From Beijerinckiaceae bacterium (GTDB taxonomy: Bacteria > Pseudomonadota > Alphaproteobacteria > Rhizobiales > Beijerinckiaceae): a DNA stretch of 64,000 nt. A program made the translations under genes and the position numbers. The DNA lies in NCBI GenBank assembly GCA_021324915.1, contig JAJPIC010000024.1, positions 1-64,000 of the forward strand. The letters run 5' to 3'. The notes beneath the pieces are model-generated. The model searched no databases. It was not told the origin of the DNA and saw only the letters and a list, made by a program, of their open reading frames with translations. Shown here in pieces: positions 1-64,000 of the stretch; positions within the stretch are counted from its first letter, which is position 1, and each line of letters opens with the position of its first letter.

Positions 1-256
1 GATGCGAAAAAGTGGATACCGGTTTTTCACACGGATCCCGCTCTAAATCTTCAGAATCGATCACGTTCATGCTTTTGGATCGATCCGATCCAAAAGCATC
101 GTGATCTAGAGCGGGATGCGAAAAAGTGGATACCGGTTTTTCGCGCAAATCCCGCTCTAAATCTTTAGAATCGATCACGTTCATGCTTTTGGATCGATCC
201 GATCCAAAAGCAGCGTGATCTAATGCGGGATGCGAAAAGGTGGATACCGGTTTTTC
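1..256. repeat. 114-bp tandem palindromic intergenic repeat, two full copies plus a partial third
   Basis: gatgcgaaaa(a/g)gtggataccggttttt starts at 1, 115 and 229 (exact 114-bp period). Each unit has gcttttggatcg-atc-cgatccaaaagc (12-bp arms), outer gatcacg/cgtgatc arms, and gcgaaaaa/tttttcgc arms. Confidence 0.93.
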
Positions 257-432
257 AGGGAAGTTAGGCGCAAGATCCGAAGCATCGGGCCCGGGAGCGC
301 GCTTAGAAACCCGTGTTCGAACAACCAAGTAGAGCCGCATGCCCTGCGACCAGACCTCGCTTTGCGAAGGTCGAGGCTGTGGCTATATAGAGCGGGCATG
401 ATCCGGAATAGCGGTTTTTCGAAAGATCATGC

Positions 433-774
433 TTGAACCACAGCGGCAAAGCCGCGCTTCCGACTGGCGGAGTTGTCGTGTCCGGCCCTGCGATTTCGAG
501 CGCCGATCTTGACGCCCGAAGGCGCCGGATTTTGTTCCGCTCCTGGCACCGCGGCATGCGCGAGACAGATCTCATCATGGGCCGTTTCGCCGATGCCGAG
601 ATTGCCGGTCTCACGGAGGCCGAGCTTATCGAATACGAGCGTTTGCTCGAGGTTTCGGATCGCGAGATTTTCGGCTGGCTCACGGGGGAGATCGAGATCC
701 CGCCCGCCTATGACACGCCCCTGTTCAAGAAGTTGAAGCGCTTTCATACCCACGCCGGGCCGCTGGAGCTTTGA
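433..774 (+). CDS. sdhE: FAD assembly factor SdhE (succinate dehydrogenase assembly factor 2 family)
   Basis: 113 aa; RRRILFRSWHRGMRETDLIMGRFAD and YERLLEVSDREIFGWL match the SdhE/DUF339 family; directly upstream of mfd. Confidence 0.9.
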   Translation: MNHSGKAALPTGGVVVSGPAISSADLDARRRRILFRSWHRGMRETDLIMGRFADAEIAGLTEAELIEYERLLEVSDREIFGWLTGEIEIPPAYDTPLFKKLKRFHTHAGPLEL

Positions 775-818
775 CCCTTCATCCTCCCGCTCCCTGAGAG
801 CAACCAAGAACCATTGAC

Positions 819-3800
819 GTGACCGATCTCAAACGCGCCATAGCCGAGCTTGCCCAAGGCGGCTCCCTCACGCTCGCTTCGCTTCCCGACGGGTTCGACG
901 CATTCTGTTTCGCCGATCTTACTCGCGCGCTCGCCCGCGCCGAGCGCGCCGTCGTTCTCGTGCATGTGGCGCGCGACGAACAGCGGGCGCATGCCTTCAA
1001 TGAAGCGCTTGCCTTCGCCGCGCCGGAAATCGAGACCCTCGATTTCCCGGGCTGGGATTGTCAGCCGTACGATCGCGTCTCGCCCAATGCGGCGATTGCG
1101 GCGCGCCGCATGACGGTGCTCTCGCGGCTCGCCCGTTCGCGCAGCGCGCAAGAACGCCCACGCATTCTTTCGACTTCGATAAATGCCGTTCTGCAGCGCG
1201 TTCCGCCGCTCGAGAAAGTCGCAGCCGATTGCTTCTCCGCAGCACCGGGCAACGCAGTCGATATGGACGGCCTCGTCCGCTGGCTCGAAGATAACGGCTT
1301 CGTCCGCGCGTCGACCGTGCGCGACACGGGCGAATATGCGGTGCGCGGCGGTATTCTCGATCTCTTCGCGCCGGCCATCCCGACGCCGGTGCGGCTCGAT
1401 TTCTTCGGCGATACCCTGGAATCGATCCGCACCTTCGATCCGCAATCGCAGCGCACCATTGCCTCGATGCGCGCGCTCGACCTCGTGCCGATGAGCGAGG
1501 TCCAGGTCACGTCGGAGACGATCCGGCGTTTCCGCCAAGGCTATCTCGCAGCTTTCGGCGCGCAAACGCGCGGCGACACGCTTTACGAAGCCGTGAGTGA
1601 AGGCCGCCGGCATCCCGGTCTCGAACATTGGCTGCCGCTCTTTTTCGACAAGCTCGACACGCTGTTCGATTACATCGGCGCGGCGCCTCTCGTCCTCGAT
1701 CATCTGGCCGAAGAGGCGGCGAAAGAGCGCCTCGACCAGATCGATGATTATTATGGCGCGCGCAAACAGGCCTATGAGGCCGACCCGGCACAAGCCTCCT
1801 ATAAGCCACTGCCGCCGCAGACGCTGTATCTCTCGGCCACGCAGTGGAAAGAGCGCTGCGCAACGACGCCGCTCGTGCATATTGCACCATTCGCCCAGCC
1901 GGAAGGACGGCACATCATCGACTGCGGCGGCAGGATCGGCCGCAACTTCGCGCCCGAGCGCAACGACGAGGGCGCGAACGTGTTTCACGCCGCCGCCGAA
2001 CATATCCGCGCTCTGCAATCGGGGGGCAAAAGAGTCGTCGTCGCCGGCTGGTCGGAAGGCTCGCGCGAGCGTTTAGGTCATGTGCTGAGGGACTTCGGCA
2101 TCAGCGAGCTCGAACCGGTTTCCTCGCTCGCGCAAACCATCGGCTTGCGCAAATCTTGCGTGGCGCTCGCGGTCATCGGGCTCGAAGCCGGATTCGAAAC
2201 GCCGGATCTCGCGGTCGTCGGCGAGCAGGATATTCTCGGCGACCGCCTGGTGCATGGGCGCAAGCGCGCGCGCCGCGCCCAGGATTCGATCAGCGAACTC
2301 ACGGCGTTGTCCGCCGGCGACCTTGTCGTGCATGTCGACCATGGCATTGGCCGGTTTATCGGCTTGACGCCGATCGAGGCGGCAGGCGTGCCGCACGACT
2401 GTCTCGAAATCCATTATGCCGAGGGCGCTAAGCTCTTCCTGCCGGTCGAAAATATCGAGCTCCTTTCGCGCTACGGGTCCGAAGACGCCAGTGTCGAGCT
2501 CGACAAGCTCGGCGGTGTCGCCTGGCAGAGGCGCAAGGCGCGGATGCGCAAGCGCATCCTCGAAATGGCGTCCGGCCTTCTGCAGATCGCTGCCGCACGC
2601 CAGACGCGCGCTGCGCCGAAGCTTACGCCGCCGGAGCCGCTTTACGAAGCCTTCTGCGCCGGTTTTCCTTACGAGGAGACGGAGGATCAGGCGGCGACCA
2701 TCGAAGCGGTGCTCGACGATCTTGCTTCCGGCAAGCCGATGGATCGCCTTGTCTGCGGCGATGTCGGTTTCGGCAAGACGGAAGTCGCACTCCGCGCCGC
2801 CTTCGTCGCGGCGATCAACGGCAAGCAAGTCGCGATTGTCACGCCGACAACCTTGCTCGCCCGCCAACACGCGCGCGTCTTTCAGGCGCGCTTCGCCGGA
2901 CTGCCGGTCAAGGTTGCGCAGGTCTCGCGCATGGTCGGGACGGCCGAAAGCAAGAAGGTCAAGGCGGGTCTCGCTGCGGGCGAGATCGACGTCGTGATCG
3001 GCACGCACGCCTTGCTGAGCAAGACCGTTGCCTTCAAGGATCTCGGTCTCGTCGTGATCGACGAAGAACAGCATTTCGGCGTCAAGCACAAGGAGCGGCT
3101 GAAGGAGCTGCGCGCCGAAGTCCACGTGCTGACGCTCTCGGCGACGCCCATTCCGCGCACTTTGCAGCTTGCGCTCACGGGCGTGCGCGAGCTTTCGATC
3201 ATCGCGACGCCGCCCGTCGACCGGCTCGCGGTCCGCACCTTCATCTCGCCCTTCGACGACTTGCTGGTGCGCGAAGCCTTGCTGCGCGAGCGCTATCGCG
3301 GCGGACAGAGCTTTTTCGTCTGTCCGCGAATCGAGGACATCGAGCAATCGGCCGACTTCCTGCGCCGCAGCGTGCCGGAAGCAAAATATGTCACGGCGCA
3401 TGGTCAGCTGCCGGCCTCGGAGCTCGAAGAGAAAATGTCCGCCTTTTACGACGGCAAATATGACATCCTGCTTTCGACCGCGATCGTCGAATCGGGGCTC
3501 GATATTCCGACCGCCAACACGCTCATCGTCCATCGCGCCGACAGGTTCGGATTGGCGCAGCTCTATCAGTTGCGCGGCCGGGTGGGCCGCTCGAAGACCA
3601 GAGCCTATGCGCTCTTTACGGTGCCGCCCGATCGCACGCTGACGCCGCAGGCCGAGAAGAGGCTCAAAGTTCTGCAATCGCTCGATACGCTCGGCGCCGG
3701 CTTCCAGCTCGCGAGCCACGATCTCGACGTTCGCGGCGCCGGCAACCTGCTCGGCGAAGAGCAATCCGGCCACATCAAGGAGGTCGGCTACGAACTTTAT

Positions 3801-4322
3801 CAGCAGATGCTGGAAGAAGCGGTCATCGCGCTCAAATCCGGCATGGAATCGCCAGAGGAAGAATGGTCGCCGACGATCACCATGGGCACGCCCGTGACGA
3901 TCCCGGAAGATTACGTCGCCGATCTCGACGTCCGGCTCGGCCTTTATCGGCGCCTCTCCAAAATCGAGACCGACGCCGAGATCGAGGCTTTCGCCGCCGA
4001 AATGATCGATCGCTTCGGTCCGCTGCCGCGCGAAGTCGAGCAATTGTTCAAGCTCGTCGCCATCAAGGCGCTCTGCCGCAAGGCCAATGTCGAGAAGCTC
4101 GAGGCGGGACCGAAGGGCATTACGATCAGCTTCCGCGACGATTCCTTTGCCGATCCGCAGGGCCTTGTGCGCTATGTCGCGGAACAGGGTCCGGAGGCGA
4201 AGGTGCGGCCCGATATGCGGCTCGTCTTCATCCGCGATTTCGAAGATCCGGCCGCGCGGCTCGAGGGCACGCGGCAGATCCTGCGCACGCTCGTCGCGAT
4301 TGCGACGAAAAAGGCGGCGTGA
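819..4322 (+). CDS. mfd: Transcription-repair coupling factor Mfd
   Basis: 1167 aa; GTG start; helicase motifs CGDVGFGKTEVALRAAF, DEEQHFGVKHKERLK, LSATPIPRTLQ, RGRVGRS; C-terminal TRCF domain. Confidence 0.97.
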   Translation: MTDLKRAIAELAQGGSLTLASLPDGFDAFCFADLTRALARAERAVVLVHVARDEQRAHAFNEALAFAAPEIETLDFPGWDCQPYDRVSPNAAIAARRMTVLSRLARSRSAQERPRILSTSINAVLQRVPPLEKVAADCFSAAPGNAVDMDGLVRWLEDNGFVRASTVRDTGEYAVRGGILDLFAPAIPTPVRLDFFGDTLESIRTFDPQSQRTIASMRALDLVPMSEVQVTSETIRRFRQGYLAAFGAQTRGDTLYEAVSEGRRHPGLEHWLPLFFDKLDTLFDYIGAAPLVLDHLAEEAAKERLDQIDDYYGARKQAYEADPAQASYKPLPPQTLYLSATQWKERCATTPLVHIAPFAQPEGRHIIDCGGRIGRNFAPERNDEGANVFHAAAEHIRALQSGGKRVVVAGWSEGSRERLGHVLRDFGISELEPVSSLAQTIGLRKSCVALAVIGLEAGFETPDLAVVGEQDILGDRLVHGRKRARRAQDSISELTALSAGDLVVHVDHGIGRFIGLTPIEAAGVPHDCLEIHYAEGAKLFLPVENIELLSRYGSEDASVELDKLGGVAWQRRKARMRKRILEMASGLLQIAAARQTRAAPKLTPPEPLYEAFCAGFPYEETEDQAATIEAVLDDLASGKPMDRLVCGDVGFGKTEVALRAAFVAAINGKQVAIVTPTTLLARQHARVFQARFAGLPVKVAQVSRMVGTAESKKVKAGLAAGEIDVVIGTHALLSKTVAFKDLGLVVIDEEQHFGVKHKERLKELRAEVHVLTLSATPIPRTLQLALTGVRELSIIATPPVDRLAVRTFISPFDDLLVREALLRERYRGGQSFFVCPRIEDIEQSADFLRRSVPEAKYVTAHGQLPASELEEKMSAFYDGKYDILLSTAIVESGLDIPTANTLIVHRADRFGLAQLYQLRGRVGRSKTRAYALFTVPPDRTLTPQAEKRLKVLQSLDTLGAGFQLASHDLDVRGAGNLLGEEQSGHIKEVGYELYQQMLEEAVIALKSGMESPEEEWSPTITMGTPVTIPEDYVADLDVRLGLYRRLSKIETDAEIEAFAAEMIDRFGPLPREVEQLFKLVAIKALCRKANVEKLEAGPKGITISFRDDSFADPQGLVRYVAEQGPEAKVRPDMRLVFIRDFEDPAARLEGTRQILRTLVAIATKKAA

Positions 4323-4329
4323 AGCCGCC

Positions 4330-5583
4330 TCAGTGTTTCAAGCGCGCCGCGACCACGGCGTCGAGCAAGGCTTGGAGCTTTTCGCGATCCTGCGGGAACC
4401 CGGCTTCGATCCAACGTTTTCGTAGCTCTTTCAAAGCTTCGCCGATCTCTTTTCCGTCCGGGACGCCGCGCGCGATGAGGTCGGCGCCCGAAAAGGGCAG
4501 GCGAAGCTCTGGTGCCGCGCGCACGAAGGCGAGCGCTTCGCGCCATGCCGCCCCACCACCGCGCTCTGCCGCGGCGAGCGCCAGCGCATCGCCGGCCGCC
4601 TGCCGACCGTAGCGGAAAATGAGCCGCAGCAGCGCCGCCGCGACGGGCGGGGCCTCGATTCCGTGCAAGGACAGGAAAGCGGCTGCGGCCTCGGCGAGCC
4701 TCTGGCTCTCCGAATTCGACAGCCGCAGCCCTTCGCGTAGGCGCTCGGCATCTTCCGGAAGATTGACGCAAAGTGCGGCAAGCGCGAGCAAAGAATCGCG
4801 CGGCTCGTCGGCCGAAAAGCGCAGAAGATTGATGAGACGCGCCGGATTGGGTGCGGATGAAAGAAGCGTTCCGAGGAGGCCCGTCTCGCTGAATTCGCGC
4901 GTGACTTCGCCGGCGCGCGGCGCCGCGAGAAGCTTCAGGATTTCGCTGCGCACGCGTTCGCGCGAGAGGCGTGCGAGGCCTTCGCGTTCACGCAGGCAGG
5001 CGAGCACGGCCGGTCCATCGAGCGGGCCTTCGCCATAGGCCGCGGCGAAGCGGAAGAAGCGCAGGATGCGCAGATAATCTTCGCGGATGCGTGCGACGGG
5101 ATCGCCGATGAAGCGCAACCGGCGCGCCTCGATGTCGGCGAGCCCGCCGACATAGTCGTAGAGCATTCCGTCGCGGCTCAGGGACAGCGCGTTGATGGTG
5201 AAGTCGCGGCGCCGCGCGTCGACCGCGAAATCGCGACTGAATTTGACTTTCGCGTGACGTCCGTCGGTCTCGATGTCTTCGCGCAGGCTCGTCACTTCGA
5301 AGGGCTTGCTTTCGACGAGGAGCATGATCGTGCCATGCGCGAGCCCCGTCGGAACGCTCTTCAGCTTTGCGGCCTGCGCGCGTGCCATCACGATTTCCGG
5401 CGTTGCGGTCGTCGCAATGTCGATCTCGGTCACCGGGCGGCCGAGCAAGCTGTTGCGCACGGCTCCGCCCACGACGCGCGCTTCTTCCCCGTCGCGGTCC
5501 AGCAAGGCCAGGATTCGAGCGAGATCCTGGTGCTCGAGCAGAGCCTTTGCGCGGGCAGGCGCGGCTACCGCAACCATGCTCAT
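4330..5583 (-). CDS. cca: CCA tRNA nucleotidyltransferase / poly(A) polymerase family
   Basis: VVGGAVRNSLLGRPVTEIDIATTATPE nucleotidyltransferase motif and RRDFTINALSL. ATG at 5583 overlaps the stop of the upstream gene (ATGA), so the 5736 start in the ORF track is too long. Confidence 0.92.
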   Translation of the reverse strand: MSMVAVAAPARAKALLEHQDLARILALLDRDGEEARVVGGAVRNSLLGRPVTEIDIATTATPEIVMARAQAAKLKSVPTGLAHGTIMLLVESKPFEVTSLREDIETDGRHAKVKFSRDFAVDARRRDFTINALSLSRDGMLYDYVGGLADIEARRLRFIGDPVARIREDYLRILRFFRFAAAYGEGPLDGPAVLACLREREGLARLSRERVRSEILKLLAAPRAGEVTREFSETGLLGTLLSSAPNPARLINLLRFSADEPRDSLLALAALCVNLPEDAERLREGLRLSNSESQRLAEAAAAFLSLHGIEAPPVAAALLRLIFRYGRQAAGDALALAAAERGGGAAWREALAFVRAAPELRLPFSGADLIARGVPDGKEIGEALKELRKRWIEAGFPQDREKLQALLDAVVAARLKH

Positions 5584-5840
5584 TCCATATGTCCTGGTAT
5601 CACGACGCCGTTTTCGACATGCGCCGGCACATAGGCGCCCTGATGGCGCTCGGCGAACACTCCGAAAAGGAAGAAGCCGAGAACCGCGGCAAGAAGTCCG
5701 ACGAGGGTGAGCGTCGATAAAGTTCCCTGGCCCCAATTGCGCCAGGCGAGCGGAGTCGCGCGGCGCAGGACGAGCAAAATCGCATAAAGCACGAACGGCA
5801 GAAGGAAGAGAACCGCCGGCCGCCAGATGATTCGCAGCAT
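5580..5840 (-). CDS. Small membrane protein, DUF6111-like
   Basis: 86 aa with two TM segments, translationally coupled to cca. Confidence 0.65.
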   Translation of the reverse strand: MLRIIWRPAVLFLLPFVLYAILLVLRRATPLAWRNWGQGTLSTLTLVGLLAAVLGFFLFGVFAERHQGAYVPAHVENGVVIPGHME

Positions 5841-6031
5841 CGAGAATCGCCAGATTAAGCCGGCTTCATGCTAGGCCAGTTTGCCGGCGGATGGAATTCG
5901 AGCGGGCCTTGGTCCATGCGGCGCCGTTGTCGTCCGCCCGTCCAATTCACATATGATCAAGGCCGCGCCGCCACGCCCAATTTCAGGAAAACCGCGGAAA
6001 TGATAGATCGGCGGAAGCCGGGAGGCTCCCT

Positions 6032-7447
6032 TTGCTCGCCAGAGAAGACGGAATTTCAAGAATAGAGATCGCCTGGCGCGAGCCGATCGAAGTCGCCAAG
6101 CGCCTGACCGACCGGCCAGGCTTTGCCTTTCTCGACAGCGCTCTGTTTCACCCGAAGCTCGGGCGCTATTCCTATATCGGCATCGAGCCTTTCGGCACCT
6201 TTACCGCGGCACAAGGGCTCGCGCTGTGGAACGGCGTGCCCATGTGGCATCCGCCGCTCGAAGCCTTGCGTGACCTCCTCGCCCGTTTCAGGCTCGAATC
6301 CGATCCCGCACTTCCTCCCTTCCAAGGCGGTGCGATCGGCGCGGTCCCCTATGAGTTCGGCTGGGAGCTCGATGGGCTCGCCTCGCCCAATCATCGGATC
6401 GAGCAGGAGGAGCCATTCCATCTCGGCTTCTACGATCTCGTCTTTGCTTTCGATCTCGCTCAGCGGCGCACCTTCATCCTTGCGTCGGGCTTTCCGGAAG
6501 AGGGCGAGAGGCGCGGTGCGCGCGCCAAGGCGCGGCTGGAACAGGCTTGCGCCTTGATCGAACGTGCGCCTTTTCCGAACGCACCGCAGGCACCGATCAA
6601 AGGGTGGACCTCGAATTTCACCCGCGCGACCTATCGCACCGCAATCGAACGCGTGCAGGACCATATTTTCCGCGGCGACATCTACCAGGCGAACATCGCG
6701 CAAAGGTTCTTGGCCGATCTGCCGGAGGATTTTTCTTCCTTCAGTTTTTACGAGCGACTGCGCGCGACCAATCCGGCGCCTTTTGCCGCCTATCTTTCCT
6801 GCGGCGAGACAATCATTGCGTCCTCCTCGCCCGAGCTTTTGCTCCGCAAGCGCGGAGCCGCGGTCGAGACGCGGCCGATCAAGGGTACGACGAAACGCGC
6901 CGAAGATGTTCTCGAAGATCTCTGGCGCGCCGAGACGCTCGTAAATTCGGAGAAGGATCGCGCCGAAAACATCATGATCGTCGATCTTCTGCGCAATGAC
7001 CTCTCGCGCGTCTGCCGCCCCTTCTCGGTCGAAGTCCCGGTACTCTGCGGGCGCGAAACCTATGCCAATGTCCACCATCTCGTCTCGGTGGTGACCGGCA
7101 TGCTCTCGCCGGGCAAGGATGCCTGCGATCTGATCGGCGCGACTTTTCCGGGAGGATCGATTACCGGTGCGCCGAAGCGGCGCTCGATGGAGATCATCGA
7201 TGCGATCGAACGCGCGCCGCGCGGCTATTATTGCGGCTCGATCCTTTATCTTGGATTTGACGGAACGATGGATATGAATATCGCAATCCGCACAGCCATC
7301 CTGAAGGATGGCCAGGCGAGCCTGCATGCCGGGGGCGGCATCACCTGCCTCTCCGACTGGGCGGCCGAATATGCCGAGACGGAAGCCAAGGTGAAGCGCC
7401 TCTTCGATGCTTTCGCCGGCGCCAAGGAATTGGAAGAGGCGCAATGA
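6032..7447 (+). CDS. pabB: Aminodeoxychorismate synthase component I
   Basis: Chorismate-binding motifs ETRPIKGTTKR, NSEKDRAENIMIVDLLRNDL, GGSITGAPKRRSMEIID; TTG start; overlaps pabA. Confidence 0.93.
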   Translation: MLAREDGISRIEIAWREPIEVAKRLTDRPGFAFLDSALFHPKLGRYSYIGIEPFGTFTAAQGLALWNGVPMWHPPLEALRDLLARFRLESDPALPPFQGGAIGAVPYEFGWELDGLASPNHRIEQEEPFHLGFYDLVFAFDLAQRRTFILASGFPEEGERRGARAKARLEQACALIERAPFPNAPQAPIKGWTSNFTRATYRTAIERVQDHIFRGDIYQANIAQRFLADLPEDFSSFSFYERLRATNPAPFAAYLSCGETIIASSSPELLLRKRGAAVETRPIKGTTKRAEDVLEDLWRAETLVNSEKDRAENIMIVDLLRNDLSRVCRPFSVEVPVLCGRETYANVHHLVSVVTGMLSPGKDACDLIGATFPGGSITGAPKRRSMEIIDAIERAPRGYYCGSILYLGFDGTMDMNIAIRTAILKDGQASLHAGGGITCLSDWAAEYAETEAKVKRLFDAFAGAKELEEAQ

Positions 7448-8040
7448 AGAAGATCCTCGTCATCGACAATTACGATTCCTTCGTCTTCAACGTCGCGCGC
7501 TATTTCGAAGAATTGGGGCGCGCGGTTTCGGTCTTTCGCAATGACGCGATCGATATTGCCCAAATCAGGCAGATGGCACCGGAGGCGATCGTCATTTCGC
7601 CGGGGCCCGGCACGTCGGACGATGCGGGGGTCTCGAGCGCGGTCGTCGAAGCTTTCTCCGGCGAGGTCCCGATCCTCGGCGTCTGTCTCGGCCATCAATG
7701 TATCGGGGCGACGTTCGGCGCGCCGGTCGTGCCGGCGAAGCGCCCGCTCTACGGGCGCACCTCGCACGTGTCGCATCGCGGCGAGCGCCTCTTCGAAGGC
7801 CTGCCGCAGCCCTTGACGGTCGCACGCTATCACTCGCTGATCGTCGAGCCGACGCCGGCGCTCGAAGCGGCATTGTCGATCGATGCGGTCTCCGAAGAGG
7901 GAGAGATCATGGCGCTCTCGCATCGCGTTCATCCGACTTATGGCGTGCAATTTCATCCCGAATCGATCCTGACCGAGAAGGGCCACGCGCTTTTCGGCAA
8001 CTTCTTGCGCCTGGCGGTCGAGCCCCGTGTTCTGGTATGA
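7444..8040 (+). CDS. pabA: Aminodeoxychorismate/anthranilate synthase component II (glutamine amidotransferase)
   Basis: IDNYDSFVFN, SPGPGTSDDAG, GVCLGHQCIG, GVQFHPESILT. Confidence 0.94.
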   Translation: MKKILVIDNYDSFVFNVARYFEELGRAVSVFRNDAIDIAQIRQMAPEAIVISPGPGTSDDAGVSSAVVEAFSGEVPILGVCLGHQCIGATFGAPVVPAKRPLYGRTSHVSHRGERLFEGLPQPLTVARYHSLIVEPTPALEAALSIDAVSEEGEIMALSHRVHPTYGVQFHPESILTEKGHALFGNFLRLAVEPRVLV

Positions 8041-8857
8041 CGGCGCGCTTCACGAGGAGCCGATCGCCCCTTTCGATCTGACCGATCGTGGCCTCAATCT
8101 GGCCGACGGCATCTTCGATACTTCGCTTGCGCAGAACGGGCGCATCTTCCTTTTGGAGCCACACCTCGACCGGTTCGCGCTCGCGGCGGAAGCGCTTGCC
8201 ATTCCGTTTTCCAGGGAGGCGGCGGCTGATGCACTCGGGAGACTCGCCGCCGCGATCGGGCAGGGCGCTGTGCGCCTGACTTTGACGCGCGGCGGGGGCG
8301 CGCGCGGTCTCCCTCTGCCGAAAGAGCCAAAGCCTTTTCTTTTCGGCGCCGCCGCGCCCGCGCCGGCGCCTTTTCCGGTCCTCGCGCTCGCCGTGACGTC
8401 CATCCGCCGCAATGAATCTTCGCCTGCTGCGCGGCTGAAAACGCTCGCCTATCTCGACGCGATCCTCGCCTTGCGAGAAGCCAGTGCGAAAGGCGCCGGG
8501 GAGGCGCTCTTTCTTAATGGCTTGGGACACGTCGCCAGCCTTTCGAGCGCGAACCTCTTCGCCGTCTTCGGCCGGCGCATTGTAACGCCGCCGCTTGCCG
8601 ATGGCGTGCTCCCCGGCACCGTGCGGGCTCTTGTGCTTAAGCGGGCGCCGGGCCTCGGTTTCGGCGCAGCGGAACAATCATTCGATCTCGCGGAACTTTC
8701 CCGCGCCGACGCGATCTTTGCAACGAGTAGCCTGAAGCTCATTGCGCCATGCGGCAGCCTCGAGAGGCACGCCTTCGCCTCGGCCGAGAACGAAGTGGTG
8801 CACACTTTGCAGGCGGCGCTGCGCGACGCGATCGAGGCGGAATGTGGAACAACTTGA
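8027..8857 (+). CDS. pabC: Aminotransferase class IV, probable aminodeoxychorismate lyase
   Basis: GTG start overlapping pabA; DRGLNLADGIFDT and class IV aminotransferase pattern; operon context. Confidence 0.85.
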   Translation: MFWYDGALHEEPIAPFDLTDRGLNLADGIFDTSLAQNGRIFLLEPHLDRFALAAEALAIPFSREAAADALGRLAAAIGQGAVRLTLTRGGGARGLPLPKEPKPFLFGAAAPAPAPFPVLALAVTSIRRNESSPAARLKTLAYLDAILALREASAKGAGEALFLNGLGHVASLSSANLFAVFGRRIVTPPLADGVLPGTVRALVLKRAPGLGFGAAEQSFDLAELSRADAIFATSSLKLIAPCGSLERHAFASAENEVVHTLQAALRDAIEAECGTT

Positions 8858-8929
8858 GCATGCTCACTAAATCTCTGCCGGGCTTTTCCGACACCGACCG
8901 GCTTCCCAACCTATGAACCTCGGGCAATA

Positions 8930-9496
8930 ATGGCGGATCCTCACGCCAATTCCTCTCCCATGCTGCGTCTTGCAATTTTGCGCCATGCCGAAGCCGTTCC
9001 GGTCGCTGCCGGCGGCGATTTCGAGCGGCAATTGAGCCGATCCGGCCTCGATATGGCCGAGCGCATGGGCCGCTATTTCCGTGACGCGGGCCTCAAGCCC
9101 GACCTCGCGCTCGTCTCGCCCTCGAAGCGCACGCGCGAGACTTTGGAAGGGGTGGAGCGGGGCGCCGGCGAGACATTCGCGGCCCATTATCTTCCAGAGC
9201 TTTACAGCGCAAGCCTCGCCACGCTCGAAGAAGCATTGGCCGAGGCGCCGAAAGAGGCGAAATTTCTGCTGATCATCGGTCATAATCCGGGGCTTGCGGA
9301 ATTGGCCATTGCGCTTGCCGGCAAAGGCAAAAAATCCGAGCTCGCGCGCATGCGCGGCCATTTCCCCACGCCGTGCCTCGCTGTCATCGAATTCGAGGCC
9401 AAGAGCTGGAAGAAAGCGACGCGCGGCGAGGGGAAGCTCGAATTATTCGTAACGCGCGGCGCGCTCGCCAAGGCGCGGGGCGCGCTCGCCAAATAG
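8930..9496 (+). CDS. SixA-like histidine phosphatase family protein
   Basis: LAILRHAEA (RHG-type), LVSPSKRTRETLE, LLIIGHNPGLAELA. Confidence 0.88.
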   Translation: MADPHANSSPMLRLAILRHAEAVPVAAGGDFERQLSRSGLDMAERMGRYFRDAGLKPDLALVSPSKRTRETLEGVERGAGETFAAHYLPELYSASLATLEEALAEAPKEAKFLLIIGHNPGLAELAIALAGKGKKSELARMRGHFPTPCLAVIEFEAKSWKKATRGEGKLELFVTRGALAKARGALAK

Positions 9497-9507
9497 CCGA
9501 GAGAGCT

Positions 9508-11007
9508 TTGCCTTCTTTCTCCGATATTGTTTTCGAAGCTGGCATTGCGGCGAGGAGCCTCGCCGATCTTCTCACCGGCAGGAGCCTGCGCCTCGGCGTG
9601 ACCGGCCTATCGGGCGCCGGCAAGACGATCTTCGTCACCGCGCTCGTCCAACATTTGACGCTCGCCGCCCGCCTCGCCGAGCTCGGTACGAAAAACCCGC
9701 TGCCTGTCTTCCGCGTCCATGCCGAAGGCCGGCTCGTCGGGGCAAGGCTCGAGCCGCAGCCGGACGATGCCGTGCCGCGCTTTGCCTATGAGGATCACGT
9801 CAATATGCTCACGGGACCGGGCGGGCACAACGATGCGCGCGCCTGGCCGCAATCGACGAAGCGCATTTCCGAATTGCGGCTTTGGCTCGAATTCGAACGG
9901 GGCGCCGGAATTGGGCGGCGCAGCAGAGCCGGGCTCGCAATCGACATCGTCGATTATCCCGGCGAATGGCTGCTCGATCTCACGCTGCTTGAAAAATCCT
10001 ATCAGCGCTGGTCGCAAGAGACGCTCGCCTCGAGCGCCTCCAGCGTGCGCGCGCCGCTCGCTGCGGAATGGCGAACCTATGTTCAAAACCTCGACCCGAA
10101 TGCGCCGGAAGAGGAAGACGTGGCGCAACGCGCCGCGGCCCTGTTCAAGGCCTATCTCAAGGCCTGCCGGGCCGAGCCGGTGTCGGCTTCGGCGCTGCCG
10201 CCCGGACGTTTTCTGATGCCGGGCGATCTCGAAGGCTCGCCGCTTTTGACCTTTTCGCCGCTCCAACTGCAGGAGAACGCGACGGTCGCGCCCCATTCGC
10301 TCGCCGCGATGATGGCGCGCCGCTATGAAGCCTATCGCGCGCATGTGGTGCGGCCCTTCTTTCGCGATCATTTCGCGAGACTCGACCGGCAGATCGTTTT
10401 GGTCGATGTGCTGGCCGCGTTGAACGGCGGGCCGACGGCGCTGCGCGATCTCGAGACAGCGCTTGCCGACGTTCTTAGCGCGTTTCGTACCGGCCGCAAT
10501 TCGCTCCTCTCGACTTTGCTCCGACCGAAAATCGATAAGATCCTGTTCGCGGCAACCAAGGCAGATCACTTGAATCATCTAAGTCACGATCGGCTCGAGG
10601 CGATCCTGCGTCGGCTGACGGCGCGCGCCATTGCCCGCGCCGAAAGCCTTGGGGCTGCAATAGACGTCGTGGCGCTTGCGGCCGTGCGCGCGACGCGCGA
10701 AGCAAATGTCGGACGCGGCGGCGCCGCTTTGCCGGCCGTCATCGGCACTCCGCTTAAAGGCGAGCGCATTGGCGATGAAGTCTTCGACGGGGCGACTGAA
10801 GTCGCGATCTTTCCCGGCGAATTGCCGAGCAATCCGGATGAAGTCTTCGCCGGCGATTACGCCGTCGATCCGCGCACCGCGGATTATCGCTTCGTGCGGT
10901 TTCGCCCGCCGATTGCGGCACGCGATGCGGCCGCCGCGCCATTACCTTTGCCGCATATCCGCCTCGATCGCGCCCTGCAATTTCTGCTCGGCGACAGACT
11001 AAGGTAG
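9508..11007 (+). CDS. YcjX family GTP-binding-like protein (DUF463)
   Basis: LRLGVTGLSGAGKTIFVTALVQHL (Walker A), DIVDYPGEWLLDL; TTG start likely at 9508. Confidence 0.9.
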   Translation: MPSFSDIVFEAGIAARSLADLLTGRSLRLGVTGLSGAGKTIFVTALVQHLTLAARLAELGTKNPLPVFRVHAEGRLVGARLEPQPDDAVPRFAYEDHVNMLTGPGGHNDARAWPQSTKRISELRLWLEFERGAGIGRRSRAGLAIDIVDYPGEWLLDLTLLEKSYQRWSQETLASSASSVRAPLAAEWRTYVQNLDPNAPEEEDVAQRAAALFKAYLKACRAEPVSASALPPGRFLMPGDLEGSPLLTFSPLQLQENATVAPHSLAAMMARRYEAYRAHVVRPFFRDHFARLDRQIVLVDVLAALNGGPTALRDLETALADVLSAFRTGRNSLLSTLLRPKIDKILFAATKADHLNHLSHDRLEAILRRLTARAIARAESLGAAIDVVALAAVRATREANVGRGGAALPAVIGTPLKGERIGDEVFDGATEVAIFPGELPSNPDEVFAGDYAVDPRTADYRFVRFRPPIAARDAAAAPLPLPHIRLDRALQFLLGDRLR

Positions 11008-11012
11008 CGTCC

Positions 11013-12056
11013 GTGGCAAAGCCGAAGATCAAACCGCAAGCCTTTCGCCTCGGCAAAACCGCGGAGGAGGAAGCGCCGCGCGCGGCTTTCACCATCGAGC
11101 CGGTGCCCGATTTCGTCGAGGCAGAGGCGGCCGCCGCCGCGGCAGTGGATCCCGGCGAGCAAATGGTCGAAACCGCGCAACGTCGCGGCATAACGCGTGG
11201 CGCCTTGCTTTCCTGGGGCGGGCTTTTCTTTTCGACCGCCGGCGGATTTCTGTTGCTCGTCATCGGCAATTGGATCGCCGGCCTGATCAAGGACCTTTTC
11301 GCGCGTTCGCCCGTCCTCGGCTACGCAGCGCTGGCACTCGCCGCGCTGGCGCTCCTTGCGCTTTGCGTGCTCGCCGCCCGCGAGATTTGGGGCATCGCCC
11401 GGCAGAGCAGGATTGCGCATATCCATATGGGCTTTGCCGCGGCGCGCGCGGCGGACGATCGCGAAGCTGCGCGCCGGCTCGTCTCGGCGCTCGCTGCGAT
11501 CGAGGCAAAGCGCCGGCAAAGCGCACAGCTCCTCGAGCTCACGCATGAAATCATCGACGGACGCGATCTCATCGACATAGCCGAGCGCGACCTGATCCTG
11601 CCGCTCGATCAGGAAGTGCGGCGCGAGATCGCGCAAGCGGCCAAGCGCGTCTCCATGGTCACGGCGATTTCTCCGCGCGCGCTCGTCGATATCGCCTTCG
11701 TCGCCGCGCAGGCTTTGCGGCTCATTCGAAAAATCGCTGAGATTTATGGCGGGCGGCCGGGCTTTTTCGGCTTTCTCAAATTGATGCGTTCGGTCGGCGT
11801 GCATCTTGCGATCACCGGCGGTGTCGCGGTCGGCGACTCGCTCATTCAACAAGTGCTTGGGCACGGGATAGCGGCGCGACTCTCGGCGCGATTGGGCGAG
11901 GGCGTGTTGAACGGCATGCTGACAGCGCGTGTGGGGCTTTCCGCAATGGCGGTCTGCCGGCCGATGCCTTTTGCCGTCACGCCGACGCCGGGCATCGGCG
12001 ATGTCGCGCCATTCCTCTTTCGCTCCGAGAAGGAGGAAGGTGCGAGCCGCGGGTGA
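11013..12056 (+). CDS. YcjF / TIGR01620 (DUF697) family membrane protein
   Basis: Two TM segments and C-terminal LMRSVGVHLAITGGVAVGDSLIQQVLGHG; directly downstream of ycjX-like gene; GTG start. Confidence 0.88.
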   Translation: MAKPKIKPQAFRLGKTAEEEAPRAAFTIEPVPDFVEAEAAAAAAVDPGEQMVETAQRRGITRGALLSWGGLFFSTAGGFLLLVIGNWIAGLIKDLFARSPVLGYAALALAALALLALCVLAAREIWGIARQSRIAHIHMGFAAARAADDREAARRLVSALAAIEAKRRQSAQLLELTHEIIDGRDLIDIAERDLILPLDQEVRREIAQAAKRVSMVTAISPRALVDIAFVAAQALRLIRKIAEIYGGRPGFFGFLKLMRSVGVHLAITGGVAVGDSLIQQVLGHGIAARLSARLGEGVLNGMLTARVGLSAMAVCRPMPFAVTPTPGIGDVAPFLFRSEKEEGASRG

Positions 12057-12428
12057 TCCGATTTTCGAAGATCCTCGGCAGGAGGCTCTACCGGATCTCG
12101 AAGCTCGGTGACTTGCCTCGAGCCAGCCACATCGGCAGGAATTTTCTGATAATTTTTTTTTCGCGCGCGGACCAAGATCAGCAATGCTCGCTCGCCGGTT
12201 GCAGCAGCCGAAAGCTTCGAAAGCGTTGAATCGAGGCGGCTTTCCATAAACGTATTTGCATAATCACGCGGTTCGTGCTGAATTGGCGCGCACAACCGCA
12301 TCTTGATGTGACCGCGAATAAGCCACAATGTCGGCACTATAAGTTCTCGTACCGTAACTGCGCAGCCATAGTGCAGAGTGGGTTGGGGACGCGCGTACGA
12401 GCGGCCTTGCGGCTGCCGGGGAGCGAAT

Positions 12429-13586
12429 ATGCGTATTGTACTTGCTTCGTTTCTGAGCTTGTTTTTGGTCGCGTTTATTTCCGGCGCCGGCGCGGCAGGC
12501 GGAAATGCCGGAAGGCACGCCTGGCAGAGGCACCAGGCCATCGATAGCCAACAGGCGATCAGCGACTATGACCGCGAACGCCAGCGCATAAACGACAACG
12601 TCGTTACTATTCTCTCAGGCAACCGCGACGGAGATTCGCTCGGGATCGTCTATGATCTCTCCGAGGTTCTGGACGACGGCGACAATCTCCGCGTGCTGCC
12701 CGTGGTGGGGAAGGGAAGCGCCCAGAACGTGCGCGATATCCTGCTCCTGCACGGCATCGACATGGGGATCACCCATTCGAACATTCTCAATCATTACGCC
12801 AAGACGGGCGAACTCGGCGACATCAAGAGCCAGATCGCCTATATCAGCAAGCTCTTCAACGAAGAGATGCATATTCTAGCCGGCCCGGGCGTGAAGGATC
12901 TGAACGATCTGCGCGGGAAGCCGGTGAATTTCGGCGAGACCGGCAGCGGCACGGAACTCACCTCCCAGCTCGTGTTTCAGGCGCTCGGCATCAACGTCAA
13001 AGAAGTCAACATGGGGCAGGCCGACGCGGTCGCCGCCATCAAGGATGGGCGTATTGCCGCGACCATCCTGATCACCGGTAAACCGTCGAGCTTTGTCGCG
13101 ACGCTGAAACCGTCCGATGGACTGAAGCTCGTGCCCATTCCGTTCACTGCGCCGCTGTTCAACGATTATTATCCGGCGGTGTTGGAACATGCCGATTACC
13201 CGAACCTCATTCCGGAGGGGCAGCGGGTCGACACGGTTGCCAATTGCGCCGTTCTCGCGGCATTCAACTGGCCGAAATATACGGACCGGTACAACAAGGT
13301 CGCCAAATTCGTCGACGCGTTCTTCAATCATTTCGAAGATTTCCGCAAACCTCCGCGGCGCGCGAAATGGCGCGAGGTGAACTTCGCCGCGACGCTGGAA
13401 GGTTGGACGCGCTTTCCCGCCGCTCAGGCCTGGATCGATGCGTCGCGCCCGCAAGAGGCGACGCAGCAGGATTTCGACCGCTTTCTGGCAACCAGCGGCA
13501 AGGACCAGGGACTTCAGTCCGATGCGCAGCGGGAAGAATTGTTTCGTGCGTTTGTAAAGTGGAAGGCTTCGCAGGCCCAGCATTGA
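12429..13586 (+). CDS. TAXI-family TRAP-type solute-binding protein (orphan)
   Basis: Signal peptide MRIVLASFLSLFLVAFISGAGA; LRGKPVNFGETGSGTELTSQLVFQALGI typical of TAXI. No TRAP permease gene adjacent. Confidence 0.82.
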   Translation: MRIVLASFLSLFLVAFISGAGAAGGNAGRHAWQRHQAIDSQQAISDYDRERQRINDNVVTILSGNRDGDSLGIVYDLSEVLDDGDNLRVLPVVGKGSAQNVRDILLLHGIDMGITHSNILNHYAKTGELGDIKSQIAYISKLFNEEMHILAGPGVKDLNDLRGKPVNFGETGSGTELTSQLVFQALGINVKEVNMGQADAVAAIKDGRIAATILITGKPSSFVATLKPSDGLKLVPIPFTAPLFNDYYPAVLEHADYPNLIPEGQRVDTVANCAVLAAFNWPKYTDRYNKVAKFVDAFFNHFEDFRKPPRRAKWREVNFAATLEGWTRFPAAQAWIDASRPQEATQQDFDRFLATSGKDQGLQSDAQREELFRAFVKWKASQAQH

Positions 13587-13625
13587 TCGACCGGGGCCGG
13601 AGGCCAAGCGTGGGGTGGTGCGGCA

Positions 13626-14621
13626 ATGAACCGGTTGGAGCGTTTCTCGGATTTGGAATTTGAACCAAGGCAGCGCTCGCTGCTTCATCTCGTCCGTTGG
13701 TTCGGCATGATCTGCGCTGTCGGCATATTGCTCGCCTGCGCGACCGCGGCCGTGGCTCTATTGAGCGAGGACAATCCGCTGCCGTCAAAGGCGAAGGCCG
13801 CGAAACAGGCGGAGGTGAAATCAAATCCGGGAGCCGGGGATCTCATTGTTGCGAATGCGGGCAATTCCCTGCTCGTGACGCCGGCCGCGGCGAGCCCGCT
13901 TCGTCCGGTCGAGGACGTTGCGGCGCCCTTGCCGATCATCGAGGCAGCACAACGCTCCGACAGAGCCGATGCGCGCAAAAAAATTCCGCAGGATCCGGCG
14001 AGCGGCATGCCGACATTGGCGCTCGATCAAGTGATCCCGGCCAAGCCGCATCAGGCTTCGCCGTTCAATCTCTCCCTCAATGCCGATGGGGTCGTACCGG
14101 ATCATAGTCTGATCGCCATCCGCGGCCTGCCGAAGGGAACGGTGCTGTCGGCGGGTCACTCCGACGGCGCCGATGGCTGGTATCTGGTGCCGGACGACCT
14201 CGGCAATGGGTTATCGATTACGCCCGGTGAGGAAGCGAAGGGGACGAGCGAGCTCGTCGTGCAATTGCTGGCGCCGGACGGCCGCGTTGCCAACGAAAAG
14301 CGCGCAAGCCTGGTTTTGCCCACCAGCGACGCGAGTGCGGCGCACGAGATGACGCCCGAGGAGATCCAGGTGCTCATGCAACATGGCCGGGATTTGGAAA
14401 GGGTCGGCTATTTTGCAGGGGCGCGGCTCTTCTTCCAGCGCGCGGCGGATGCGGGGAGCGCGGAGGCGGCGCGCGCAATGGGCGAGACCTATGATCCCGT
14501 CGAATTCGAGAAGCTCGGCGTGCGCGGCCTCGTTCCCGACGAGGCCATGGCGCAAAAATGGTATGAGCGTGCGCAAGAACTCGAGGCAAAGCAGGCAAAA
14601 CAGGGCGGAGCGACGGAATAG
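13626..14621 (+). CDS. Membrane-anchored protein with Sel1-like repeats
   Basis: TM near the N-terminus (ICAVGILLACATAAVALL); C-terminal ARLFFQRAADAGSAEAARAMGETYDP and AQKWYERAQEL. Confidence 0.75.
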   Translation: MNRLERFSDLEFEPRQRSLLHLVRWFGMICAVGILLACATAAVALLSEDNPLPSKAKAAKQAEVKSNPGAGDLIVANAGNSLLVTPAAASPLRPVEDVAAPLPIIEAAQRSDRADARKKIPQDPASGMPTLALDQVIPAKPHQASPFNLSLNADGVVPDHSLIAIRGLPKGTVLSAGHSDGADGWYLVPDDLGNGLSITPGEEAKGTSELVVQLLAPDGRVANEKRASLVLPTSDASAAHEMTPEEIQVLMQHGRDLERVGYFAGARLFFQRAADAGSAEAARAMGETYDPVEFEKLGVRGLVPDEAMAQKWYERAQELEAKQAKQGGATE

Positions 14622-14642
14622 TCGCTCGCGCCGCGGCTGGCT

Positions 14643-15680
<1,038 letters not shown>

Positions 15681-15777
15681 TCATGACTCCTGAAATGCTT
15701 GCCCGTCCGGTTGGCTTCAAAAGGCAGGGCATCGCAACCTGATTTATTGTCGCGGCAATGAGCCGGCGCAGGGTCGC

Positions 15778-16101
15778 TTATCCCTGACGGGGCGGCGTCG
15801 TAACGATCAGCCCGTCGAGTTCCGGCGTGACTTTGATCTGGCAGGAAAGCCGCGAATTGGGCTGCGTGGCATAGGCGAAATCGAGCATGTCCTCTTCCTG
15901 CGGGCTGGGGCCCCCGGTCAGCGACAAAAAGGCCTTGTCGACATAGACATGGCACGTGGCGCAGGCGCAGGCGCCGCCGCATTCGGCAGTGATCTCAGGG
16001 ACGGAATTGCGGATCGCCGTCTCCATCACGGTCGAGCCTTCTTCCGCCTCGACCGTCCGCTTCTCGCCGGACGAATCGATGAAAGTGATCTTGATCGTCA
16101 T
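15778..16101 (-). CDS. 2Fe-2S ferredoxin (adrenodoxin/ISC type)
   Basis: CGGACACATCHVYV cluster-binding motif, 107 aa. Confidence 0.94.
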   Translation of the reverse strand: MTIKITFIDSSGEKRTVEAEEGSTVMETAIRNSVPEITAECGGACACATCHVYVDKAFLSLTGGPSPQEEDMLDFAYATQPNSRLSCQIKVTPELDGLIVTTPPRQG

Positions 16102-16143
16102 ATAGGTCTCTGGGGTTGGTTTAGGCAGGCGTTCGCGCCCTCT

Positions 16144-16647
16144 TTACTTAAGAGCCCCGCCCATGAACAGCCCTTGTCTTTGCCGAGGCGGCCGCCTTTG
16201 CTTGGCTTCGATATGGAAATCATGAGCTTGAGCCGGCGGCTCAGGCGGGCGGGGAAGATTGCGCAGATGCGCTTCGATGGCGGCGAGCGTCCGGCGAAGA
16301 GCCGCGGCGAGTCGTTCCGCTTGGCTCTGGCCACGCTCGAGCTCGGCCGCGGTGTCGGCGAGCTCAAAGGCGCCAATCGCGCGGGCCGAGCCTTTCAGCC
16401 GATGCAGGAAACCGGGCTCAGCGACACTAACCCCCCTGATTTGCGCCATAAATTCGGCCGACTGTCGGACAAACAGGTCGAGGAGTTCGCGCTGCAGGCC
16501 CGAATCGGCGCCCGTCTGCTCGGCGAGATGGAGGATATCGAGGACATCACGGCGAAAGTTGACAGGGCTCTGGGCGGCGCCCCCGGAGGCCGATCCTTCG
16601 GAGGATGGGGTCGCGGTGGGCGAGGCTTGATCTCCGGACGAAGTCAC
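16144..16647 (-). CDS. Hpt-domain histidine phosphotransfer protein
   Basis: FLHRLKGSARAIGAFELADTAAELE matches the Hpt HRxKGSA(x)xxG motif. Confidence 0.82.
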   Translation of the reverse strand: MTSSGDQASPTATPSSEGSASGGAAQSPVNFRRDVLDILHLAEQTGADSGLQRELLDLFVRQSAEFMAQIRGVSVAEPGFLHRLKGSARAIGAFELADTAAELERGQSQAERLAAALRRTLAAIEAHLRNLPRPPEPPAQAHDFHIEAKQRRPPRQRQGLFMGGALK

Positions 16648-16934
16648 GTGCCCTGCGCCTTTGTTGGATATGGCCGGTTATTCCCTTGCTACTGCACGAT
16701 TTTTGCTTGGATAACCGGGCGGTGCGCGGGAGATCGAACTGGCGAAAAATTGTTTCCGATCATGGTGAAAGCGCCGTTAACGACGAATCAAAAGCTTGCC
16801 GGCCCAGCGGTTTCAATCCCCAAGGCACAGATGTAGAGTGCTTTTGGTTAACGGATGGCTGGATCCAAGCCGTTGGAGAGAGATCGAAGCTCAAGTCTCG
16901 GTCCATTTTTTCCGTTATTTAACAAGAGGCAAGC

Positions 16935-19900
16935 ATGGCCACGAACAAGGCGCAAGATCCCGCGGCTGCGGCGCTCTCGGCGATTGAGGAGGCTTTGAAC
17001 CTGACCGGCGAAGGCCCAGCCCAGAAGGCACCGGAGATCTCGACCCCGATTTTCCCGAAGGCCTCGGATCCAGACAAGACGCCGAGAATGATGAAGCGCC
17101 ATTCGGAATTGCCAGTCGCGCAGGTTGCCGGAGGGCAGAGCGAAGCCCCGCCGGCCGTCGAAAATGGACGCCTCGCGCGCAAGTTGCCGGAGATCGAGGA
17201 GCACCCTCTTTTCGCACCAAAAAAGCCCGAACGGAGCAAGCCCGATTTTGCTGCCGAGCGCTCGCCGGTCGCCCCGGTTCCGGCGGCCAATGACGATCGC
17301 GATTCGATCGGCGCCATGCTACGGGCCGTCAACAAGAAACCGACTTCGGTCTCGCTGATCGTCGCGGCGGTCTTCTCCGCCATATGGCTCTTATTGTCGG
17401 CGCTTTATTTCGCCACGCACCGCGCCGAAATTCTCGGGTCCGGCGGGGTCAGGACGGAACTGGCCTTCTTCGCTTTTGCGACTGTCGCACCGATCGCGTT
17501 CTTCCTGGTCACGGGTGTGCTGGCCCGCCGCGCCGAGGAAATGCGGCTGACGGCGCGCTCGATGGTCGAGGTCGCCATGCGGCTCGCCGAGCCTGAAGCG
17601 GTCGCGAGCGAGCAGATGGTCACGCTATCGCAGGCGATCCGCCGCGAGATCGTCTCGATGGGCGATGGAATCGAGCGGGCGCTGGCGCGCGCCGGAGAGC
17701 TCGAAACGCTGGTGCGTTCGGAGGTCTCCAATCTGGAACGGTCCTATTCGGACAACGAGCGGCGCATCCGGGCGCTGGTCGAAGAACTCTCAGCCGAGCG
17801 CGAGTCCATGCAGGCCAATGGCGAGCGCATGCGCAATGCGATCGGCGGGGCGCAAGATTCCTTCGCCCGCGAGCTCGAGAACGCCTCGGCAGGGCTTGCC
17901 GAAAATCTGAGCGCCGCGGCCGCCAGCATCACCATGTCGCTCGGCGCCAAGGCGGAGGAGATCCGTTTCGCCCTGACGCAGGTCGGCGACCAGCTGGCCG
18001 AAAGCCTTGCTGGCCAGGCGGAATCCGTCCTCGGTCGGCTGGAACAGGCGCGGGTCGGCGTCGAAGCGACGGCCGGGCAGGCGAGCACCGAAATTGCCGA
18101 GACGCTGGCGCGCCGTCTTGCGGAAATCGAGTCCACGGTCGGTCAGGTGAGCACGGAGCTCTCGGAACAGGTCGCGCGGCGCCTCGCCGAAGTCGAAGCC
18201 ACGGTCGGCCAGGCGAATGCCGAAATGTCGGAGAGCTTTTCGCAAAGGCTTGCCGAGATCGATACGCAATTGCGCAGCAGCGGCGACGTGCTGATGACCG
18301 ATGTCGTGCAAAGGATCGAGGAATCGAGCGGCCGGATCAATTCGGTGCTCCATGAGGCGATCTCGACACTGACGATGCAATCGGACAAGCTCAGCGAACG
18401 CTTGTCGCAGAGCACGCACGATTCGCTCGAGACCTTCTCCTATCACGCCGGCACGCTGAACGACCGCTTCGGCCAGAGCGTCAGCGAAGCCATCAATGCG
18501 ATCGCAACGCACAGCGAGCGTGTAACCGAGACGCTTGCCGAGCGGCTCGGGCAGTTCGAAGAAGCCATTGCCGGCCAGGGCAATACGATTGCCGACCGGA
18601 TCGGCGAGAATGCGCAACATTTGACGACGGCGCTCAGCAAACAGCTCGAAGCGATCGAGACCGTGCTCGCGGTGCAGGGCGGCGAACTCGACGGCAAGTT
18701 CGAGGCGCGCGCGCAGCACACCGCCGATCTCTTTGCCGAGCAGACGCAGGCTTTCGAGGATCGCGCGGGAGCCAAAGTCCAGGCCATTGCCGATACATTC
18801 GAGGAGCTTATCGGACGAATCGATTCCGCCCTCGACGGGCGGGCTCAGGCGCTTAACGAGGCCCTGGCCGCGCGCACCATCGATATTGCCAAGATTCTTG
18901 GCGAAGGCGGCCGCGAGGTCATCCAGGCGCTCGAATCGAGAGCCGACGAGATCGACCGCGTCCTCCTGGATCGCGCCGCCTCGGTCGGCGAAACGCTTTC
19001 CAGCAAAGCGGACGAGGTCAACCAGACGCTCGGCGCGACCCTGGGCGACATCGGCGAGTCGCTCTCAGCCAAGATCGAGGAGATCAATCGGAGCCTTGCG
19101 AGCCGGGCAGACGACATCCATCAAGTGCTCGGCGGGAGGGCGGAAGAGATCCATCTGGCGCTCGGCGGCAAGGCCGAGGAGATCTATCATGCGCTCGGCG
19201 GCAAGGCCGACGAGATCAATCAGGCACTGGGCGGCAAGGTGGACGAAATCACCCAGGCGCTCGGCGGCAAGGCCGACGAGATCCATCAGGCGCTCGGCTG
19301 GAAAGCGGCGACCATCGCCGACACGCTCGATGGGCGGATTGCCCGGTTCGAGGATCAGGTGGTCGGCAGGCTCGAAGCGATCTCCACCGAATTCGACACG
19401 CGCGGGCGCGAGCTTGCCGAGAATCTCGCGACGCGCGCGCAAGAGATCGATTCGAACCTTTCGCACCATTCCGCCAATATCAGCGCGGCGCTCGACCAGG
19501 AATCGGGCGCGCTGGCCAATCTGCTCAGCGGACGCGCCGACACGCTGAAGGAATTGCTCGGCCAGGCGTCGACCGACCTCGACTCGACGCTTGCCGAACG
19601 GATCACGGAGATCGGCGGCGTGCTCGCCACGCGCGTCAACGAGATCGGCGCGGCGCTGGCTACTCGCCTCAGCGAGCTGCAAGGCGCGCTCGACGAACGC
19701 AGCCAAAACCTGCACGCAACCTTGCGCGCGCGCAGTGACGAATTCCACGCCTTGCTCGAAACGAAAGGCACGGACCTCGTCGCAAATCTCGGCCAGAAAC
19801 AAGCCGAGCTTGCCTCCACCATCGACCAATCTTCCGCCAATCTCGCCGAGACGCTTGCCTCGGGCGCCGCGGCGGCGGTCGAATCTCTGATTTCCACCAA

Positions 19901-21317
19901 TGAAAAGCTGAAAGAGGAGATGGCGTCGACGGTCGCGACGCTTGCGGAAAGAAACGCCGCGCTGCAGGACATGATCGGCAATGCCGATATGAGCTTTGTC
20001 GCGATCGAGACGGCGCTCGCCGCGCGCATTCAGCAATTCGAGCAGGCGATTTCCGACATTACCAAAGAGATGGAGGATCTCGGCGCCAATGCGGGCACGA
20101 CGATCGGCAGCGCTCGGGCGCTCTACGAGACGATCGCGCATCAGCAGCAGCAGCTTGCGGCGGCGGCTGCCGATCTCGCTCGCTCGCAGTCCGAGCTCGA
20201 TCGCACCTTGAACGAGCGCCGCGCGGCGCTCGAGGGCTTGCTCGCCTCCGCTCAGGCGCAGCGCGAGGAATTCGATGGCGTGATGTCGTCGTTCTCGGCG
20301 CTCGTCGATGAATCCTTCCATCGCGTCGAGACTCGTGCGCATGAAATCGGCACCTTCCTCGCCGAGACGTCACAGACGACCGCCGGAATGGTCGAGCGCC
20401 AATTCGGCGGAATCCGCGAGGCGCTCGGCAGCGAGCGGGAACGCACCGCGGCGCTCCTGCGCGCCGCCTACGAACAGGCGAATGGCGACATTGAAAATAT
20501 TCTCGGCCAATCGACCGCGCGGTTTCAGACTGCGGCCGCCGAAATGCGCGGCCTTGCGCGGGAGATCCAGCGCGAGCTTGAGGCAACGCGTGAGGAATTG
20601 CGGCGCAATTCCGTGGTCCTGCCGCAGGAAACCGCCGAGCAGACCGCGGCCATGCGGCGTGTCGTGGCCGATCAGATCAAGGCGCTCAACGAGTTGACCG
20701 ACATCGTTGCGCGCTCGGGCCATGCTTACGATCTTTCGGATCCCTTCGCCTCGCGTTCCGAGGGCGGCTCGCGGCGGCTCGAGAGCAGCCGGCCTGAGCC
20801 GGTGCGCGATCCGGAGCCTGCGCGGTCCGACTCGCGCTCGGCGCGCGGGCCGATCAATCCCCCGCGCCCGCCTGCCGAGCGCGGCTCCGGCTGGCTTTCC
20901 GATCTGCTGGCGCGCGCCTCGCGCGAGGATCAGCCGGCGCGGCCGACGCCGCATCTGCCGCGCGCCCCGCAACAGAACGAGCCACTCGAGACGATCTCGC
21001 ACGATATTGCCCGGATGGTCGATCATGCGGCGATTGCCGAGGCTTGGGACAATTATCGGCGCGGCGACATGAACGCCTTCACGCGCTCGCTTTATGTCGG
21101 GCGCGGCCCGCAGACCTTCGACGAGATCCGCCGGCGCTACCGCAACGATCTCGAATTCCGCAATACGGTCGATCGCTATGTGCAGGAGTTCGAGCGGCTG
21201 CTGGCCGACGTGAGCCGCGACGATCGCGACGACACCCTGACCCGCACCTATCTCACCTCGGAGACGGGCAAGGTCTATACGATGCTCGCGCATGCCGCGG
21301 GCAGGCTCGGCGGCTAG
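16935..21317 (+). CDS. Large membrane-anchored coiled-coil (apolipoprotein-like) protein
   Basis: 1460 aa; N-terminal TM pair, ~1000 aa of A/E/L-rich repeats, conserved-looking C-terminal globular region AWDNYRRGDMNAFTRSLYVGRGPQTFDEIRRRY. Confidence 0.85.
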   Translation: MATNKAQDPAAAALSAIEEALNLTGEGPAQKAPEISTPIFPKASDPDKTPRMMKRHSELPVAQVAGGQSEAPPAVENGRLARKLPEIEEHPLFAPKKPERSKPDFAAERSPVAPVPAANDDRDSIGAMLRAVNKKPTSVSLIVAAVFSAIWLLLSALYFATHRAEILGSGGVRTELAFFAFATVAPIAFFLVTGVLARRAEEMRLTARSMVEVAMRLAEPEAVASEQMVTLSQAIRREIVSMGDGIERALARAGELETLVRSEVSNLERSYSDNERRIRALVEELSAERESMQANGERMRNAIGGAQDSFARELENASAGLAENLSAAAASITMSLGAKAEEIRFALTQVGDQLAESLAGQAESVLGRLEQARVGVEATAGQASTEIAETLARRLAEIESTVGQVSTELSEQVARRLAEVEATVGQANAEMSESFSQRLAEIDTQLRSSGDVLMTDVVQRIEESSGRINSVLHEAISTLTMQSDKLSERLSQSTHDSLETFSYHAGTLNDRFGQSVSEAINAIATHSERVTETLAERLGQFEEAIAGQGNTIADRIGENAQHLTTALSKQLEAIETVLAVQGGELDGKFEARAQHTADLFAEQTQAFEDRAGAKVQAIADTFEELIGRIDSALDGRAQALNEALAARTIDIAKILGEGGREVIQALESRADEIDRVLLDRAASVGETLSSKADEVNQTLGATLGDIGESLSAKIEEINRSLASRADDIHQVLGGRAEEIHLALGGKAEEIYHALGGKADEINQALGGKVDEITQALGGKADEIHQALGWKAATIADTLDGRIARFEDQVVGRLEAISTEFDTRGRELAENLATRAQEIDSNLSHHSANISAALDQESGALANLLSGRADTLKELLGQASTDLDSTLAERITEIGGVLATRVNEIGAALATRLSELQGALDERSQNLHATLRARSDEFHALLETKGTDLVANLGQKQAELASTIDQSSANLAETLASGAAAAVESLISTNEKLKEEMASTVATLAERNAALQDMIGNADMSFVAIETALAARIQQFEQAISDITKEMEDLGANAGTTIGSARALYETIAHQQQQLAAAAADLARSQSELDRTLNERRAALEGLLASAQAQREEFDGVMSSFSALVDESFHRVETRAHEIGTFLAETSQTTAGMVERQFGGIREALGSERERTAALLRAAYEQANGDIENILGQSTARFQTAAAEMRGLAREIQRELEATREELRRNSVVLPQETAEQTAAMRRVVADQIKALNELTDIVARSGHAYDLSDPFASRSEGGSRRLESSRPEPVRDPEPARSDSRSARGPINPPRPPAERGSGWLSDLLARASREDQPARPTPHLPRAPQQNEPLETISHDIARMVDHAAIAEAWDNYRRGDMNAFTRSLYVGRGPQTFDEIRRRYRNDLEFRNTVDRYVQEFERLLADVSRDDRDDTLTRTYLTSETGKVYTMLAHAAGRLGG
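19128..19292 (+). repeat. 33-bp tandem coding repeat (5 units, 11 aa each, L-G-G-K-A-D-E-I-x-Q-A)
   Basis: ctcggcggcaaggccgacgagatcnnncaggcg-type units start at 19128, 19161, 19194, 19227 and 19260. Confidence 0.88.
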
Positions 21318-21325
21318 ACTAGATC

Positions 21326-21406
21326 CGTCATTGCGCGAGTGAAGCGAAGCAATCCAGGGAAAGGCGCCTGGAGTGCTTCGTCGCGCTTCGCGTTTCCCGC
21401 AATGAC
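21326..21406. repeat. Imperfect inverted repeat (intergenic, REP/BIME-like)
   Basis: cgtcattgcgcgagtgaagcgaagcaatcca ... ggagtgcttcgtcgcgcttcgcgtttcccgcaatgac; arms are complementary. Confidence 0.75.
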
Positions 21407-21413
21407 AATTGCC

Positions 21414-21781
21414 AGCCGGCCTATAAGCCGGGTTCAGTATGGCGCGCGAAAGCGCGCGTGATGGCCATTCATCTGGGACGGCCGTTACCGGCCGCCTCAA
21501 GCAACCAACCCGGACGCCGGTCCGGAGACGGACCTGCGGCTCTTGCGAGCCGCGTGCGCCCCTATTCGGTCTTGCTCCCGGTGGGGCTTGCCATGCCGCG
21601 CATGTTGCCATCCGCGCGGTGCGCTCTTACCGCACCGTTTCACCCTTGCCTGCCGAGCGGCAGGCGGTCTGCTTTTCTGTGGCGCTTTCCCTGGGGTCGC
21701 CCCCGCCGGACATTTTCCGGCACCGTGTCTCCATGGAGCCCGGACTTTCCTCCGCTTTGAGCGGCGGCCATCCGGCCGACT
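21414..21781 (-). ncRNA. rnpB: RNase P RNA, bacterial class A
   Basis: Reverse complement reads AGTCGGCCGGATGGCC...GAGGAAAGTCCGGGCTCC...ACAGAAAAGCAGACCGCC...GGTGAAACGGTGCGGTAAGAGCGCACCG...GCAAGCCCCACCGGGAGCAAGACCGAATAGGGG...CCCAGATGAATGGCCATC...GAACCCGGCTTATAGGCCGGCT. The 5' and 3' ends pair as P1. Confidence 0.97.
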
Positions 21782-21886
21782 GGCCGAATCGAGATAGGCG
21801 CGACGCGCGCCGGCGTCAACTTGCCATAATTCTGAGGGATTTGCGGACACCGCCAAGCCGCAACATGCCGGTGCGAGGGGAAGAAT

Positions 21887-22207
21887 ATGACCAGATCATT
21901 CGGAGCTGCGCTCGCCATGGCCATTCTGCTCGCCGGTTGCGGCTATACGCCGGAACAGCGCGCCACATCGGGCGCGGCACTTGGCGGCGCGACCGGGCTT
22001 GCGATCGGTGCCGCCGCCGGACATAGCCCCGTCGCCGCGCTGGCAGGGGGCGTTCTGGGGGCAGCGACCGGAGCCACCGTCGGCGCAGCTACCACTCCGC
22101 CACCTCCGCCGCCTGGCTATGCGCCGCCTCCGCCGCCTCCGCCGCCGCGTTGCGCGAGGACGGGCTATGATTACTACGGCAATCCGGTCTGCGTCGCCTG
22201 GTACTAG
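21887..22207 (+). CDS. Glycine-zipper lipoprotein with poly-proline linker
   Basis: Lipobox LLAGCG; GAALGGATGLAIGAAAG glycine zipper; PPPPPP stretches; C-terminal YYGNPVCVAWY. Confidence 0.85.
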   Translation: MTRSFGAALAMAILLAGCGYTPEQRATSGAALGGATGLAIGAAAGHSPVAALAGGVLGAATGATVGAATTPPPPPPGYAPPPPPPPPRCARTGYDYYGNPVCVAWY

Positions 22208-22268
22208 AGCGGGATGCGAAAAGTGGATAAAGGCATTTCGCGCAGAATCGATCACGTTCATCGTGATC
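22203..22268. repeat. Solo, shortened copy of the window-start palindromic repeat
   Basis: actagagcgggatgcgaaaagtggataaaggcatttcgcgcagaatcgatcacgttcatcgtgatc; gatcacg-ttcat-cgtgatc hairpin. Confidence 0.85.
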
Positions 22269-22281
22269 CGATACGCCTCTG

Positions 22282-23031
22282 ATGCGCCCATTCGCGCCGG
22301 ACTCGCCTCTCGCCAAAATTCATCCTTCGCCCAACTTCGGGGCGCGGAAGGGCAAAGGCCCGGATTCGATTATTCTTCATTATACCGGGATGGCCGATGG
22401 CGCGGCGGCGCTGGCGAGGCTCAGCGATCCGAAGGCGGAAGTCTCGGCGCATTATTTCATCGATGAAACAGGCGACATTCTCCAACTGGTGCCCGAAGCG
22501 CGGCGCGCTTGGCATGCCGGCCAATCTTGTTGGGCCGGCGAAAGCGATATGAATTCCGCTTCGATCGGGATCGAACTGCAGAACGGCGGACATGAGTTCG
22601 GCGCGCCGGCCTATCCCAAAGCGCAGATCGACGCGGTCATCGCGCTCTGCCGTGACATCGCGTGCCGGCATAAGATCGCGCCGCAGCGCATTCTCGCTCA
22701 TTCGGATATTGCGCCTGGCCGTAAGATCGATCCCGGCGAATATTTTCCGTGGGGTACGCTCGCGGAAGCCGGAATCGGCCTCTATGTGCGCCCGCATCCG
22801 ATCGAAAATGATCCGCCGCTCGCACGCGGTGCAAAGGGCGGCGCGGTCGCGGCCGTGCAGGGCATGCTCGCCGCCTATGGCTATGACGTCGAGCCGAGCG
22901 GCGATTATGACGAAAGGACCGAAATCGTCGTCGCCGCCTTCCAGCGCCATTTCCGTCCGGCGCGGATCGACGGCAAGGCGGATCGCTCCACGATCGCGAC
23001 GCTCAAGGCCTTGATGGCGGCAAGGCCTTAA
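22282..23031 (+). CDS. N-acetylmuramoyl-L-alanine amidase (Amidase_2 plus peptidoglycan-binding domain)
   Basis: SIILHYTGMADGAAALARLSDPKAEVSAHYFID, HSDIAPGRKIDPGEYFPW; C-terminal PG_binding_1-like AVQGMLAAYGYDVEPSGDYDERTEIVVAAFQRHFRP. Confidence 0.92.
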   Translation: MRPFAPDSPLAKIHPSPNFGARKGKGPDSIILHYTGMADGAAALARLSDPKAEVSAHYFIDETGDILQLVPEARRAWHAGQSCWAGESDMNSASIGIELQNGGHEFGAPAYPKAQIDAVIALCRDIACRHKIAPQRILAHSDIAPGRKIDPGEYFPWGTLAEAGIGLYVRPHPIENDPPLARGAKGGAVAAVQGMLAAYGYDVEPSGDYDERTEIVVAAFQRHFRPARIDGKADRSTIATLKALMAARP

Positions 23032-23058
23032 TCCTCTCCCCGTTTATGGGAAGAGGGT

Positions 23059-26000
23059 CTATTCCGCTGCGGCGGGCGTCGCGGTCCGATCATAATTGAG
23101 AATCGGCGCGAGCCAGCGCTCGATCTCTTCCGGCGGCATGCCTTTGCGCTTCGCGTAATCCTCGACCTGGTCGCGTTCGATTTTGCCGACGCCGAAATAG
23201 CTCGCCTCGGGATGCGCGAAATAAAGGCCGCTCACCGACGAACCCGGCCACATCGCATAGGACTCGGTGAGCTTCACGCCAATGCGACGCTCGGCTTCCA
23301 AAAGGCGAAAGAGCGTGGCCTTTTCGGTATGATCGGGCTGCGCCGGATAGCCGGGCGCCGGGCGAATGCCGCGATAGGACTCGCCGATCCGCTCCTCGTT
23401 GCTCAGCGCCTCGTCCGGCGCATAGGCCCAGAACTCGCGGCGCACGCGCTCGTGCATCTGTTCGGCAAACGCCTCGGCGATCCGGTCGGCCAGCGCTTTG
23501 ACGAGGATCGCGCGATAATCATCGTTCGCCTTGGCGAAGCGCTCGGCGAATTTCTCTTCGCGGGCGCCGGCCGTCACCACGAAGGCGCCGATATAATCGG
23601 CCTTGCCGCTCGAAGCCGGAGCGACGAAATCGGAAAGGGCGAGATTCGACCGGCCCTCGCGCTTGCTGAGTTGCTGGCGCAAAGTATGGAAAGTCGCGAG
23701 CTCTTCCGTGCGCGACTCGCCCGTGTAAAGGCGGATATCGTCGCCGACCGAATTGGCCGGCCAGAAGCCGATCACCGCCTTGGGATCGAACCAGCGCTCG
23801 GCAATGATGCGCTGGAGCATATCCTGCGCGTCTTCATAGAGCTGGCGCGCGGCGGTTCCCTGTTCCGGATCGTCGAGAATATCCGGAAAGACGCCGCGCA
23901 ATTCCCACGTGCGGAAAAAAGGCGTCCAATCGATATAGGGAACGAGGTCCGCCACATCGTAGCTGCCGAAAATGCGCGTGCCGGTGAAGAGCGGCTTCGG
24001 CGGATCGTAAGTTGAAAAATCGAGTCTCAAGGCGTTGGCGCGCGCTTGCGCGAGCGGCAATCGCCGCTTGTCGGCTTCGGCGCGCTGATGCGCATCCGCC
24101 ACTTTGCGATATTCGGCACGCACCCTGTCGATATAGGCATCACGTGCTTCCGGTGAGAGCAACGCCTGCACCGTGCCTACCGCGCGGCTTGCATCCGTGA
24201 CATAGACGGTCTGGCCGCGATGATAATTCGGGTGGATTTTCACGGCGGTATGGACACGGCTCGTCGTCGCCCCGCCGATCAAGAGCGGCAGGTCGAAACC
24301 CTCGCGCTCCATCTCGGACGCGACGAAGCACATTTCTTCGAGTGAGGGCGTGATGAGCCCGGAGAGGCCGATGGCATCGACCTTCTCAGCGCGCGCCGTC
24401 TCGAGGATCTTGGCTGCCGGCACCATGACGCCGAGATCGATGATCTCGTAATTGTTGCAGGCGAGCACGACGCCGACGATGTTCTTGCCGATATCGTGCA
24501 CGTCGCCTTTGACGGTGGCCATGAGGATCTTGCCGGCGCTCTGACGCGCGCCGCCCGCTTCCTTCTCCTGCTCCATATAGGGCAGGAGATAGGCGACCGC
24601 CTGTTTCATCACGCGTGCCGATTTGACCACCTGTGGCAGAAACATTTTGCCCGAGCCGAAAAGATCGCCGACGACATTCATGCCGGCCATCAGCGGACCT
24701 TCGATCACATCGAGCGGACGCGTTGCTTTCTGCCGCGCCTCTTCGACGTCGGCCTCGATGAATTCGGAAATGCCGGCGACGAGCGCGTGTTCGAGCCGTT
24801 TCTCGACCGGCGCTTCGCGCCATGCGAGATCCTTCTCTTTCGCTTCCGTCGTCTTGCCGCGATAGCTTTCGGCAAGCGCCAGCAGCCGCTCGGTGGCATT
24901 CGGACCGCGGTTGAGCACGACGTCCTCGCAGGCTTCGCGCAGCTCCGGCTCGATATCGTCGTAGACGGCGAGCTGGCCGGCATTGACGATGCCCATGTCC
25001 ATGCCCGCGGCGATCGCGTGATAGAGAAAGACCGAGTGCATGGCCTCTCGCACGCGCTCATTGCCGCGGAAGGAGAAGGAAAGATTGGAGACGCCGCCGG
25101 AAATATGGACGAGGGGGAAACGGTTGCGGATTTCCCGCGCCGTTTCGATGAAATCGACTCCGTAATTATTGTGCTCTTCGATGCCGGTCGCGACGGCAAA
25201 AATGTTCGGATCGAAGATGATGTCTTCGGGAGGCACGCCGACCTTCTCGGTCAAAATCGCATAGGCGCGGCTGAGCGTCTCTATGCGGCGCTCGCGCGTG
25301 TCGGCCTGGCCCTTCTCGTCGAAAGCCATGACGACGACCGCCGCGCCATAGCGGCGCACGGCCTTCGCCTGTTCGACGAATTTTTCTTCGCCTTCCTTCA
25401 GCGAAATCGAATTGACGACAGGTTTGCCCTGGATTGTCTTCAGTCCCGCCTCGATCACCGAGAATTTCGATGAATCGACCATGATCGGCACGCGGGCAAT
25501 GTCGGGCTCCGAGGCGACGAGGTTCAAGAATTTGGCCATCGCGTCTTCGGAATCGAGCAGGCCTTCGTCCATATTGACGTCGATGATCTGGGCGCCATTG
25601 GCGACCTGATCGCGCGCAACGTCGAGCGCGGTCGCGAAATCTCCGTCCTTGATCAATTTTCGGAACCTCGCGGAGCCCGTCACATTGGTGCGCTCTCCGA
25701 CATTGACGAAGCGGATGTCGGAGGTGAGCGTGAAGGGTTCGAGCCCGGAGAGGCGCAGAAGCGCCGGCACTTTCGGGATCGCGCGCGGCGGAATGTCCTT
25801 CACGCGCTTGGCGATTGCATGAATATGGGCGGGCGTCGTGCCGCAGCAGCCGCCGACGATATTGACGAGGCCGGATTGGGCGAATTCGCCGATGAGCCCT
25901 GCCATGTAATCCGGGCTCTCGTCGTAGAGACCGAATTCATTGGGCAGGCCGGCGTTGGGATAAGCGCAGATGAGCGTGTCGGCCGCGCGCGCGAGCTCGG

Positions 26001-26793
26001 CGAGATGCGTGCGCATTTCGCGTGCGCCGAGCGCGCAATTGAGCCCGATCGAGAGGGGCTTTGCATGGCGCAGCGAATACCAGAAAGCGGTCGGCGTTTG
26101 GCCCGAGAGGGTGCGACCCGAGAGATCCGTGATCGTGCCCGAGATCATGATCGGATATTTGCGGCCGAGCCTTTCGAACACATCGTCGATACCGACGAGC
26201 GCCGCCTTCGCGTTCAACGTGTCGAAGATCGTCTCGATCAAGAGAATATCGGCGCCGCCTTCGATCAAAGCCTCAGCCGATTCGGCATAGGCCCTCCGCA
26301 ATTCGTCGAAGGTCACGGCGCGAAAGCCGGGATTGTTCACGTCCGGCGAAATAGAGGCCGTGCGATTGGTCGGTCCCATCGCGCCGGCGACGAAGCGCTG
26401 CCGCCCGTCCTTCGCTTGCGCAAGTTCGACCGCCTCGCGGCAGAGCTGCGCAGCCGCGCGGTTCAATTCCGGCACGAGCTCTTCCATGCCATAATCGGCC
26501 TGAGCGATGCGCGTCGAAGAAAACGTGTTCGTTGCGATGATATCGGCGCCCGCCTCTGCATAGGCCAAATGGATGGCGCGGATCGCATCGGGCTGGGTGA
26601 GCACGAGCAGATCGTTGTTGCCGCGCAGGTCGCGCGGCCAGTCGGCGAACCGCGAGCCGCGGAAATCCGCCTCGCTGAACTTATGCGTCTGGATCATCGT
26701 GCCCATGGCGCCGTCGAGCACGAGAATGCGGCTCTTCGCCTGCGCGCGGATGATCTCTTCTGCGTTCGGCTCGGAATGGGTCATGCTTGTCAC
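23059..26793 (-). CDS. metH: Cobalamin-dependent methionine synthase
   Basis: 1244 aa; [53 protein letters not shown] (B12 binding), C-terminal AdoMet activation domain [12 protein letters not shown]. Confidence 0.97.
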
Positions 26794-26795
26794 GA

Positions 26796-27755
26796 TTATT
26801 GCCTGCTCCCGTTTGCGGAAGAAGCTGCCCCGCGCAGCGAGACGGACGAGGGCTGCTGGTATTGCGGGCGCACGCCCAAGAGATGGCAGATGGCAAAGAC
26901 AAGATCGGCGCGGTTCATCGTGTAGAAATGGAAATGGTCGATGCCCTCGTCAACGAGATCGAAGACCTGTTCGGCCGTAACGGTCGCGGCAATCAGCCGC
27001 CGCGTCGTCGGATCGTCGTCGAGACCTTCAAAGCGATTGGCGAGCCATTGGGGGATAGAGGCGCCGGCGCGACGCGCAAAGAGCGCCGTCTGCTTGAAAT
27101 TCTGCACCGGGACGATGCCGGGCACGATCGGGATTGTGATGCCGCGCGCCTGCGCCTTGTCGAGAAAGCGCAAGTAAACCTCGTTCTCGAAGAAGAATTG
27201 AGTGATGGCGCGCGTCGCCCCCGCATCGATCTTGGCCTTGAGCACGTCGATGTCCTGATCGATCGATGGGCTCTCTGGATGGCCTTCGGGATAGGCGGAT
27301 ACGGTGATCTCGAAATCGGCGATGTTCTTGAGGCCGGCCACCAGCGCGGTCGAGTTCTTATATCCTTCGGAATGCGGCAAGAAGGGCATGCCGGGACCGC
27401 CGGTCGGATCGCCGCGCAAGGCGACCACATGGCGCACGCCGATGTTCCAATAATCGCGGGCGATCGCATCGATCTCCGAACAGGGCGCACCGACGCAGGT
27501 CAGATGTGCCGCCGGCTTGATGTCGGTCTCTTTCAGAATGCGCGCGACCGTCGCGTGGGTGCGCTCGCGCGTCTTGCCGCCCGCGCCATAGGTCACGGAG
27601 ACGAATTCGGGACAGAGCGGCGCAAGCCGCGTGATCGAAGACCAGAGGATCTCCTCCATTTCCGCAGTCTGCGGCGGAAAGAACTCGAAGGACACGGAGA
27701 TCCCCGTGCACGTGCTGTGGCTGGCGCGAGGCTGTGACTGGTAGATCAGAGTCAT
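26796..27755 (-). CDS. metF: Methylenetetrahydrofolate reductase
   Basis: [49 protein letters not shown]. Start placed at ATG 27755; the long 848-aa ORF extension is rejected. Confidence 0.94.
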
Positions 27756-28753
27756 CAGGCGAACTCCCGCGAGGTCAGAGGCAGTGGATCGGAAATGATG
27801 CGCCGGTCGCGGCCAAGCCACAGCGAGACCGTGAGCTTGCCCTCGCCCTGATCCGGCACGAGATCGCGCCGTTCGATGACGTCGAGCCCGGCTTCTTGCA
27901 TCAGTTCGGCGATCTCTTCGCCCGCGAAGCCGAGCCGGCGATGCGCGTGCAATTCGCGCAGGCTCTCTTCCGCATGCGGCGCGAAGTCGACAATGAGCAG
28001 ACGCCCCGAGGCGCGTAGCGCGCGCGCCGCTTCGCGCACGGCACGCGCCGGATCGTCGAGATAATGCAGGACCTGGTGGATGACGACGAGGTCGTAGAAA
28101 TCGCGCTCGACGGGCAGGGCATAGATATCGCCCTGGCGCAATTGCACATTGCGCAGGCCGGCTTTCTCGAGCCGCGCGCGGGCGACGGCGAGCATTTGCG
28201 GCGATTGGTCGACGCCGATTGCACGCACCGCATGCGGCGCCAAAAGCTCGAGCATGCGTCCCGTGCCGGTGCCGAGGTCGAGCACGGATTGAAGCGGAGC
28301 CGAGCCCACGAGATCTAATATTGTCGCTTCGACGCGCTCTTCCGGAATGTGCAGCGCGCGCAATTCGTCCCAATTGGCGGCATGCGCCGCGAAATAGCGC
28401 GCCGCCTGTTCGGCCCGCGCGCGGCGTACTTCGGCAAGGCGAACACGATCGGCCGTGAGGACCTCGTCCTGATGCCGCAGCCGGGCGAGGATATCGCGCA
28501 CGAGCGCGGCAGCCCCGCCCGGGGCGATGTAAAAGAAGACCCAGGCGCCTTCGCGATGACGTTCGACGAGCTCGGCTTCGACCAGCAGCTTCAAATGGCG
28601 CGAGACGCGCGGCTGCGACTGGCCGAGGATCGTGACGAGCTCGGTGACGGTGAGCTCGGCCTCGGAGAGGAGCGCGAGCAGGCGCAGGCGCGTCGGCTCG
28701 GCGGCGGCGGCGAGCGCGGCAAGGAGAGAATCGAATGTGGTCTCGGGCTTCAT
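27755..28753 (-). CDS. ArsR-family HTH regulator fused to a class I SAM methyltransferase (SahR-like)
   Basis: N-terminal ArsR HTH (TVTELVTILGQSQPRVSRHLKLLVEAELVERHREG) and C-terminal VLDLGTGTGRMLELLAPHAVRAIGVDQSPQML; TGATG overlap with metF. Confidence 0.9.
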   Translation of the reverse strand: MKPETTFDSLLAALAAAAEPTRLRLLALLSEAELTVTELVTILGQSQPRVSRHLKLLVEAELVERHREGAWVFFYIAPGGAAALVRDILARLRHQDEVLTADRVRLAEVRRARAEQAARYFAAHAANWDELRALHIPEERVEATILDLVGSAPLQSVLDLGTGTGRMLELLAPHAVRAIGVDQSPQMLAVARARLEKAGLRNVQLRQGDIYALPVERDFYDLVVIHQVLHYLDDPARAVREAARALRASGRLLIVDFAPHAEESLRELHAHRRLGFAGEEIAELMQEAGLDVIERRDLVPDQGEGKLTVSLWLGRDRRIISDPLPLTSREFA

Positions 28754-28780
28754 GGGTTCGGTGTTCGCTTACGCGATCAT

Positions 28781-28800
28781 ATATAAAGATATGTTTATAT
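28781..28800. promoter_or_regulatory. Candidate SahR-type palindromic operator
   Basis: ATATAAA-GATATG-TTTATAT perfect 7-bp inverted repeat 28 bp upstream of the sahR-like start. Confidence 0.6.
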
Positions 28801-28951
28801 TGTAAAGAAGCTTGAGGCCGATTGAGCAAAAGAGGGATTTTTGCGGATTGTACCTGCGCAAGGTCCGTCGTTTGTACGATTAGTGTTCTCCGTACGTTCT
28901 TTACAGCCTGAGCGGTGCGGGCTAGCTTTCCGGCCAATTCCGGAGGGCTCG

Positions 28952-30535
28952 GTGCGATCGGTCGCCAATTTGAGAAAGCGCTTCGAGGCGCATCGTCAGC
29001 TTCATGCGCTCGATGAACGCGCAGTGCTGCTGGATTGCGGGCTCGTCCTCGGTGCCGGCACGCAATTGATCCGCATGAGGAGAGATCGGCTGGGCCTGCC
29101 GGTCCTGGCTTGCGCAGCCGACGAAGAACGCGCGCTGGCGCTGTTGACGATCGCGCATCGGCGCCCGCCCTCGGCCGATCTCTTCCGCCACGTTCAAAGC
29201 GCCGCCGAATATTGGCGGGCGGGCGACAAAGCGCTCGCCAATTTGCGTCTCGCCTTCGCGCGCCTGCCGCGGCTCGAAAGCGAAATGGATGCCTGGCGGC
29301 TGCACCTCGCCGGCGCTTTGCTCGACGGGGGATTTTCGCCACGCCGTTTGCTGCGCGAGCTCGGGTACGGCGACCTTACAAAATACGATCCGGACGAGCC
29401 GCGTGTCCCGGCGGGACATGGCCGCGCGAGCGGCGAATGGGGTTCGGGCGGGGGCTCGCCCAGTTCCGAACGACGCGCTCCCTCGCGCGATTCCAGTCAG
29501 AGAACGTCGTCGCGCGCTTCGGGGCAGAGCGCTCGGCCAACGCAGACCGTCCGGCCGAGTTCGTCCGAACCAGTTTCGATCCAAAGCGCCTCTGCAGTTC
29601 TGAGCGCCGACGCTTTGACGGGCGACGCGGTAGAAATCGGCGGCGAGAGCGCCGGCGGATTTCTCGGCGACGTTAGTGCTGCCGCACTCGCAAGCTTACG
29701 AACGCTCGCGCTGAGATTTTCCGGTCCCGCCGCCTTCTTCGGCGCAATATTCATCCCGACGAACAGGAGCCTCATTTCCGAAGGCACGCTGCCCGGCGCG
29801 CCGAATGTCCGTTACAGAATCGACCGCGATACGGGCATGCTCGACCTCACGACGGTGGGTCGTGATGGCGAAGAAGTTACCGCCCGCGCACAATTTCGAA
29901 ATGGCGTCTATGTCGACACCAGGACCGGCAAGCCGGTCGGCCGCGTTCTCGGCCGCACATTTTACATTGATCGCGCTGCAGCCGCGGCGGCGTTAGCAGC
30001 GGCCGGCGCGAAAACAGCGATCGAGTCGAAAGACGATGGCCCGAAGCTTTGTCCCGCGCCGGAGCCGGATAGGCCAGGGGCTACCAACAGACCGGACGCT
30101 ATCGAATATGCGCAATATGTCAGCCAGGTGATCGTCAATCCTCAGCGTGACCCGCCGCTGGAGCCGGGCCTAGGTTTTGCGCTCTGGGACCCGGACAGGG
30201 ACGATGTGACGGTATTCGACGACTGCCAGGACACAACTGGCATCATGCAGGAATATAAGGGCTATTATTCCTGGAGGTTGGCAATTCCCAAGTTTAAAGA
30301 CGCGATGGCCGAGGAGTTTCTCGGCCAAGCCAAAAGGCAGATACCTGCGAATGACCTCCGCAACAAGCAGTTAGGTCGGAACTACCCGATCGAATGGCAT
30401 TTTCAGGAGAAAGAAGTGGCCGAGTTCGCGCGGGACTTGTTCAAAGACGCAGGCTACTTATCGACAATTCGCATCTATTACGATCCCTATGACCGTCCGG
30501 ACGAACACGAATTCATCGCAGGTCCGCAGCCATGA
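28952..30535 (+). CDS. Polymorphic toxin with C-terminal Tox-REase-5-like nuclease domain
   Basis: C-terminal TVFDDCQDTTGIMQEYKGYYS...YPIEWHFQEKEVAEFARDLFKDAGY resembles restriction-endonuclease-fold Tox-REase-5 (D...ExK, EWHFxEKE). GTG at 28952 with cggaggg upstream is the likely start. Confidence 0.72.
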   Translation: MRSVANLRKRFEAHRQLHALDERAVLLDCGLVLGAGTQLIRMRRDRLGLPVLACAADEERALALLTIAHRRPPSADLFRHVQSAAEYWRAGDKALANLRLAFARLPRLESEMDAWRLHLAGALLDGGFSPRRLLRELGYGDLTKYDPDEPRVPAGHGRASGEWGSGGGSPSSERRAPSRDSSQRTSSRASGQSARPTQTVRPSSSEPVSIQSASAVLSADALTGDAVEIGGESAGGFLGDVSAAALASLRTLALRFSGPAAFFGAIFIPTNRSLISEGTLPGAPNVRYRIDRDTGMLDLTTVGRDGEEVTARAQFRNGVYVDTRTGKPVGRVLGRTFYIDRAAAAAALAAAGAKTAIESKDDGPKLCPAPEPDRPGATNRPDAIEYAQYVSQVIVNPQRDPPLEPGLGFALWDPDRDDVTVFDDCQDTTGIMQEYKGYYSWRLAIPKFKDAMAEEFLGQAKRQIPANDLRNKQLGRNYPIEWHFQEKEVAEFARDLFKDAGYLSTIRIYYDPYDRPDEHEFIAGPQP

Positions 30536-31275
30536 ACCCTCAATTCAACATCCAAGCCGTGTGGGGTCCGCGACGCGAGACGCCGGACGCGCTCGCCAAC
30601 CGTTTTCTCAATCTGCTCGATCGTCTGAGTTCGATCGATCCTGTCTTCCGTAACTGGACCTGGGTTGCACGAGGAGGTCGGACTGCGCAATTCGAGGCGA
30701 TCAAAAACAGGCTGCCGGCTGAAATTGAAGCCGCCATCTCGCGCGACGACTACGGCAAGCCATCGCCTATTTACGGCTATCGTTTCTCCATCATCAACTC
30801 GATGAAATTCCAGCCTCGTTTCGTCAGCATCAGGTTCGACGTTGGATCATGGAGCGTGACGGATCATTACGCCAACTCGGCTGTGTTGGAGACCGCATAT
30901 AATCTCAAACCCGATCCCGCTCTCGTGGCCTATCGGATTTTCAAGCCCGCGCTCCTGGCGCTCGCCGAATGTTTCGACGCGACTTGGTGCAGCGCCTATT
31001 CGCACGCCACGATGCAATACTGGAATGAAGGTCTCGGGGAGCATTACCGCCTGGCGTGGATTTCCTACATAGGGCCGCGCTTCGCGCATCTCGTCACACC
31101 GCCGGCGAGCGCCATAGTCGAGCGCGAGCCCAATGGCGGACTGCTGATGGCCGCCACGGATGAGACTTTCGACGTTTCCAATCCAGCCCATCTGGCCGCG
31201 GCCCGCGACATCCTGGCGGCGGTCGCGCCGCTCAATGCGCTGCCGTGGCCGCCGGAAGTCCACGCGCCCGACTGA
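30532..31275 (+). CDS. Immunity protein, Imm52-like
   Basis: 247 aa; ATGA overlap with the toxin; IQAVWGPRRETPDALANRFLNLLDRLSSIDPVFRNWTW resembles Imm52, known next to REase-fold toxins. Confidence 0.65.
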   Translation: MNPQFNIQAVWGPRRETPDALANRFLNLLDRLSSIDPVFRNWTWVARGGRTAQFEAIKNRLPAEIEAAISRDDYGKPSPIYGYRFSIINSMKFQPRFVSIRFDVGSWSVTDHYANSAVLETAYNLKPDPALVAYRIFKPALLALAECFDATWCSAYSHATMQYWNEGLGEHYRLAWISYIGPRFAHLVTPPASAIVEREPNGGLLMAATDETFDVSNPAHLAAARDILAAVAPLNALPWPPEVHAPD

Positions 31276-31624
31276 CGGGTGCGACCATGATCAATCCTTA
31301 GAGCCTCGAGCGCGAGATCACAAAGAGCGATCGTTCCGATCGAATTCCCGGCTCTTTATTCCAGCGCGTCGGTCGCGCAACGAGCGCAATGCAAACGCGA
31401 GGCACGCGCCAGCCTTGACAAGCCGGGCTCACTTACCTAGTTCGCGAAGTGTCGGACGAATCACGCATTCGTTCGGCGATTCTCAACTTCGATGTGTCAT
31501 GGGCAGTAGAAGCTTCGGCGGCTCGATCGCGGCTCTATCCGCGCGCGAGGCGCCATCCAAAATTTCAATCGCCCGCGGTCTCGGAGGCCGCGTGAGAGGC
31601 GCTCGAGCCTAGCTCCTGCCTGCC

Positions 31625-31663
31625 GCTCACCTCCGGCCGCGGTACAAGGCAGAGGAGGTGAGC
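31625..31663 (+). promoter_or_regulatory. RBS-sequestering hairpin upstream of a 49-aa small ORF
   Basis: gctcacctcc (31625-31634) pairs perfectly with ggaggtgagc (31654-31663), which contains the SD for ATG 31665. Confidence 0.7.
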
Positions 31664-31664
31664 C

Positions 31665-31814
31665 ATGAAGAAGCTCACAATTGTCCGCGCAGACATGCCG
31701 GCCTGCGCCGCGCCCTCGCGGTGCTCCGGGCCGGCCAAGCCGCGCCTCGTATGTTTCTGGAAACTGGATGCGGGCCATCTGGCCTGTTCGTGGTCGGCCC
31801 GAAAGCCGAAGTAA
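31665..31814 (+). CDS. Candidate 49-aa small protein / leader peptide
   Basis: ATG with strong SD gaggaggtgagcc; MKKLTIVRADMPACAAPSRCSGPAKPRLVCFWKLDAGHLACSWSARKPK*. Below the ORF-track length cutoff. Confidence 0.5.
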   Translation: MKKLTIVRADMPACAAPSRCSGPAKPRLVCFWKLDAGHLACSWSARKPK

Positions 31815-31854
31815 CGCGCTGGCCCGCGCCGGATAAGCCGGCCTGGAGAGAAAG

Positions 31855-31929
31855 ATGAAGGACGACCCCAGTAGGCCTGCCGGCTCAGCAAGTCGGCAGG
31901 CGGCACCCCGACCGGAAAGGCAAGAATAA
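31855..31929 (+). CDS. Candidate 24-aa leader peptide
   Basis: MKDDPSRPAGSASRQAAPRPERQE*; ggagag 5' of ATG; lies between the 49-aa ORF and the transporter. Confidence 0.35.
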   Translation: MKDDPSRPAGSASRQAAPRPERQE

Positions 31930-31973
31930 GCAGGCGAGGCTGAGCCGCATGGCTCCCTCCTTGCGGCAGGAGG
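31875..31973 (+). promoter_or_regulatory. Candidate structured leader with competing base pairings ending in an SD-sequestering hairpin
   Basis: A: GCCTGCCG 31875-31882 / CGGCAGGC 31894-31901. B: CGGCTCAGC 31881-31889 / GCTGAGCCG 31939-31947. C: GCCGCA 31944-31949 / TGCGGC 31962-31967. D: CCTCCT 31956-31961 / AGGAGG (SD) 31968-31973. Confidence 0.55.
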
Positions 31974-31979
31974 CGAGTC

Positions 31980-34358
31980 ATGAACCAACACGTCAACCTT
32001 GGCAGCGCCGTGCTCGATGAGGCGCATGTCGGCGACATCCGCGGCGCGCTCGGCACGATCCGCGATCATGGCCCGCGCACGAGCTGGAAACAGCGCTTCC
32101 AAACGCTCCTCGCCATCCTCGGTCCTGGCCTCATCGTCATGGTCGGCGACAATGACGCCGGCGCCTTCGGCACCTATACGCAGGCCGGCCAGAATTACGG
32201 CACCTCGCTCCTCTGGACGCTGCTGCTCCTCGTCCCGGTGCTCTACGTGAACCAGGAAATGGTTCTGCGCCTCGGCGCGGTGACCGGCGTCGGCCACGCG
32301 CGGCTCATTCTCGAACGGTTCGGCAAATTCTGGGGCGCTTTCAGCGTCATCGACCTCTTTCTCTTGAACGGCCTCACGATCGTCACCGAGTTCATCGGCA
32401 TTTCGCTCGGGCTCGGCGCACTCGGCATGCCGAAGGCGATTGGCGTTGCGGTTGCCGCGCTCGTCATCATGGGGGCGGTCAGCACCGGCGACTTCCGCCG
32501 CTTCGAGCGCTTTGCGCTGGCGCTCTGCGCCGGCAGCCTCCTGCTCGTCCCGATCTTCCTGATGGTCCATCCGCCGATGGGTCGGATCGCGCATGATCTC
32601 CTCGTGCCGCACGTGCCGGCGGGCGCCAAGCTCGGCGACGTGATGCTGCTCATCATCGCCATCGTCGGCACCACGATCGCGCCGTGGCAACTCTTCTTCC
32701 AGCAGAGCTACGTTATCGACAAAAGGATCACGCCGCGCTTCATCAAATATGAGCGGCTCGATCTCTGGTTCGGGATCGTCATTGTCGTCATCGGCGCGGT
32801 CGCGATGATGGGCTTTGCGGCGGCGGCCTTTGCCGGCCGGCCCGAATTCGGCAATTTCACCGATGCGGCGGGTGTCGCCGCCGGGCTTGGCGCATACGCC
32901 GGCAGAGTGCCGAGCGTGCTGTTCGCCATTGCGCTCATCGATGCGAGCATCATCGGGGCCGCCGCCGTTTCGCTGGCGAGCGCTTACGCGATCGGCGATG
33001 TCCTTTCGCTGAAGCACTCGCTGCATCGCAGGCCAACGGACGCGAAGGGTTTTTATGCCGTCTATTGCGGCCTGATCCTTCTTGCCGCGGCTCTTGTTCT
33101 CAGCCCCGGCACGCCGCTCGGCCTGCTGACCAACGCCGTCCAGGCGCTTGCCGGCGTGCTCCTGCCGAGCGCGACGGTCTTCCTCCTGCTTCTCTGCAAT
33201 GACAGGGCGGTCCTTGGTCCGTGGGTCAACACGCGCGGCATGAATCTCTTCACCGGCGCGGTGATCTCGGTGCTCGTGACCTTGTCCGTCATTCTCACCG
33301 TCTCGGTGCTGTTTCCGGACTTTGTGAACGAGACTTTCATCCTCGCGGTCTTCCTCACGGGCCTGGCGATCGCGGGCCTGGCGAGCCTCTTTGCTCTCTC
33401 GAAGGGGCGCTCGGGCGCGCCCGCATTCGCGCCGCTGAGCGAAGCGCAGCGCAATTCCTGGCGGATGCCGCCGCTTGACCAGCTCGCGCCCATGCGCCTA
33501 TCGCGAGCGAGCCGTCTGTGGATGGGTGCGCTGCGGCTCTATCTCGTGCTCGCCGGCGGGCTTGTTCTGACGAAGATCGTCAGTTTCGCGCTGGGGCAGG
33601 CCGCGCCTGGATTCGGTGCCGGGTTCTGGCCGAAGCTGGGGGAAGCCATGGCTGAAAACATCGATGTGCCGGCGTTGATCGGAACCTTGGGCGCGCTCGC
33701 CATTGCGCTCGTGCTCGGCACTCTGATCGGCGCCGAGCGGCAATATAGGCAGCGCACGGCAGGTCTGCGCACCAATGCGCTCGTCGCAGTCGGCGCCGCG
33801 GGCTTTGTGCATCTCGGCATGGCGCTCAACCAAACGGCCGGAGCCGGCCAGGCGCTCGCCTATGTGATCTCCGGTATCGGCTTTCTCGGGGCCGGGGTGA
33901 TCATGAAGGAAGGCACCAATGTGCGGGGCCTCAATACTGCGGCAACCCTCTGGTGCTCGGCGGCAGTCGGCGCCTTCGCTGGCGCGGGCTATGGAATCGA
34001 GGCGGGCCTGCTCACGATTTTCGTTCTCGCGGGCAATACGTTCCTGCGGCCCATGGCCGAATTCGTCAACCGCATTCCGATCCGCAAGGATGCCGCCGAG
34101 GCGACCTATCAGATCCATGCGACCGCGGATGGCGGGGACCGCGACGAGGTGCGCGATCTCCTCGCCGACACGCTGGAAGCGAAGAACTACCGGCTGCGCG
34201 AGCTCGAAGCCATCGAGCGCGGCGACGACGAGGTGGAACTTGTCGCCACATTGGCGGCAACGAGCGCCGATCCGGCCGAGCTCGATGCGGTCGTGAGCGA
34301 ATTGGAAAAGGCCAAGGGCGTCGCGCATGCGACTTGGACCTCGACTGCGCTCGACTGA
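31980..34358 (+). CDS. NRAMP-like divalent metal transporter fused to a C-terminal MgtC/SapB domain
   Basis: NRAMP part GPGLIVMVGDNDAGAFGTYTQAGQNYGTSLLW and IVGTTIAPWQLFFQQS. MgtC part ALVLGTLIGAERQYRQRTAGLRTNALVAVGAAGF...ISGIGFLGAGVIMKEGTNVRGLNTAATLWCSAAVG. Confidence 0.93.
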   Translation: MNQHVNLGSAVLDEAHVGDIRGALGTIRDHGPRTSWKQRFQTLLAILGPGLIVMVGDNDAGAFGTYTQAGQNYGTSLLWTLLLLVPVLYVNQEMVLRLGAVTGVGHARLILERFGKFWGAFSVIDLFLLNGLTIVTEFIGISLGLGALGMPKAIGVAVAALVIMGAVSTGDFRRFERFALALCAGSLLLVPIFLMVHPPMGRIAHDLLVPHVPAGAKLGDVMLLIIAIVGTTIAPWQLFFQQSYVIDKRITPRFIKYERLDLWFGIVIVVIGAVAMMGFAAAAFAGRPEFGNFTDAAGVAAGLGAYAGRVPSVLFAIALIDASIIGAAAVSLASAYAIGDVLSLKHSLHRRPTDAKGFYAVYCGLILLAAALVLSPGTPLGLLTNAVQALAGVLLPSATVFLLLLCNDRAVLGPWVNTRGMNLFTGAVISVLVTLSVILTVSVLFPDFVNETFILAVFLTGLAIAGLASLFALSKGRSGAPAFAPLSEAQRNSWRMPPLDQLAPMRLSRASRLWMGALRLYLVLAGGLVLTKIVSFALGQAAPGFGAGFWPKLGEAMAENIDVPALIGTLGALAIALVLGTLIGAERQYRQRTAGLRTNALVAVGAAGFVHLGMALNQTAGAGQALAYVISGIGFLGAGVIMKEGTNVRGLNTAATLWCSAAVGAFAGAGYGIEAGLLTIFVLAGNTFLRPMAEFVNRIPIRKDAAEATYQIHATADGGDRDEVRDLLADTLEAKNYRLRELEAIERGDDEVELVATLAATSADPAELDAVVSELEKAKGVAHATWTSTALD

Positions 34359-35028
34359 CCGCGCGTCCGCTCATCGGAACGCGCGCGGTCGATAGATCCT
34401 TCCCGGACGAGCACCCGGCATGTCCAGGAGCGGAGATCCGGGGCCGGACCAATATTCAAAGCCGCTGCGGCCTCGACCCGGCGCTTGCCTCCGGCCAGAG
34501 AGAGGGCCAGATCCGGCGTCCCTCCCTGAATGTGCCGGGGCTATTTGCTCGCCCTCGGAGCCGAGCGCTACGCGCTAGGACTCTTTAACCGCGATTCCGG
34601 AAGGCCGATCTGCCGCAGCCGCGCTCGGCATTGCGTGAGTTCAATTGCGTCGGCGCAATGATTATTGAACGCACGTTCATCTTTGCACAGTGCGCGCAAT
34701 TTTTTGCCGACGTGTGGCCCTATTGTCGCTCGCCTCGCGAGAACGTGTGCTCGCAAATGCGTGAAGCGCGTTTCAATTCAGCGGTGGAGCAATATGTCAG
34801 CGTCGCGCAATGCAACGGAGTTTTAATTCTTTGTGACTGCATAATCTCGCATTGAACTCAACGCGCGTGCCGAACGACATATTCTCGCGCCGTTGGGGTC
34901 GTAATGAGATCGAGTCGCCGCGATTCAATGCAGGCGGCCAAAGCGGCAGGGTGGTGAACGCGCATCGAGGGTCCGAGATCGAGGCCAGACGGCGCCCGAA
35001 GCGCGCCGAAAAAGCAAAGAGAAGCGAC

Positions 35029-35313
35029 ATGCGTATCATCTTCGACGGCGACATGGATGGCGAAAAGTTCATCCCGATCGGCAGGATTCAAGCAGCTTCG
35101 AGCTGGCATGGACCGCGTTCGGCCGTAACCCAGGATTTCTACAGGGCCAAGGCGCTCGAAAATCTGATCGATGTTGCGCAGGATTATGACGCCGACGCCA
35201 TTATCGGCGTCGATTACGGGATCGATCGGGCCGAAATCGGCGATGCGCCCGGCGCCGGCCTGCTGCAGCGGGTCTCCGTGAGCGGGCTCGCCGTCAAGCT
35301 GACGCGGCCCTGA
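35029..35313 (+). CDS. YbjQ/UPF0145-like small protein
   Basis: MRIIFDGDMDGE start at 35029; ALENLIDVAQDYDADAIIGVDYGID...VSGLAVKL resembles the heavy-metal-binding/UPF0145 fold. Confidence 0.5.
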   Translation: MRIIFDGDMDGEKFIPIGRIQAASSWHGPRSAVTQDFYRAKALENLIDVAQDYDADAIIGVDYGIDRAEIGDAPGAGLLQRVSVSGLAVKLTRP

Positions 35314-35368
35314 GGCGCCATAAGCAAGCCGCGCCGGCGCGGCTTGCTCCTGAATTCTGTATGAGGGT

Positions 35369-37021
35369 TCAGCGTGAGAATTTCTTATATTTGATCCTGT
35401 GGGGGATCACGCTGTCGATCCCGAGCCTTCTTTTCTTGTCCTCTTCGTAATCGGCAAAATTTCCCTCGAACCATTCGACATGGCTGTCGCCTTCGAAGGC
35501 GAGCATGTGAGTGGCTATGCGATCGAGAAAGAACCGATCGTGCGAAGTGACGAGAACGCATCCGGCGAAATCGATCAGCGCCTCTTCGAGGGCCCGCAAA
35601 GTATCGACGTCGAGATCATTGGTCGGCTCGTCGAGCAGGATGACATTGGCGCCCGATTTCAGCATCTTGGCGAGGTGCACCCGGTTGCGCTCGCCGCCGG
35701 AGAGCTGGCCCACCTTCTTCTGCTGGTCCGGCCCTTTGAAATTGAATGCGCCGACATAGGCGCGCGAATTGACCTCGCGCTTGCCGAGCGCAAGCAAGTC
35801 GTTGCCGCCGGAAATCTCTTCCCATACGGTCTTTGAGCCGTCGAGCGCGTCACGCGACTGGTCCACATAGCCGAGCTGCACGGTCTCGCCGAACTCGATG
35901 CGGCCGCTGTCGGGCTTCTCCTGGCCGGTGAGCATGCGAAAGAGGGTGGTCTTGCCGGCGCCGTTCGGACCGATCACCCCGACAATACCGCCAGGCGGCA
36001 ATTTGAACGACAGATCGTCGATGAGCAGGCGCTCGCCATAAGCTTTCGAGAGATTTTCGACATCGATCACCCTGGTGCCGAGCCGTTCGGCGACAGGAAT
36101 GACGATCTGCGCGGTTCCCGGCGCGCGGTCGTTCTGACGAGCGAGCAAGTCCTCGTAGCGCTGGATGCGGGCCTTGGATTTTGCCTGCCGCGCCTTGGGG
36201 CTCGCGGCGATCCATTCGGCTTCCGCTTCGAGCTGGCGAACGCGCGCGGCCTCCTCGCGTCCCTCCTGCACAAGCCTTTTCTGCTTCTGCTGCAGCCACG
36301 AGGAATAATTTCCCTCATAGGGGATGCCGCGGCCGCGATCGAGCTCGAGAATCCAGCCCGTCACGTTATCGAGAAAATAGCGGTCGTGGGTGACGATCAA
36401 GATCGCGCCGGGATAGGTGCGCAAATGACCTTCGAGCCAGTTCACTGTCTCGGCGTCGAGGTGGTTGGTCGGCTCGTCGAGGAGCAGGAGATTCGGCTTT
36501 TCGAGCAGCAAGCGGCAAAGCGCAACCCGGCGCTTCTCGCCGCCCGAAAGCTGCGTCACGGGCCAATTGTCGGGCGGACAGCCGAGCGCCTCCATCGCAA
36601 GATCAACCTGCGCATCGAGATCCCAGAGGCCTTGCGCCTCGATCTCATCCTGCAGCTTGGTCATTTCTTCCGCTGTTTCGTCGGAATAATTCACGGCGAG
36701 CTCGTTGTAGCGGTCGAGAATCGCCTGTTTGTCGGCGACGCCCCGCATGACATTGCCGCGCACGTCGAGATCCGCGTCGAGTTGCGGCTCTTGCGGCAAA
36801 TAGCCGACCCTGGCGCCTTCCGCGACGAAGCCATCACCGGTGAACTCCTTGTCGAGACCGGCCATGATGCGCAGCAGGGTCGATTTACCCGCGCCATTGG
36901 CGCCGAGCACGCCGATTTTCGCCTCCGGATAGAAGGAGAGATTGATATTTTCCAAGACCTTCTTCCCGCCGGGATAGACCTTGGTCAAACCCTGCATATG
37001 GTAGATGAAATTGCGTGCCAC
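35369..37021 (-). CDS. ettA: Energy-dependent translational throttle protein EttA (ABC-F)
   Basis: 550 aa; two ABC domains ([79 protein letters not shown]). Confidence 0.96.
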
Positions 37022-37105
37022 GCGCTGCCCTTCGAAATGGAATGAAATCGCCGCTTGGAGCGTCGAACGTTCCGACGGATCGGAGCCGCTCTACTTCTTG
37101 GTTAT

Positions 37106-37256
37106 GCATCGGATCATCCCAAAACCGGTGCCCACTTTTGGGTCCGATGCTTCTTGGAGCATCGGATTATTCCAAAACCGGTGCCCACTTTTGGGTCCGA
37201 TGCTTCTTGGAGCATCGGATCATCCCAAAACCGGTGCCCACTTTTGGGTCCGATGC
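37106..37256. repeat. 53-bp tandem palindromic repeat, 3 copies
   Basis: gcatcggatcatcccaaaaccggtgcccacttttgggtccgatgc starts at 37106, 37159 and 37212; arms gcatcgga/tccgatgc and cccaaaa/ttttggg. Confidence 0.95.
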
Positions 37257-37453
37257 TTTAGAATAGTATTGTTGACGCGGAATCAATCCTGCGATGCTCT
37301 CGATTGGCGAAGCGCAACGACCCCTGCGCCGGGCCGGTATGCGCCAGTCGCAAGCTTTGGTCCAGCGCCGTGCGCTCGGCGCGCCAGGTCTTCTCGCGGT
37401 CACAATCCGATGTTTGATCTCGGACAAGCGCCGATGACCGCGGGGGCAGGCCA

Positions 37454-39451
37454 ATGGAAGTTCTGGAAAGGAACGGCAACGTGACAAACATCGCGCCGCG
37501 CGACGTAACGAAAGAGCCGCGTTCCGAGCCTATCCCGCCGAAAATTCCCGCCGCCGTGCCTCAAGTCAGCGGGCTCGGCAAGCGCAACAAGATCTTTGCC
37601 GCCGATCGCCCGCAGGGTGCCGATGCCTTGGGTCGGGAGCGGATTCTGCGGCCCCTGGCGGAGCTCGCCGTCCATCGCGATTGTGAGACGCCTTTGACGA
37701 TCGCGCTGCTCGGGCCGGCAGGTTCGGGCAAGAGCTTTGCGCTCGGCAAGCTCCTTTCCGAGATCCAATCTTTGAGCGCCGGCAAGGGCGAGTCGTTCCT
37801 TCCCCGGCTCGCAATTGTGCGGATCGATGCGGCAAGTCTCGAGGGCGAACCGGCGGTTGCTCTCGCGGCCGCCGTCTATGACGGGCTCGAGACCGAATAT
37901 CCGGAATTCGTCCACGAGATCGGCCATGCGGTGCGCGATCCGCGGATCGTTGCGCGCGAAGCGGCCGAGCGGCTCGATGCGGCACGCCGAAGGCTCGACG
38001 CCGAACGCCAGAAGCTCGAGGAGATCGAGGGGCGCCGCGCCCGGCTCGCCGAGACGGTGCTCTTCGAATCGGCGGGTTCGCAGGTCGATGCCTATGCGCG
38101 CGCCAATCGGACCAAAATCGAGAACCGGCTCGAAGGTTTCGGGATCAGCGGCGACGCGATCGCCAATTATAAATCCATGGTCCGCGATGTCGCCGAATCG
38201 GGCGGACCTCTGGCGCGAATGGGCGCCGCGCTGCGCGCCTTCTGGGCCTTGAACGGACAAATGCGCCTCCTCGTTCTCGCGGCCGCGCTGGTTCTCCTCG
38301 GGGTCGGGCTCAATATCGCTGTCGCCGATCAGGACAAATGGTTGGATTGGCTGCGCAGCTTGAAGGGCGCCGGGTTCGGTTCTGTCGCGGACTGGTTTGC
38401 CGCGCATATGAGCTGGCTTTCGCTCGCCGCCACTTTGCTCTTCGCCGGTGCGGGGCTCGCCCTTGTCGCCAACATTCTGCGCGGCATCGGTTTTTTGCGT
38501 CCGCTGTTCCGCGGCGTGCGCCTGCTCGAAGCCGACGTCGTAAACAGGCGGCGCGCGCTCGATGGGCTCTATGCGCATCAGATGCGCCGCGTCGACGGGT
38601 TGGAGGCGGAGGCCGAAATCGCCGCCCGCCACGCGGCTGAGGCCGATCGGCGCGCCGGCGCCTCGTCCCGCGGCGCGGCGCACGCCGAACCACCTCCCTT
38701 CGGTGAGGCGCCGCTCAAAGTCCGGGCAGACCGGTTCTTCGCTGCCGTCGGAACCTATCTCGAAGGCGTGGAGCGCAGTGCCACCGTTCCGGGCGGCCCG
38801 AGCGCAGTGCCGCAGCGCCTGCTCGTCGCGCTCGATAATCTCGACCTCCTGCCGCGCGAACGGCTGCGCGCTCTGCTCGATGCGCTGCAGCGCGCGCTGA
38901 CGAGCGGCGGCATCGTTGCCTTGATCGCGGCGGATCCGATGAAGCTCGCGCTGGCGACGGAAGCGGATGAGAGCGCGTTCGGAAGGTGGATCCAGGTGCC
39001 GTTACGGCTCGATGCGAAGCCAGCAATTGCGTCGTCTTTCGTCGCGCAGGTCATCGGCGCAAAGGAGCCGGAGCGCCGGGGCGAAGTCGCGCCACTCGAT
39101 TGGTCGATGTCGGTGGCCGAAGCCGAGCTGCTCGCGGCGCTTGCCCCCTTGGCCGGCGGATCGCCGCGCGCCGTCAAGCGCTTCGTTAATCTCTATCGGA
39201 TCGCGCGTTCGCAATTGCCGGAGCACAAGGGCCTCGTGGCGCTCATGCTGGCGCTCGAACAGGGCGGCACGTCGTCCGAGATCGCTGCCCTTGAAGAGGC
39301 GTTCGCGGCGGGAGGCACCGAGCTTCGCTTGCCCGGGACGCCGCGGCTCGAGGCAGCTCTGCAGGCGGTGCGCCATCTCGAGGCAAGTCCGTCGCCTTCC
39401 GCGGCAGAACGGGCGGCGGCGGTCGCGCGGGCCTTTTCGCTGCGCCTGTGA
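37454..39451 (+). CDS. KAP-family P-loop NTPase (membrane-inserted)
   Basis: Walker A LLGPAGSGKSFALGK; LLVALDNLDLLPRERLRALLDAL (Walker B-like); two TM segments inserted in the NTPase region. Confidence 0.75.
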   Translation: MEVLERNGNVTNIAPRDVTKEPRSEPIPPKIPAAVPQVSGLGKRNKIFAADRPQGADALGRERILRPLAELAVHRDCETPLTIALLGPAGSGKSFALGKLLSEIQSLSAGKGESFLPRLAIVRIDAASLEGEPAVALAAAVYDGLETEYPEFVHEIGHAVRDPRIVAREAAERLDAARRRLDAERQKLEEIEGRRARLAETVLFESAGSQVDAYARANRTKIENRLEGFGISGDAIANYKSMVRDVAESGGPLARMGAALRAFWALNGQMRLLVLAAALVLLGVGLNIAVADQDKWLDWLRSLKGAGFGSVADWFAAHMSWLSLAATLLFAGAGLALVANILRGIGFLRPLFRGVRLLEADVVNRRRALDGLYAHQMRRVDGLEAEAEIAARHAAEADRRAGASSRGAAHAEPPPFGEAPLKVRADRFFAAVGTYLEGVERSATVPGGPSAVPQRLLVALDNLDLLPRERLRALLDALQRALTSGGIVALIAADPMKLALATEADESAFGRWIQVPLRLDAKPAIASSFVAQVIGAKEPERRGEVAPLDWSMSVAEAELLAALAPLAGGSPRAVKRFVNLYRIARSQLPEHKGLVALMLALEQGGTSSEIAALEEAFAAGGTELRLPGTPRLEAALQAVRHLEASPSPSAAERAAAVARAFSLRL

Positions 39452-39493
39452 GGCTCGGCGGGCGGCCCGGTAAGGCCGCCCGGCGCACATAGT

Positions 39494-39622
39494 CTATTTC
39501 GAAAAGAGCTTTGCGGCGTTGATGCAGGTCTGGATCACGCCCCAGGCGAGGGGAATGCCGACGAAGCTCCAGGCGAGGATCAATTCCAGCGTGTAGTTCT
39601 TGCGCGGGGTCTGCTGCTGCAT
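39494..39622 (-). CDS. 42-aa single-TM small protein, probable MFS transporter small subunit
   Basis: MQQQTPRKNYTLELILAWSFVGIPLAWGVIQTCINAAKLFSK*; immediately downstream of the OFA MFS gene on the same strand; not in the ORF track. Confidence 0.75.
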   Translation of the reverse strand: MQQQTPRKNYTLELILAWSFVGIPLAWGVIQTCINAAKLFSK

Positions 39623-39631
39623 GATGCTCTC

Positions 39632-41008
39632 CTAGGCGGTCGCGCCGTAAGTGTCCTTCGCATCGTCCTTCATGTAATGGCGCTCGTTCACCGCCTTTAC
39701 GAAGAAGTTGCAGAAGAACCCGATGACCAGCAGGGATGCCATGACGTACATCGTCAGATTATAGGCCTGCGCTTTCGGCACGTTGTGGTCGATCTGATAT
39801 TGCCGCATGTAATTGACGATCACGGGCCCGAAGATTCCCGCCGCCGACCATGCGGTCAGCAACAAGCCGTGGATCGCGCCGACATAGCGGGTGCCGAATA
39901 TGTCCTTCAAATAGGCGGGCACGGTCGCAAAGCCGCCGCCGTACATGCTGATGATCACGAGGAAGCAGGCGACGAACCCGGCGACGCTGCCGGCTTTGCC
40001 CGTGTAGGGCACGGTGCAATAGAGGATGAAGCCGAGCACGAAGAACACGAAATAAGTGTTCCGGCGACCGATGAAATCCGAGGTCGAGGCCCAGACGAAC
40101 CGGCCGGCCATGTTGAACAGGCTCATCAGACCGACGAAGCCGGAGGCGGCGACCGCCGTGATGCGGCCTGGGAACATTTCCTGGCTCATTGCCGAGGCCT
40201 GCCCGAGCACGCCGATGCCGGCGGTGACGTTGAGGCACAGAACCCACCAGATCAGCCAGAATTGCGGCGTGCGCAGCGCTTGATAGACATAGACGTCGCG
40301 GGTCGTGATGAGGCGCTTGGGCTGGGCCGGCGCAACATAGCCTTCGGGTTTCCAGCCGGGCGCCGGAATGCGCACGATCGCGGCTCCGACCATCATGAAG
40401 CAAAGGTAGATCGCGCCGAGGCAAAGGAAGGTCTCCGGCACGCCTATATGCGTGGGCGTTGTGAAGCGGTGCATGAGCCAGACCGAAAGCGGAGAGGCGA
40501 TGAAGGCACCTCCGCCGAAGCCCATGATTGCCATGCCGGTCGCCATCCCCGGGCGATCCGGGAACCATTTGATCAGGGTGGAGACTGGGGAAATATAACC
40601 GACGCCGAGCCCGATGCCGCCGAGCACGCCGTAGCCGAGATAGATGATCCAGATATTGTGCACGTAGACGCCGAGAGCGGCGACGAAAAAGCCGCCGGAC
40701 CAGCAGAGCGCTGCGGCAAACATGGCGCGCCGCGGTCCGCCTTCCTCGACCCAGCGGCCGAATACGGCCGCCGAAACCCCCAGGAAGAAGATGGCGAGCG
40801 AGAAAATCCAACCGAGCTCGGTGAGCTTCCAATCCGTCGGCGCTGATTTGGCGATCCCGATCAGCTTGGTCATAGGCAGGTTGAAAACGCTGAACGCGTA
40901 AGCCTGTCCAATGCAGAGATGAACGCAAAGCGCAGCCGGCGGAATCAGCCAGCGATTGTAGCCCGGCGGCGCAATCGTCCGCTCCCTTGCAAGAAAGGAC
41001 ATTCCCAT
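39632..41008 (-). CDS. OFA-family MFS transporter (oxalate/formate antiporter-like)
   Basis: 12-TM MFS; RWLIPPAALCVHLCIGQAYAFSVFNLPMTKLIG and GFGGGAFIASPLSVWLM typical of the OFA family. Confidence 0.9.
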   Translation of the reverse strand: MGMSFLARERTIAPPGYNRWLIPPAALCVHLCIGQAYAFSVFNLPMTKLIGIAKSAPTDWKLTELGWIFSLAIFFLGVSAAVFGRWVEEGGPRRAMFAAALCWSGGFFVAALGVYVHNIWIIYLGYGVLGGIGLGVGYISPVSTLIKWFPDRPGMATGMAIMGFGGGAFIASPLSVWLMHRFTTPTHIGVPETFLCLGAIYLCFMMVGAAIVRIPAPGWKPEGYVAPAQPKRLITTRDVYVYQALRTPQFWLIWWVLCLNVTAGIGVLGQASAMSQEMFPGRITAVAASGFVGLMSLFNMAGRFVWASTSDFIGRRNTYFVFFVLGFILYCTVPYTGKAGSVAGFVACFLVIISMYGGGFATVPAYLKDIFGTRYVGAIHGLLLTAWSAAGIFGPVIVNYMRQYQIDHNVPKAQAYNLTMYVMASLLVIGFFCNFFVKAVNERHYMKDDAKDTYGATA

Positions 41009-41378
41009 TTCCTCCCGGTTGGCCCGCTGTTTTCGGCGGCGGGCGATTGGCCGGTCCTTGCGGCGGCCTGCATCGAAGGCCGCCCCTGACCCGACTCTTA
41101 AATGTTAATCGACCGGCTTACGGCAAATCAAGATTCCTTAATGCAAGTTTTTGAATGTCCACCCGAAACAGCCCAAATAGAGCTCGGTCGCCGGAAACGG
41201 GGGATCGCCAACCGGGCCCGAGTGCGCGCGAGCCGCCACGAGCCGTTCCTTTCTCCCGGCTTTATGCATAGGCTGCGGCGTTGGAGCCCAGCCGCGCCGC
41301 AGCGCGAGAACGTGCGGGGCTCACCGCTCGGCGGGGGAGTGCGACGGCCGCGCGGCGTCCAAGGACAAGGGAGGGCGC

Positions 41379-41687
41379 ATGCGCTTTCTGTTCAAGATCT
41401 CTTTCCCGGTGGAAGCGGGCAACGCGGCGGCGAAAAAGGACGGATTTCAATCCGTTCGTGCGATCCTCGAGCAGCAAAGGCCCGAGGCGGCCTATTTCGT
41501 CGCCGAGGGAGGGCGCCGAACGGCGCTTCTCGTCATCGACGTCAAAGAGGCTGCGGAGATTCCGAAATTCGCGGAGCCCTGGTTCCTGGCCTTGAACGCC
41601 AGCATCGAGGTCCTACCCGCCATGGTCGCCGAAGATCTCCAAAAAGCGGCGCCCAGCATCGAGGCGGCAGTGAAGGCGTTCGGATAG
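41379..41687 (+). CDS. DUF3303-like small protein
   Basis: 102 aa; MRFLFKISFPVEAGNAAAKKDGF...AEGGRRTALLVIDVKEAAEIPKFAEPWFLALNASIEVLPAM. Confidence 0.6.
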   Translation: MRFLFKISFPVEAGNAAAKKDGFQSVRAILEQQRPEAAYFVAEGGRRTALLVIDVKEAAEIPKFAEPWFLALNASIEVLPAMVAEDLQKAAPSIEAAVKAFG

Positions 41688-41694
41688 GGCTTTC

Positions 41695-42222
41695 CTATGG
41701 GCGGGCAACGTCCTCGATAGATGCGGCAAATTCCTCGACGAGTCCTGCGACCGCGTCGATGTCATCGAGATGCGCATGGCGCAAGTGCGCCGGCAAGGCT
41801 GCGCGCCGATCCGCCAGATCGCTGATGACCGCCTTGATGTTCGGATCTTCCGGAAAGAGAAAAGGCTTGCCGTTCTCGACGCGGTGAACTTCGAGCTTCG
41901 GATAAGATTCGGCCTTGAAGCCTTCGACAATAATAAAGTCCACCGGCTCGAGATGCATGAGGAGGCCGGCAAGCGAAGGCTCCGGGGCGCCGCGCAATTC
42001 ATGCATCAGCGCCCAGCGATTGGCGGAGGCGACTAGCACTTCGCTCGCGCCGGCCTCGCGATGCTGATAGGAATCCTTGCCCGGCTTGTCGATGTCGAAA
42101 TTGTGGTGCGCGTGTTTCAGGGTCGAGACGCTGAAACCCCGTGCTTTCAACGCCGGGATCAGCTTGATGATCAAAGTCGTCTTGCCGGCGCCGCTCCATC
42201 CGGCGAGCCCGATCAACCGCAT
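41695..42222 (-). CDS. mobB: Molybdopterin-guanine dinucleotide biosynthesis protein MobB
   Basis: LIGLAGWSGAGKTTLIIKLIPAL, VSTLKHAHHNFDIDKPGKDSYQHREAGA. Confidence 0.93.
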   Translation of the reverse strand: MRLIGLAGWSGAGKTTLIIKLIPALKARGFSVSTLKHAHHNFDIDKPGKDSYQHREAGASEVLVASANRWALMHELRGAPEPSLAGLLMHLEPVDFIIVEGFKAESYPKLEVHRVENGKPFLFPEDPNIKAVISDLADRRAALPAHLRHAHLDDIDAVAGLVEEFAASIEDVARP

Positions 42223-42224
42223 GC

Positions 42225-42983
42225 CTAGCTCCCGGCCTCGATCGTCGCCGTATCGATCGTGAAGCTTCCGTCCGGCTCGATCTCGAAATGGCGCACGACA
42301 TCCTCAGGCATTTGGGCCTGAAGGGAGCGGATCGCTTCCGCGTGCAGGGGCGGGGTATTCATCCGCGCCACCCAGCTCTTGAAGTCGAGCCGCACACGGC
42401 GCTTCGTTACGCCGCGGATCGTGAAGCCGGCCGCCTCGAGCCCGTGCGTCCACTCCCCGACCGAATAATCGCGGATGTGGGAGGGATCGCGAAGCAGCTC
42501 GATCGCCTGGAGAAACGTATCGGGCAGGGTCGCGCCCGGCGAGACCGCATCCATAAAGAGCGCCGTTCCGCCTGGCCGCAGGACGCGATAGGCTTCGCCG
42601 AGCGCCTGGCCGAACCCATGCCAATGATGTGCGCTATAGCGGCTCACGACGAACTCGAAACTTGCGTCTTCGAAGGGCAGGACCTCGGCCGAGCCTTGGC
42701 GGGTTGCGATATTCTCGAGCCCGCGCCCGGAGGCGGCTTGTGCCACGGCGGCAAGCATTTCGGATGAAAGATCATAGGCTACAACCTCGCGCACGAGCGG
42801 GGCGAGATTGAAGCTGACATGCCCGCCGCCGCAGCCGAGATCGAGCACGCGCGCCTGGCTCTCCCCGCGCAGGCGTTCCACCGCCTCGTCGAGATCGGCG
42901 CCGCGTGCGTGGACCTCGCTTTCGACATAGGCCGCTGCGCGCGGGCCGAATTGACGGGCGACGAGGCTTTCATGCCTGTTCAT
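42225..42983 (-). CDS. Class I SAM-dependent methyltransferase (UbiE-like)
   Basis: VLDLGCGGGHVSFNLAPLVREVVAYDLS and LPFEDASFEFVVSRYSAHHW. Confidence 0.9.
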   Translation of the reverse strand: MNRHESLVARQFGPRAAAYVESEVHARGADLDEAVERLRGESQARVLDLGCGGGHVSFNLAPLVREVVAYDLSSEMLAAVAQAASGRGLENIATRQGSAEVLPFEDASFEFVVSRYSAHHWHGFGQALGEAYRVLRPGGTALFMDAVSPGATLPDTFLQAIELLRDPSHIRDYSVGEWTHGLEAAGFTIRGVTKRRVRLDFKSWVARMNTPPLHAEAIRSLQAQMPEDVVRHFEIEPDGSFTIDTATIEAGS

Positions 42984-43029
42984 GGGTGTTGCCTGGTAAG
43001 TGCCTCAAAGACCGTAATAATAGCTCCTC

Positions 43030-43260
43030 ATGTCGTCCGACGCCACGCGACTCGATCTCAGAGGGCTGAAGTGCCCCTTGCCGGTCCTTCATACGCGCAG
43101 AGCGCTCGCACGGCTTCGTCCCGGCGACCTGCTTCTGGTCGATACGACCGATCCGCTGGCCATCGTCGATATTCCGCATCTCGCCGGCGAGCTGGGCGCC
43201 GAGGTCGAGCAAATCCTTGAGAACGGCTGGGGTCACCAATTCCTTATCCGTGCCGGATAG
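43030..43260 (+). CDS. TusA-like sulfurtransferase
   Basis: LDLRGLKCPLPVLHTRRAL (CPxP motif), 76 aa. Confidence 0.92.
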   Translation: MSSDATRLDLRGLKCPLPVLHTRRALARLRPGDLLLVDTTDPLAIVDIPHLAGELGAEVEQILENGWGHQFLIRAG

Positions 43261-43906
43261 GCGTTCTTTTTTGCAAAGGATCGCCGACGCGGGCCAAAAT
43301 CGCTTCGGCCGTGGAGAGGTCCTGAGGGGCATTGATATTGAAGAAAGGATCGAAGGGCTCGATCGGCCAATCGGCATAGGCGCGCCGATGGCGCGATATA
43401 AAATGATCGACCTTGCGGATGCGCTCTTCGATCAGCGCGCGGCGCAAATCGCCCCGGATCGCAACCGGCCAGAGCGCGACGACCGGGTGGGTTGCCCCGC
43501 CTGATCGCGCGCAGACGATCCCGCCATCATCCTGCGCCGCAGAGAGGCGAGCGGCGAGATCGGCCGGCAGGAAGGGCGTATCGGTCGGCACGCTGAGCGC
43601 AAACCCAACTTCGGGCCGGTTTTGCGCAATGAAATCGAGCCCAGCGAGTATGCCGGCGAGCGGACCGGCAAAGCCTTCGATCTCGTCTCGGACGCTCGCG
43701 AAACCGAACGTCTCGAAACGCGCGAGATCGCCATTGGCGCTGATCAGCAATCCTTCGCACTGAGGCTCAACGGCCGCTATGACCCGCGCCAGAAGCGGGG
43801 CGCCGCAGAGCTCGATCAGCGCCTTGTCGTTGCCGCCCATGCGAGTCGCGCGCCCGCCGGCAAGCAGAATTCCGAAGGTCGAGGGAAGAGACGAAGCGGC
43901 GCTCAT
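43244..43906 (-). CDS. mobA: Molybdenum cofactor guanylyltransferase MobA
   Basis: GILLAGGRATRMGGNDKALIEL, VPTDTPFLPADLA; tail overlaps the convergent tusA-like gene. Confidence 0.94.
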   Translation of the reverse strand: MSAASSLPSTFGILLAGGRATRMGGNDKALIELCGAPLLARVIAAVEPQCEGLLISANGDLARFETFGFASVRDEIEGFAGPLAGILAGLDFIAQNRPEVGFALSVPTDTPFLPADLAARLSAAQDDGGIVCARSGGATHPVVALWPVAIRGDLRRALIEERIRKVDHFISRHRRAYADWPIEPFDPFFNINAPQDLSTAEAILARVGDPLQKRTPIRHG

Positions 43907-44173
43907 GGCGCGAATCTCGGCATCTCTCCCGCGGGCGCCGCTCGCGCCGAGGTGGGTCGCGGGCCGTGGCGCGGCGCAGCAAGTCGCGGGAAGTTAAAAG
44001 GTTTCTGAATCAGAGCGATCCCTGCCACACTCTCTCGAAAACGCGGTGCATTGTCGCAGCGTCCCATGGTCGCTCCTAAGCCTTTGTGCTAACTTTCGTA
44101 AGGGGCTCGATTCCGGGACGGAACGGGCGCGCCCCTAAGAAAGAATATCGCAATCGAACGGGGAGAGACGTCT

Positions 44174-44686
44174 ATGTCGCAATTAATGGCCTTGTCCGTG
44201 AGTGTCGCCGTTCTGGGCGCCGTTTGGTCCTGGATCTGCCTCGGGTTGGCGCCGAGCTATCTTTTGGTCTGGGTCGGCTTCATCGCGGCCGCTTGCTTCT
44301 TCGGTGCCGGAGGCGATCAGAAAGCGCTCGTAAGAACGATTGTCGGCATGATTTATGGCGCAGTGGTCGCCTGGATCACGCTGATGATCATCTCCAAAGG
44401 GCCGCAGTTTCAGGGCGCCATGGGCCCGATCTGGGACGCGATCGTCATCGGCGTTCTGGTCTTCTTTCTGGTCATTGTCGCCTCGGTTGACGTGCTCTCT
44501 TGCGTGCCGGCCAATGTCTATGGTTTTGCCGCCGTCGCCGGCTATACGCTTGCCAAAGGCAATATGGCCGACCTGACCGCCGGAAGCTTTGCCAACCCGC
44601 TCATTCTCGTTGCCGTTTCCGCGGCCTGTGGCGGAGTGCTCGGCTATGCGATGGGGCAAGGCGCGACGATGCTGAAAGCCAAATAG
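44174..44686 (+). CDS. DUF1097 family membrane protein
   Basis: 170 aa, multiple TM segments, gggagag RBS. Confidence 0.75.
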   Translation: MSQLMALSVSVAVLGAVWSWICLGLAPSYLLVWVGFIAAACFFGAGGDQKALVRTIVGMIYGAVVAWITLMIISKGPQFQGAMGPIWDAIVIGVLVFFLVIVASVDVLSCVPANVYGFAAVAGYTLAKGNMADLTAGSFANPLILVAVSAACGGVLGYAMGQGATMLKAK

Positions 44687-44742
44687 GCGGACCGATTGCA
44701 TCCGAACCACACCGGCTCCACGGGGTCGGTGTGGACTTTGGC

Positions 44743-45693
44743 CTATTGCTGGCTCCGCTCGATTTGCGCGTTCAACTCGGCGCCGAGAAGAATGACGATT
44801 GCGGAAAGCCAGATCCAGGTCATGAAGCCGACGATCGCGCCGAGCGCGCCATAGGTTCGGTTATAGCTGCCGATACTCGTGACATACCAAGAGAAGAGGA
44901 TCGAAATCCCGATCCAGAGCAAAGTTGCGAGCAGGCCGCCCCAGGTGACGCAGCGCCATTTTGCTCTCTTCCGGCTCGGCCCGAAGCGGTAGAGCACCGA
45001 AAGCCCCAGCAGCAAGGCGAGGGCGAGCAGCGGCCAGCGCGCCTCGGTGAGGAAATTCTGCTGAATATTGGCGAGGCCGAAATACCGAAACGCAATGGGG
45101 AGTGCCACTACGGCCAGGAAAGCCGCGAGCGAAGAGAGAATGGCGGCGAAAGTAAAAAGAAGCGATTCTACATTGAGCTTGAGGAAGCTGCGCTCTTCGC
45201 GCACGCCATAAGCGACATTCAGGGCGTCGAACAGAGCCTTGATGCCGGAGTTCGCGCTCCAGAGGGCGATGAAAAAGCCAAGGAAGAATTTCAATCCCAG
45301 CGCTTCGTTGCCCTGCGCCGTCACGTTCTTGACTTCATCGGCAATGATTTGCGTCGAACTGCTCGGGAGCATGAATGTGAGGCTGCTGAGATGGCCGTTG
45401 ATGGTCGACCAGTCGGCAAAGAGCCCGTAGAGCGCAACGAAGGCGGCGATGCCGGGAAAGAGCGCCAAAAGACCGAAAAAGGCGACGCCGCCCGCGACAG
45501 CCAAAAGACGATGATCGTTCGTCTTATTGTAAAAATCCCAGGCCATGGCCCGCAGCGGCCGGCGGGGTGGAGCTTCGCTGCCCGTTGACGCAGGCAGCGT
45601 TGGACTCTCGCGAGCCAGCGCCCACGCGAGAACGAGGGAGAGGCCGGCGAGCAGCATCGATGCCGATGCGCGCCCTCCGTTGAATGCAGTCAT
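44743..45693 (-). CDS. YihY/BrkB family inner-membrane protein
   Basis: DFYNKTNDHRLLAVAGGVAFFGLLALFPGIAAFVALYGLFAD and SYNRTYGALGAIVGFMTWIWLSAIVILLGAELNAQIE. Confidence 0.92.
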   Translation of the reverse strand: MTAFNGGRASASMLLAGLSLVLAWALARESPTLPASTGSEAPPRRPLRAMAWDFYNKTNDHRLLAVAGGVAFFGLLALFPGIAAFVALYGLFADWSTINGHLSSLTFMLPSSSTQIIADEVKNVTAQGNEALGLKFFLGFFIALWSANSGIKALFDALNVAYGVREERSFLKLNVESLLFTFAAILSSLAAFLAVVALPIAFRYFGLANIQQNFLTEARWPLLALALLLGLSVLYRFGPSRKRAKWRCVTWGGLLATLLWIGISILFSWYVTSIGSYNRTYGALGAIVGFMTWIWLSAIVILLGAELNAQIERSQQ

Positions 45694-45914
45694 GACCGAT
45701 GCCTATGGGCGGCTTTGCCGTCGCGCTTTTCAAGGCCGGAAACGAAATCGTCCGAACATCGTTCCGGCTTGGACCCATATCCCGGAACTTCGATCAGAGC
45801 CTGGGGCCGTCCAGCCCTCGCAAAGTTACATTCACTTGGATAAAGCAGCAGATGCTCGGGCCGCAAGAAATCGGCGTGTCTGACGCGGCTTAGCTCAGCG
45901 GATCGAGGGGCATC

Positions 45915-46913
45915 GTGGTTTTACCTCACAGGATGCGTCAGGTGGTTTTCGACGGGGCCGGCGGACCCGATGTGATCCGGATTGCGGAAGCCCCGGTGCC
46001 GCAGCCGGGCCCCGGGAAGGTCCTCATCGAGGTCGTCGCCTGCGGCGTGAACCGGCCTGATTTGCTGCAGCGCGCCGGCAATTATCCGCCACCGCCGGGC
46101 GAGAGCGACGTGCCGGGGCTCGAACTCGCCGGAAGCATCGTCGCGCGCGGCGAGGGCGTCGATCTGCCGACCGGCGAAAATGTCTGCGCGCTCGTGGGTT
46201 CCGGCGGCTATGCCGAATATGCGCTGGCGGATGCGGCGCTCTGTCTTCCCATTCCGAAGGGCCTCAGTCCGATCGAGGCGGGCGCTATCCCCGAGACCTT
46301 CTTCACCGTCTTCGACAATATGTTCACCCGAGGAAGGCTGAGAGCAGGCGAATGGATCTTGATCCATGGCGGGTCGAGCGGCATCGGCACGACCGCGATC
46401 CAGCTCGCCAAAGCCTTCGGCGCGAGGGTGATCGTCACCGCCGGTACGCCGGAAAAATGCGCCTTCTGCCGGACGCTCGGCGCCGATCATGCGATCGACT
46501 ACAAGACGCAGGACTTCGTCGAGGAAGTGGGCAGGATCGCGCCGCGCGGCCTCGACGTGATCCTCGATATGGTCGGCGGCCCTTATATGCAGAGGAACCT
46601 CTCGATCCTGGGGCTCGAAGGCCGGCTTGTGCAGATCGCCTTTCTGCAAGGAAATATCGTCGAGAAATTCAACGTCATGCCGATCATGCTGAAGCGCCTG
46701 ACGCTCACCGGCTCGACCATGCGCTCGCGCACGCCGGCGCAGAAAGCCGCGGTGGCGGGCGAATTGCGTGAAAAGGTCTGGCCGCTGTTGAATGAGGGCC
46801 GGGTGAAGCCTGTCCTTCACGCGACCTTTCCGCTCGAAGACGCGCGCCAGGCGCATGAGCTCATGGAATCGTCCGGCCACGTCGGCAAGATCGTTCTGGT
46901 GACCGGGAAATAG
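45915..46913 (+). CDS. NAD(P)H-quinone oxidoreductase, PIG3 family
   Basis: CGVNRPDLLQRAGNYPPPPGESDVPGLELAG and ILIHGGSSGIGTTAIQLAKAFGARVIVTAGT. Confidence 0.92.
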   Translation: MVLPHRMRQVVFDGAGGPDVIRIAEAPVPQPGPGKVLIEVVACGVNRPDLLQRAGNYPPPPGESDVPGLELAGSIVARGEGVDLPTGENVCALVGSGGYAEYALADAALCLPIPKGLSPIEAGAIPETFFTVFDNMFTRGRLRAGEWILIHGGSSGIGTTAIQLAKAFGARVIVTAGTPEKCAFCRTLGADHAIDYKTQDFVEEVGRIAPRGLDVILDMVGGPYMQRNLSILGLEGRLVQIAFLQGNIVEKFNVMPIMLKRLTLTGSTMRSRTPAQKAAVAGELREKVWPLLNEGRVKPVLHATFPLEDARQAHELMESSGHVGKIVLVTGK

Positions 46914-47055
46914 CGGCACCCGCCTTGCATTGGGCCGCTCGCCCCAGGGCCGCGCTGGCCCCTCTCACAAAGGCAGATCTGGACGTTTCCATGGGCCAGT
47001 TGCTTGGCGATAAGCCGCATGCAGTTCGGCCTGATGGCGTCCACTCTTGATCCCC

Positions 47056-48873
47056 ATGTCCGAGGCCTATCTCTCCCGCCTGCTGATCTTTCCGGTGAAG
47101 TCCCTCGACCCGCTGGAAGTGACGCAAGCACGCGTACTTTCGAGCGGAGCGTTGGAGCGCGATCGGACCTTCGGCCTGTTCGATGCCGAGGGCAAATTCG
47201 TCAACGGCAAACGTCACGCCGCCATTCACGCGCTGCGCTCGAACATCGACTTTGACGCCGGCACCCTAAGCCTGCGCGACAACGATAAGGAGCAAGGAGA
47301 GATCTTTTCGCTCGAAGACCGTGGCTCGATCGAGGCCTGGCTTGCCGATTATTTCGGTTTCCCGGTCTTCTTCCGGAGGAACGAAAAGCTCGGCTTTCCG
47401 GATGATGCGGAATCGCCGGGCCCGACCGTTATCAGCGCTGCGACGCTCGAAGAGATCGGGCGCTGGTTCGGTTTGGCGGTCGAAGAGGTGCGTGCGCGTT
47501 TCAGAACCAATATCGAGATCGGCGGCGTGCCGGCCTTTTGGGAGGACCGGCTCTTCGGACCTGCCGGGACCCTCGTGCGCTTTCGGATAGGCGAGGCGCT
47601 TTTCCAAGGCATCAATCCGTGCCAGCGCTGCGTCGTCCCGCCGAGAAATCCGCTGACGGGAAGAACGGACGAGACTTTCGTACGCCGCTTTGCCGAATTG
47701 CGCGCCCGGACACTTCCCGAATGGTCGACGCGCGCACGCTTCGATCACTTCTACCGCGTGGCGATCAATACGCGGCCCGATGGCGAAGCGGGCGGCAAGC
47801 TCGTTCGCGTGGGCGATCCGATTGAAATTCTCGAGCCTCGCATGGAGCCGAGCGGCGCCGGCAAGATCAACGAGAGTTCCGATTTCTGGGCAGGGGAGCT
47901 TGTCGTCGATGCGGTGCGCGATGAAACGCCGAGTGTCAAGACGTTTCGCCTGCGCCATCCAAGCAAGCCGAACATTCCTTTCCGCTTTTTGCCGGGCCAA
48001 TTCGTCACCGTCACGATCGGGACTGGAAAAAGTGCGCTCCAGCGCTGTTACACGCTCTCTTCTTCGCCCGCCGAGACAGCCTATTGCGAGATCACGGTGA
48101 AGCGTGAGGGCGCGGCCTGGAGCCTTCTGCATGACCGAGTTAAGGCAGGGTCGCGGCTCGGCATATCGGGCCCAATGGGCCGTTTCACTTTCGACGGGCA
48201 GGGCGCTGAGGAAATCGTGCTCATTGCGGGCGGCGTCGGCATTACCCCGCTGATGTCGAAGATCCGCTTTCTCGCCGCGAACAAATGGCAGGGACGGATC
48301 GATCTTCTCTATTCGGTCAAGACCTCACGCGACGTCATTTTCGCGCAGGAGCTTGCCGAGCTTCAGCGCCTCTTTCCAGCGCTGCGCTTACACCTCACTC
48401 TTACCGCAGCAGATGAAGAATGGACGGGAGCACGCGGAAGGCTCTCGGCCGAATGGATCAGCGCTCGGGTACCGGATATTGCGTCGCGCCGCGTGCATCT
48501 TTGCGGGCCGACGGCAATGGCGGGATCGGTCCAGCAGATCCTGCATCAGCTCGGCGTTCCCGCTTCGAACATCGAGATCGAAGCATTCGGCGGCAACAGA
48601 CCGGCGCGGGAAGGCGAGGCGCGCGAGATCCGCTTCGTGCGTTCCGGTCGAACCGCGACTGCCTCGGCAACCCTTCTCGAGGCCGCGCTCGCCGCTGGAA
48701 TTGCCATTGATCACGGCTGCCGGGCAGGCGTATGCGGGCGTTGCAAGATGAAATTGCTCGAAGGCGAGGTCGCGGTCGATTTCGATCTCGCCTTGACGCC
48801 CGAGGAAAAAGCGGAGGGCCTGATCCTCGCGTGCCAAGCGCATGCGCTGGGGCCTGTGGCGCTCGATTGCTGA
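47056..48873 (+). CDS. MOSC domain - flavin/NAD(P) oxidoreductase - 2Fe-2S ferredoxin fusion protein
   Basis: N-terminal MOSC (LSRLLIFPVKSLDPLEV, INPCQRCVVPPRNPLTG); central FNR-like RCYTLSSSPAE, GGVGITPLMSKIRFL; C-terminal DHGCRAGVCGRCKMKLLEG. Confidence 0.92.
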   Translation: MSEAYLSRLLIFPVKSLDPLEVTQARVLSSGALERDRTFGLFDAEGKFVNGKRHAAIHALRSNIDFDAGTLSLRDNDKEQGEIFSLEDRGSIEAWLADYFGFPVFFRRNEKLGFPDDAESPGPTVISAATLEEIGRWFGLAVEEVRARFRTNIEIGGVPAFWEDRLFGPAGTLVRFRIGEALFQGINPCQRCVVPPRNPLTGRTDETFVRRFAELRARTLPEWSTRARFDHFYRVAINTRPDGEAGGKLVRVGDPIEILEPRMEPSGAGKINESSDFWAGELVVDAVRDETPSVKTFRLRHPSKPNIPFRFLPGQFVTVTIGTGKSALQRCYTLSSSPAETAYCEITVKREGAAWSLLHDRVKAGSRLGISGPMGRFTFDGQGAEEIVLIAGGVGITPLMSKIRFLAANKWQGRIDLLYSVKTSRDVIFAQELAELQRLFPALRLHLTLTAADEEWTGARGRLSAEWISARVPDIASRRVHLCGPTAMAGSVQQILHQLGVPASNIEIEAFGGNRPAREGEAREIRFVRSGRTATASATLLEAALAAGIAIDHGCRAGVCGRCKMKLLEGEVAVDFDLALTPEEKAEGLILACQAHALGPVALDC

Positions 48874-48889
48874 ATGAGGCCGGAAGTGC

Positions 48890-49080
48890 TTGACTTTGCA
48901 GCCCGGTCTCTCTACAGGCTCCCGCTCCGGCCGCTTCGGCGGCCGCATGGCATTTAGCCATACGCACCCGTGGCGGTTTCAAGAACCGCCTGTCGGCGGA
49001 GCCAAGCTCCGCAGAGGAGGGCGCGACCTCCGCCACCCTGCCGGCGGAGACGCGGGTCGAGCCCCTTCGGGAGCGCGCTT
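48890..49080 (+). promoter_or_regulatory. Candidate promoter and multi-hairpin leader of rpsD
   Basis: TTGACT at 48890 -N17- TACAGG, then consecutive hairpins: gccgcttcggcggc, atggc-attta-gccat, ggcggtt-tcaag-aaccgcc, gcggag-ccaag-ctccgc, ggagggcgcgacctcc. Confidence 0.5.
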
Positions 49081-49110
49081 GCGTCCGTCGGCGCAATTTC
49101 CGAGGACGCG

Positions 49111-49728
49111 ATGACGAAGCGCGCAGAAGCAAAATATAAAATCGACCGCCGCATGGGCCAGAACATCTGGGGCCGCCCGAAGAGCCCCGTCAACCGGCGC
49201 GAATATGGCCCCGGCCAGCACGGCCAGCGTCGCAAGGGCAAGCTCTCCGACTTCGGCACGCAGCTCAAGGCGAAGCAAAAGCTCAAAGGCTATTACGGCA
49301 ATATTTCCGAGCGGCAGTTCCGCCGGTATTACGCCGAGGCCCTCAGAATGCGCGGCGACTCCGGCGACAATCTCATCGGCCTCCTGGAGCGCCGGCTCGA
49401 CGCCGTGGTCTACCGCGCCAAATTCGTTCCGACTGTCTTTGCGGCGCGCCAATTCGTCAATCACGGCCACGTCAAGGTGAACGGACGCCGCGTCAATATC
49501 GCCTCCTATCTGGTGAAGGTCGGCGATGTGATCGAGCTCAAGGAAGGCTCGCGCCAGCTCACCTCGGTGCTCGAAGCCGCCAATCTGCCGGAACGCGACG
49601 TGCCGGAATATTACGAGGTCGATCATACGAAGATGACGGCAAAGCTCACCCGCATTCCGCTACCGCGCGAAGTGCCTTATCCGGTGGTGATGGAGCCGAA
49701 TCTCGTCATCGAATTCTATTCGCGCTGA
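49111..49728 (+). CDS. rpsD: 30S ribosomal protein S4
   Basis: [50 protein letters not shown]4 domain. Start at ATG 49111, not the upstream extension. Confidence 0.97.
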
Positions 49729-49746
49729 TCGCGTCGAGACCGAGGC

Positions 49747-50109
49747 TCAGCGCTTCAAGAGAATACGGAAGCTCGCGTTGCCGTTGGTGCTCAGATAGAG
49801 CGTCGCAGGATCGCGGAAAGCCTGGCCTTGTACGCTCGAGTTGACATTAAGCGACTCGAGCCGGCATTGGCTTGCGATCGTCTCCATGAGCAGTTTGCAT
49901 TCCTGTCCCGCGATCTCATAGACGGCCTTACGCGCGGCCGCTTGTTTCACAAGCAGTGCGGGCTCGTCGGAAGCGGCCACGGGATCGGACATGTTGAAGC
50001 TCGAGTTGACGCGAACCTCGCTCTCCGGCGCAGAAAAGGAATCCTGCGCCTGTGCAGCGAACGAGGGAAGCGACAGCGAGGCGAAGAGACCAAGGGCGAT
50101 AAAGCGCAT
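49747..50109 (-). CDS. Hypothetical secreted protein
   Basis: Signal peptide MRFIALGLFASLSLPSFAAQAQ; 120 aa, two cysteines. Confidence 0.6.
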   Translation of the reverse strand: MRFIALGLFASLSLPSFAAQAQDSFSAPESEVRVNSSFNMSDPVAASDEPALLVKQAAARKAVYEIAGQECKLLMETIASQCRLESLNVNSSVQGQAFRDPATLYLSTNGNASFRILLKR

Positions 50110-50220
50110 CTGAACCTCTCTTGCATCTGGCCGCGAGCGGCGCGCGCGAAGATTAGACGCGAGCTTAGCGCGTCTCCATGTCGGCGCGAGACATTCGGGA
50201 ATTAAGGTTTTCGAACCGGA

Positions 50221-50769
50221 TCAGAGTTTGCTGAGAAATTCGGCGAAGTGCATCAGACCTTCGGGCCAGGGCCCGTAGCCGCTCTCGGCATTGATATGGC
50301 CCGCGGCACCGGCATCCGAAAGCTTGGTGCCCCAGGCCCGGGCGAGCTCTTCCACTTCTCGATAGGTCGCGTAAGAATCATCGCGGCTTGCCACAAGCAC
50401 GCCGGGGAAGGGCAGCGGCGCCAGGGGCACATGGGCGAAAGCATTGTCGATTGCCTCGGTGCTCTCGATGCCGCGCGCGGAAGGCGGAGCCACGAGAAAT
50501 GCGCCGCGCACCTTTTCTCCGATTGCGGCGGCCGCATGCGCCGCGGCAATGACGCCGAGACTATGGGCGACGATGACCACCGGCCGCTCGGCGGTTTTGA
50601 CCGCGGCGATGATCCGCTCGCGCCAGTCTTCGAGACGGGGCCGGTCCCAATCGCGCTGTTCCACGCGTCGCGCGGTCGCAAGCTTGGCCTGCCAGCGGCT
50701 CTGCCAGTGGTCGGGGCCAGAGCCGCCGAGGCCGGGAATGATCAAGATATCGGCTTCGCTCGTCCGCAT
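50221..50769 (-). CDS. RBBP9/YdeN-family alpha/beta hydrolase
   Basis: ILIIPGLGGSGPDHWQSRWQ, VIVAHSLGVIAAAHAA; start at ATG 50769. Confidence 0.9.
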   Translation of the reverse strand: MRTSEADILIIPGLGGSGPDHWQSRWQAKLATARRVEQRDWDRPRLEDWRERIIAAVKTAERPVVIVAHSLGVIAAAHAAAAIGEKVRGAFLVAPPSARGIESTEAIDNAFAHVPLAPLPFPGVLVASRDDSYATYREVEELARAWGTKLSDAGAAGHINAESGYGPWPEGLMHFAEFLSKL

Positions 50770-50774
50770 TTCTG

Positions 50775-51410
50775 CTAGATGGCAATCCCGGCGCGGCTCG
50801 GCGCGACTTCTTCGGCGAGCGCGTCGATGAAGCGATTGTAAAGATCGGACTCGAGCGCCTCGAATTCGGCGGAGCGTTCGGCATGATCGGGATCGCCCGC
50901 CGCAATGCCGGCCTCGACCGCACGCAAATGGCCGACCTCCTCCGCCAGCAGCGCATTGAGCCGCGGCGCGACGTCCGAAGCGCCGAGCAGATCCTTGTAA
51001 CGCCCGTAAAAGTCGAGCGCACGGCGCTCGATGAGCCAAGTCACATAGAGATAGACGAGCTTCGAGCGGGTGGCGTCATCGAGATGGGCGAATTTGGCGT
51101 CGCAGCCATGGTCGAGATCCTGGAAATAGCGTTTCGCAGCCTCGAAGCAAAGCATGGTCTGCGGCCGATAGAAGTCGAATTCCTTTCCGCCGAGCTTCAC
51201 CGCCAGTTTCTTGAGGAGCAGAGCGTGGCGGCCTTCTTCGAGCGCATGCATCAGAAGCGTGCGATTGAGAACCTCGGCTCTCTGGCTTTTTACGATCTTG
51301 CGGAAGCCGACATATTCGAGAAAGGAAAAAGTGTTCAGCCAACGCGCGTGCAAATGGTCGTCCTTCACGACGACGGCGATCACGGCTTCGAGGCGATCCT
51401 GCGTCTTCAT
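50775..51410 (-). CDS. Ferritin-like/rubrerythrin-fold protein
   Basis: LLMHALEEGRHALLLKKLA and ALLAEEVGHLRAVEAGI (ExxxH-type carboxylate motifs); ATGA overlap with purB. Confidence 0.65.
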   Translation of the reverse strand: MKTQDRLEAVIAVVVKDDHLHARWLNTFSFLEYVGFRKIVKSQRAEVLNRTLLMHALEEGRHALLLKKLAVKLGGKEFDFYRPQTMLCFEAAKRYFQDLDHGCDAKFAHLDDATRSKLVYLYVTWLIERRALDFYGRYKDLLGASDVAPRLNALLAEEVGHLRAVEAGIAAGDPDHAERSAEFEALESDLYNRFIDALAEEVAPSRAGIAI

Positions 51411-52720
51411 TCATGCACCTTTCCGCCATCGAACACCCGGTCGAAGATGAAGTCGACGTGTTTCAAATGATAGCCGAGGTCGAAAAGGGATTCGAGCTCG
51501 GCATCGCTCAACTTCATTTCGGGATCTTTTCTGAGCAGAGTGAGGAAATCGCCTTGACCGTGCCAGACCGCCATTGCATTGCGCTGTACCAGCAAATACG
51601 CGGCCTCGCGGCTCATGCCCTTGTGCGTCAGGGCGAGCAGAACGCGCTGCGAATGGACGAGCCCGCCGAGCCTGTCGAGATTTCTCTTCATATTCGCCGG
51701 ATAGATCACGAGGGTCTCGACGATCTCCGCCAATCTCGCGAGTGCGAAGTCGAGCGTGATCGTTGCGTCGGGCCCAATCATCCGCTCGACCGAGGAATGC
51801 GAGATGTCGCGCTCGTGCCAGAGCGCCACGTCTTCAAGGGCGGGCAGCGCCATGCCGCGCACGAGGCGAGCAAGCCCGGTGAGATTTTCGCTCAGCACCG
51901 GATTGCGCTTGTGCGGCATGGCGGAAGAGCCCTTTTGCCCTTCCGCGAAATATTCCTCGGCTTCTAGCACTTCGGTGCGCTGCAGATGGCGGAATTCGAC
52001 GGCCAAGCGTTCCATCGACGAAGCAACAACGGCAAGTGCCGCGAAATACATGGCGTGCCGGTCGCGCGGAATGATCTGCGTGGACGCCGGCTCGGGCGTG
52101 AGCCCCAATTTAGCAGCGACATGCGCTTCGATGCGCGGGTCGATATTGGCAAAGGTTCCCACGGCGCCGGAAATCGCGCAGGTCGCAATTTCCTTCTTCG
52201 CGGCCTCGAGCCTCGCGCGGCAACGGCGAAATTCGGCATAGGCCTGCGCCAGCTTCAATCCGAAGGTGATGGGCTCGGCATGAATCCCATGCGAACGGCC
52301 GATCATCGGCGTGAACTTATGCTCGAAGGCGCGCCGCTTGAGTGCGGCAAGCACGGCATCGACATCCCTGATCAGAATATCGGCCGCGCGCGACAGCTGC
52401 ACGGCAAGGCACGTGTCGAGCACGTCGGACGACGTCATGCCCTGGTGCAGGAAGCGTGCTTCCGGTCCGATCGATTGGGCGAGGTAAGTCAGAAAGGCGA
52501 TGACATCGTGCTTCGTCTCTTTCTCGATCGCTTCGATACGCGCCACGTCGAAGGTAAGCTTGCTGCCCTTCTCCCAGATCGTCTCTGCCGCGTCCTTCGG
52601 GATCATGCCGAGCTCGGCCATGGCCTCGCAGGCATAGGCCTCGATTTCGAACCAGATGCGAAACCGGGTCTGCGCGTCCCAAAGCGCGGTCATTTCGGGG
52701 CGGGAATAGCGCGGAATCAT
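51407..52720 (-). CDS. purB: Adenylosuccinate lyase
   Basis: MIPRYSRPEMTALWDAQTRFRIWFEIEAYA, TSSDVLDTCLAVQL, GSSAMPHKRNPVLSENL. Confidence 0.97.
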   Translation of the reverse strand: MIPRYSRPEMTALWDAQTRFRIWFEIEAYACEAMAELGMIPKDAAETIWEKGSKLTFDVARIEAIEKETKHDVIAFLTYLAQSIGPEARFLHQGMTSSDVLDTCLAVQLSRAADILIRDVDAVLAALKRRAFEHKFTPMIGRSHGIHAEPITFGLKLAQAYAEFRRCRARLEAAKKEIATCAISGAVGTFANIDPRIEAHVAAKLGLTPEPASTQIIPRDRHAMYFAALAVVASSMERLAVEFRHLQRTEVLEAEEYFAEGQKGSSAMPHKRNPVLSENLTGLARLVRGMALPALEDVALWHERDISHSSVERMIGPDATITLDFALARLAEIVETLVIYPANMKRNLDRLGGLVHSQRVLLALTHKGMSREAAYLLVQRNAMAVWHGQGDFLTLLRKDPEMKLSDAELESLFDLGYHLKHVDFIFDRVFDGGKVHE

Positions 52721-52723
52721 GAG

Positions 52724-53416
52724 CTACACCATCTCGCCGCGCGCGCGTTGCGCGGCCTTGCGGATCGCCGCGATATTGCCGGCGTAGGCGGCGCTCCCTC
52801 CCTTGAAGACTGCCGAGCCCGCGACGAGCCAATTGGCTCCCGCCGCAGCGACCGCGCCTGCCGTCTCCGCGGTGATCCCGCCATCGACCTCGATCTCGAT
52901 GTCGCGTCCGGCGGTCATGGCGCGCACAAGGTTGAGTTTCTCCAGGCTCGAAGAGATGAACGCTTGGCCGCCGAATCCCGGATTGACACTCATGACGAGC
53001 ACCAGGTCGATATCGTCGAGCACATGCTCGATGGCCGCAACCGGAGTGGCCGGGTTGAGCGCGACCCCGGCCTTCCTGCCGAGCTGGCGGATGCGCGAAA
53101 GCGAGCGATGCAGATGCGGACCCGCTTCCGGATGGATGGTGATGAGATCGGATCCGGCCTCGGCGAAAGCGTCGATGTAACAATCGACCGGCGCGATCAT
53201 CAGGTGAACGTCGAGCGGCCGGTCCGTCACTTTGCGGATGGCTTTCACCATGTCCGGTCCGAAGCTGATATTGGGGACGAAATGCCCATCCATCACATCG
53301 ATATGAACGAGGTCGCCGCCGCCCGCCATCACGTCTTTGACGGCCTCGCCCATATGCGCGAGGTCGGCGGCAAGAACGGAGGGGAGAACGGCCAGCGGGC
53401 GCATGGGTCGCATCAT
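52724..53416 (-). CDS. rpe: Ribulose-phosphate 3-epimerase
   Basis: VLPSVLAADLAHMGE, HIDVMDGHFVPNISFGPDMVKAI, LVMSVNPGFGGQAFI, EVDGGI. Confidence 0.96.
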   Translation of the reverse strand: MMRPMRPLAVLPSVLAADLAHMGEAVKDVMAGGGDLVHIDVMDGHFVPNISFGPDMVKAIRKVTDRPLDVHLMIAPVDCYIDAFAEAGSDLITIHPEAGPHLHRSLSRIRQLGRKAGVALNPATPVAAIEHVLDDIDLVLVMSVNPGFGGQAFISSSLEKLNLVRAMTAGRDIEIEVDGGITAETAGAVAAAGANWLVAGSAVFKGGSAAYAGNIAAIRKAAQRARGEMV

Positions 53417-53495
53417 TTTCGTAGAGTCTTCCCGCGAACGGGAGCGCGCGCCGCGGTGCTAGCATGGCGCGGCGCGGCAAGTCCAGGCAAGCGTT

Positions 53496-56369
53496 CTAAA
53501 CCGCGATTTTCTGGAGCCCGCTCGATTGCGCCAGCAAGCGGTGGATCTCCTGGGCCGGGACGGCAGGGCTGAAGAGGTAACCCTGCACTTCGTTACATCC
53601 GGCGCGACGCAGCAAGCTGAGCTGCTCTTTGGTCTCGACGCCCTCCGCCGTGGTCCGGATCCCCAGACTGCTGCCGAGCGCGACGACGGCGTGCACAATG
53701 GTGCGCGAGCCGCTCTCTTTGTCCGACATTGTGCGAACGAACGATTGATCGATCTTGATCTTGTCGAACGGAAAGCTGTGCAGATAGCTGAGAGAAGAAT
53801 AGCCGGTTCCGAAGTCATCCATTGAAATGCGAACCCCGATCTCGCGCAATTCGTGAAGGGTCCTGAGCGTTGCGACATTATTGGCGAGCAAGACGGATTC
53901 GGTGATTTCGAGTTCGAGACGGCTGGGCTGCAATCCGGTGAGGGCAAGAACGTCGGTCACCGTCTTGACCAGGCGTTCGTTTTTGAATTGCGCCGCCGAG
54001 ACGTTCACGGCCACTTTGATGCGCTGGGGCCACGAATTTGCTTCCGCGCAGGCCTTGCGCAGGACCCATTCGCCGATCGGGACGATGAGGCCGATTTCTT
54101 CCGCGATCGGTACGAAGTCCGCCGGGGAAACGAGCCCTCGGGTCGGGTGGCGCCACCGCAGCAAGGCCTCGAAGCCGTTGATCGTGCTTTCGGACAGATC
54201 ATAGATCGGCTGATAGAAGATCTCGAATTCCTCGTTTGCCAGCGCGTCGCGAAGGTCGAGCTCCAGGGTCCGACGCACCTGCAGACGCACGTCCATTTCC
54301 GGCTCGAAAAATCGCCAGGTGCCGCGTCCGTCCGCCTTGGCGAGATAGAGGGCCACGTCGGCGTTCTTCAAAAGCTTCTCGTAGCTCGTCCCATCGGTCG
54401 GCGCGATGGATATTCCGATGCTGACACCGGTCGTGACGCGCTGGCCCTCGATCTCATAAGGAGCACTCAGGACTTCGATGATGCGCCGGGCCAGGACTGC
54501 CGCCTTCTCCGGCTTTTCGAGCCCGCACTGAAGAATCGCAAATTCGTCGCCGCCCAAGCGGCTGACCGTGTCGACCTCCCGAACGCAGAAAGTGAGCCGC
54601 TCGGCAACCGCCCGCAACAATGCATCGCCTATCGGGTGGCCCAATGTGTCGTTGACTTGCTTGAAGTGGTCGAGATCGAGCGTGAGCACCGCGAAATATT
54701 CACCGGTGCGGCCGATTTGGCTGATCGCCTGCTCGATTCGCTCGGCGAAAAGCAGCCGGTTCGGCAGATCGGTCAACCCATCATGATGCGCCATGAAGAC
54801 GATCCGCTCTTCTGCGCGCCGCTGCTCGGTCACGTCCTCGTAGGTCGCGACCCAGCCGCCGTCCGCCATGGGTTGACGGGCGATTGCTACAATCCTGCCG
54901 CGGCCGATTTCGTGGAAGCGAGCGGCCGTCGTCCGCTGATTGATCAGCGGCAATTCTTCCGCGAGCAGATCGGATACCGTTTTTCCGGGATGATTGCCGG
55001 CTTCGACGCTCAACGCGAGGACGTCGCGGAAGCTGATACCGGGCCTTACGCGCTCGGGGGAAAGATCGAAGATTTCACAGAAGCGACGGTTTACGACCTT
55101 GAGCCGATGCTGATTGTCGTAAAGACAAAGTCCCTGGCACATATTGCCGAGTGCGGCATCGAGAAGAACATTGGCTGCCGTAAGCTTTGCCTCCTGGTCC
55201 TTCAGCATGCTGATGTCGCTGTAAACGGCGATGAAGCCGCCGTCCTGTGTCGCGCTGCGACTGACCCTGAGCCAACGATCATCTGCGAGCCGCGTTTCGA
55301 AAGTCGTGGGAAGATCGCTGTCGAAGGTGGAAAGCGTGCGGGCAAGTTCGCTCGTCCGGCTCTCTCCGGCCGGCCTGCCGACAATCTGTTCCGCGGTGCT
55401 GCCGAAAAATTCGGCAGCTTGCGAGTTGGCGAGCGCGATTCGCCTATCGGAGTCGACGACGACAATTCCTTCGCGCGAGCTCTCGAGCGCATCGGCGAGC
55501 CGTACCTGCGCGGTACGGCGCTGAGCGACCTCGCGTTCCATCATCGCCCGAATGTTGTCGCGCATGACGCGCATGGACTCGAGCAAGACGCTCAGTTCGA
55601 GGGGTCCTCCTTGCGGGATGACGACGTCAAGCTGGCCGTTCGCAATGCGCTTGGCGACAGAGGATGCAATTGCGACCGGACCGGTAATTCTCTGAGCCAA
55701 TAGCCATGCGACGAGCGCGGAGAGGAGCAGGGCGCCTGCGGTTGCCAAGAGGTCGAGCTGCACGGCGACAGACACCGCCTGACGTGCGCTCTGGCGATAG
55801 GTAAAGCCGTCGCCGGCAGTATAATTGATCAGGAGATCGATCTGCTGGGAGACGGTCGTCGCATAGGGATCGAGCGCTTCCCAAGCCGCGTTGGGCTGAA
55901 TGCCGGGAGGAAGGCGTCGGCGAGCCTCGCTCCAGGCTTCGGCGGCACGCTGCACATTCGTCGCGGCCCGGGCGGCGCGAGCCGATTGCGACCGTTCGGT
56001 CGCGATCGAAAGATCTTCGGCAAGCGTCTGTTCGAGCCCTGCTATGTCCTTATCGATCTTCGCCTGCACGGTCGGGCTCTTTGCGCTCCAGCGCCGCGCG
56101 AACGCGGCCTGCATTTCAGCAAAATCGGCCGCCGCGGCACGGGCATAGTTGATCGACATCAAAGATTCATCGAACGTCTTGGCGACGAGGAGACCGGCCT
56201 GTTTGAGCCCCAAAGCCGCGTAGCCGCCAAGAGCCGCCGTAATGACGCTCATGGCCAAGAACGCGAAAAGAATACGCCCGCGGATCGTCCCCGGGAGTAA
56301 GATTAGGGGAGCCAGGGCCGATCGCGCTCTTTTCAAACAAGCCTCGAGCGGCGCTATTGTCCGAAACAT
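53496..56369 (-). CDS. HAMP-PAS-GGDEF-EAL cyclic-di-GMP signalling protein
   Basis: N-terminal TM/periplasmic sensor, HAMP, PAS regions, RLGGDEFAIL, FEALLRWRHPTRG. Confidence 0.94.
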   Translation of the reverse strand: MFRTIAPLEACLKRARSALAPLILLPGTIRGRILFAFLAMSVITAALGGYAALGLKQAGLLVAKTFDESLMSINYARAAAADFAEMQAAFARRWSAKSPTVQAKIDKDIAGLEQTLAEDLSIATERSQSARAARAATNVQRAAEAWSEARRRLPPGIQPNAAWEALDPYATTVSQQIDLLINYTAGDGFTYRQSARQAVSVAVQLDLLATAGALLLSALVAWLLAQRITGPVAIASSVAKRIANGQLDVVIPQGGPLELSVLLESMRVMRDNIRAMMEREVAQRRTAQVRLADALESSREGIVVVDSDRRIALANSQAAEFFGSTAEQIVGRPAGESRTSELARTLSTFDSDLPTTFETRLADDRWLRVSRSATQDGGFIAVYSDISMLKDQEAKLTAANVLLDAALGNMCQGLCLYDNQHRLKVVNRRFCEIFDLSPERVRPGISFRDVLALSVEAGNHPGKTVSDLLAEELPLINQRTTAARFHEIGRGRIVAIARQPMADGGWVATYEDVTEQRRAEERIVFMAHHDGLTDLPNRLLFAERIEQAISQIGRTGEYFAVLTLDLDHFKQVNDTLGHPIGDALLRAVAERLTFCVREVDTVSRLGGDEFAILQCGLEKPEKAAVLARRIIEVLSAPYEIEGQRVTTGVSIGISIAPTDGTSYEKLLKNADVALYLAKADGRGTWRFFEPEMDVRLQVRRTLELDLRDALANEEFEIFYQPIYDLSESTINGFEALLRWRHPTRGLVSPADFVPIAEEIGLIVPIGEWVLRKACAEANSWPQRIKVAVNVSAAQFKNERLVKTVTDVLALTGLQPSRLELEITESVLLANNVATLRTLHELREIGVRISMDDFGTGYSSLSYLHSFPFDKIKIDQSFVRTMSDKESGSRTIVHAVVALGSSLGIRTTAEGVETKEQLSLLRRAGCNEVQGYLFSPAVPAQEIHRLLAQSSGLQKIAV

Positions 56370-56519
56370 TAGACAAGCTCATTTCTTTGCGGCAATCCGC
56401 AAAAATTGGCTCATCTCAAGTTAAAACGGCGCTAAAGCTTGTCTTTAACATATTGAGAATATCTGCATAAACCATTGCTTAATGGAAAAGGGTGAAATTT
56501 CTGCCAGCCTCATTAGGGC

Positions 56520-56936
56520 ATGGATGGGAAAATGCGGCTTTGGCCCGCGGACGCATCATGGCTCGCGCGATACGGTGCCGCTTTTGCTTGCACTCTTGTG
56601 ATCTTGCTTGGCGCAATCGCATGGACCGCGCAACACGCCCGGCAGTTACGCTCCGAGCAGAAACCAAACATATACGTTAACGCGCATATCGTTTCGCAGA
56701 AGGGGCGTGCATTCCATCCCGGAACGCTCAGCATCCGTCGCGGCGATACGGTGGAAATCGTCAACGATGACGGCGATCTTCTGCATCACGCCTATGTCGA
56801 CTCGCGGACCTTCGGTTTCGATTCCGGGGATCAATTGCCGGGGAGCAGGACGGATGTTGTTTTCGGCGTACGGGGCACTTTCAACGTCCTCTGCGGCATT
56901 CATCCCAAGATGAAACTCGTCGTCGAGGTCAAATGA
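56520..56936 (+). CDS. Membrane-anchored cupredoxin-like protein
   Basis: N-terminal TM; FHPGTLSIRRGDTVEIVNDDGDLLHHAYVD ... FNVLCGIHPKMKLVVEVK (H...C-H-M type copper ligands). Confidence 0.85.
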   Translation: MDGKMRLWPADASWLARYGAAFACTLVILLGAIAWTAQHARQLRSEQKPNIYVNAHIVSQKGRAFHPGTLSIRRGDTVEIVNDDGDLLHHAYVDSRTFGFDSGDQLPGSRTDVVFGVRGTFNVLCGIHPKMKLVVEVK

Positions 56937-56945
56937 CGCGATCCG

Positions 56946-58034
56946 TCAGACGATTTTCGTGCCGAACAAAATGGCGTGCAGCACGTAATAGACGGCGAGA
57001 AAAGTGCTGAGCGCTGCGCAATAGCCTGCAGGGACAAGCACGAGGTCCCAAGCCGAGAGCCGCAAGTTGAATTTCGCGAGTGGCTCCTTGATCCCCAAAC
57101 GAATCCGCGTGAAGCGAGCTCCGACATAATCGTCGCCTATGATCGTCAGCAGGACTGCGATGATGGGAGCGTGGCCGATTGCATCGACCTTCCCGAATTC
57201 CACGACGGCGCTGACAAACATGCCGCAGAGGACCAGAGCCGACGCGCGCCGCACCAGCGGCGTCAAAAGGAGCGCGAAGGACAATGTAAATTCGATCATT
57301 CCGGCGGCGCGCATGAAGAATTCCGCGCTATAGCCCAGGGTCATTTGGGGGTGAGTCAGAATGAGCGGGAAGGTCCATTGCGGGTAGGCCCATTTCTCGA
57401 CCGAGGCCCACATCAAAGTTATCGCCGCGCTCCAACGCAGGAGATCGAGCGGCCGCGCGCCTCCGTGCACCCCGAGGCCGACCAGAATGAAATAGGTGCC
57501 GATCCCCAGAAAAATCGGATAGTCCATCAGATGGAACAGGCCGTATTTCGCCAGCGCATAGGAGAAAAGACCGAAGATTCCGAGCCCGGCGATCGGCATC
57601 GTGCGTCGCCACACGAGCGAGGCGGCGAAACAGAGTTGCAGCCAGGAAACGAGGGGCAGATCTGTGGTCAGCTCCGGGGTCAGAATGATGCCGCCTTTCG
57701 CCCAGAGAGCTACGAAGAAGAAGCCGCAGGCGGCGCGCATGAGGATTTCCGCATTGTCGCGCAAGGCGCCGGTCACCCTGTCGAGCGCAGCCAAGAGCGC
57801 GGTGCCGATCGCCGTCATCTCGATGAGATAGCCGGAAAGCAGCGTCAAAAGCGCAATCGACATCAAGAGCTCGAAGTCGGTGCAGAGCACGTTTTCGAGG
57901 CCGCGCGGCTGACCGGCGACATTGAAAGCGCAGAACCACTTGATGTGAGCGCTAGCCGGCGAGCAAATCAGATCGAGCGCCAATGAAGTTCCGGCGACGG
58001 CTATAGGCCGCCACCAGGTTCGAAACACACGCAT
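56946..58034 (-). CDS. Multi-TM membrane protein, DoxX-like
   Basis: SPASAHIKWFCAFNVAGQPRGLENVLCTDFELL, then multiple TM segments; start likely ATG 58034. Confidence 0.6.
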   Translation of the reverse strand: MRVFRTWWRPIAVAGTSLALDLICSPASAHIKWFCAFNVAGQPRGLENVLCTDFELLMSIALLTLLSGYLIEMTAIGTALLAALDRVTGALRDNAEILMRAACGFFFVALWAKGGIILTPELTTDLPLVSWLQLCFAASLVWRRTMPIAGLGIFGLFSYALAKYGLFHLMDYPIFLGIGTYFILVGLGVHGGARPLDLLRWSAAITLMWASVEKWAYPQWTFPLILTHPQMTLGYSAEFFMRAAGMIEFTLSFALLLTPLVRRASALVLCGMFVSAVVEFGKVDAIGHAPIIAVLLTIIGDDYVGARFTRIRLGIKEPLAKFNLRLSAWDLVLVPAGYCAALSTFLAVYYVLHAILFGTKIV

Positions 58035-58207
58035 GCTTAAAAACCCCCGCACCTGGGCGAGAGCAAATTAAGCTAAATTTAAGCGAGTGTCTGCGAACAT
58101 CCTAATGATTGGTTAACCGGACCAATAAATTACGTTACGTTAACTTGCCGTCGTGCTAGCGTGCGAGAGCAAGGAATTGGTAATTTTCTCTGTCGTAGAT
58201 TTTCAGC

Positions 58208-58378
58208 ATGAACAATGTTGTCCTCGCCTTGAGCCTCCTTAGCGTAATTCTCGGCGCATGCCTGGCTTGCGCGGCACCGCGCGTGCCCGCCTTCAGCATG
58301 CGGCTTGAACAATACGGGGGGACGCTGTTTGTCTATGGCCTTGCCTTGCTCGGCACCGCTTTGCCGCGCCTTTGCTGA
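58208..58378 (+). CDS. 56-aa small membrane protein/lipoprotein
   Basis: MNNVVLALSLLSVILGACLACAAPRVPAFSMRLEQYGGTLFVYGLALLGTALPRLC*; stop abuts the convergent cytochrome c peroxidase gene. Confidence 0.45.
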   Translation: MNNVVLALSLLSVILGACLACAAPRVPAFSMRLEQYGGTLFVYGLALLGTALPRLC

Positions 58379-59425
58379 TCAGCGCGGCGGGACAGGCACG
58401 GCGATCGGCTGCGGTGCGCCGGTCAAAGTCTTGAGGAAAGCGAGAAGATCCGCTTTTTCACCGGCGCTCAGGCCGAGCGGCCTTATCACCTCGGCGCGGC
58501 TCGGCCGGGCAATTCCGCCTTTATCGTAGAGATCGATCACCGCTTCGAGGGTCGGCACGGAGCCGTCGTGCATATAGGGCGCGCGTAGCGCCACGTCGCG
58601 CAAAGTGGGCGTCTTGAACGCATGGCGCAGTTTCACCGAGGTCGGGAAGAGCTGGCCGCGTCCCATGTCCTGGTCTTTCGCAACGCCGATGTCGTGGAAC
58701 GAACCGTCGGTGAAGGCCCAGCCGCTGTGGCATTCGTTGCAGCGCCCTTTGCCATTGAAAATCAAAAAGCCTCGCTTGGCGGATGCATCGATTGCATTCT
58801 CGTCGCCATTGATCCAGCGATCGAATGGAGCATCGGTCGAGAGGATAGAGCGTTCGTAAGTTGCGATTGCTTCCTCGATATGCGCACGGGTGATTGCGCC
58901 ATCATCGAAGGCGGCGGAAAAGCCGCGCACATAATCCGGGATCGAGGAGAGGCGGGCGACGACATCCTTCTCCGACATGTTCATATTGGACGAAGAGACG
59001 ATCGGCGCGAAAGTGATCTGTTCGAGGCTGTGGAATCTGCCGGTCCAGCCCAGGCGATCGAGCCAGGCGACGTCGATCAGAGTGGGGGTTTTCAGTTTCA
59101 GCGCCTGGCGATTATCGCCGACGGCGAGCGCCAGTCCGTCCTCCCAGGAGCGATCGGGACGATGGCAGGTTGCGCATGACGTGGTGCCCGTCGCCGAGAG
59201 AATAGGATCGAAAAACAACGTCTTGCCGAGCTTGACCTTGGCAATCGAGTAAGGATCGTCATCCGGATAGGGGATTTCCGCCGGGCGCACATAGTCCTTG
59301 CGCAGCGACGCAAGACGCAATTGCTCGTTCGCGACAAGCGCGACTGAAAAAATCAAAATTGCTGAAACGATAATGCCGCCGATTTTCCAAAACATCGGAA
59401 CCCCGCGCCGGCATTGTGAGGTCAA
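58379..59425 (-). CDS. Cytochrome c peroxidase / MauG family di-heme protein
   Basis: Two CxxCH motifs: TTSCATCHRPDRSWEDG and RCNECHSGWAFTDGSFHDIGV; LRDVALRAPYMHDG. Confidence 0.93.
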   Translation of the reverse strand: MTSQCRRGVPMFWKIGGIIVSAILIFSVALVANEQLRLASLRKDYVRPAEIPYPDDDPYSIAKVKLGKTLFFDPILSATGTTSCATCHRPDRSWEDGLALAVGDNRQALKLKTPTLIDVAWLDRLGWTGRFHSLEQITFAPIVSSSNMNMSEKDVVARLSSIPDYVRGFSAAFDDGAITRAHIEEAIATYERSILSTDAPFDRWINGDENAIDASAKRGFLIFNGKGRCNECHSGWAFTDGSFHDIGVAKDQDMGRGQLFPTSVKLRHAFKTPTLRDVALRAPYMHDGSVPTLEAVIDLYDKGGIARPSRAEVIRPLGLSAGEKADLLAFLKTLTGAPQPIAVPVPPR

Positions 59426-59479
59426 GATCTTGATGATTCATTGCAATCGGCGGGTGATCTTGAGCTGTCGGCGCCGGCT

Positions 59480-60484
59480 TCAACCGAACTTCACTTTCCA
59501 GCTCGGCAAGGCGCTTTCGAAGGGGAGGGCTTCGGCCTCGAAGACGGCGCGCGCAATGGCGCGCGCGACACAATCGGCGGCGCAATTGCCGATTTCGGTG
59601 AGGTCGCCGAGTGAGGGCGGCTCGAGCGCCGTTCCGGTCGCGACGGAGAAAACAATGTCGCCATTAAGCGCGGCATGTGCCGGTCGCAATGCACGCGCCA
59701 TTCCGTCCTGCGCCATTCCGGCGAGCCGTTTGGCTTCGGCCTTGGTGAGCGCGGCATCGGTAGCGATAACGGCGATCGTCGCATTCTGAGCAGCATTGGC
59801 CTTTACGCGCAGAACGTCATTCGGCCAGCACTGGGGCCAGCCGCGGCCGCCAAATTCTCCGTTTCGTTCATAAGGCGCAGCCCAGAAATGCGGTCCATCG
59901 CCGATTGTGGCTTGCCCCGCGGCATCGACGGCAACAAGCGCGCCAACATAAAACCCGCAGGACGCGCGTGTACTGGCCGAACCGAGACCGCCCTTGAGAT
60001 CGGCGAGCGTGGCGCCGAGGCCGACCCCGACATTGCCCAAAGGAAATTCCGTTTTCGCGGCGGCGGCGGCCGCATAGCCTAGATACCAGTAAACGGGGCT
60101 ATTGCCCCAATTCTTGTCGCCGCCGTTCTGCAGATCGAAAATGACCGCACCCGGCACGATCGGCACGTGATTGCGGTCCGGGAGGAGCGCACGTCCCTGT
60201 TCGCGCAGGAAGGCGCTCGTGCCGCCTGCTGCGTCGAGCCCATATAGCGCGCCGCCCGAGAGGACGAGGGCGTCGATTTTCTCGATCGCCGAGTCCGGTT
60301 CGAGCAGCGCGCCGTCGCGCAAGCCCGGGGCGCACCCGCGGATCGCGACCGATGCGGTCGCAGGCCTATCGAACAAAAGGGCGGTTGCACCTGAACCGAT
60401 CCGCACGTCTTCGGCATGGCCGATCCGAATGCCGGGAATATCGGTTATGAGATTGTTCAGCCCCGGAAGACCTTGGCTCGACAT
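59480..60484 (-). CDS. P1 family peptidase (DmpA/NylC-like)
   Basis: NLITDIPGIRIGHAED, LSGGALYGLDAAGG, GLGSASTR, AVIATDAALTKAEAKRLAGMAQDGMARAL; start at ATG 60484. Confidence 0.92.
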   Translation of the reverse strand: MSSQGLPGLNNLITDIPGIRIGHAEDVRIGSGATALLFDRPATASVAIRGCAPGLRDGALLEPDSAIEKIDALVLSGGALYGLDAAGGTSAFLREQGRALLPDRNHVPIVPGAVIFDLQNGGDKNWGNSPVYWYLGYAAAAAAKTEFPLGNVGVGLGATLADLKGGLGSASTRASCGFYVGALVAVDAAGQATIGDGPHFWAAPYERNGEFGGRGWPQCWPNDVLRVKANAAQNATIAVIATDAALTKAEAKRLAGMAQDGMARALRPAHAALNGDIVFSVATGTALEPPSLGDLTEIGNCAADCVARAIARAVFEAEALPFESALPSWKVKFG

Positions 60485-60600
60485 GGGGCGACTATCGCGG
60501 TCCGCGCCGCCGCGGTCAAATGCGCGTGAATGTACTCCCATGTGAAAGACGGGCACGACACCGAGCCTTGCCGCAAGCCGCAAGCGTCTGGCGGCTCAAT

Positions 60601-61833
60601 TCATTCCGCCGCCAGCCCTTTTCGGTCGATGGCGGTGAGCGCCTGTCGCAGATCGGCGATCAGATCCTCTGCGTCTTCGAGGCCCACCGAAAGCCGCAGC
60701 AGGCCGTCGGTAATGCCGAGCGCGGCGCGCGCTTCCTGCGTCAGGCGCTGGTGCGTCGTCGTCGCCGGATGCGTGATAATGCTTTTTGCGTCGCCGAGAT
60801 TGTTCGAGATCTTGATGATCGACAGGGCATTGCTGAACGCGAAGGCCGCCTCTTTGCCGCCTTCGAGCGCGAAAGATATGAGCGTGCCGCCGCCGGTCAT
60901 TTGGCGGCGCACAATGTCGGCTTGCGGATGATCGGGCCGGCCTGGATAGATGAGGCGCTCGATGTTCCGGTTGCCGGAGAGCGCATCGGCGATCTTCTCG
61001 GCACTGCGCACCTGTTCGGCAACGCGTAGCCGCAGCGTCTCCAGCGATTTGAGCAAGATCCAGGCATTGAACGGCGAAAGCGCCGGGCCCGTCTGGCGCA
61101 AAAACGTATGGATATGTTTGTCGATGAATTCGCGGCTTGCCAGAATGACGCCGCCGAGACATCGGCCTTGTCCGTCGATATGTTTGGTTGCCGAATAGAC
61201 GGTGCAATCGGCGCCATGCCGGAGCGGCTTCTGCAGCACGGGGGAGGCGAAGACGTTATCGACGACGAGCGTTGCGCCGGCCTCGTGTGCGATTTCGGCA
61301 ATTGCCGCGATGTCATAGACTTCGAGGCAGGGATTGGTCGGCGTCTCGAGGAAGAAGACTTTGGTCTCGGCCCGCACGGCCGCCCGCCATTGCGCGAGAT
61401 CGGTCCCATCGACCAGGGTCGAAGCGACGCCGAAACGCGGCAAAAGCTCTTGCACGACATAGAGGCAGGAGCCGAAGAGCGCGCGGGCGGAGACGATATG
61501 ATCGCCGGCCTTCAGCTGGCCCATCAGCGCCGCAGTTACCGCCGCCATCCCGCTCGCCGTGGCGCGCGCCGCTTCGGCCCCTTCGAGGAGACACATGCGT
61601 TCCTCGAACATGGCGATCGTCGGATTGGAATAGCGCGAATAGATGAAGCCGGGCTCCTGCCCTTTGAACCGCGCCTCGGCGATCTCTGCGCTCTCATAGA
61701 CATAGCCTTGGGTGAGGAAGAGCGCTTCCGAGGTCTCGCCGTACTGCGAGCGCAAGCCGCCGCCGTGCACGAGCCGCGTCGCTTCGTGCCAAGTTTCAGG
61801 ATTGCGGCTTAAAGGCTTGTCCGCCATTCTCAT
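60601..61833 (-). CDS. metZ: O-succinylhomoserine sulfhydrylase
   Basis: Cys/Met PLP family: ATRLVHGGGLRSQYGETSEALFLTQGYVY, YSATKHIDGQGRCLGG, RLSVGLEDAEDLIADL. Confidence 0.92.
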   Translation of the reverse strand: MRMADKPLSRNPETWHEATRLVHGGGLRSQYGETSEALFLTQGYVYESAEIAEARFKGQEPGFIYSRYSNPTIAMFEERMCLLEGAEAARATASGMAAVTAALMGQLKAGDHIVSARALFGSCLYVVQELLPRFGVASTLVDGTDLAQWRAAVRAETKVFFLETPTNPCLEVYDIAAIAEIAHEAGATLVVDNVFASPVLQKPLRHGADCTVYSATKHIDGQGRCLGGVILASREFIDKHIHTFLRQTGPALSPFNAWILLKSLETLRLRVAEQVRSAEKIADALSGNRNIERLIYPGRPDHPQADIVRRQMTGGGTLISFALEGGKEAAFAFSNALSIIKISNNLGDAKSIITHPATTTHQRLTQEARAALGITDGLLRLSVGLEDAEDLIADLRQALTAIDRKGLAAE

Positions 61834-62064
61834 CTCCTCTTCCCGTGCCGGCCGGGGCCGGCATGAAGCGGAACCAGGAATGGTTGCGAACTGCCACGGC
61901 CCTTTTAGTCCCTTGTTTAACGTGGCGGCAAGCCGGCCGGCCCAAATGACCACGTAAGCTCTGCATAACCCCTTGGCAGGCCGTTCACAAGCAAAAATGC
62001 GGCTTTCTCAGCCGCGGACAAGACCATAGATTGCGTTGTCTTTCCCAAGACAGAAATCGCGCCC

Positions 62065-63237
62065 ATGCAGCCAGCCTATCCCCTCCCGCTTGAAGACGAG
62101 CACGCGCTGCGGCTCTTCGGCAATGCTTTTGGATTGCTTGGGCGCGACAAGATCGAGCTGATGTTGCGGCGCAATCTCATCAGGTCTCTCAGCGATCTCG
62201 AGCCTTCCCAGGTGCAGCCGGCCAGCCTCGATCTGCGCCTCGGGCCGCGCGCCTACCGGGTGCGCGCCAGCTTTCTGCCGGGCAAGAGCCGGACTGTCGA
62301 AGATCAGCTGCGGGCCCTCAAGCCGGACGAGATCAGTCTCAAAGACCGGGGCGCGGTGCTGGAACGCGGCTGCGTCTATGTCATCCCTCTGCTCGAGTCG
62401 CTGGAACTCCTCGACAGTATTTCAGCCGTTGCCAACCCGAAGAGCTCGACCGGCCGGCTCGATATTTTCACCCGGCTCATCACCGACGGAAGCGAGACGT
62501 TCGACGTCGTCAACCGGGGCTATGCGGGACAACTCTACGCGGAAGTCTCTCCGCGCAGCTTCAGCGTGCGCGTGCGAGAGGGTTCACGCTTGAATCAGAT
62601 TCGCTTCCGAACCCTCAATTCGCAACATCTTGCGCGGACCGATTTCGCCATTGAAGATAAAGATCTCAAGGCGCGGCATAAGGAACGCCCGCTGGTCGAC
62701 GGCGAACTGAACGTGCGCGGCGGCCTCGTCCTGCGCGTGGCGCTGAGTGCCGAGACGCTCGAGGGCGATATCGTCGGCTACCGTGCCCAGAAACACACCG
62801 ACATTATCGATGTGGATCGAGAAGGCGCCTACGACGCCGAGGATTTTTGGGACCCGATCCGCGCCCGGGCAGACAAGCGACTCATTCTCGACCCGGACGA
62901 ATTCTATGTCCTCGCCTCGCAAGAGAAGTTGCATATTCCGCGCGACCTTGCGGCGGAAATGGTGCCGATCGATCCCGCGATGGGCGAATTCCGCGTCCAT
63001 TACGCAGGCTTCTTCGATCCGGGATTCGGCTATACCGAAAGCGGCCATCCGGGCAGCCGCGCCGTCCTCGAAGTGCGAAGCCATGAAGTGCCCTTCATCC
63101 TGGAGGACGGGCAAGTGATCGGCCGGCTCGTGTTCGAAAAGATGGCCGAGGCGCCGGATGTGCTTTACGGCCAATCCGGCAGTTCCCATTACCAAGGCCA
63201 GGGGCTGAAACTCTCCAAACATTTCCGCATGCGCTAA
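62065..63237 (+). CDS. dcd: dCTP deaminase (2'-deoxycytidine 5'-triphosphate deaminase), long form
   Basis: QPASLDLRLG, ANPKSSTGRLDIFTRLITD and C-terminal second dUTPase-like segment FFDPGFGYTESGHPGSRAVLEVRSHEVPFILEDGQVIGRLVFE. Confidence 0.92.
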   Translation: MQPAYPLPLEDEHALRLFGNAFGLLGRDKIELMLRRNLIRSLSDLEPSQVQPASLDLRLGPRAYRVRASFLPGKSRTVEDQLRALKPDEISLKDRGAVLERGCVYVIPLLESLELLDSISAVANPKSSTGRLDIFTRLITDGSETFDVVNRGYAGQLYAEVSPRSFSVRVREGSRLNQIRFRTLNSQHLARTDFAIEDKDLKARHKERPLVDGELNVRGGLVLRVALSAETLEGDIVGYRAQKHTDIIDVDREGAYDAEDFWDPIRARADKRLILDPDEFYVLASQEKLHIPRDLAAEMVPIDPAMGEFRVHYAGFFDPGFGYTESGHPGSRAVLEVRSHEVPFILEDGQVIGRLVFEKMAEAPDVLYGQSGSSHYQGQGLKLSKHFRMR

Positions 63238-63342
63238 CAATGTCGCGAACGCGAGGCCGCAGGGCGGAAGCTTCGCTGCATGTCCGTACGACGGAACAGG
63301 ATCGGCAGGCTGGCGTTCCCTCGCCTCAAGGGAGCTGACGCC

Positions 63343-63510
63343 ATGCTTTATACGATCCTGATCATTCTTCTGGTCCTCGCCCTCCTCGGTGGCCTGCCCA
63401 CATGGGGCTATTCTCACGACTGGGGCTATGCGCCTTCCGGCGTGCTCGGACTGCTTCTCATCATCGTGATCATTCTCGCCCTGACAAACCGTCGGGGCAG
63501 AGCGCTTTAA
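63343..63510 (+). CDS. DUF3309 family small membrane protein
   Basis: MLYTILIILLVLALLGGLPTWGYSHDWGYAPSGVLGLLLIIVIILAL. Confidence 0.88.
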   Translation: MLYTILIILLVLALLGGLPTWGYSHDWGYAPSGVLGLLLIIVIILALTNRRGRAL

Positions 63511-63513
63511 GCC

Positions 63514-63569
63514 TTAGAATCGATCACGTTCATGCTTTTGGATCGATCCGATCCAAAAGCATCGTGATC
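63514..63569. repeat. Solo copy of the window-start palindromic repeat (right half)
   Basis: ttagaatcgatcacgttcatgcttttggatcgatccgatccaaaagcatcgtgatc, nearly identical to positions 51-105. Confidence 0.93.
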
Positions 63570-63638
63570 GGTGACGCCCGATCGGCGGGACCTTACGATT
63601 CTTGATCGCGCCCGCGCCTTGTCCTAGAGAGGAAGGGC

Positions 63639-63712
63639 GCGGGCGTAGTTCAATGGTAGAACGGCAGCTTCCCAAGCTGCATACGAGGGTTCGATTCCCT
63701 TCGCCCGCTCCA
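63639..63712 (+). tRNA. tRNA-Gly(CCC)
   Basis: Cloverleaf: acceptor gcgggcg/cgcccgc, anticodon stem gcagc/gctgc with loop ttCCCaa, T-arm ggttcgattcc, encoded CCA. Confidence 0.95.
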
Positions 63713-63714
63713 GC

Positions 63715-64000
63715 TCAACGCGCCGTCCCGGGCTGCGACTTTTCCTTTTCTTCCGCCTCGAGCAAGGTCGAGAGCATCACGGTCGAATGCGCATAAGCTG
63801 CGCCGGCACGCATTTCCGATGCGACCCAGATCGCCTCCATGAGCTCTTCCGGGCTTGCTCCCGCGCGCAGCGCCGCTTTTGTATGGCCCGTGATGCAATA
63901 GGGACATTGCGTGACATGGGCGACAGCGACCGCAATGATCTGCTTGACCTTCGTGGGCAAAGCTCCGTCGGCAAAGACGGCGGTGCTGAACGCGTCGAAG
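63715..64000 (-). CDS. Carboxymuconolactone decarboxylase family protein (partial, runs off window)
   Basis: FDAFSTAVFADGALPTKVKQIIAVAVAHVTQCPYCITGHTKAALRAG (CxxC...H AhpD-like); the open frame continues to position 64000. Confidence 0.9.
   Translation of the reverse strand, partial: FDAFSTAVFADGALPTKVKQIIAVAVAHVTQCPYCITGHTKAALRAGASPEELMEAIWVASEMRAGAAYAHSTVMLSTLLEAEEKEKSQPGTAR

What the first reader, a model, noticed from the sequence alone, without database searches (positions are those of the whole stretch)
31875..31979. Possible switching RNA leader with competing helices controlling the transporter's SD
Directly visible pairings just upstream of ATG 31980: A = GCCTGCCG(31875-31882)/CGGCAGGC(31894-31901). 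B = CGGCTCAGC(31881-31889)/GCTGAGCCG(31939-31947), which uses A's loop. C = GCCGCA(31944-31949)/TGCGGC(31962-31967), which overlaps B. D = CCTCCT(31956-31961)/AGGAGG(31968-31973), which sequesters the SD and has C's 3' arm as its loop. Overlapping perfect helices ending in an SD hairpin are the layout expected of an attenuator or riboswitch. I recognise no known class (no M-box or yybP-ykoY consensus by eye).
Basis: partly seen in the sequence, partly recalled or inferred. Interest (0 to 1): 0.75.

Follow-up and report, generated by a model that had tools for sequence, protein, structure and literature searches.

The report
Three-ORF leader of a magnesium transporter
Upstream of a bacterial magnesium-importer gene lies a conserved, about 530-base leader with three tiny genes and two hairpins that hide ribosome-binding sites; one of the tiny genes also turns up before two unrelated kinds of magnesium importer, so it probably belongs to an undescribed family of magnesium-responsive leader genes.

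Summary
All four helices are in the sequence, but only A and D survive comparison. A (inside a short ORF) and D (hiding the transporter's SD) are conserved with compensatory changes. B and C are not populated in folding models. The region is the 3' end of a larger leader: a conserved promoter, uORF0 (31499-31612), an SD-hiding hairpin, uORF1 (31665-31814), uORF2 (31855-31929, MKDDPSRPAG...) and hairpin D. The gene is an NRMT-type (Mg2+) NRAMP fused to MgtC. Relatives keep this layout, with motif M-x-D-G/D-P-S-R-P and a near-invariant AGT serine codon. The same kind of uORF plus SD hairpin precedes mgtE and, once, an mgtA-type Mg2+ ATPase in other genomes. No M-box or other Rfam match. Best reading: MgtL/mgtQ-like leader-ORF control by ribosome progress, in a new leader-peptide family. 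The Mg2+ link is strong by association. Response, direction and translation of the uORFs are untested.

The parts
31415..31420 (+). promoter -35 element TTGACA of the leader (TSS predicted near 31450)
   Evidence: TTGAC lies 79-106 nt upstream of uORF0 in all 17 representatives; the strict two-hexamer scan found no site, so the -10 is weak
31499..31612 (+). uORF0, 37 aa, MGSRSFGGSIAALSAREAPSKISIARGLGGRVRGARA; stop in the loop of a small hairpin
   Evidence: ATGGGC[A/T]GTA start and stop position conserved in 30 leaders
31592..31596 (+). GTGAG, SD mimic of module 1 that can pair with anti-SD1
   Evidence: conserved copy; pairing with anti-SD1 in transcripts cut before SD1: z 2.5, p 0.008 across species; 0.64 in the window
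31626..31662 (+). hairpin hiding the SD of uORF1: CTCACCTCC (31626-31634) with GGAGGTGAG (31654-31662)
   Evidence: -20.6 kcal/mol; cognate-arm test z -6.0; mean shuffle z -3.2
31665..31814 (+). uORF1, 49 aa, conserved C-x-W ... D ... G-x-L-x-C-x-W peptide
   Evidence: third-codon-position bias 166/195/312 and synonymous excess; no Pfam or NCBIfam match
31855..31929 (+). uORF2, 24 aa, MKDDPSRPAGSASRQAAPRPERQE; acidic-Pro-Ser(AGT)-Arg-Pro start
   Evidence: motif and position conserved in 32 leaders, start codon ATG/GTG/TTG, stop 39-57 nt before the transporter in 22 of 23 representatives
31875..31901 (+). helix A, 31875-31885 with 31891-31901, inside uORF2
   Evidence: 7 of 8 pairs with changes on both sides, 0/500 shuffles; RNAalifold; z -7.5
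31936..31959 (+). alternative hairpin: SD mimic GAGGCTGAGCC (31936-31946) with anti-SD (31951-31959); competitor of D
   Evidence: -12.1 kcal/mol, occupancy 0.89 in transcript cut before the SD; cross-species z 3.7, p 5e-5
31948..31982 (+). helix D, hairpin hiding SD AGGAGG (31968-31973) and the ATG of the transporter
   Evidence: -21.2 kcal/mol; present in 22 of 23 representatives with compensatory changes; z -5.8
31980..34358 (+). NRMT-type NRAMP fused to MgtC, putative Mg2+ importer
   Evidence: PF01566, PF02308, PF21770; closest solved structure EleNRMT 7qia, E 7.5e-48

Best explanation
This is a Mg2+-responsive, leader-ORF-controlled 5' leader with two tandem modules of the same layout: a uORF, a hairpin near its stop codon that carries an SD mimic, an anti-SD, and then the SD of the next ORF. 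Ribosome progress on the uORF decides whether the anti-SD pairs with the upstream mimic (SD open) or with the SD (SD hidden). When Mg2+ is low, ribosomes are expected to pause or drop off early in uORF2, at the acidic-Pro-Ser(AGU) motif against helix A. They then do not reach the stop, the mimic captures the anti-SD during transcription, and the Mg2+ importer is translated. When Mg2+ is ample, ribosomes finish the uORF, cover the mimic, and hairpin D forms. Shown by comparison: the conserved uORFs, helix A, the SD hairpins, the mimic:anti-SD pairing, the codon conservation and the association with Mg2+ importers. Inferred: translation of the uORFs, the Mg2+ signal, the pause and the direction of control.
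For: Conserved three-uORF layout with conserved promoter. A and D covary. Anti-SD pairs with its own upstream strand across species, and a ribosome at the uORF2 stop lowers this while one at the start does not. The transporter is NRMT-like, and three actinobacterial homologues carry an M-box. The same kind of uORF plus SD hairpin precedes mgtE in several genomes and an mgtA-type Mg2+ ATPase in one. AGT is 4 of 456 serine codons in the transporter genes but 19 of 20 at the uORF2 site. Precedents: mgtQ-mgtB (PMC8092293) and MgtL (PMC11282234).
Against: No expression data. At equilibrium D forms whatever the ribosome does, so the switch must be kinetic. The ribosome effect on the window's own leader depends on the footprint assumed. 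Codon-position bias is weak in uORF0 and uORF2 beyond their first codons, and one relative with helix A has lost the Pro (L147, MSDGLSWP). The uORF2 motif is less acidic than MgtL's. A few NRMT relatives and one mgtE relative lack the leader.
Confidence: 0.62

Rival explanations
1. The conserved start of uORF2 together with helix A is an RNA aptamer (a Mg2+ or Mn2+ riboswitch), and the open frame is incidental.
For: AGT is conserved rather than the synonymous AGC or TCN; helix A is strongly conserved; codon-position bias of uORF2 is weak; AGT persists in L147 although Pro is lost.
Against: Start codon alternates ATG/TTG/GTG at one place with an SD upstream; all four bases occur at the third position of the Pro codon; the mgtE leaders keep acidic-Pro-Ser-Ser-Arg peptides rather than the same RNA; no Rfam match.
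Confidence: 0.18
2. Plain translational coupling: the uORFs only deliver ribosomes that open each SD hairpin and reinitiate, with no metal sensing by the peptide.
For: uORF1 stop lies close to the uORF2 start in most leaders; each SD is in a hairpin.
Against: Does not explain the conserved peptide start, the AGT codon, helix A, the mimic:anti-SD pairing, or the presence before three Mg2+ importer families only. The 39-57 nt gap from uORF2 to the transporter is long for reinitiation (inference).
Confidence: 0.12
3. One reading: A, B, C and D are the competing helices of the switch.
For: All four are exact. B's cognate-arm test is mildly positive (z -3.2). In trp/mgtQ terms B would be helix 1:2.
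Against: B and C have modelled occupancy near 0, B at most 0.17 with A blocked. C is not supported (z -1.5), and an unrelated control pairing reached z -2.5, so B's signal is not clean.
Confidence: 0.05

Closest known systems
mgtQ-mgtB intergenic control, Salmonella (PMC8092293)
   Same: Short ORF with early acidic residues; alternative pairing of the anti-SD versus an SD-hiding hairpin; controls translation of a Mg2+ transporter.
   Different: mgtQ is 8 aa between two genes; here there are three uORFs in a 5' leader, an own hairpin (A) inside uORF2, an SD mimic near the uORF stop, and a Ser-AGU/SRP motif; the transporter is NRMT-MgtC.
MgtL leader peptide and intrinsic ribosome destabilization (PMC11282234)
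   Same: Acidic and Pro residues at the start of a leader ORF before a Mg2+ transporter.
   Different: MgtL acts through Rho-dependent termination and an EPDP motif; here the visible output is SD hairpins and the motif is D/E-G/D-P-S-R-P.
mgtCBR tandem attenuators mgtM/mgtP (PMC3641672)
   Same: Two leader-ORF modules in series before an MgtC-containing operon.
   Different: There transcription attenuation, signals ATP and charged tRNA-Pro; here translational hairpins, different peptides.
M-box with conserved uORF rv1805A in Mycobacterium tuberculosis (PMC12810186)
   Same: A Mg2+-linked leader with a conserved short uORF (conserved Pro at position 7) upstream of an operon that contains mgtC; role of the uORF unknown.
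   Different: Has an M-box aptamer; the genome studied here has none. Sequence relation of the peptides not tested.
NRMT (NRAMP-related Mg2+ transporters; PMC4072509, PMC8806188)
   Same: The regulated protein; EleNRMT is the closest solved structure, and NRMT genes elsewhere carry M-box leaders.
   Different: Fused to MgtC here; the leader is not an M-box.

Membership tests
M-box riboswitch (RF00380) | match to the covariance model over its cut-off | tested here: not met
   none in the window nor the genome, while B. subtilis and L. lactis controls match; it is met in actinobacterial homologues L042, L047, L103
any other Rfam class | match at gathering score | tested here: not met
   best in the leader is M23 at E 0.32, 19.9 of 41.2 bits
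MgtL/mgtQ-type leader-ORF control | short leader ORF with early acidic and Pro residues before a Mg2+ transporter | tested here: met
   uORF2 in 32 leaders; mgtE and mgtA-type cases
MgtL/mgtQ-type leader-ORF control | alternative pairing of the anti-SD that excludes the SD hairpin | tested here: met
   cross-species pairing test in truncated transcripts, z 3.7; computed only
MgtL/mgtQ-type leader-ORF control | Mg2+-dependent ribosome drop-off or pause | not testable with these tools
   needs reporter fusions or toeprinting
MgtL/mgtQ-type leader-ORF control | homology of the leader peptide to MgtL or MgtQ | tested here: inconclusive
   peptides too short to compare; only acidic-Pro composition is shared
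NRMT transporter | binding-site changes: Met to Ala, Ala to Thr, His to Trp on helix 6, Asp on helix 1 | tested here: met
   GTTIAPW identical to EleNRMT 7qia and NDAG aligned; residue at the Asn-to-Gly site is Ala here
NRMT transporter | Mg2+ transport | not testable with these tools
   needs transport assay

The most novel reading that the evidence does not exclude
An undescribed, widespread family of Mg2+-sensing leader ORFs. The sensor is the ribosome itself, pausing at an acidic-Pro-Ser motif whose serine is held to the rare AGU codon, against a conserved hairpin. It is shared by three unrelated Mg2+ importer families (NRMT, MgtE, MgtA) in Alphaproteobacteria, with related peptides in Beta- and Gammaproteobacteria and in actinobacterial M-box leaders.
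Probability: 0.4. Interest if true: 0.85.

Novelty: new variant of a known kind. Interest (0 to 1): 0.74.

Why it matters
Mg2+ sensing through leader peptides is known from enteric bacteria (mgtL, mgtM/P, mgtQ), and Mg2+ riboswitches are typical of Gram-positives. How other Proteobacteria sense Mg2+ at NRMT, MgtE and MgtA genes is largely open. A shared leader ORF before three unrelated importers gives a ready hypothesis with point-mutation tests, may explain the orphan conserved uORF next to M-boxes in actinobacteria, and offers an unusual case in which one serine codon (AGU) is apparently selected over its synonyms.

Tried and rejected
Simple thermodynamic switch between A/B/C/D: rejected. 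M-box or other Rfam class: rejected. uORF1 as a known protein family: no match. A looser DNA pattern for the motif across the class gave only chance hits, fewer than its reversed control. Most weak R1 hits in the order and class are GC-rich stems in coding DNA. Many hits of the ATGGANGANNNNNCNAGTNG pattern are inside long ORFs, or repeat a GGAGGAGTGCCCGAGTGG stretch that looks like a tRNA-Ser gene (my reading of the sequence, not scanned); of the 30 loci inspected, five have a Mg2+ transporter next, and two of those five were already known. Upstream E1 strand vs anti-SD1 with fixed windows gave no signal; the truncated-transcript version did. Sigma-70 two-hexamer scan found nothing. Literature searches found no report of this leader; only open-access full texts were searched.

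Full report
Observation. Helices A-D are exact at the stated positions. The MFE of 31860-31990 contains A and an extended D but neither B nor C, and its overall stability is only mildly unusual (z -1.69). No Rfam family matches, and the genome has no M-box.

What lies there. The downstream gene (31980-34358) is a NRAMP-MgtC fusion. Its NRAMP half is closest to the solved Mg2+ transporter EleNRMT (7qia, E 7.5e-48, against 8e-18 for the next chain) and shares the GTTIAPW stretch and the NDAG motif. PMC8806188 names Thr for Ala, Ala for Met and Trp for His as NRMT changes; all three are present here. NRMT genes in other phyla are known to sit behind M-box riboswitches (PMC4072509), and three actinobacterial homologues found here also carry an M-box in their leader.

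Relatives. From, 103 distinct leaders were taken. In alphaproteobacterial relatives a common plan appears: TTGAC at -79 to -106 from uORF0 in all 17 representatives; uORF0 (MGS..., 30 leaders), with its stop in a small hairpin in most; a hairpin hiding the SD of uORF1; uORF1, a 43-99 aa peptide that usually carries CxWxxDxxxGRLxCxW; uORF2, 31-42 aa in most relatives and 24 in the window (M-x-D/E-G/D-P-S-R-P...; 32 leaders), starting about 10 nt after uORF1 ends in most; its stop 39-57 nt before the transporter in 22 of 23; and hairpin D. The window follows this plan at 31415 (promoter), 31499-31612, 31665-31814, 31855-31929 and 31948-31982. A strict pattern for the uORF2 start matched 18 of 199 family genomes at 20 places. 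Eighteen of these are at or by the NRMT gene; one is a chance coding hit and one ends at a contig edge; the reversed control gave 1.

RNA structure. On 23 representatives below 80% identity, helix A has 91.8% of cells paired and changes on both sides in 7 of 8 pairs; none of 500 shuffles reached this, and slid helices fall to 37-50%. D is present in 22 of 23, with many compensatory changes. In a test that pairs each 5' arm with its own or another species' 3' arm, z is -7.5 (A), -5.8 (D), -4.4 (uORF2 stop hairpin), -3.2 (B) and -1.5 (C) on representatives. The SD1 hairpin scores -6.0, and a coding control +2.2. One unrelated control pairing reached -2.5, so B is at best suggestive. Shuffles agree: mean z -2.2 (D), -3.2 (SD1), -2.7 (A), against -0.55 at seven other gene starts in the window.

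What competes with D. In transcripts cut just before the SD, the anti-SD arm pairs with its own upstream strand near the uORF2 stop more than with other species' strands (0.72 vs 0.61, z 3.7, p 5e-5); module 1 behaves alike (z 2.5, p 0.008). In the window this is GAGGCTGAGCC 31936-31946 with 31951-31959, -12 kcal/mol. A ribosome on the uORF2 stop lowers this pairing (mean 0.73 to 0.46; 10 of 23 drop by over 0.3), whereas one near the start does not. For the window the result depends on the footprint assumed (0.81 to 0.84; 0.89 to 0.35). In the complete leader D wins at equilibrium whatever the ribosome does. Any switch must therefore act during transcription, and this part of the mechanism is modelled, not shown.

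Link to Mg2+. A covariance model of uORF2 plus helix A (R1), searched in 398 genomes of the order, found NRMT leaders again and one mgtE gene (L148: MMDEGPGCP..., perfect SD hairpin). Close mgtE relatives have MEEGPSW, MDDPSSR (three) and an SD hairpin at similar spacing; one (L173) also has two further uORFs upstream; a more distant one lacks the leader. A DNA pattern search added two more mgtE genes (L212, L214) and one Mg2+-translocating P-type ATPase (L225: MDDYSSRPAM..., AGTAGG, SD hairpin). Three unrelated Mg2+ importer families thus share this kind of leader ORF.

AGT codon. AGT is 4 of 456 serine codons in the transporter genes of the representatives. It is the codon-6 serine in 19 of the 20 uORF2s with a serine among codons 2-8, and the codon-3 serine in all 15 uORF0s that have one there. 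AGT also recurs in leader peptides of Beta- and Gammaproteobacteria and actinobacteria. Species are not independent, so the printed p-value should not be taken literally, but the contrast is large. Weak codon-position bias beyond the first codons of uORF0 and uORF2 means RNA-level and peptide-level constraint cannot be separated yet.

Interpretation. The layout works like mgtQ-mgtB (PMC8092293), where an acidic short ORF and an alternative pairing of the anti-SD control a Mg2+ transporter's SD, and like MgtL, where ribosomes drop off at EPDP in low Mg2+ (PMC11282234). Membership by descent is not shown: the peptides are short and different. It is therefore filed as a new variant of a known kind. 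The Mg2+ response, the pause, the direction of control and translation of the uORFs are inferences.

Noticed in passing
61884-61963 (-) and 21408-21783 (-): SAM-alpha riboswitch and bacterial class A RNase P RNA, both well over Rfam's cut-off.
   Followed up: no
L038 3179-3281: In Bradyrhizobium sp. BTAi1 a uORF2-like ORF (MDEHPSRPAVAASGAGIP...) lies after the NRMT gene and before a gene that reads like an outer-membrane barrel protein, so the module may also control a non-transporter gene.
   Followed up: partly
31665-31814 and homologues: uORF1 encodes a conserved peptide with CxWxxDxxxGRLxCxW that no Pfam or NCBIfam model covers; it may be a small functional protein rather than only a leader ORF.
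   Followed up: partly
L042, L080, L094, L047 leaders: Actinobacterial NRMT leaders carry a uORF with SSPGHSRP-like peptide and AGT codons, in L042 and L047 behind an M-box; it resembles the position of the mycobacterial uORF rv1805A of unknown role (PMC12810186).
   Followed up: partly
L057, L065, L066, L073, L099 leaders: Burkholderiaceae NRMT leaders begin with MPDPEPCSC-like peptides, close in composition to MgtL, while their relatives have MPDSDSYPLC with AGT codons.
   Followed up: no
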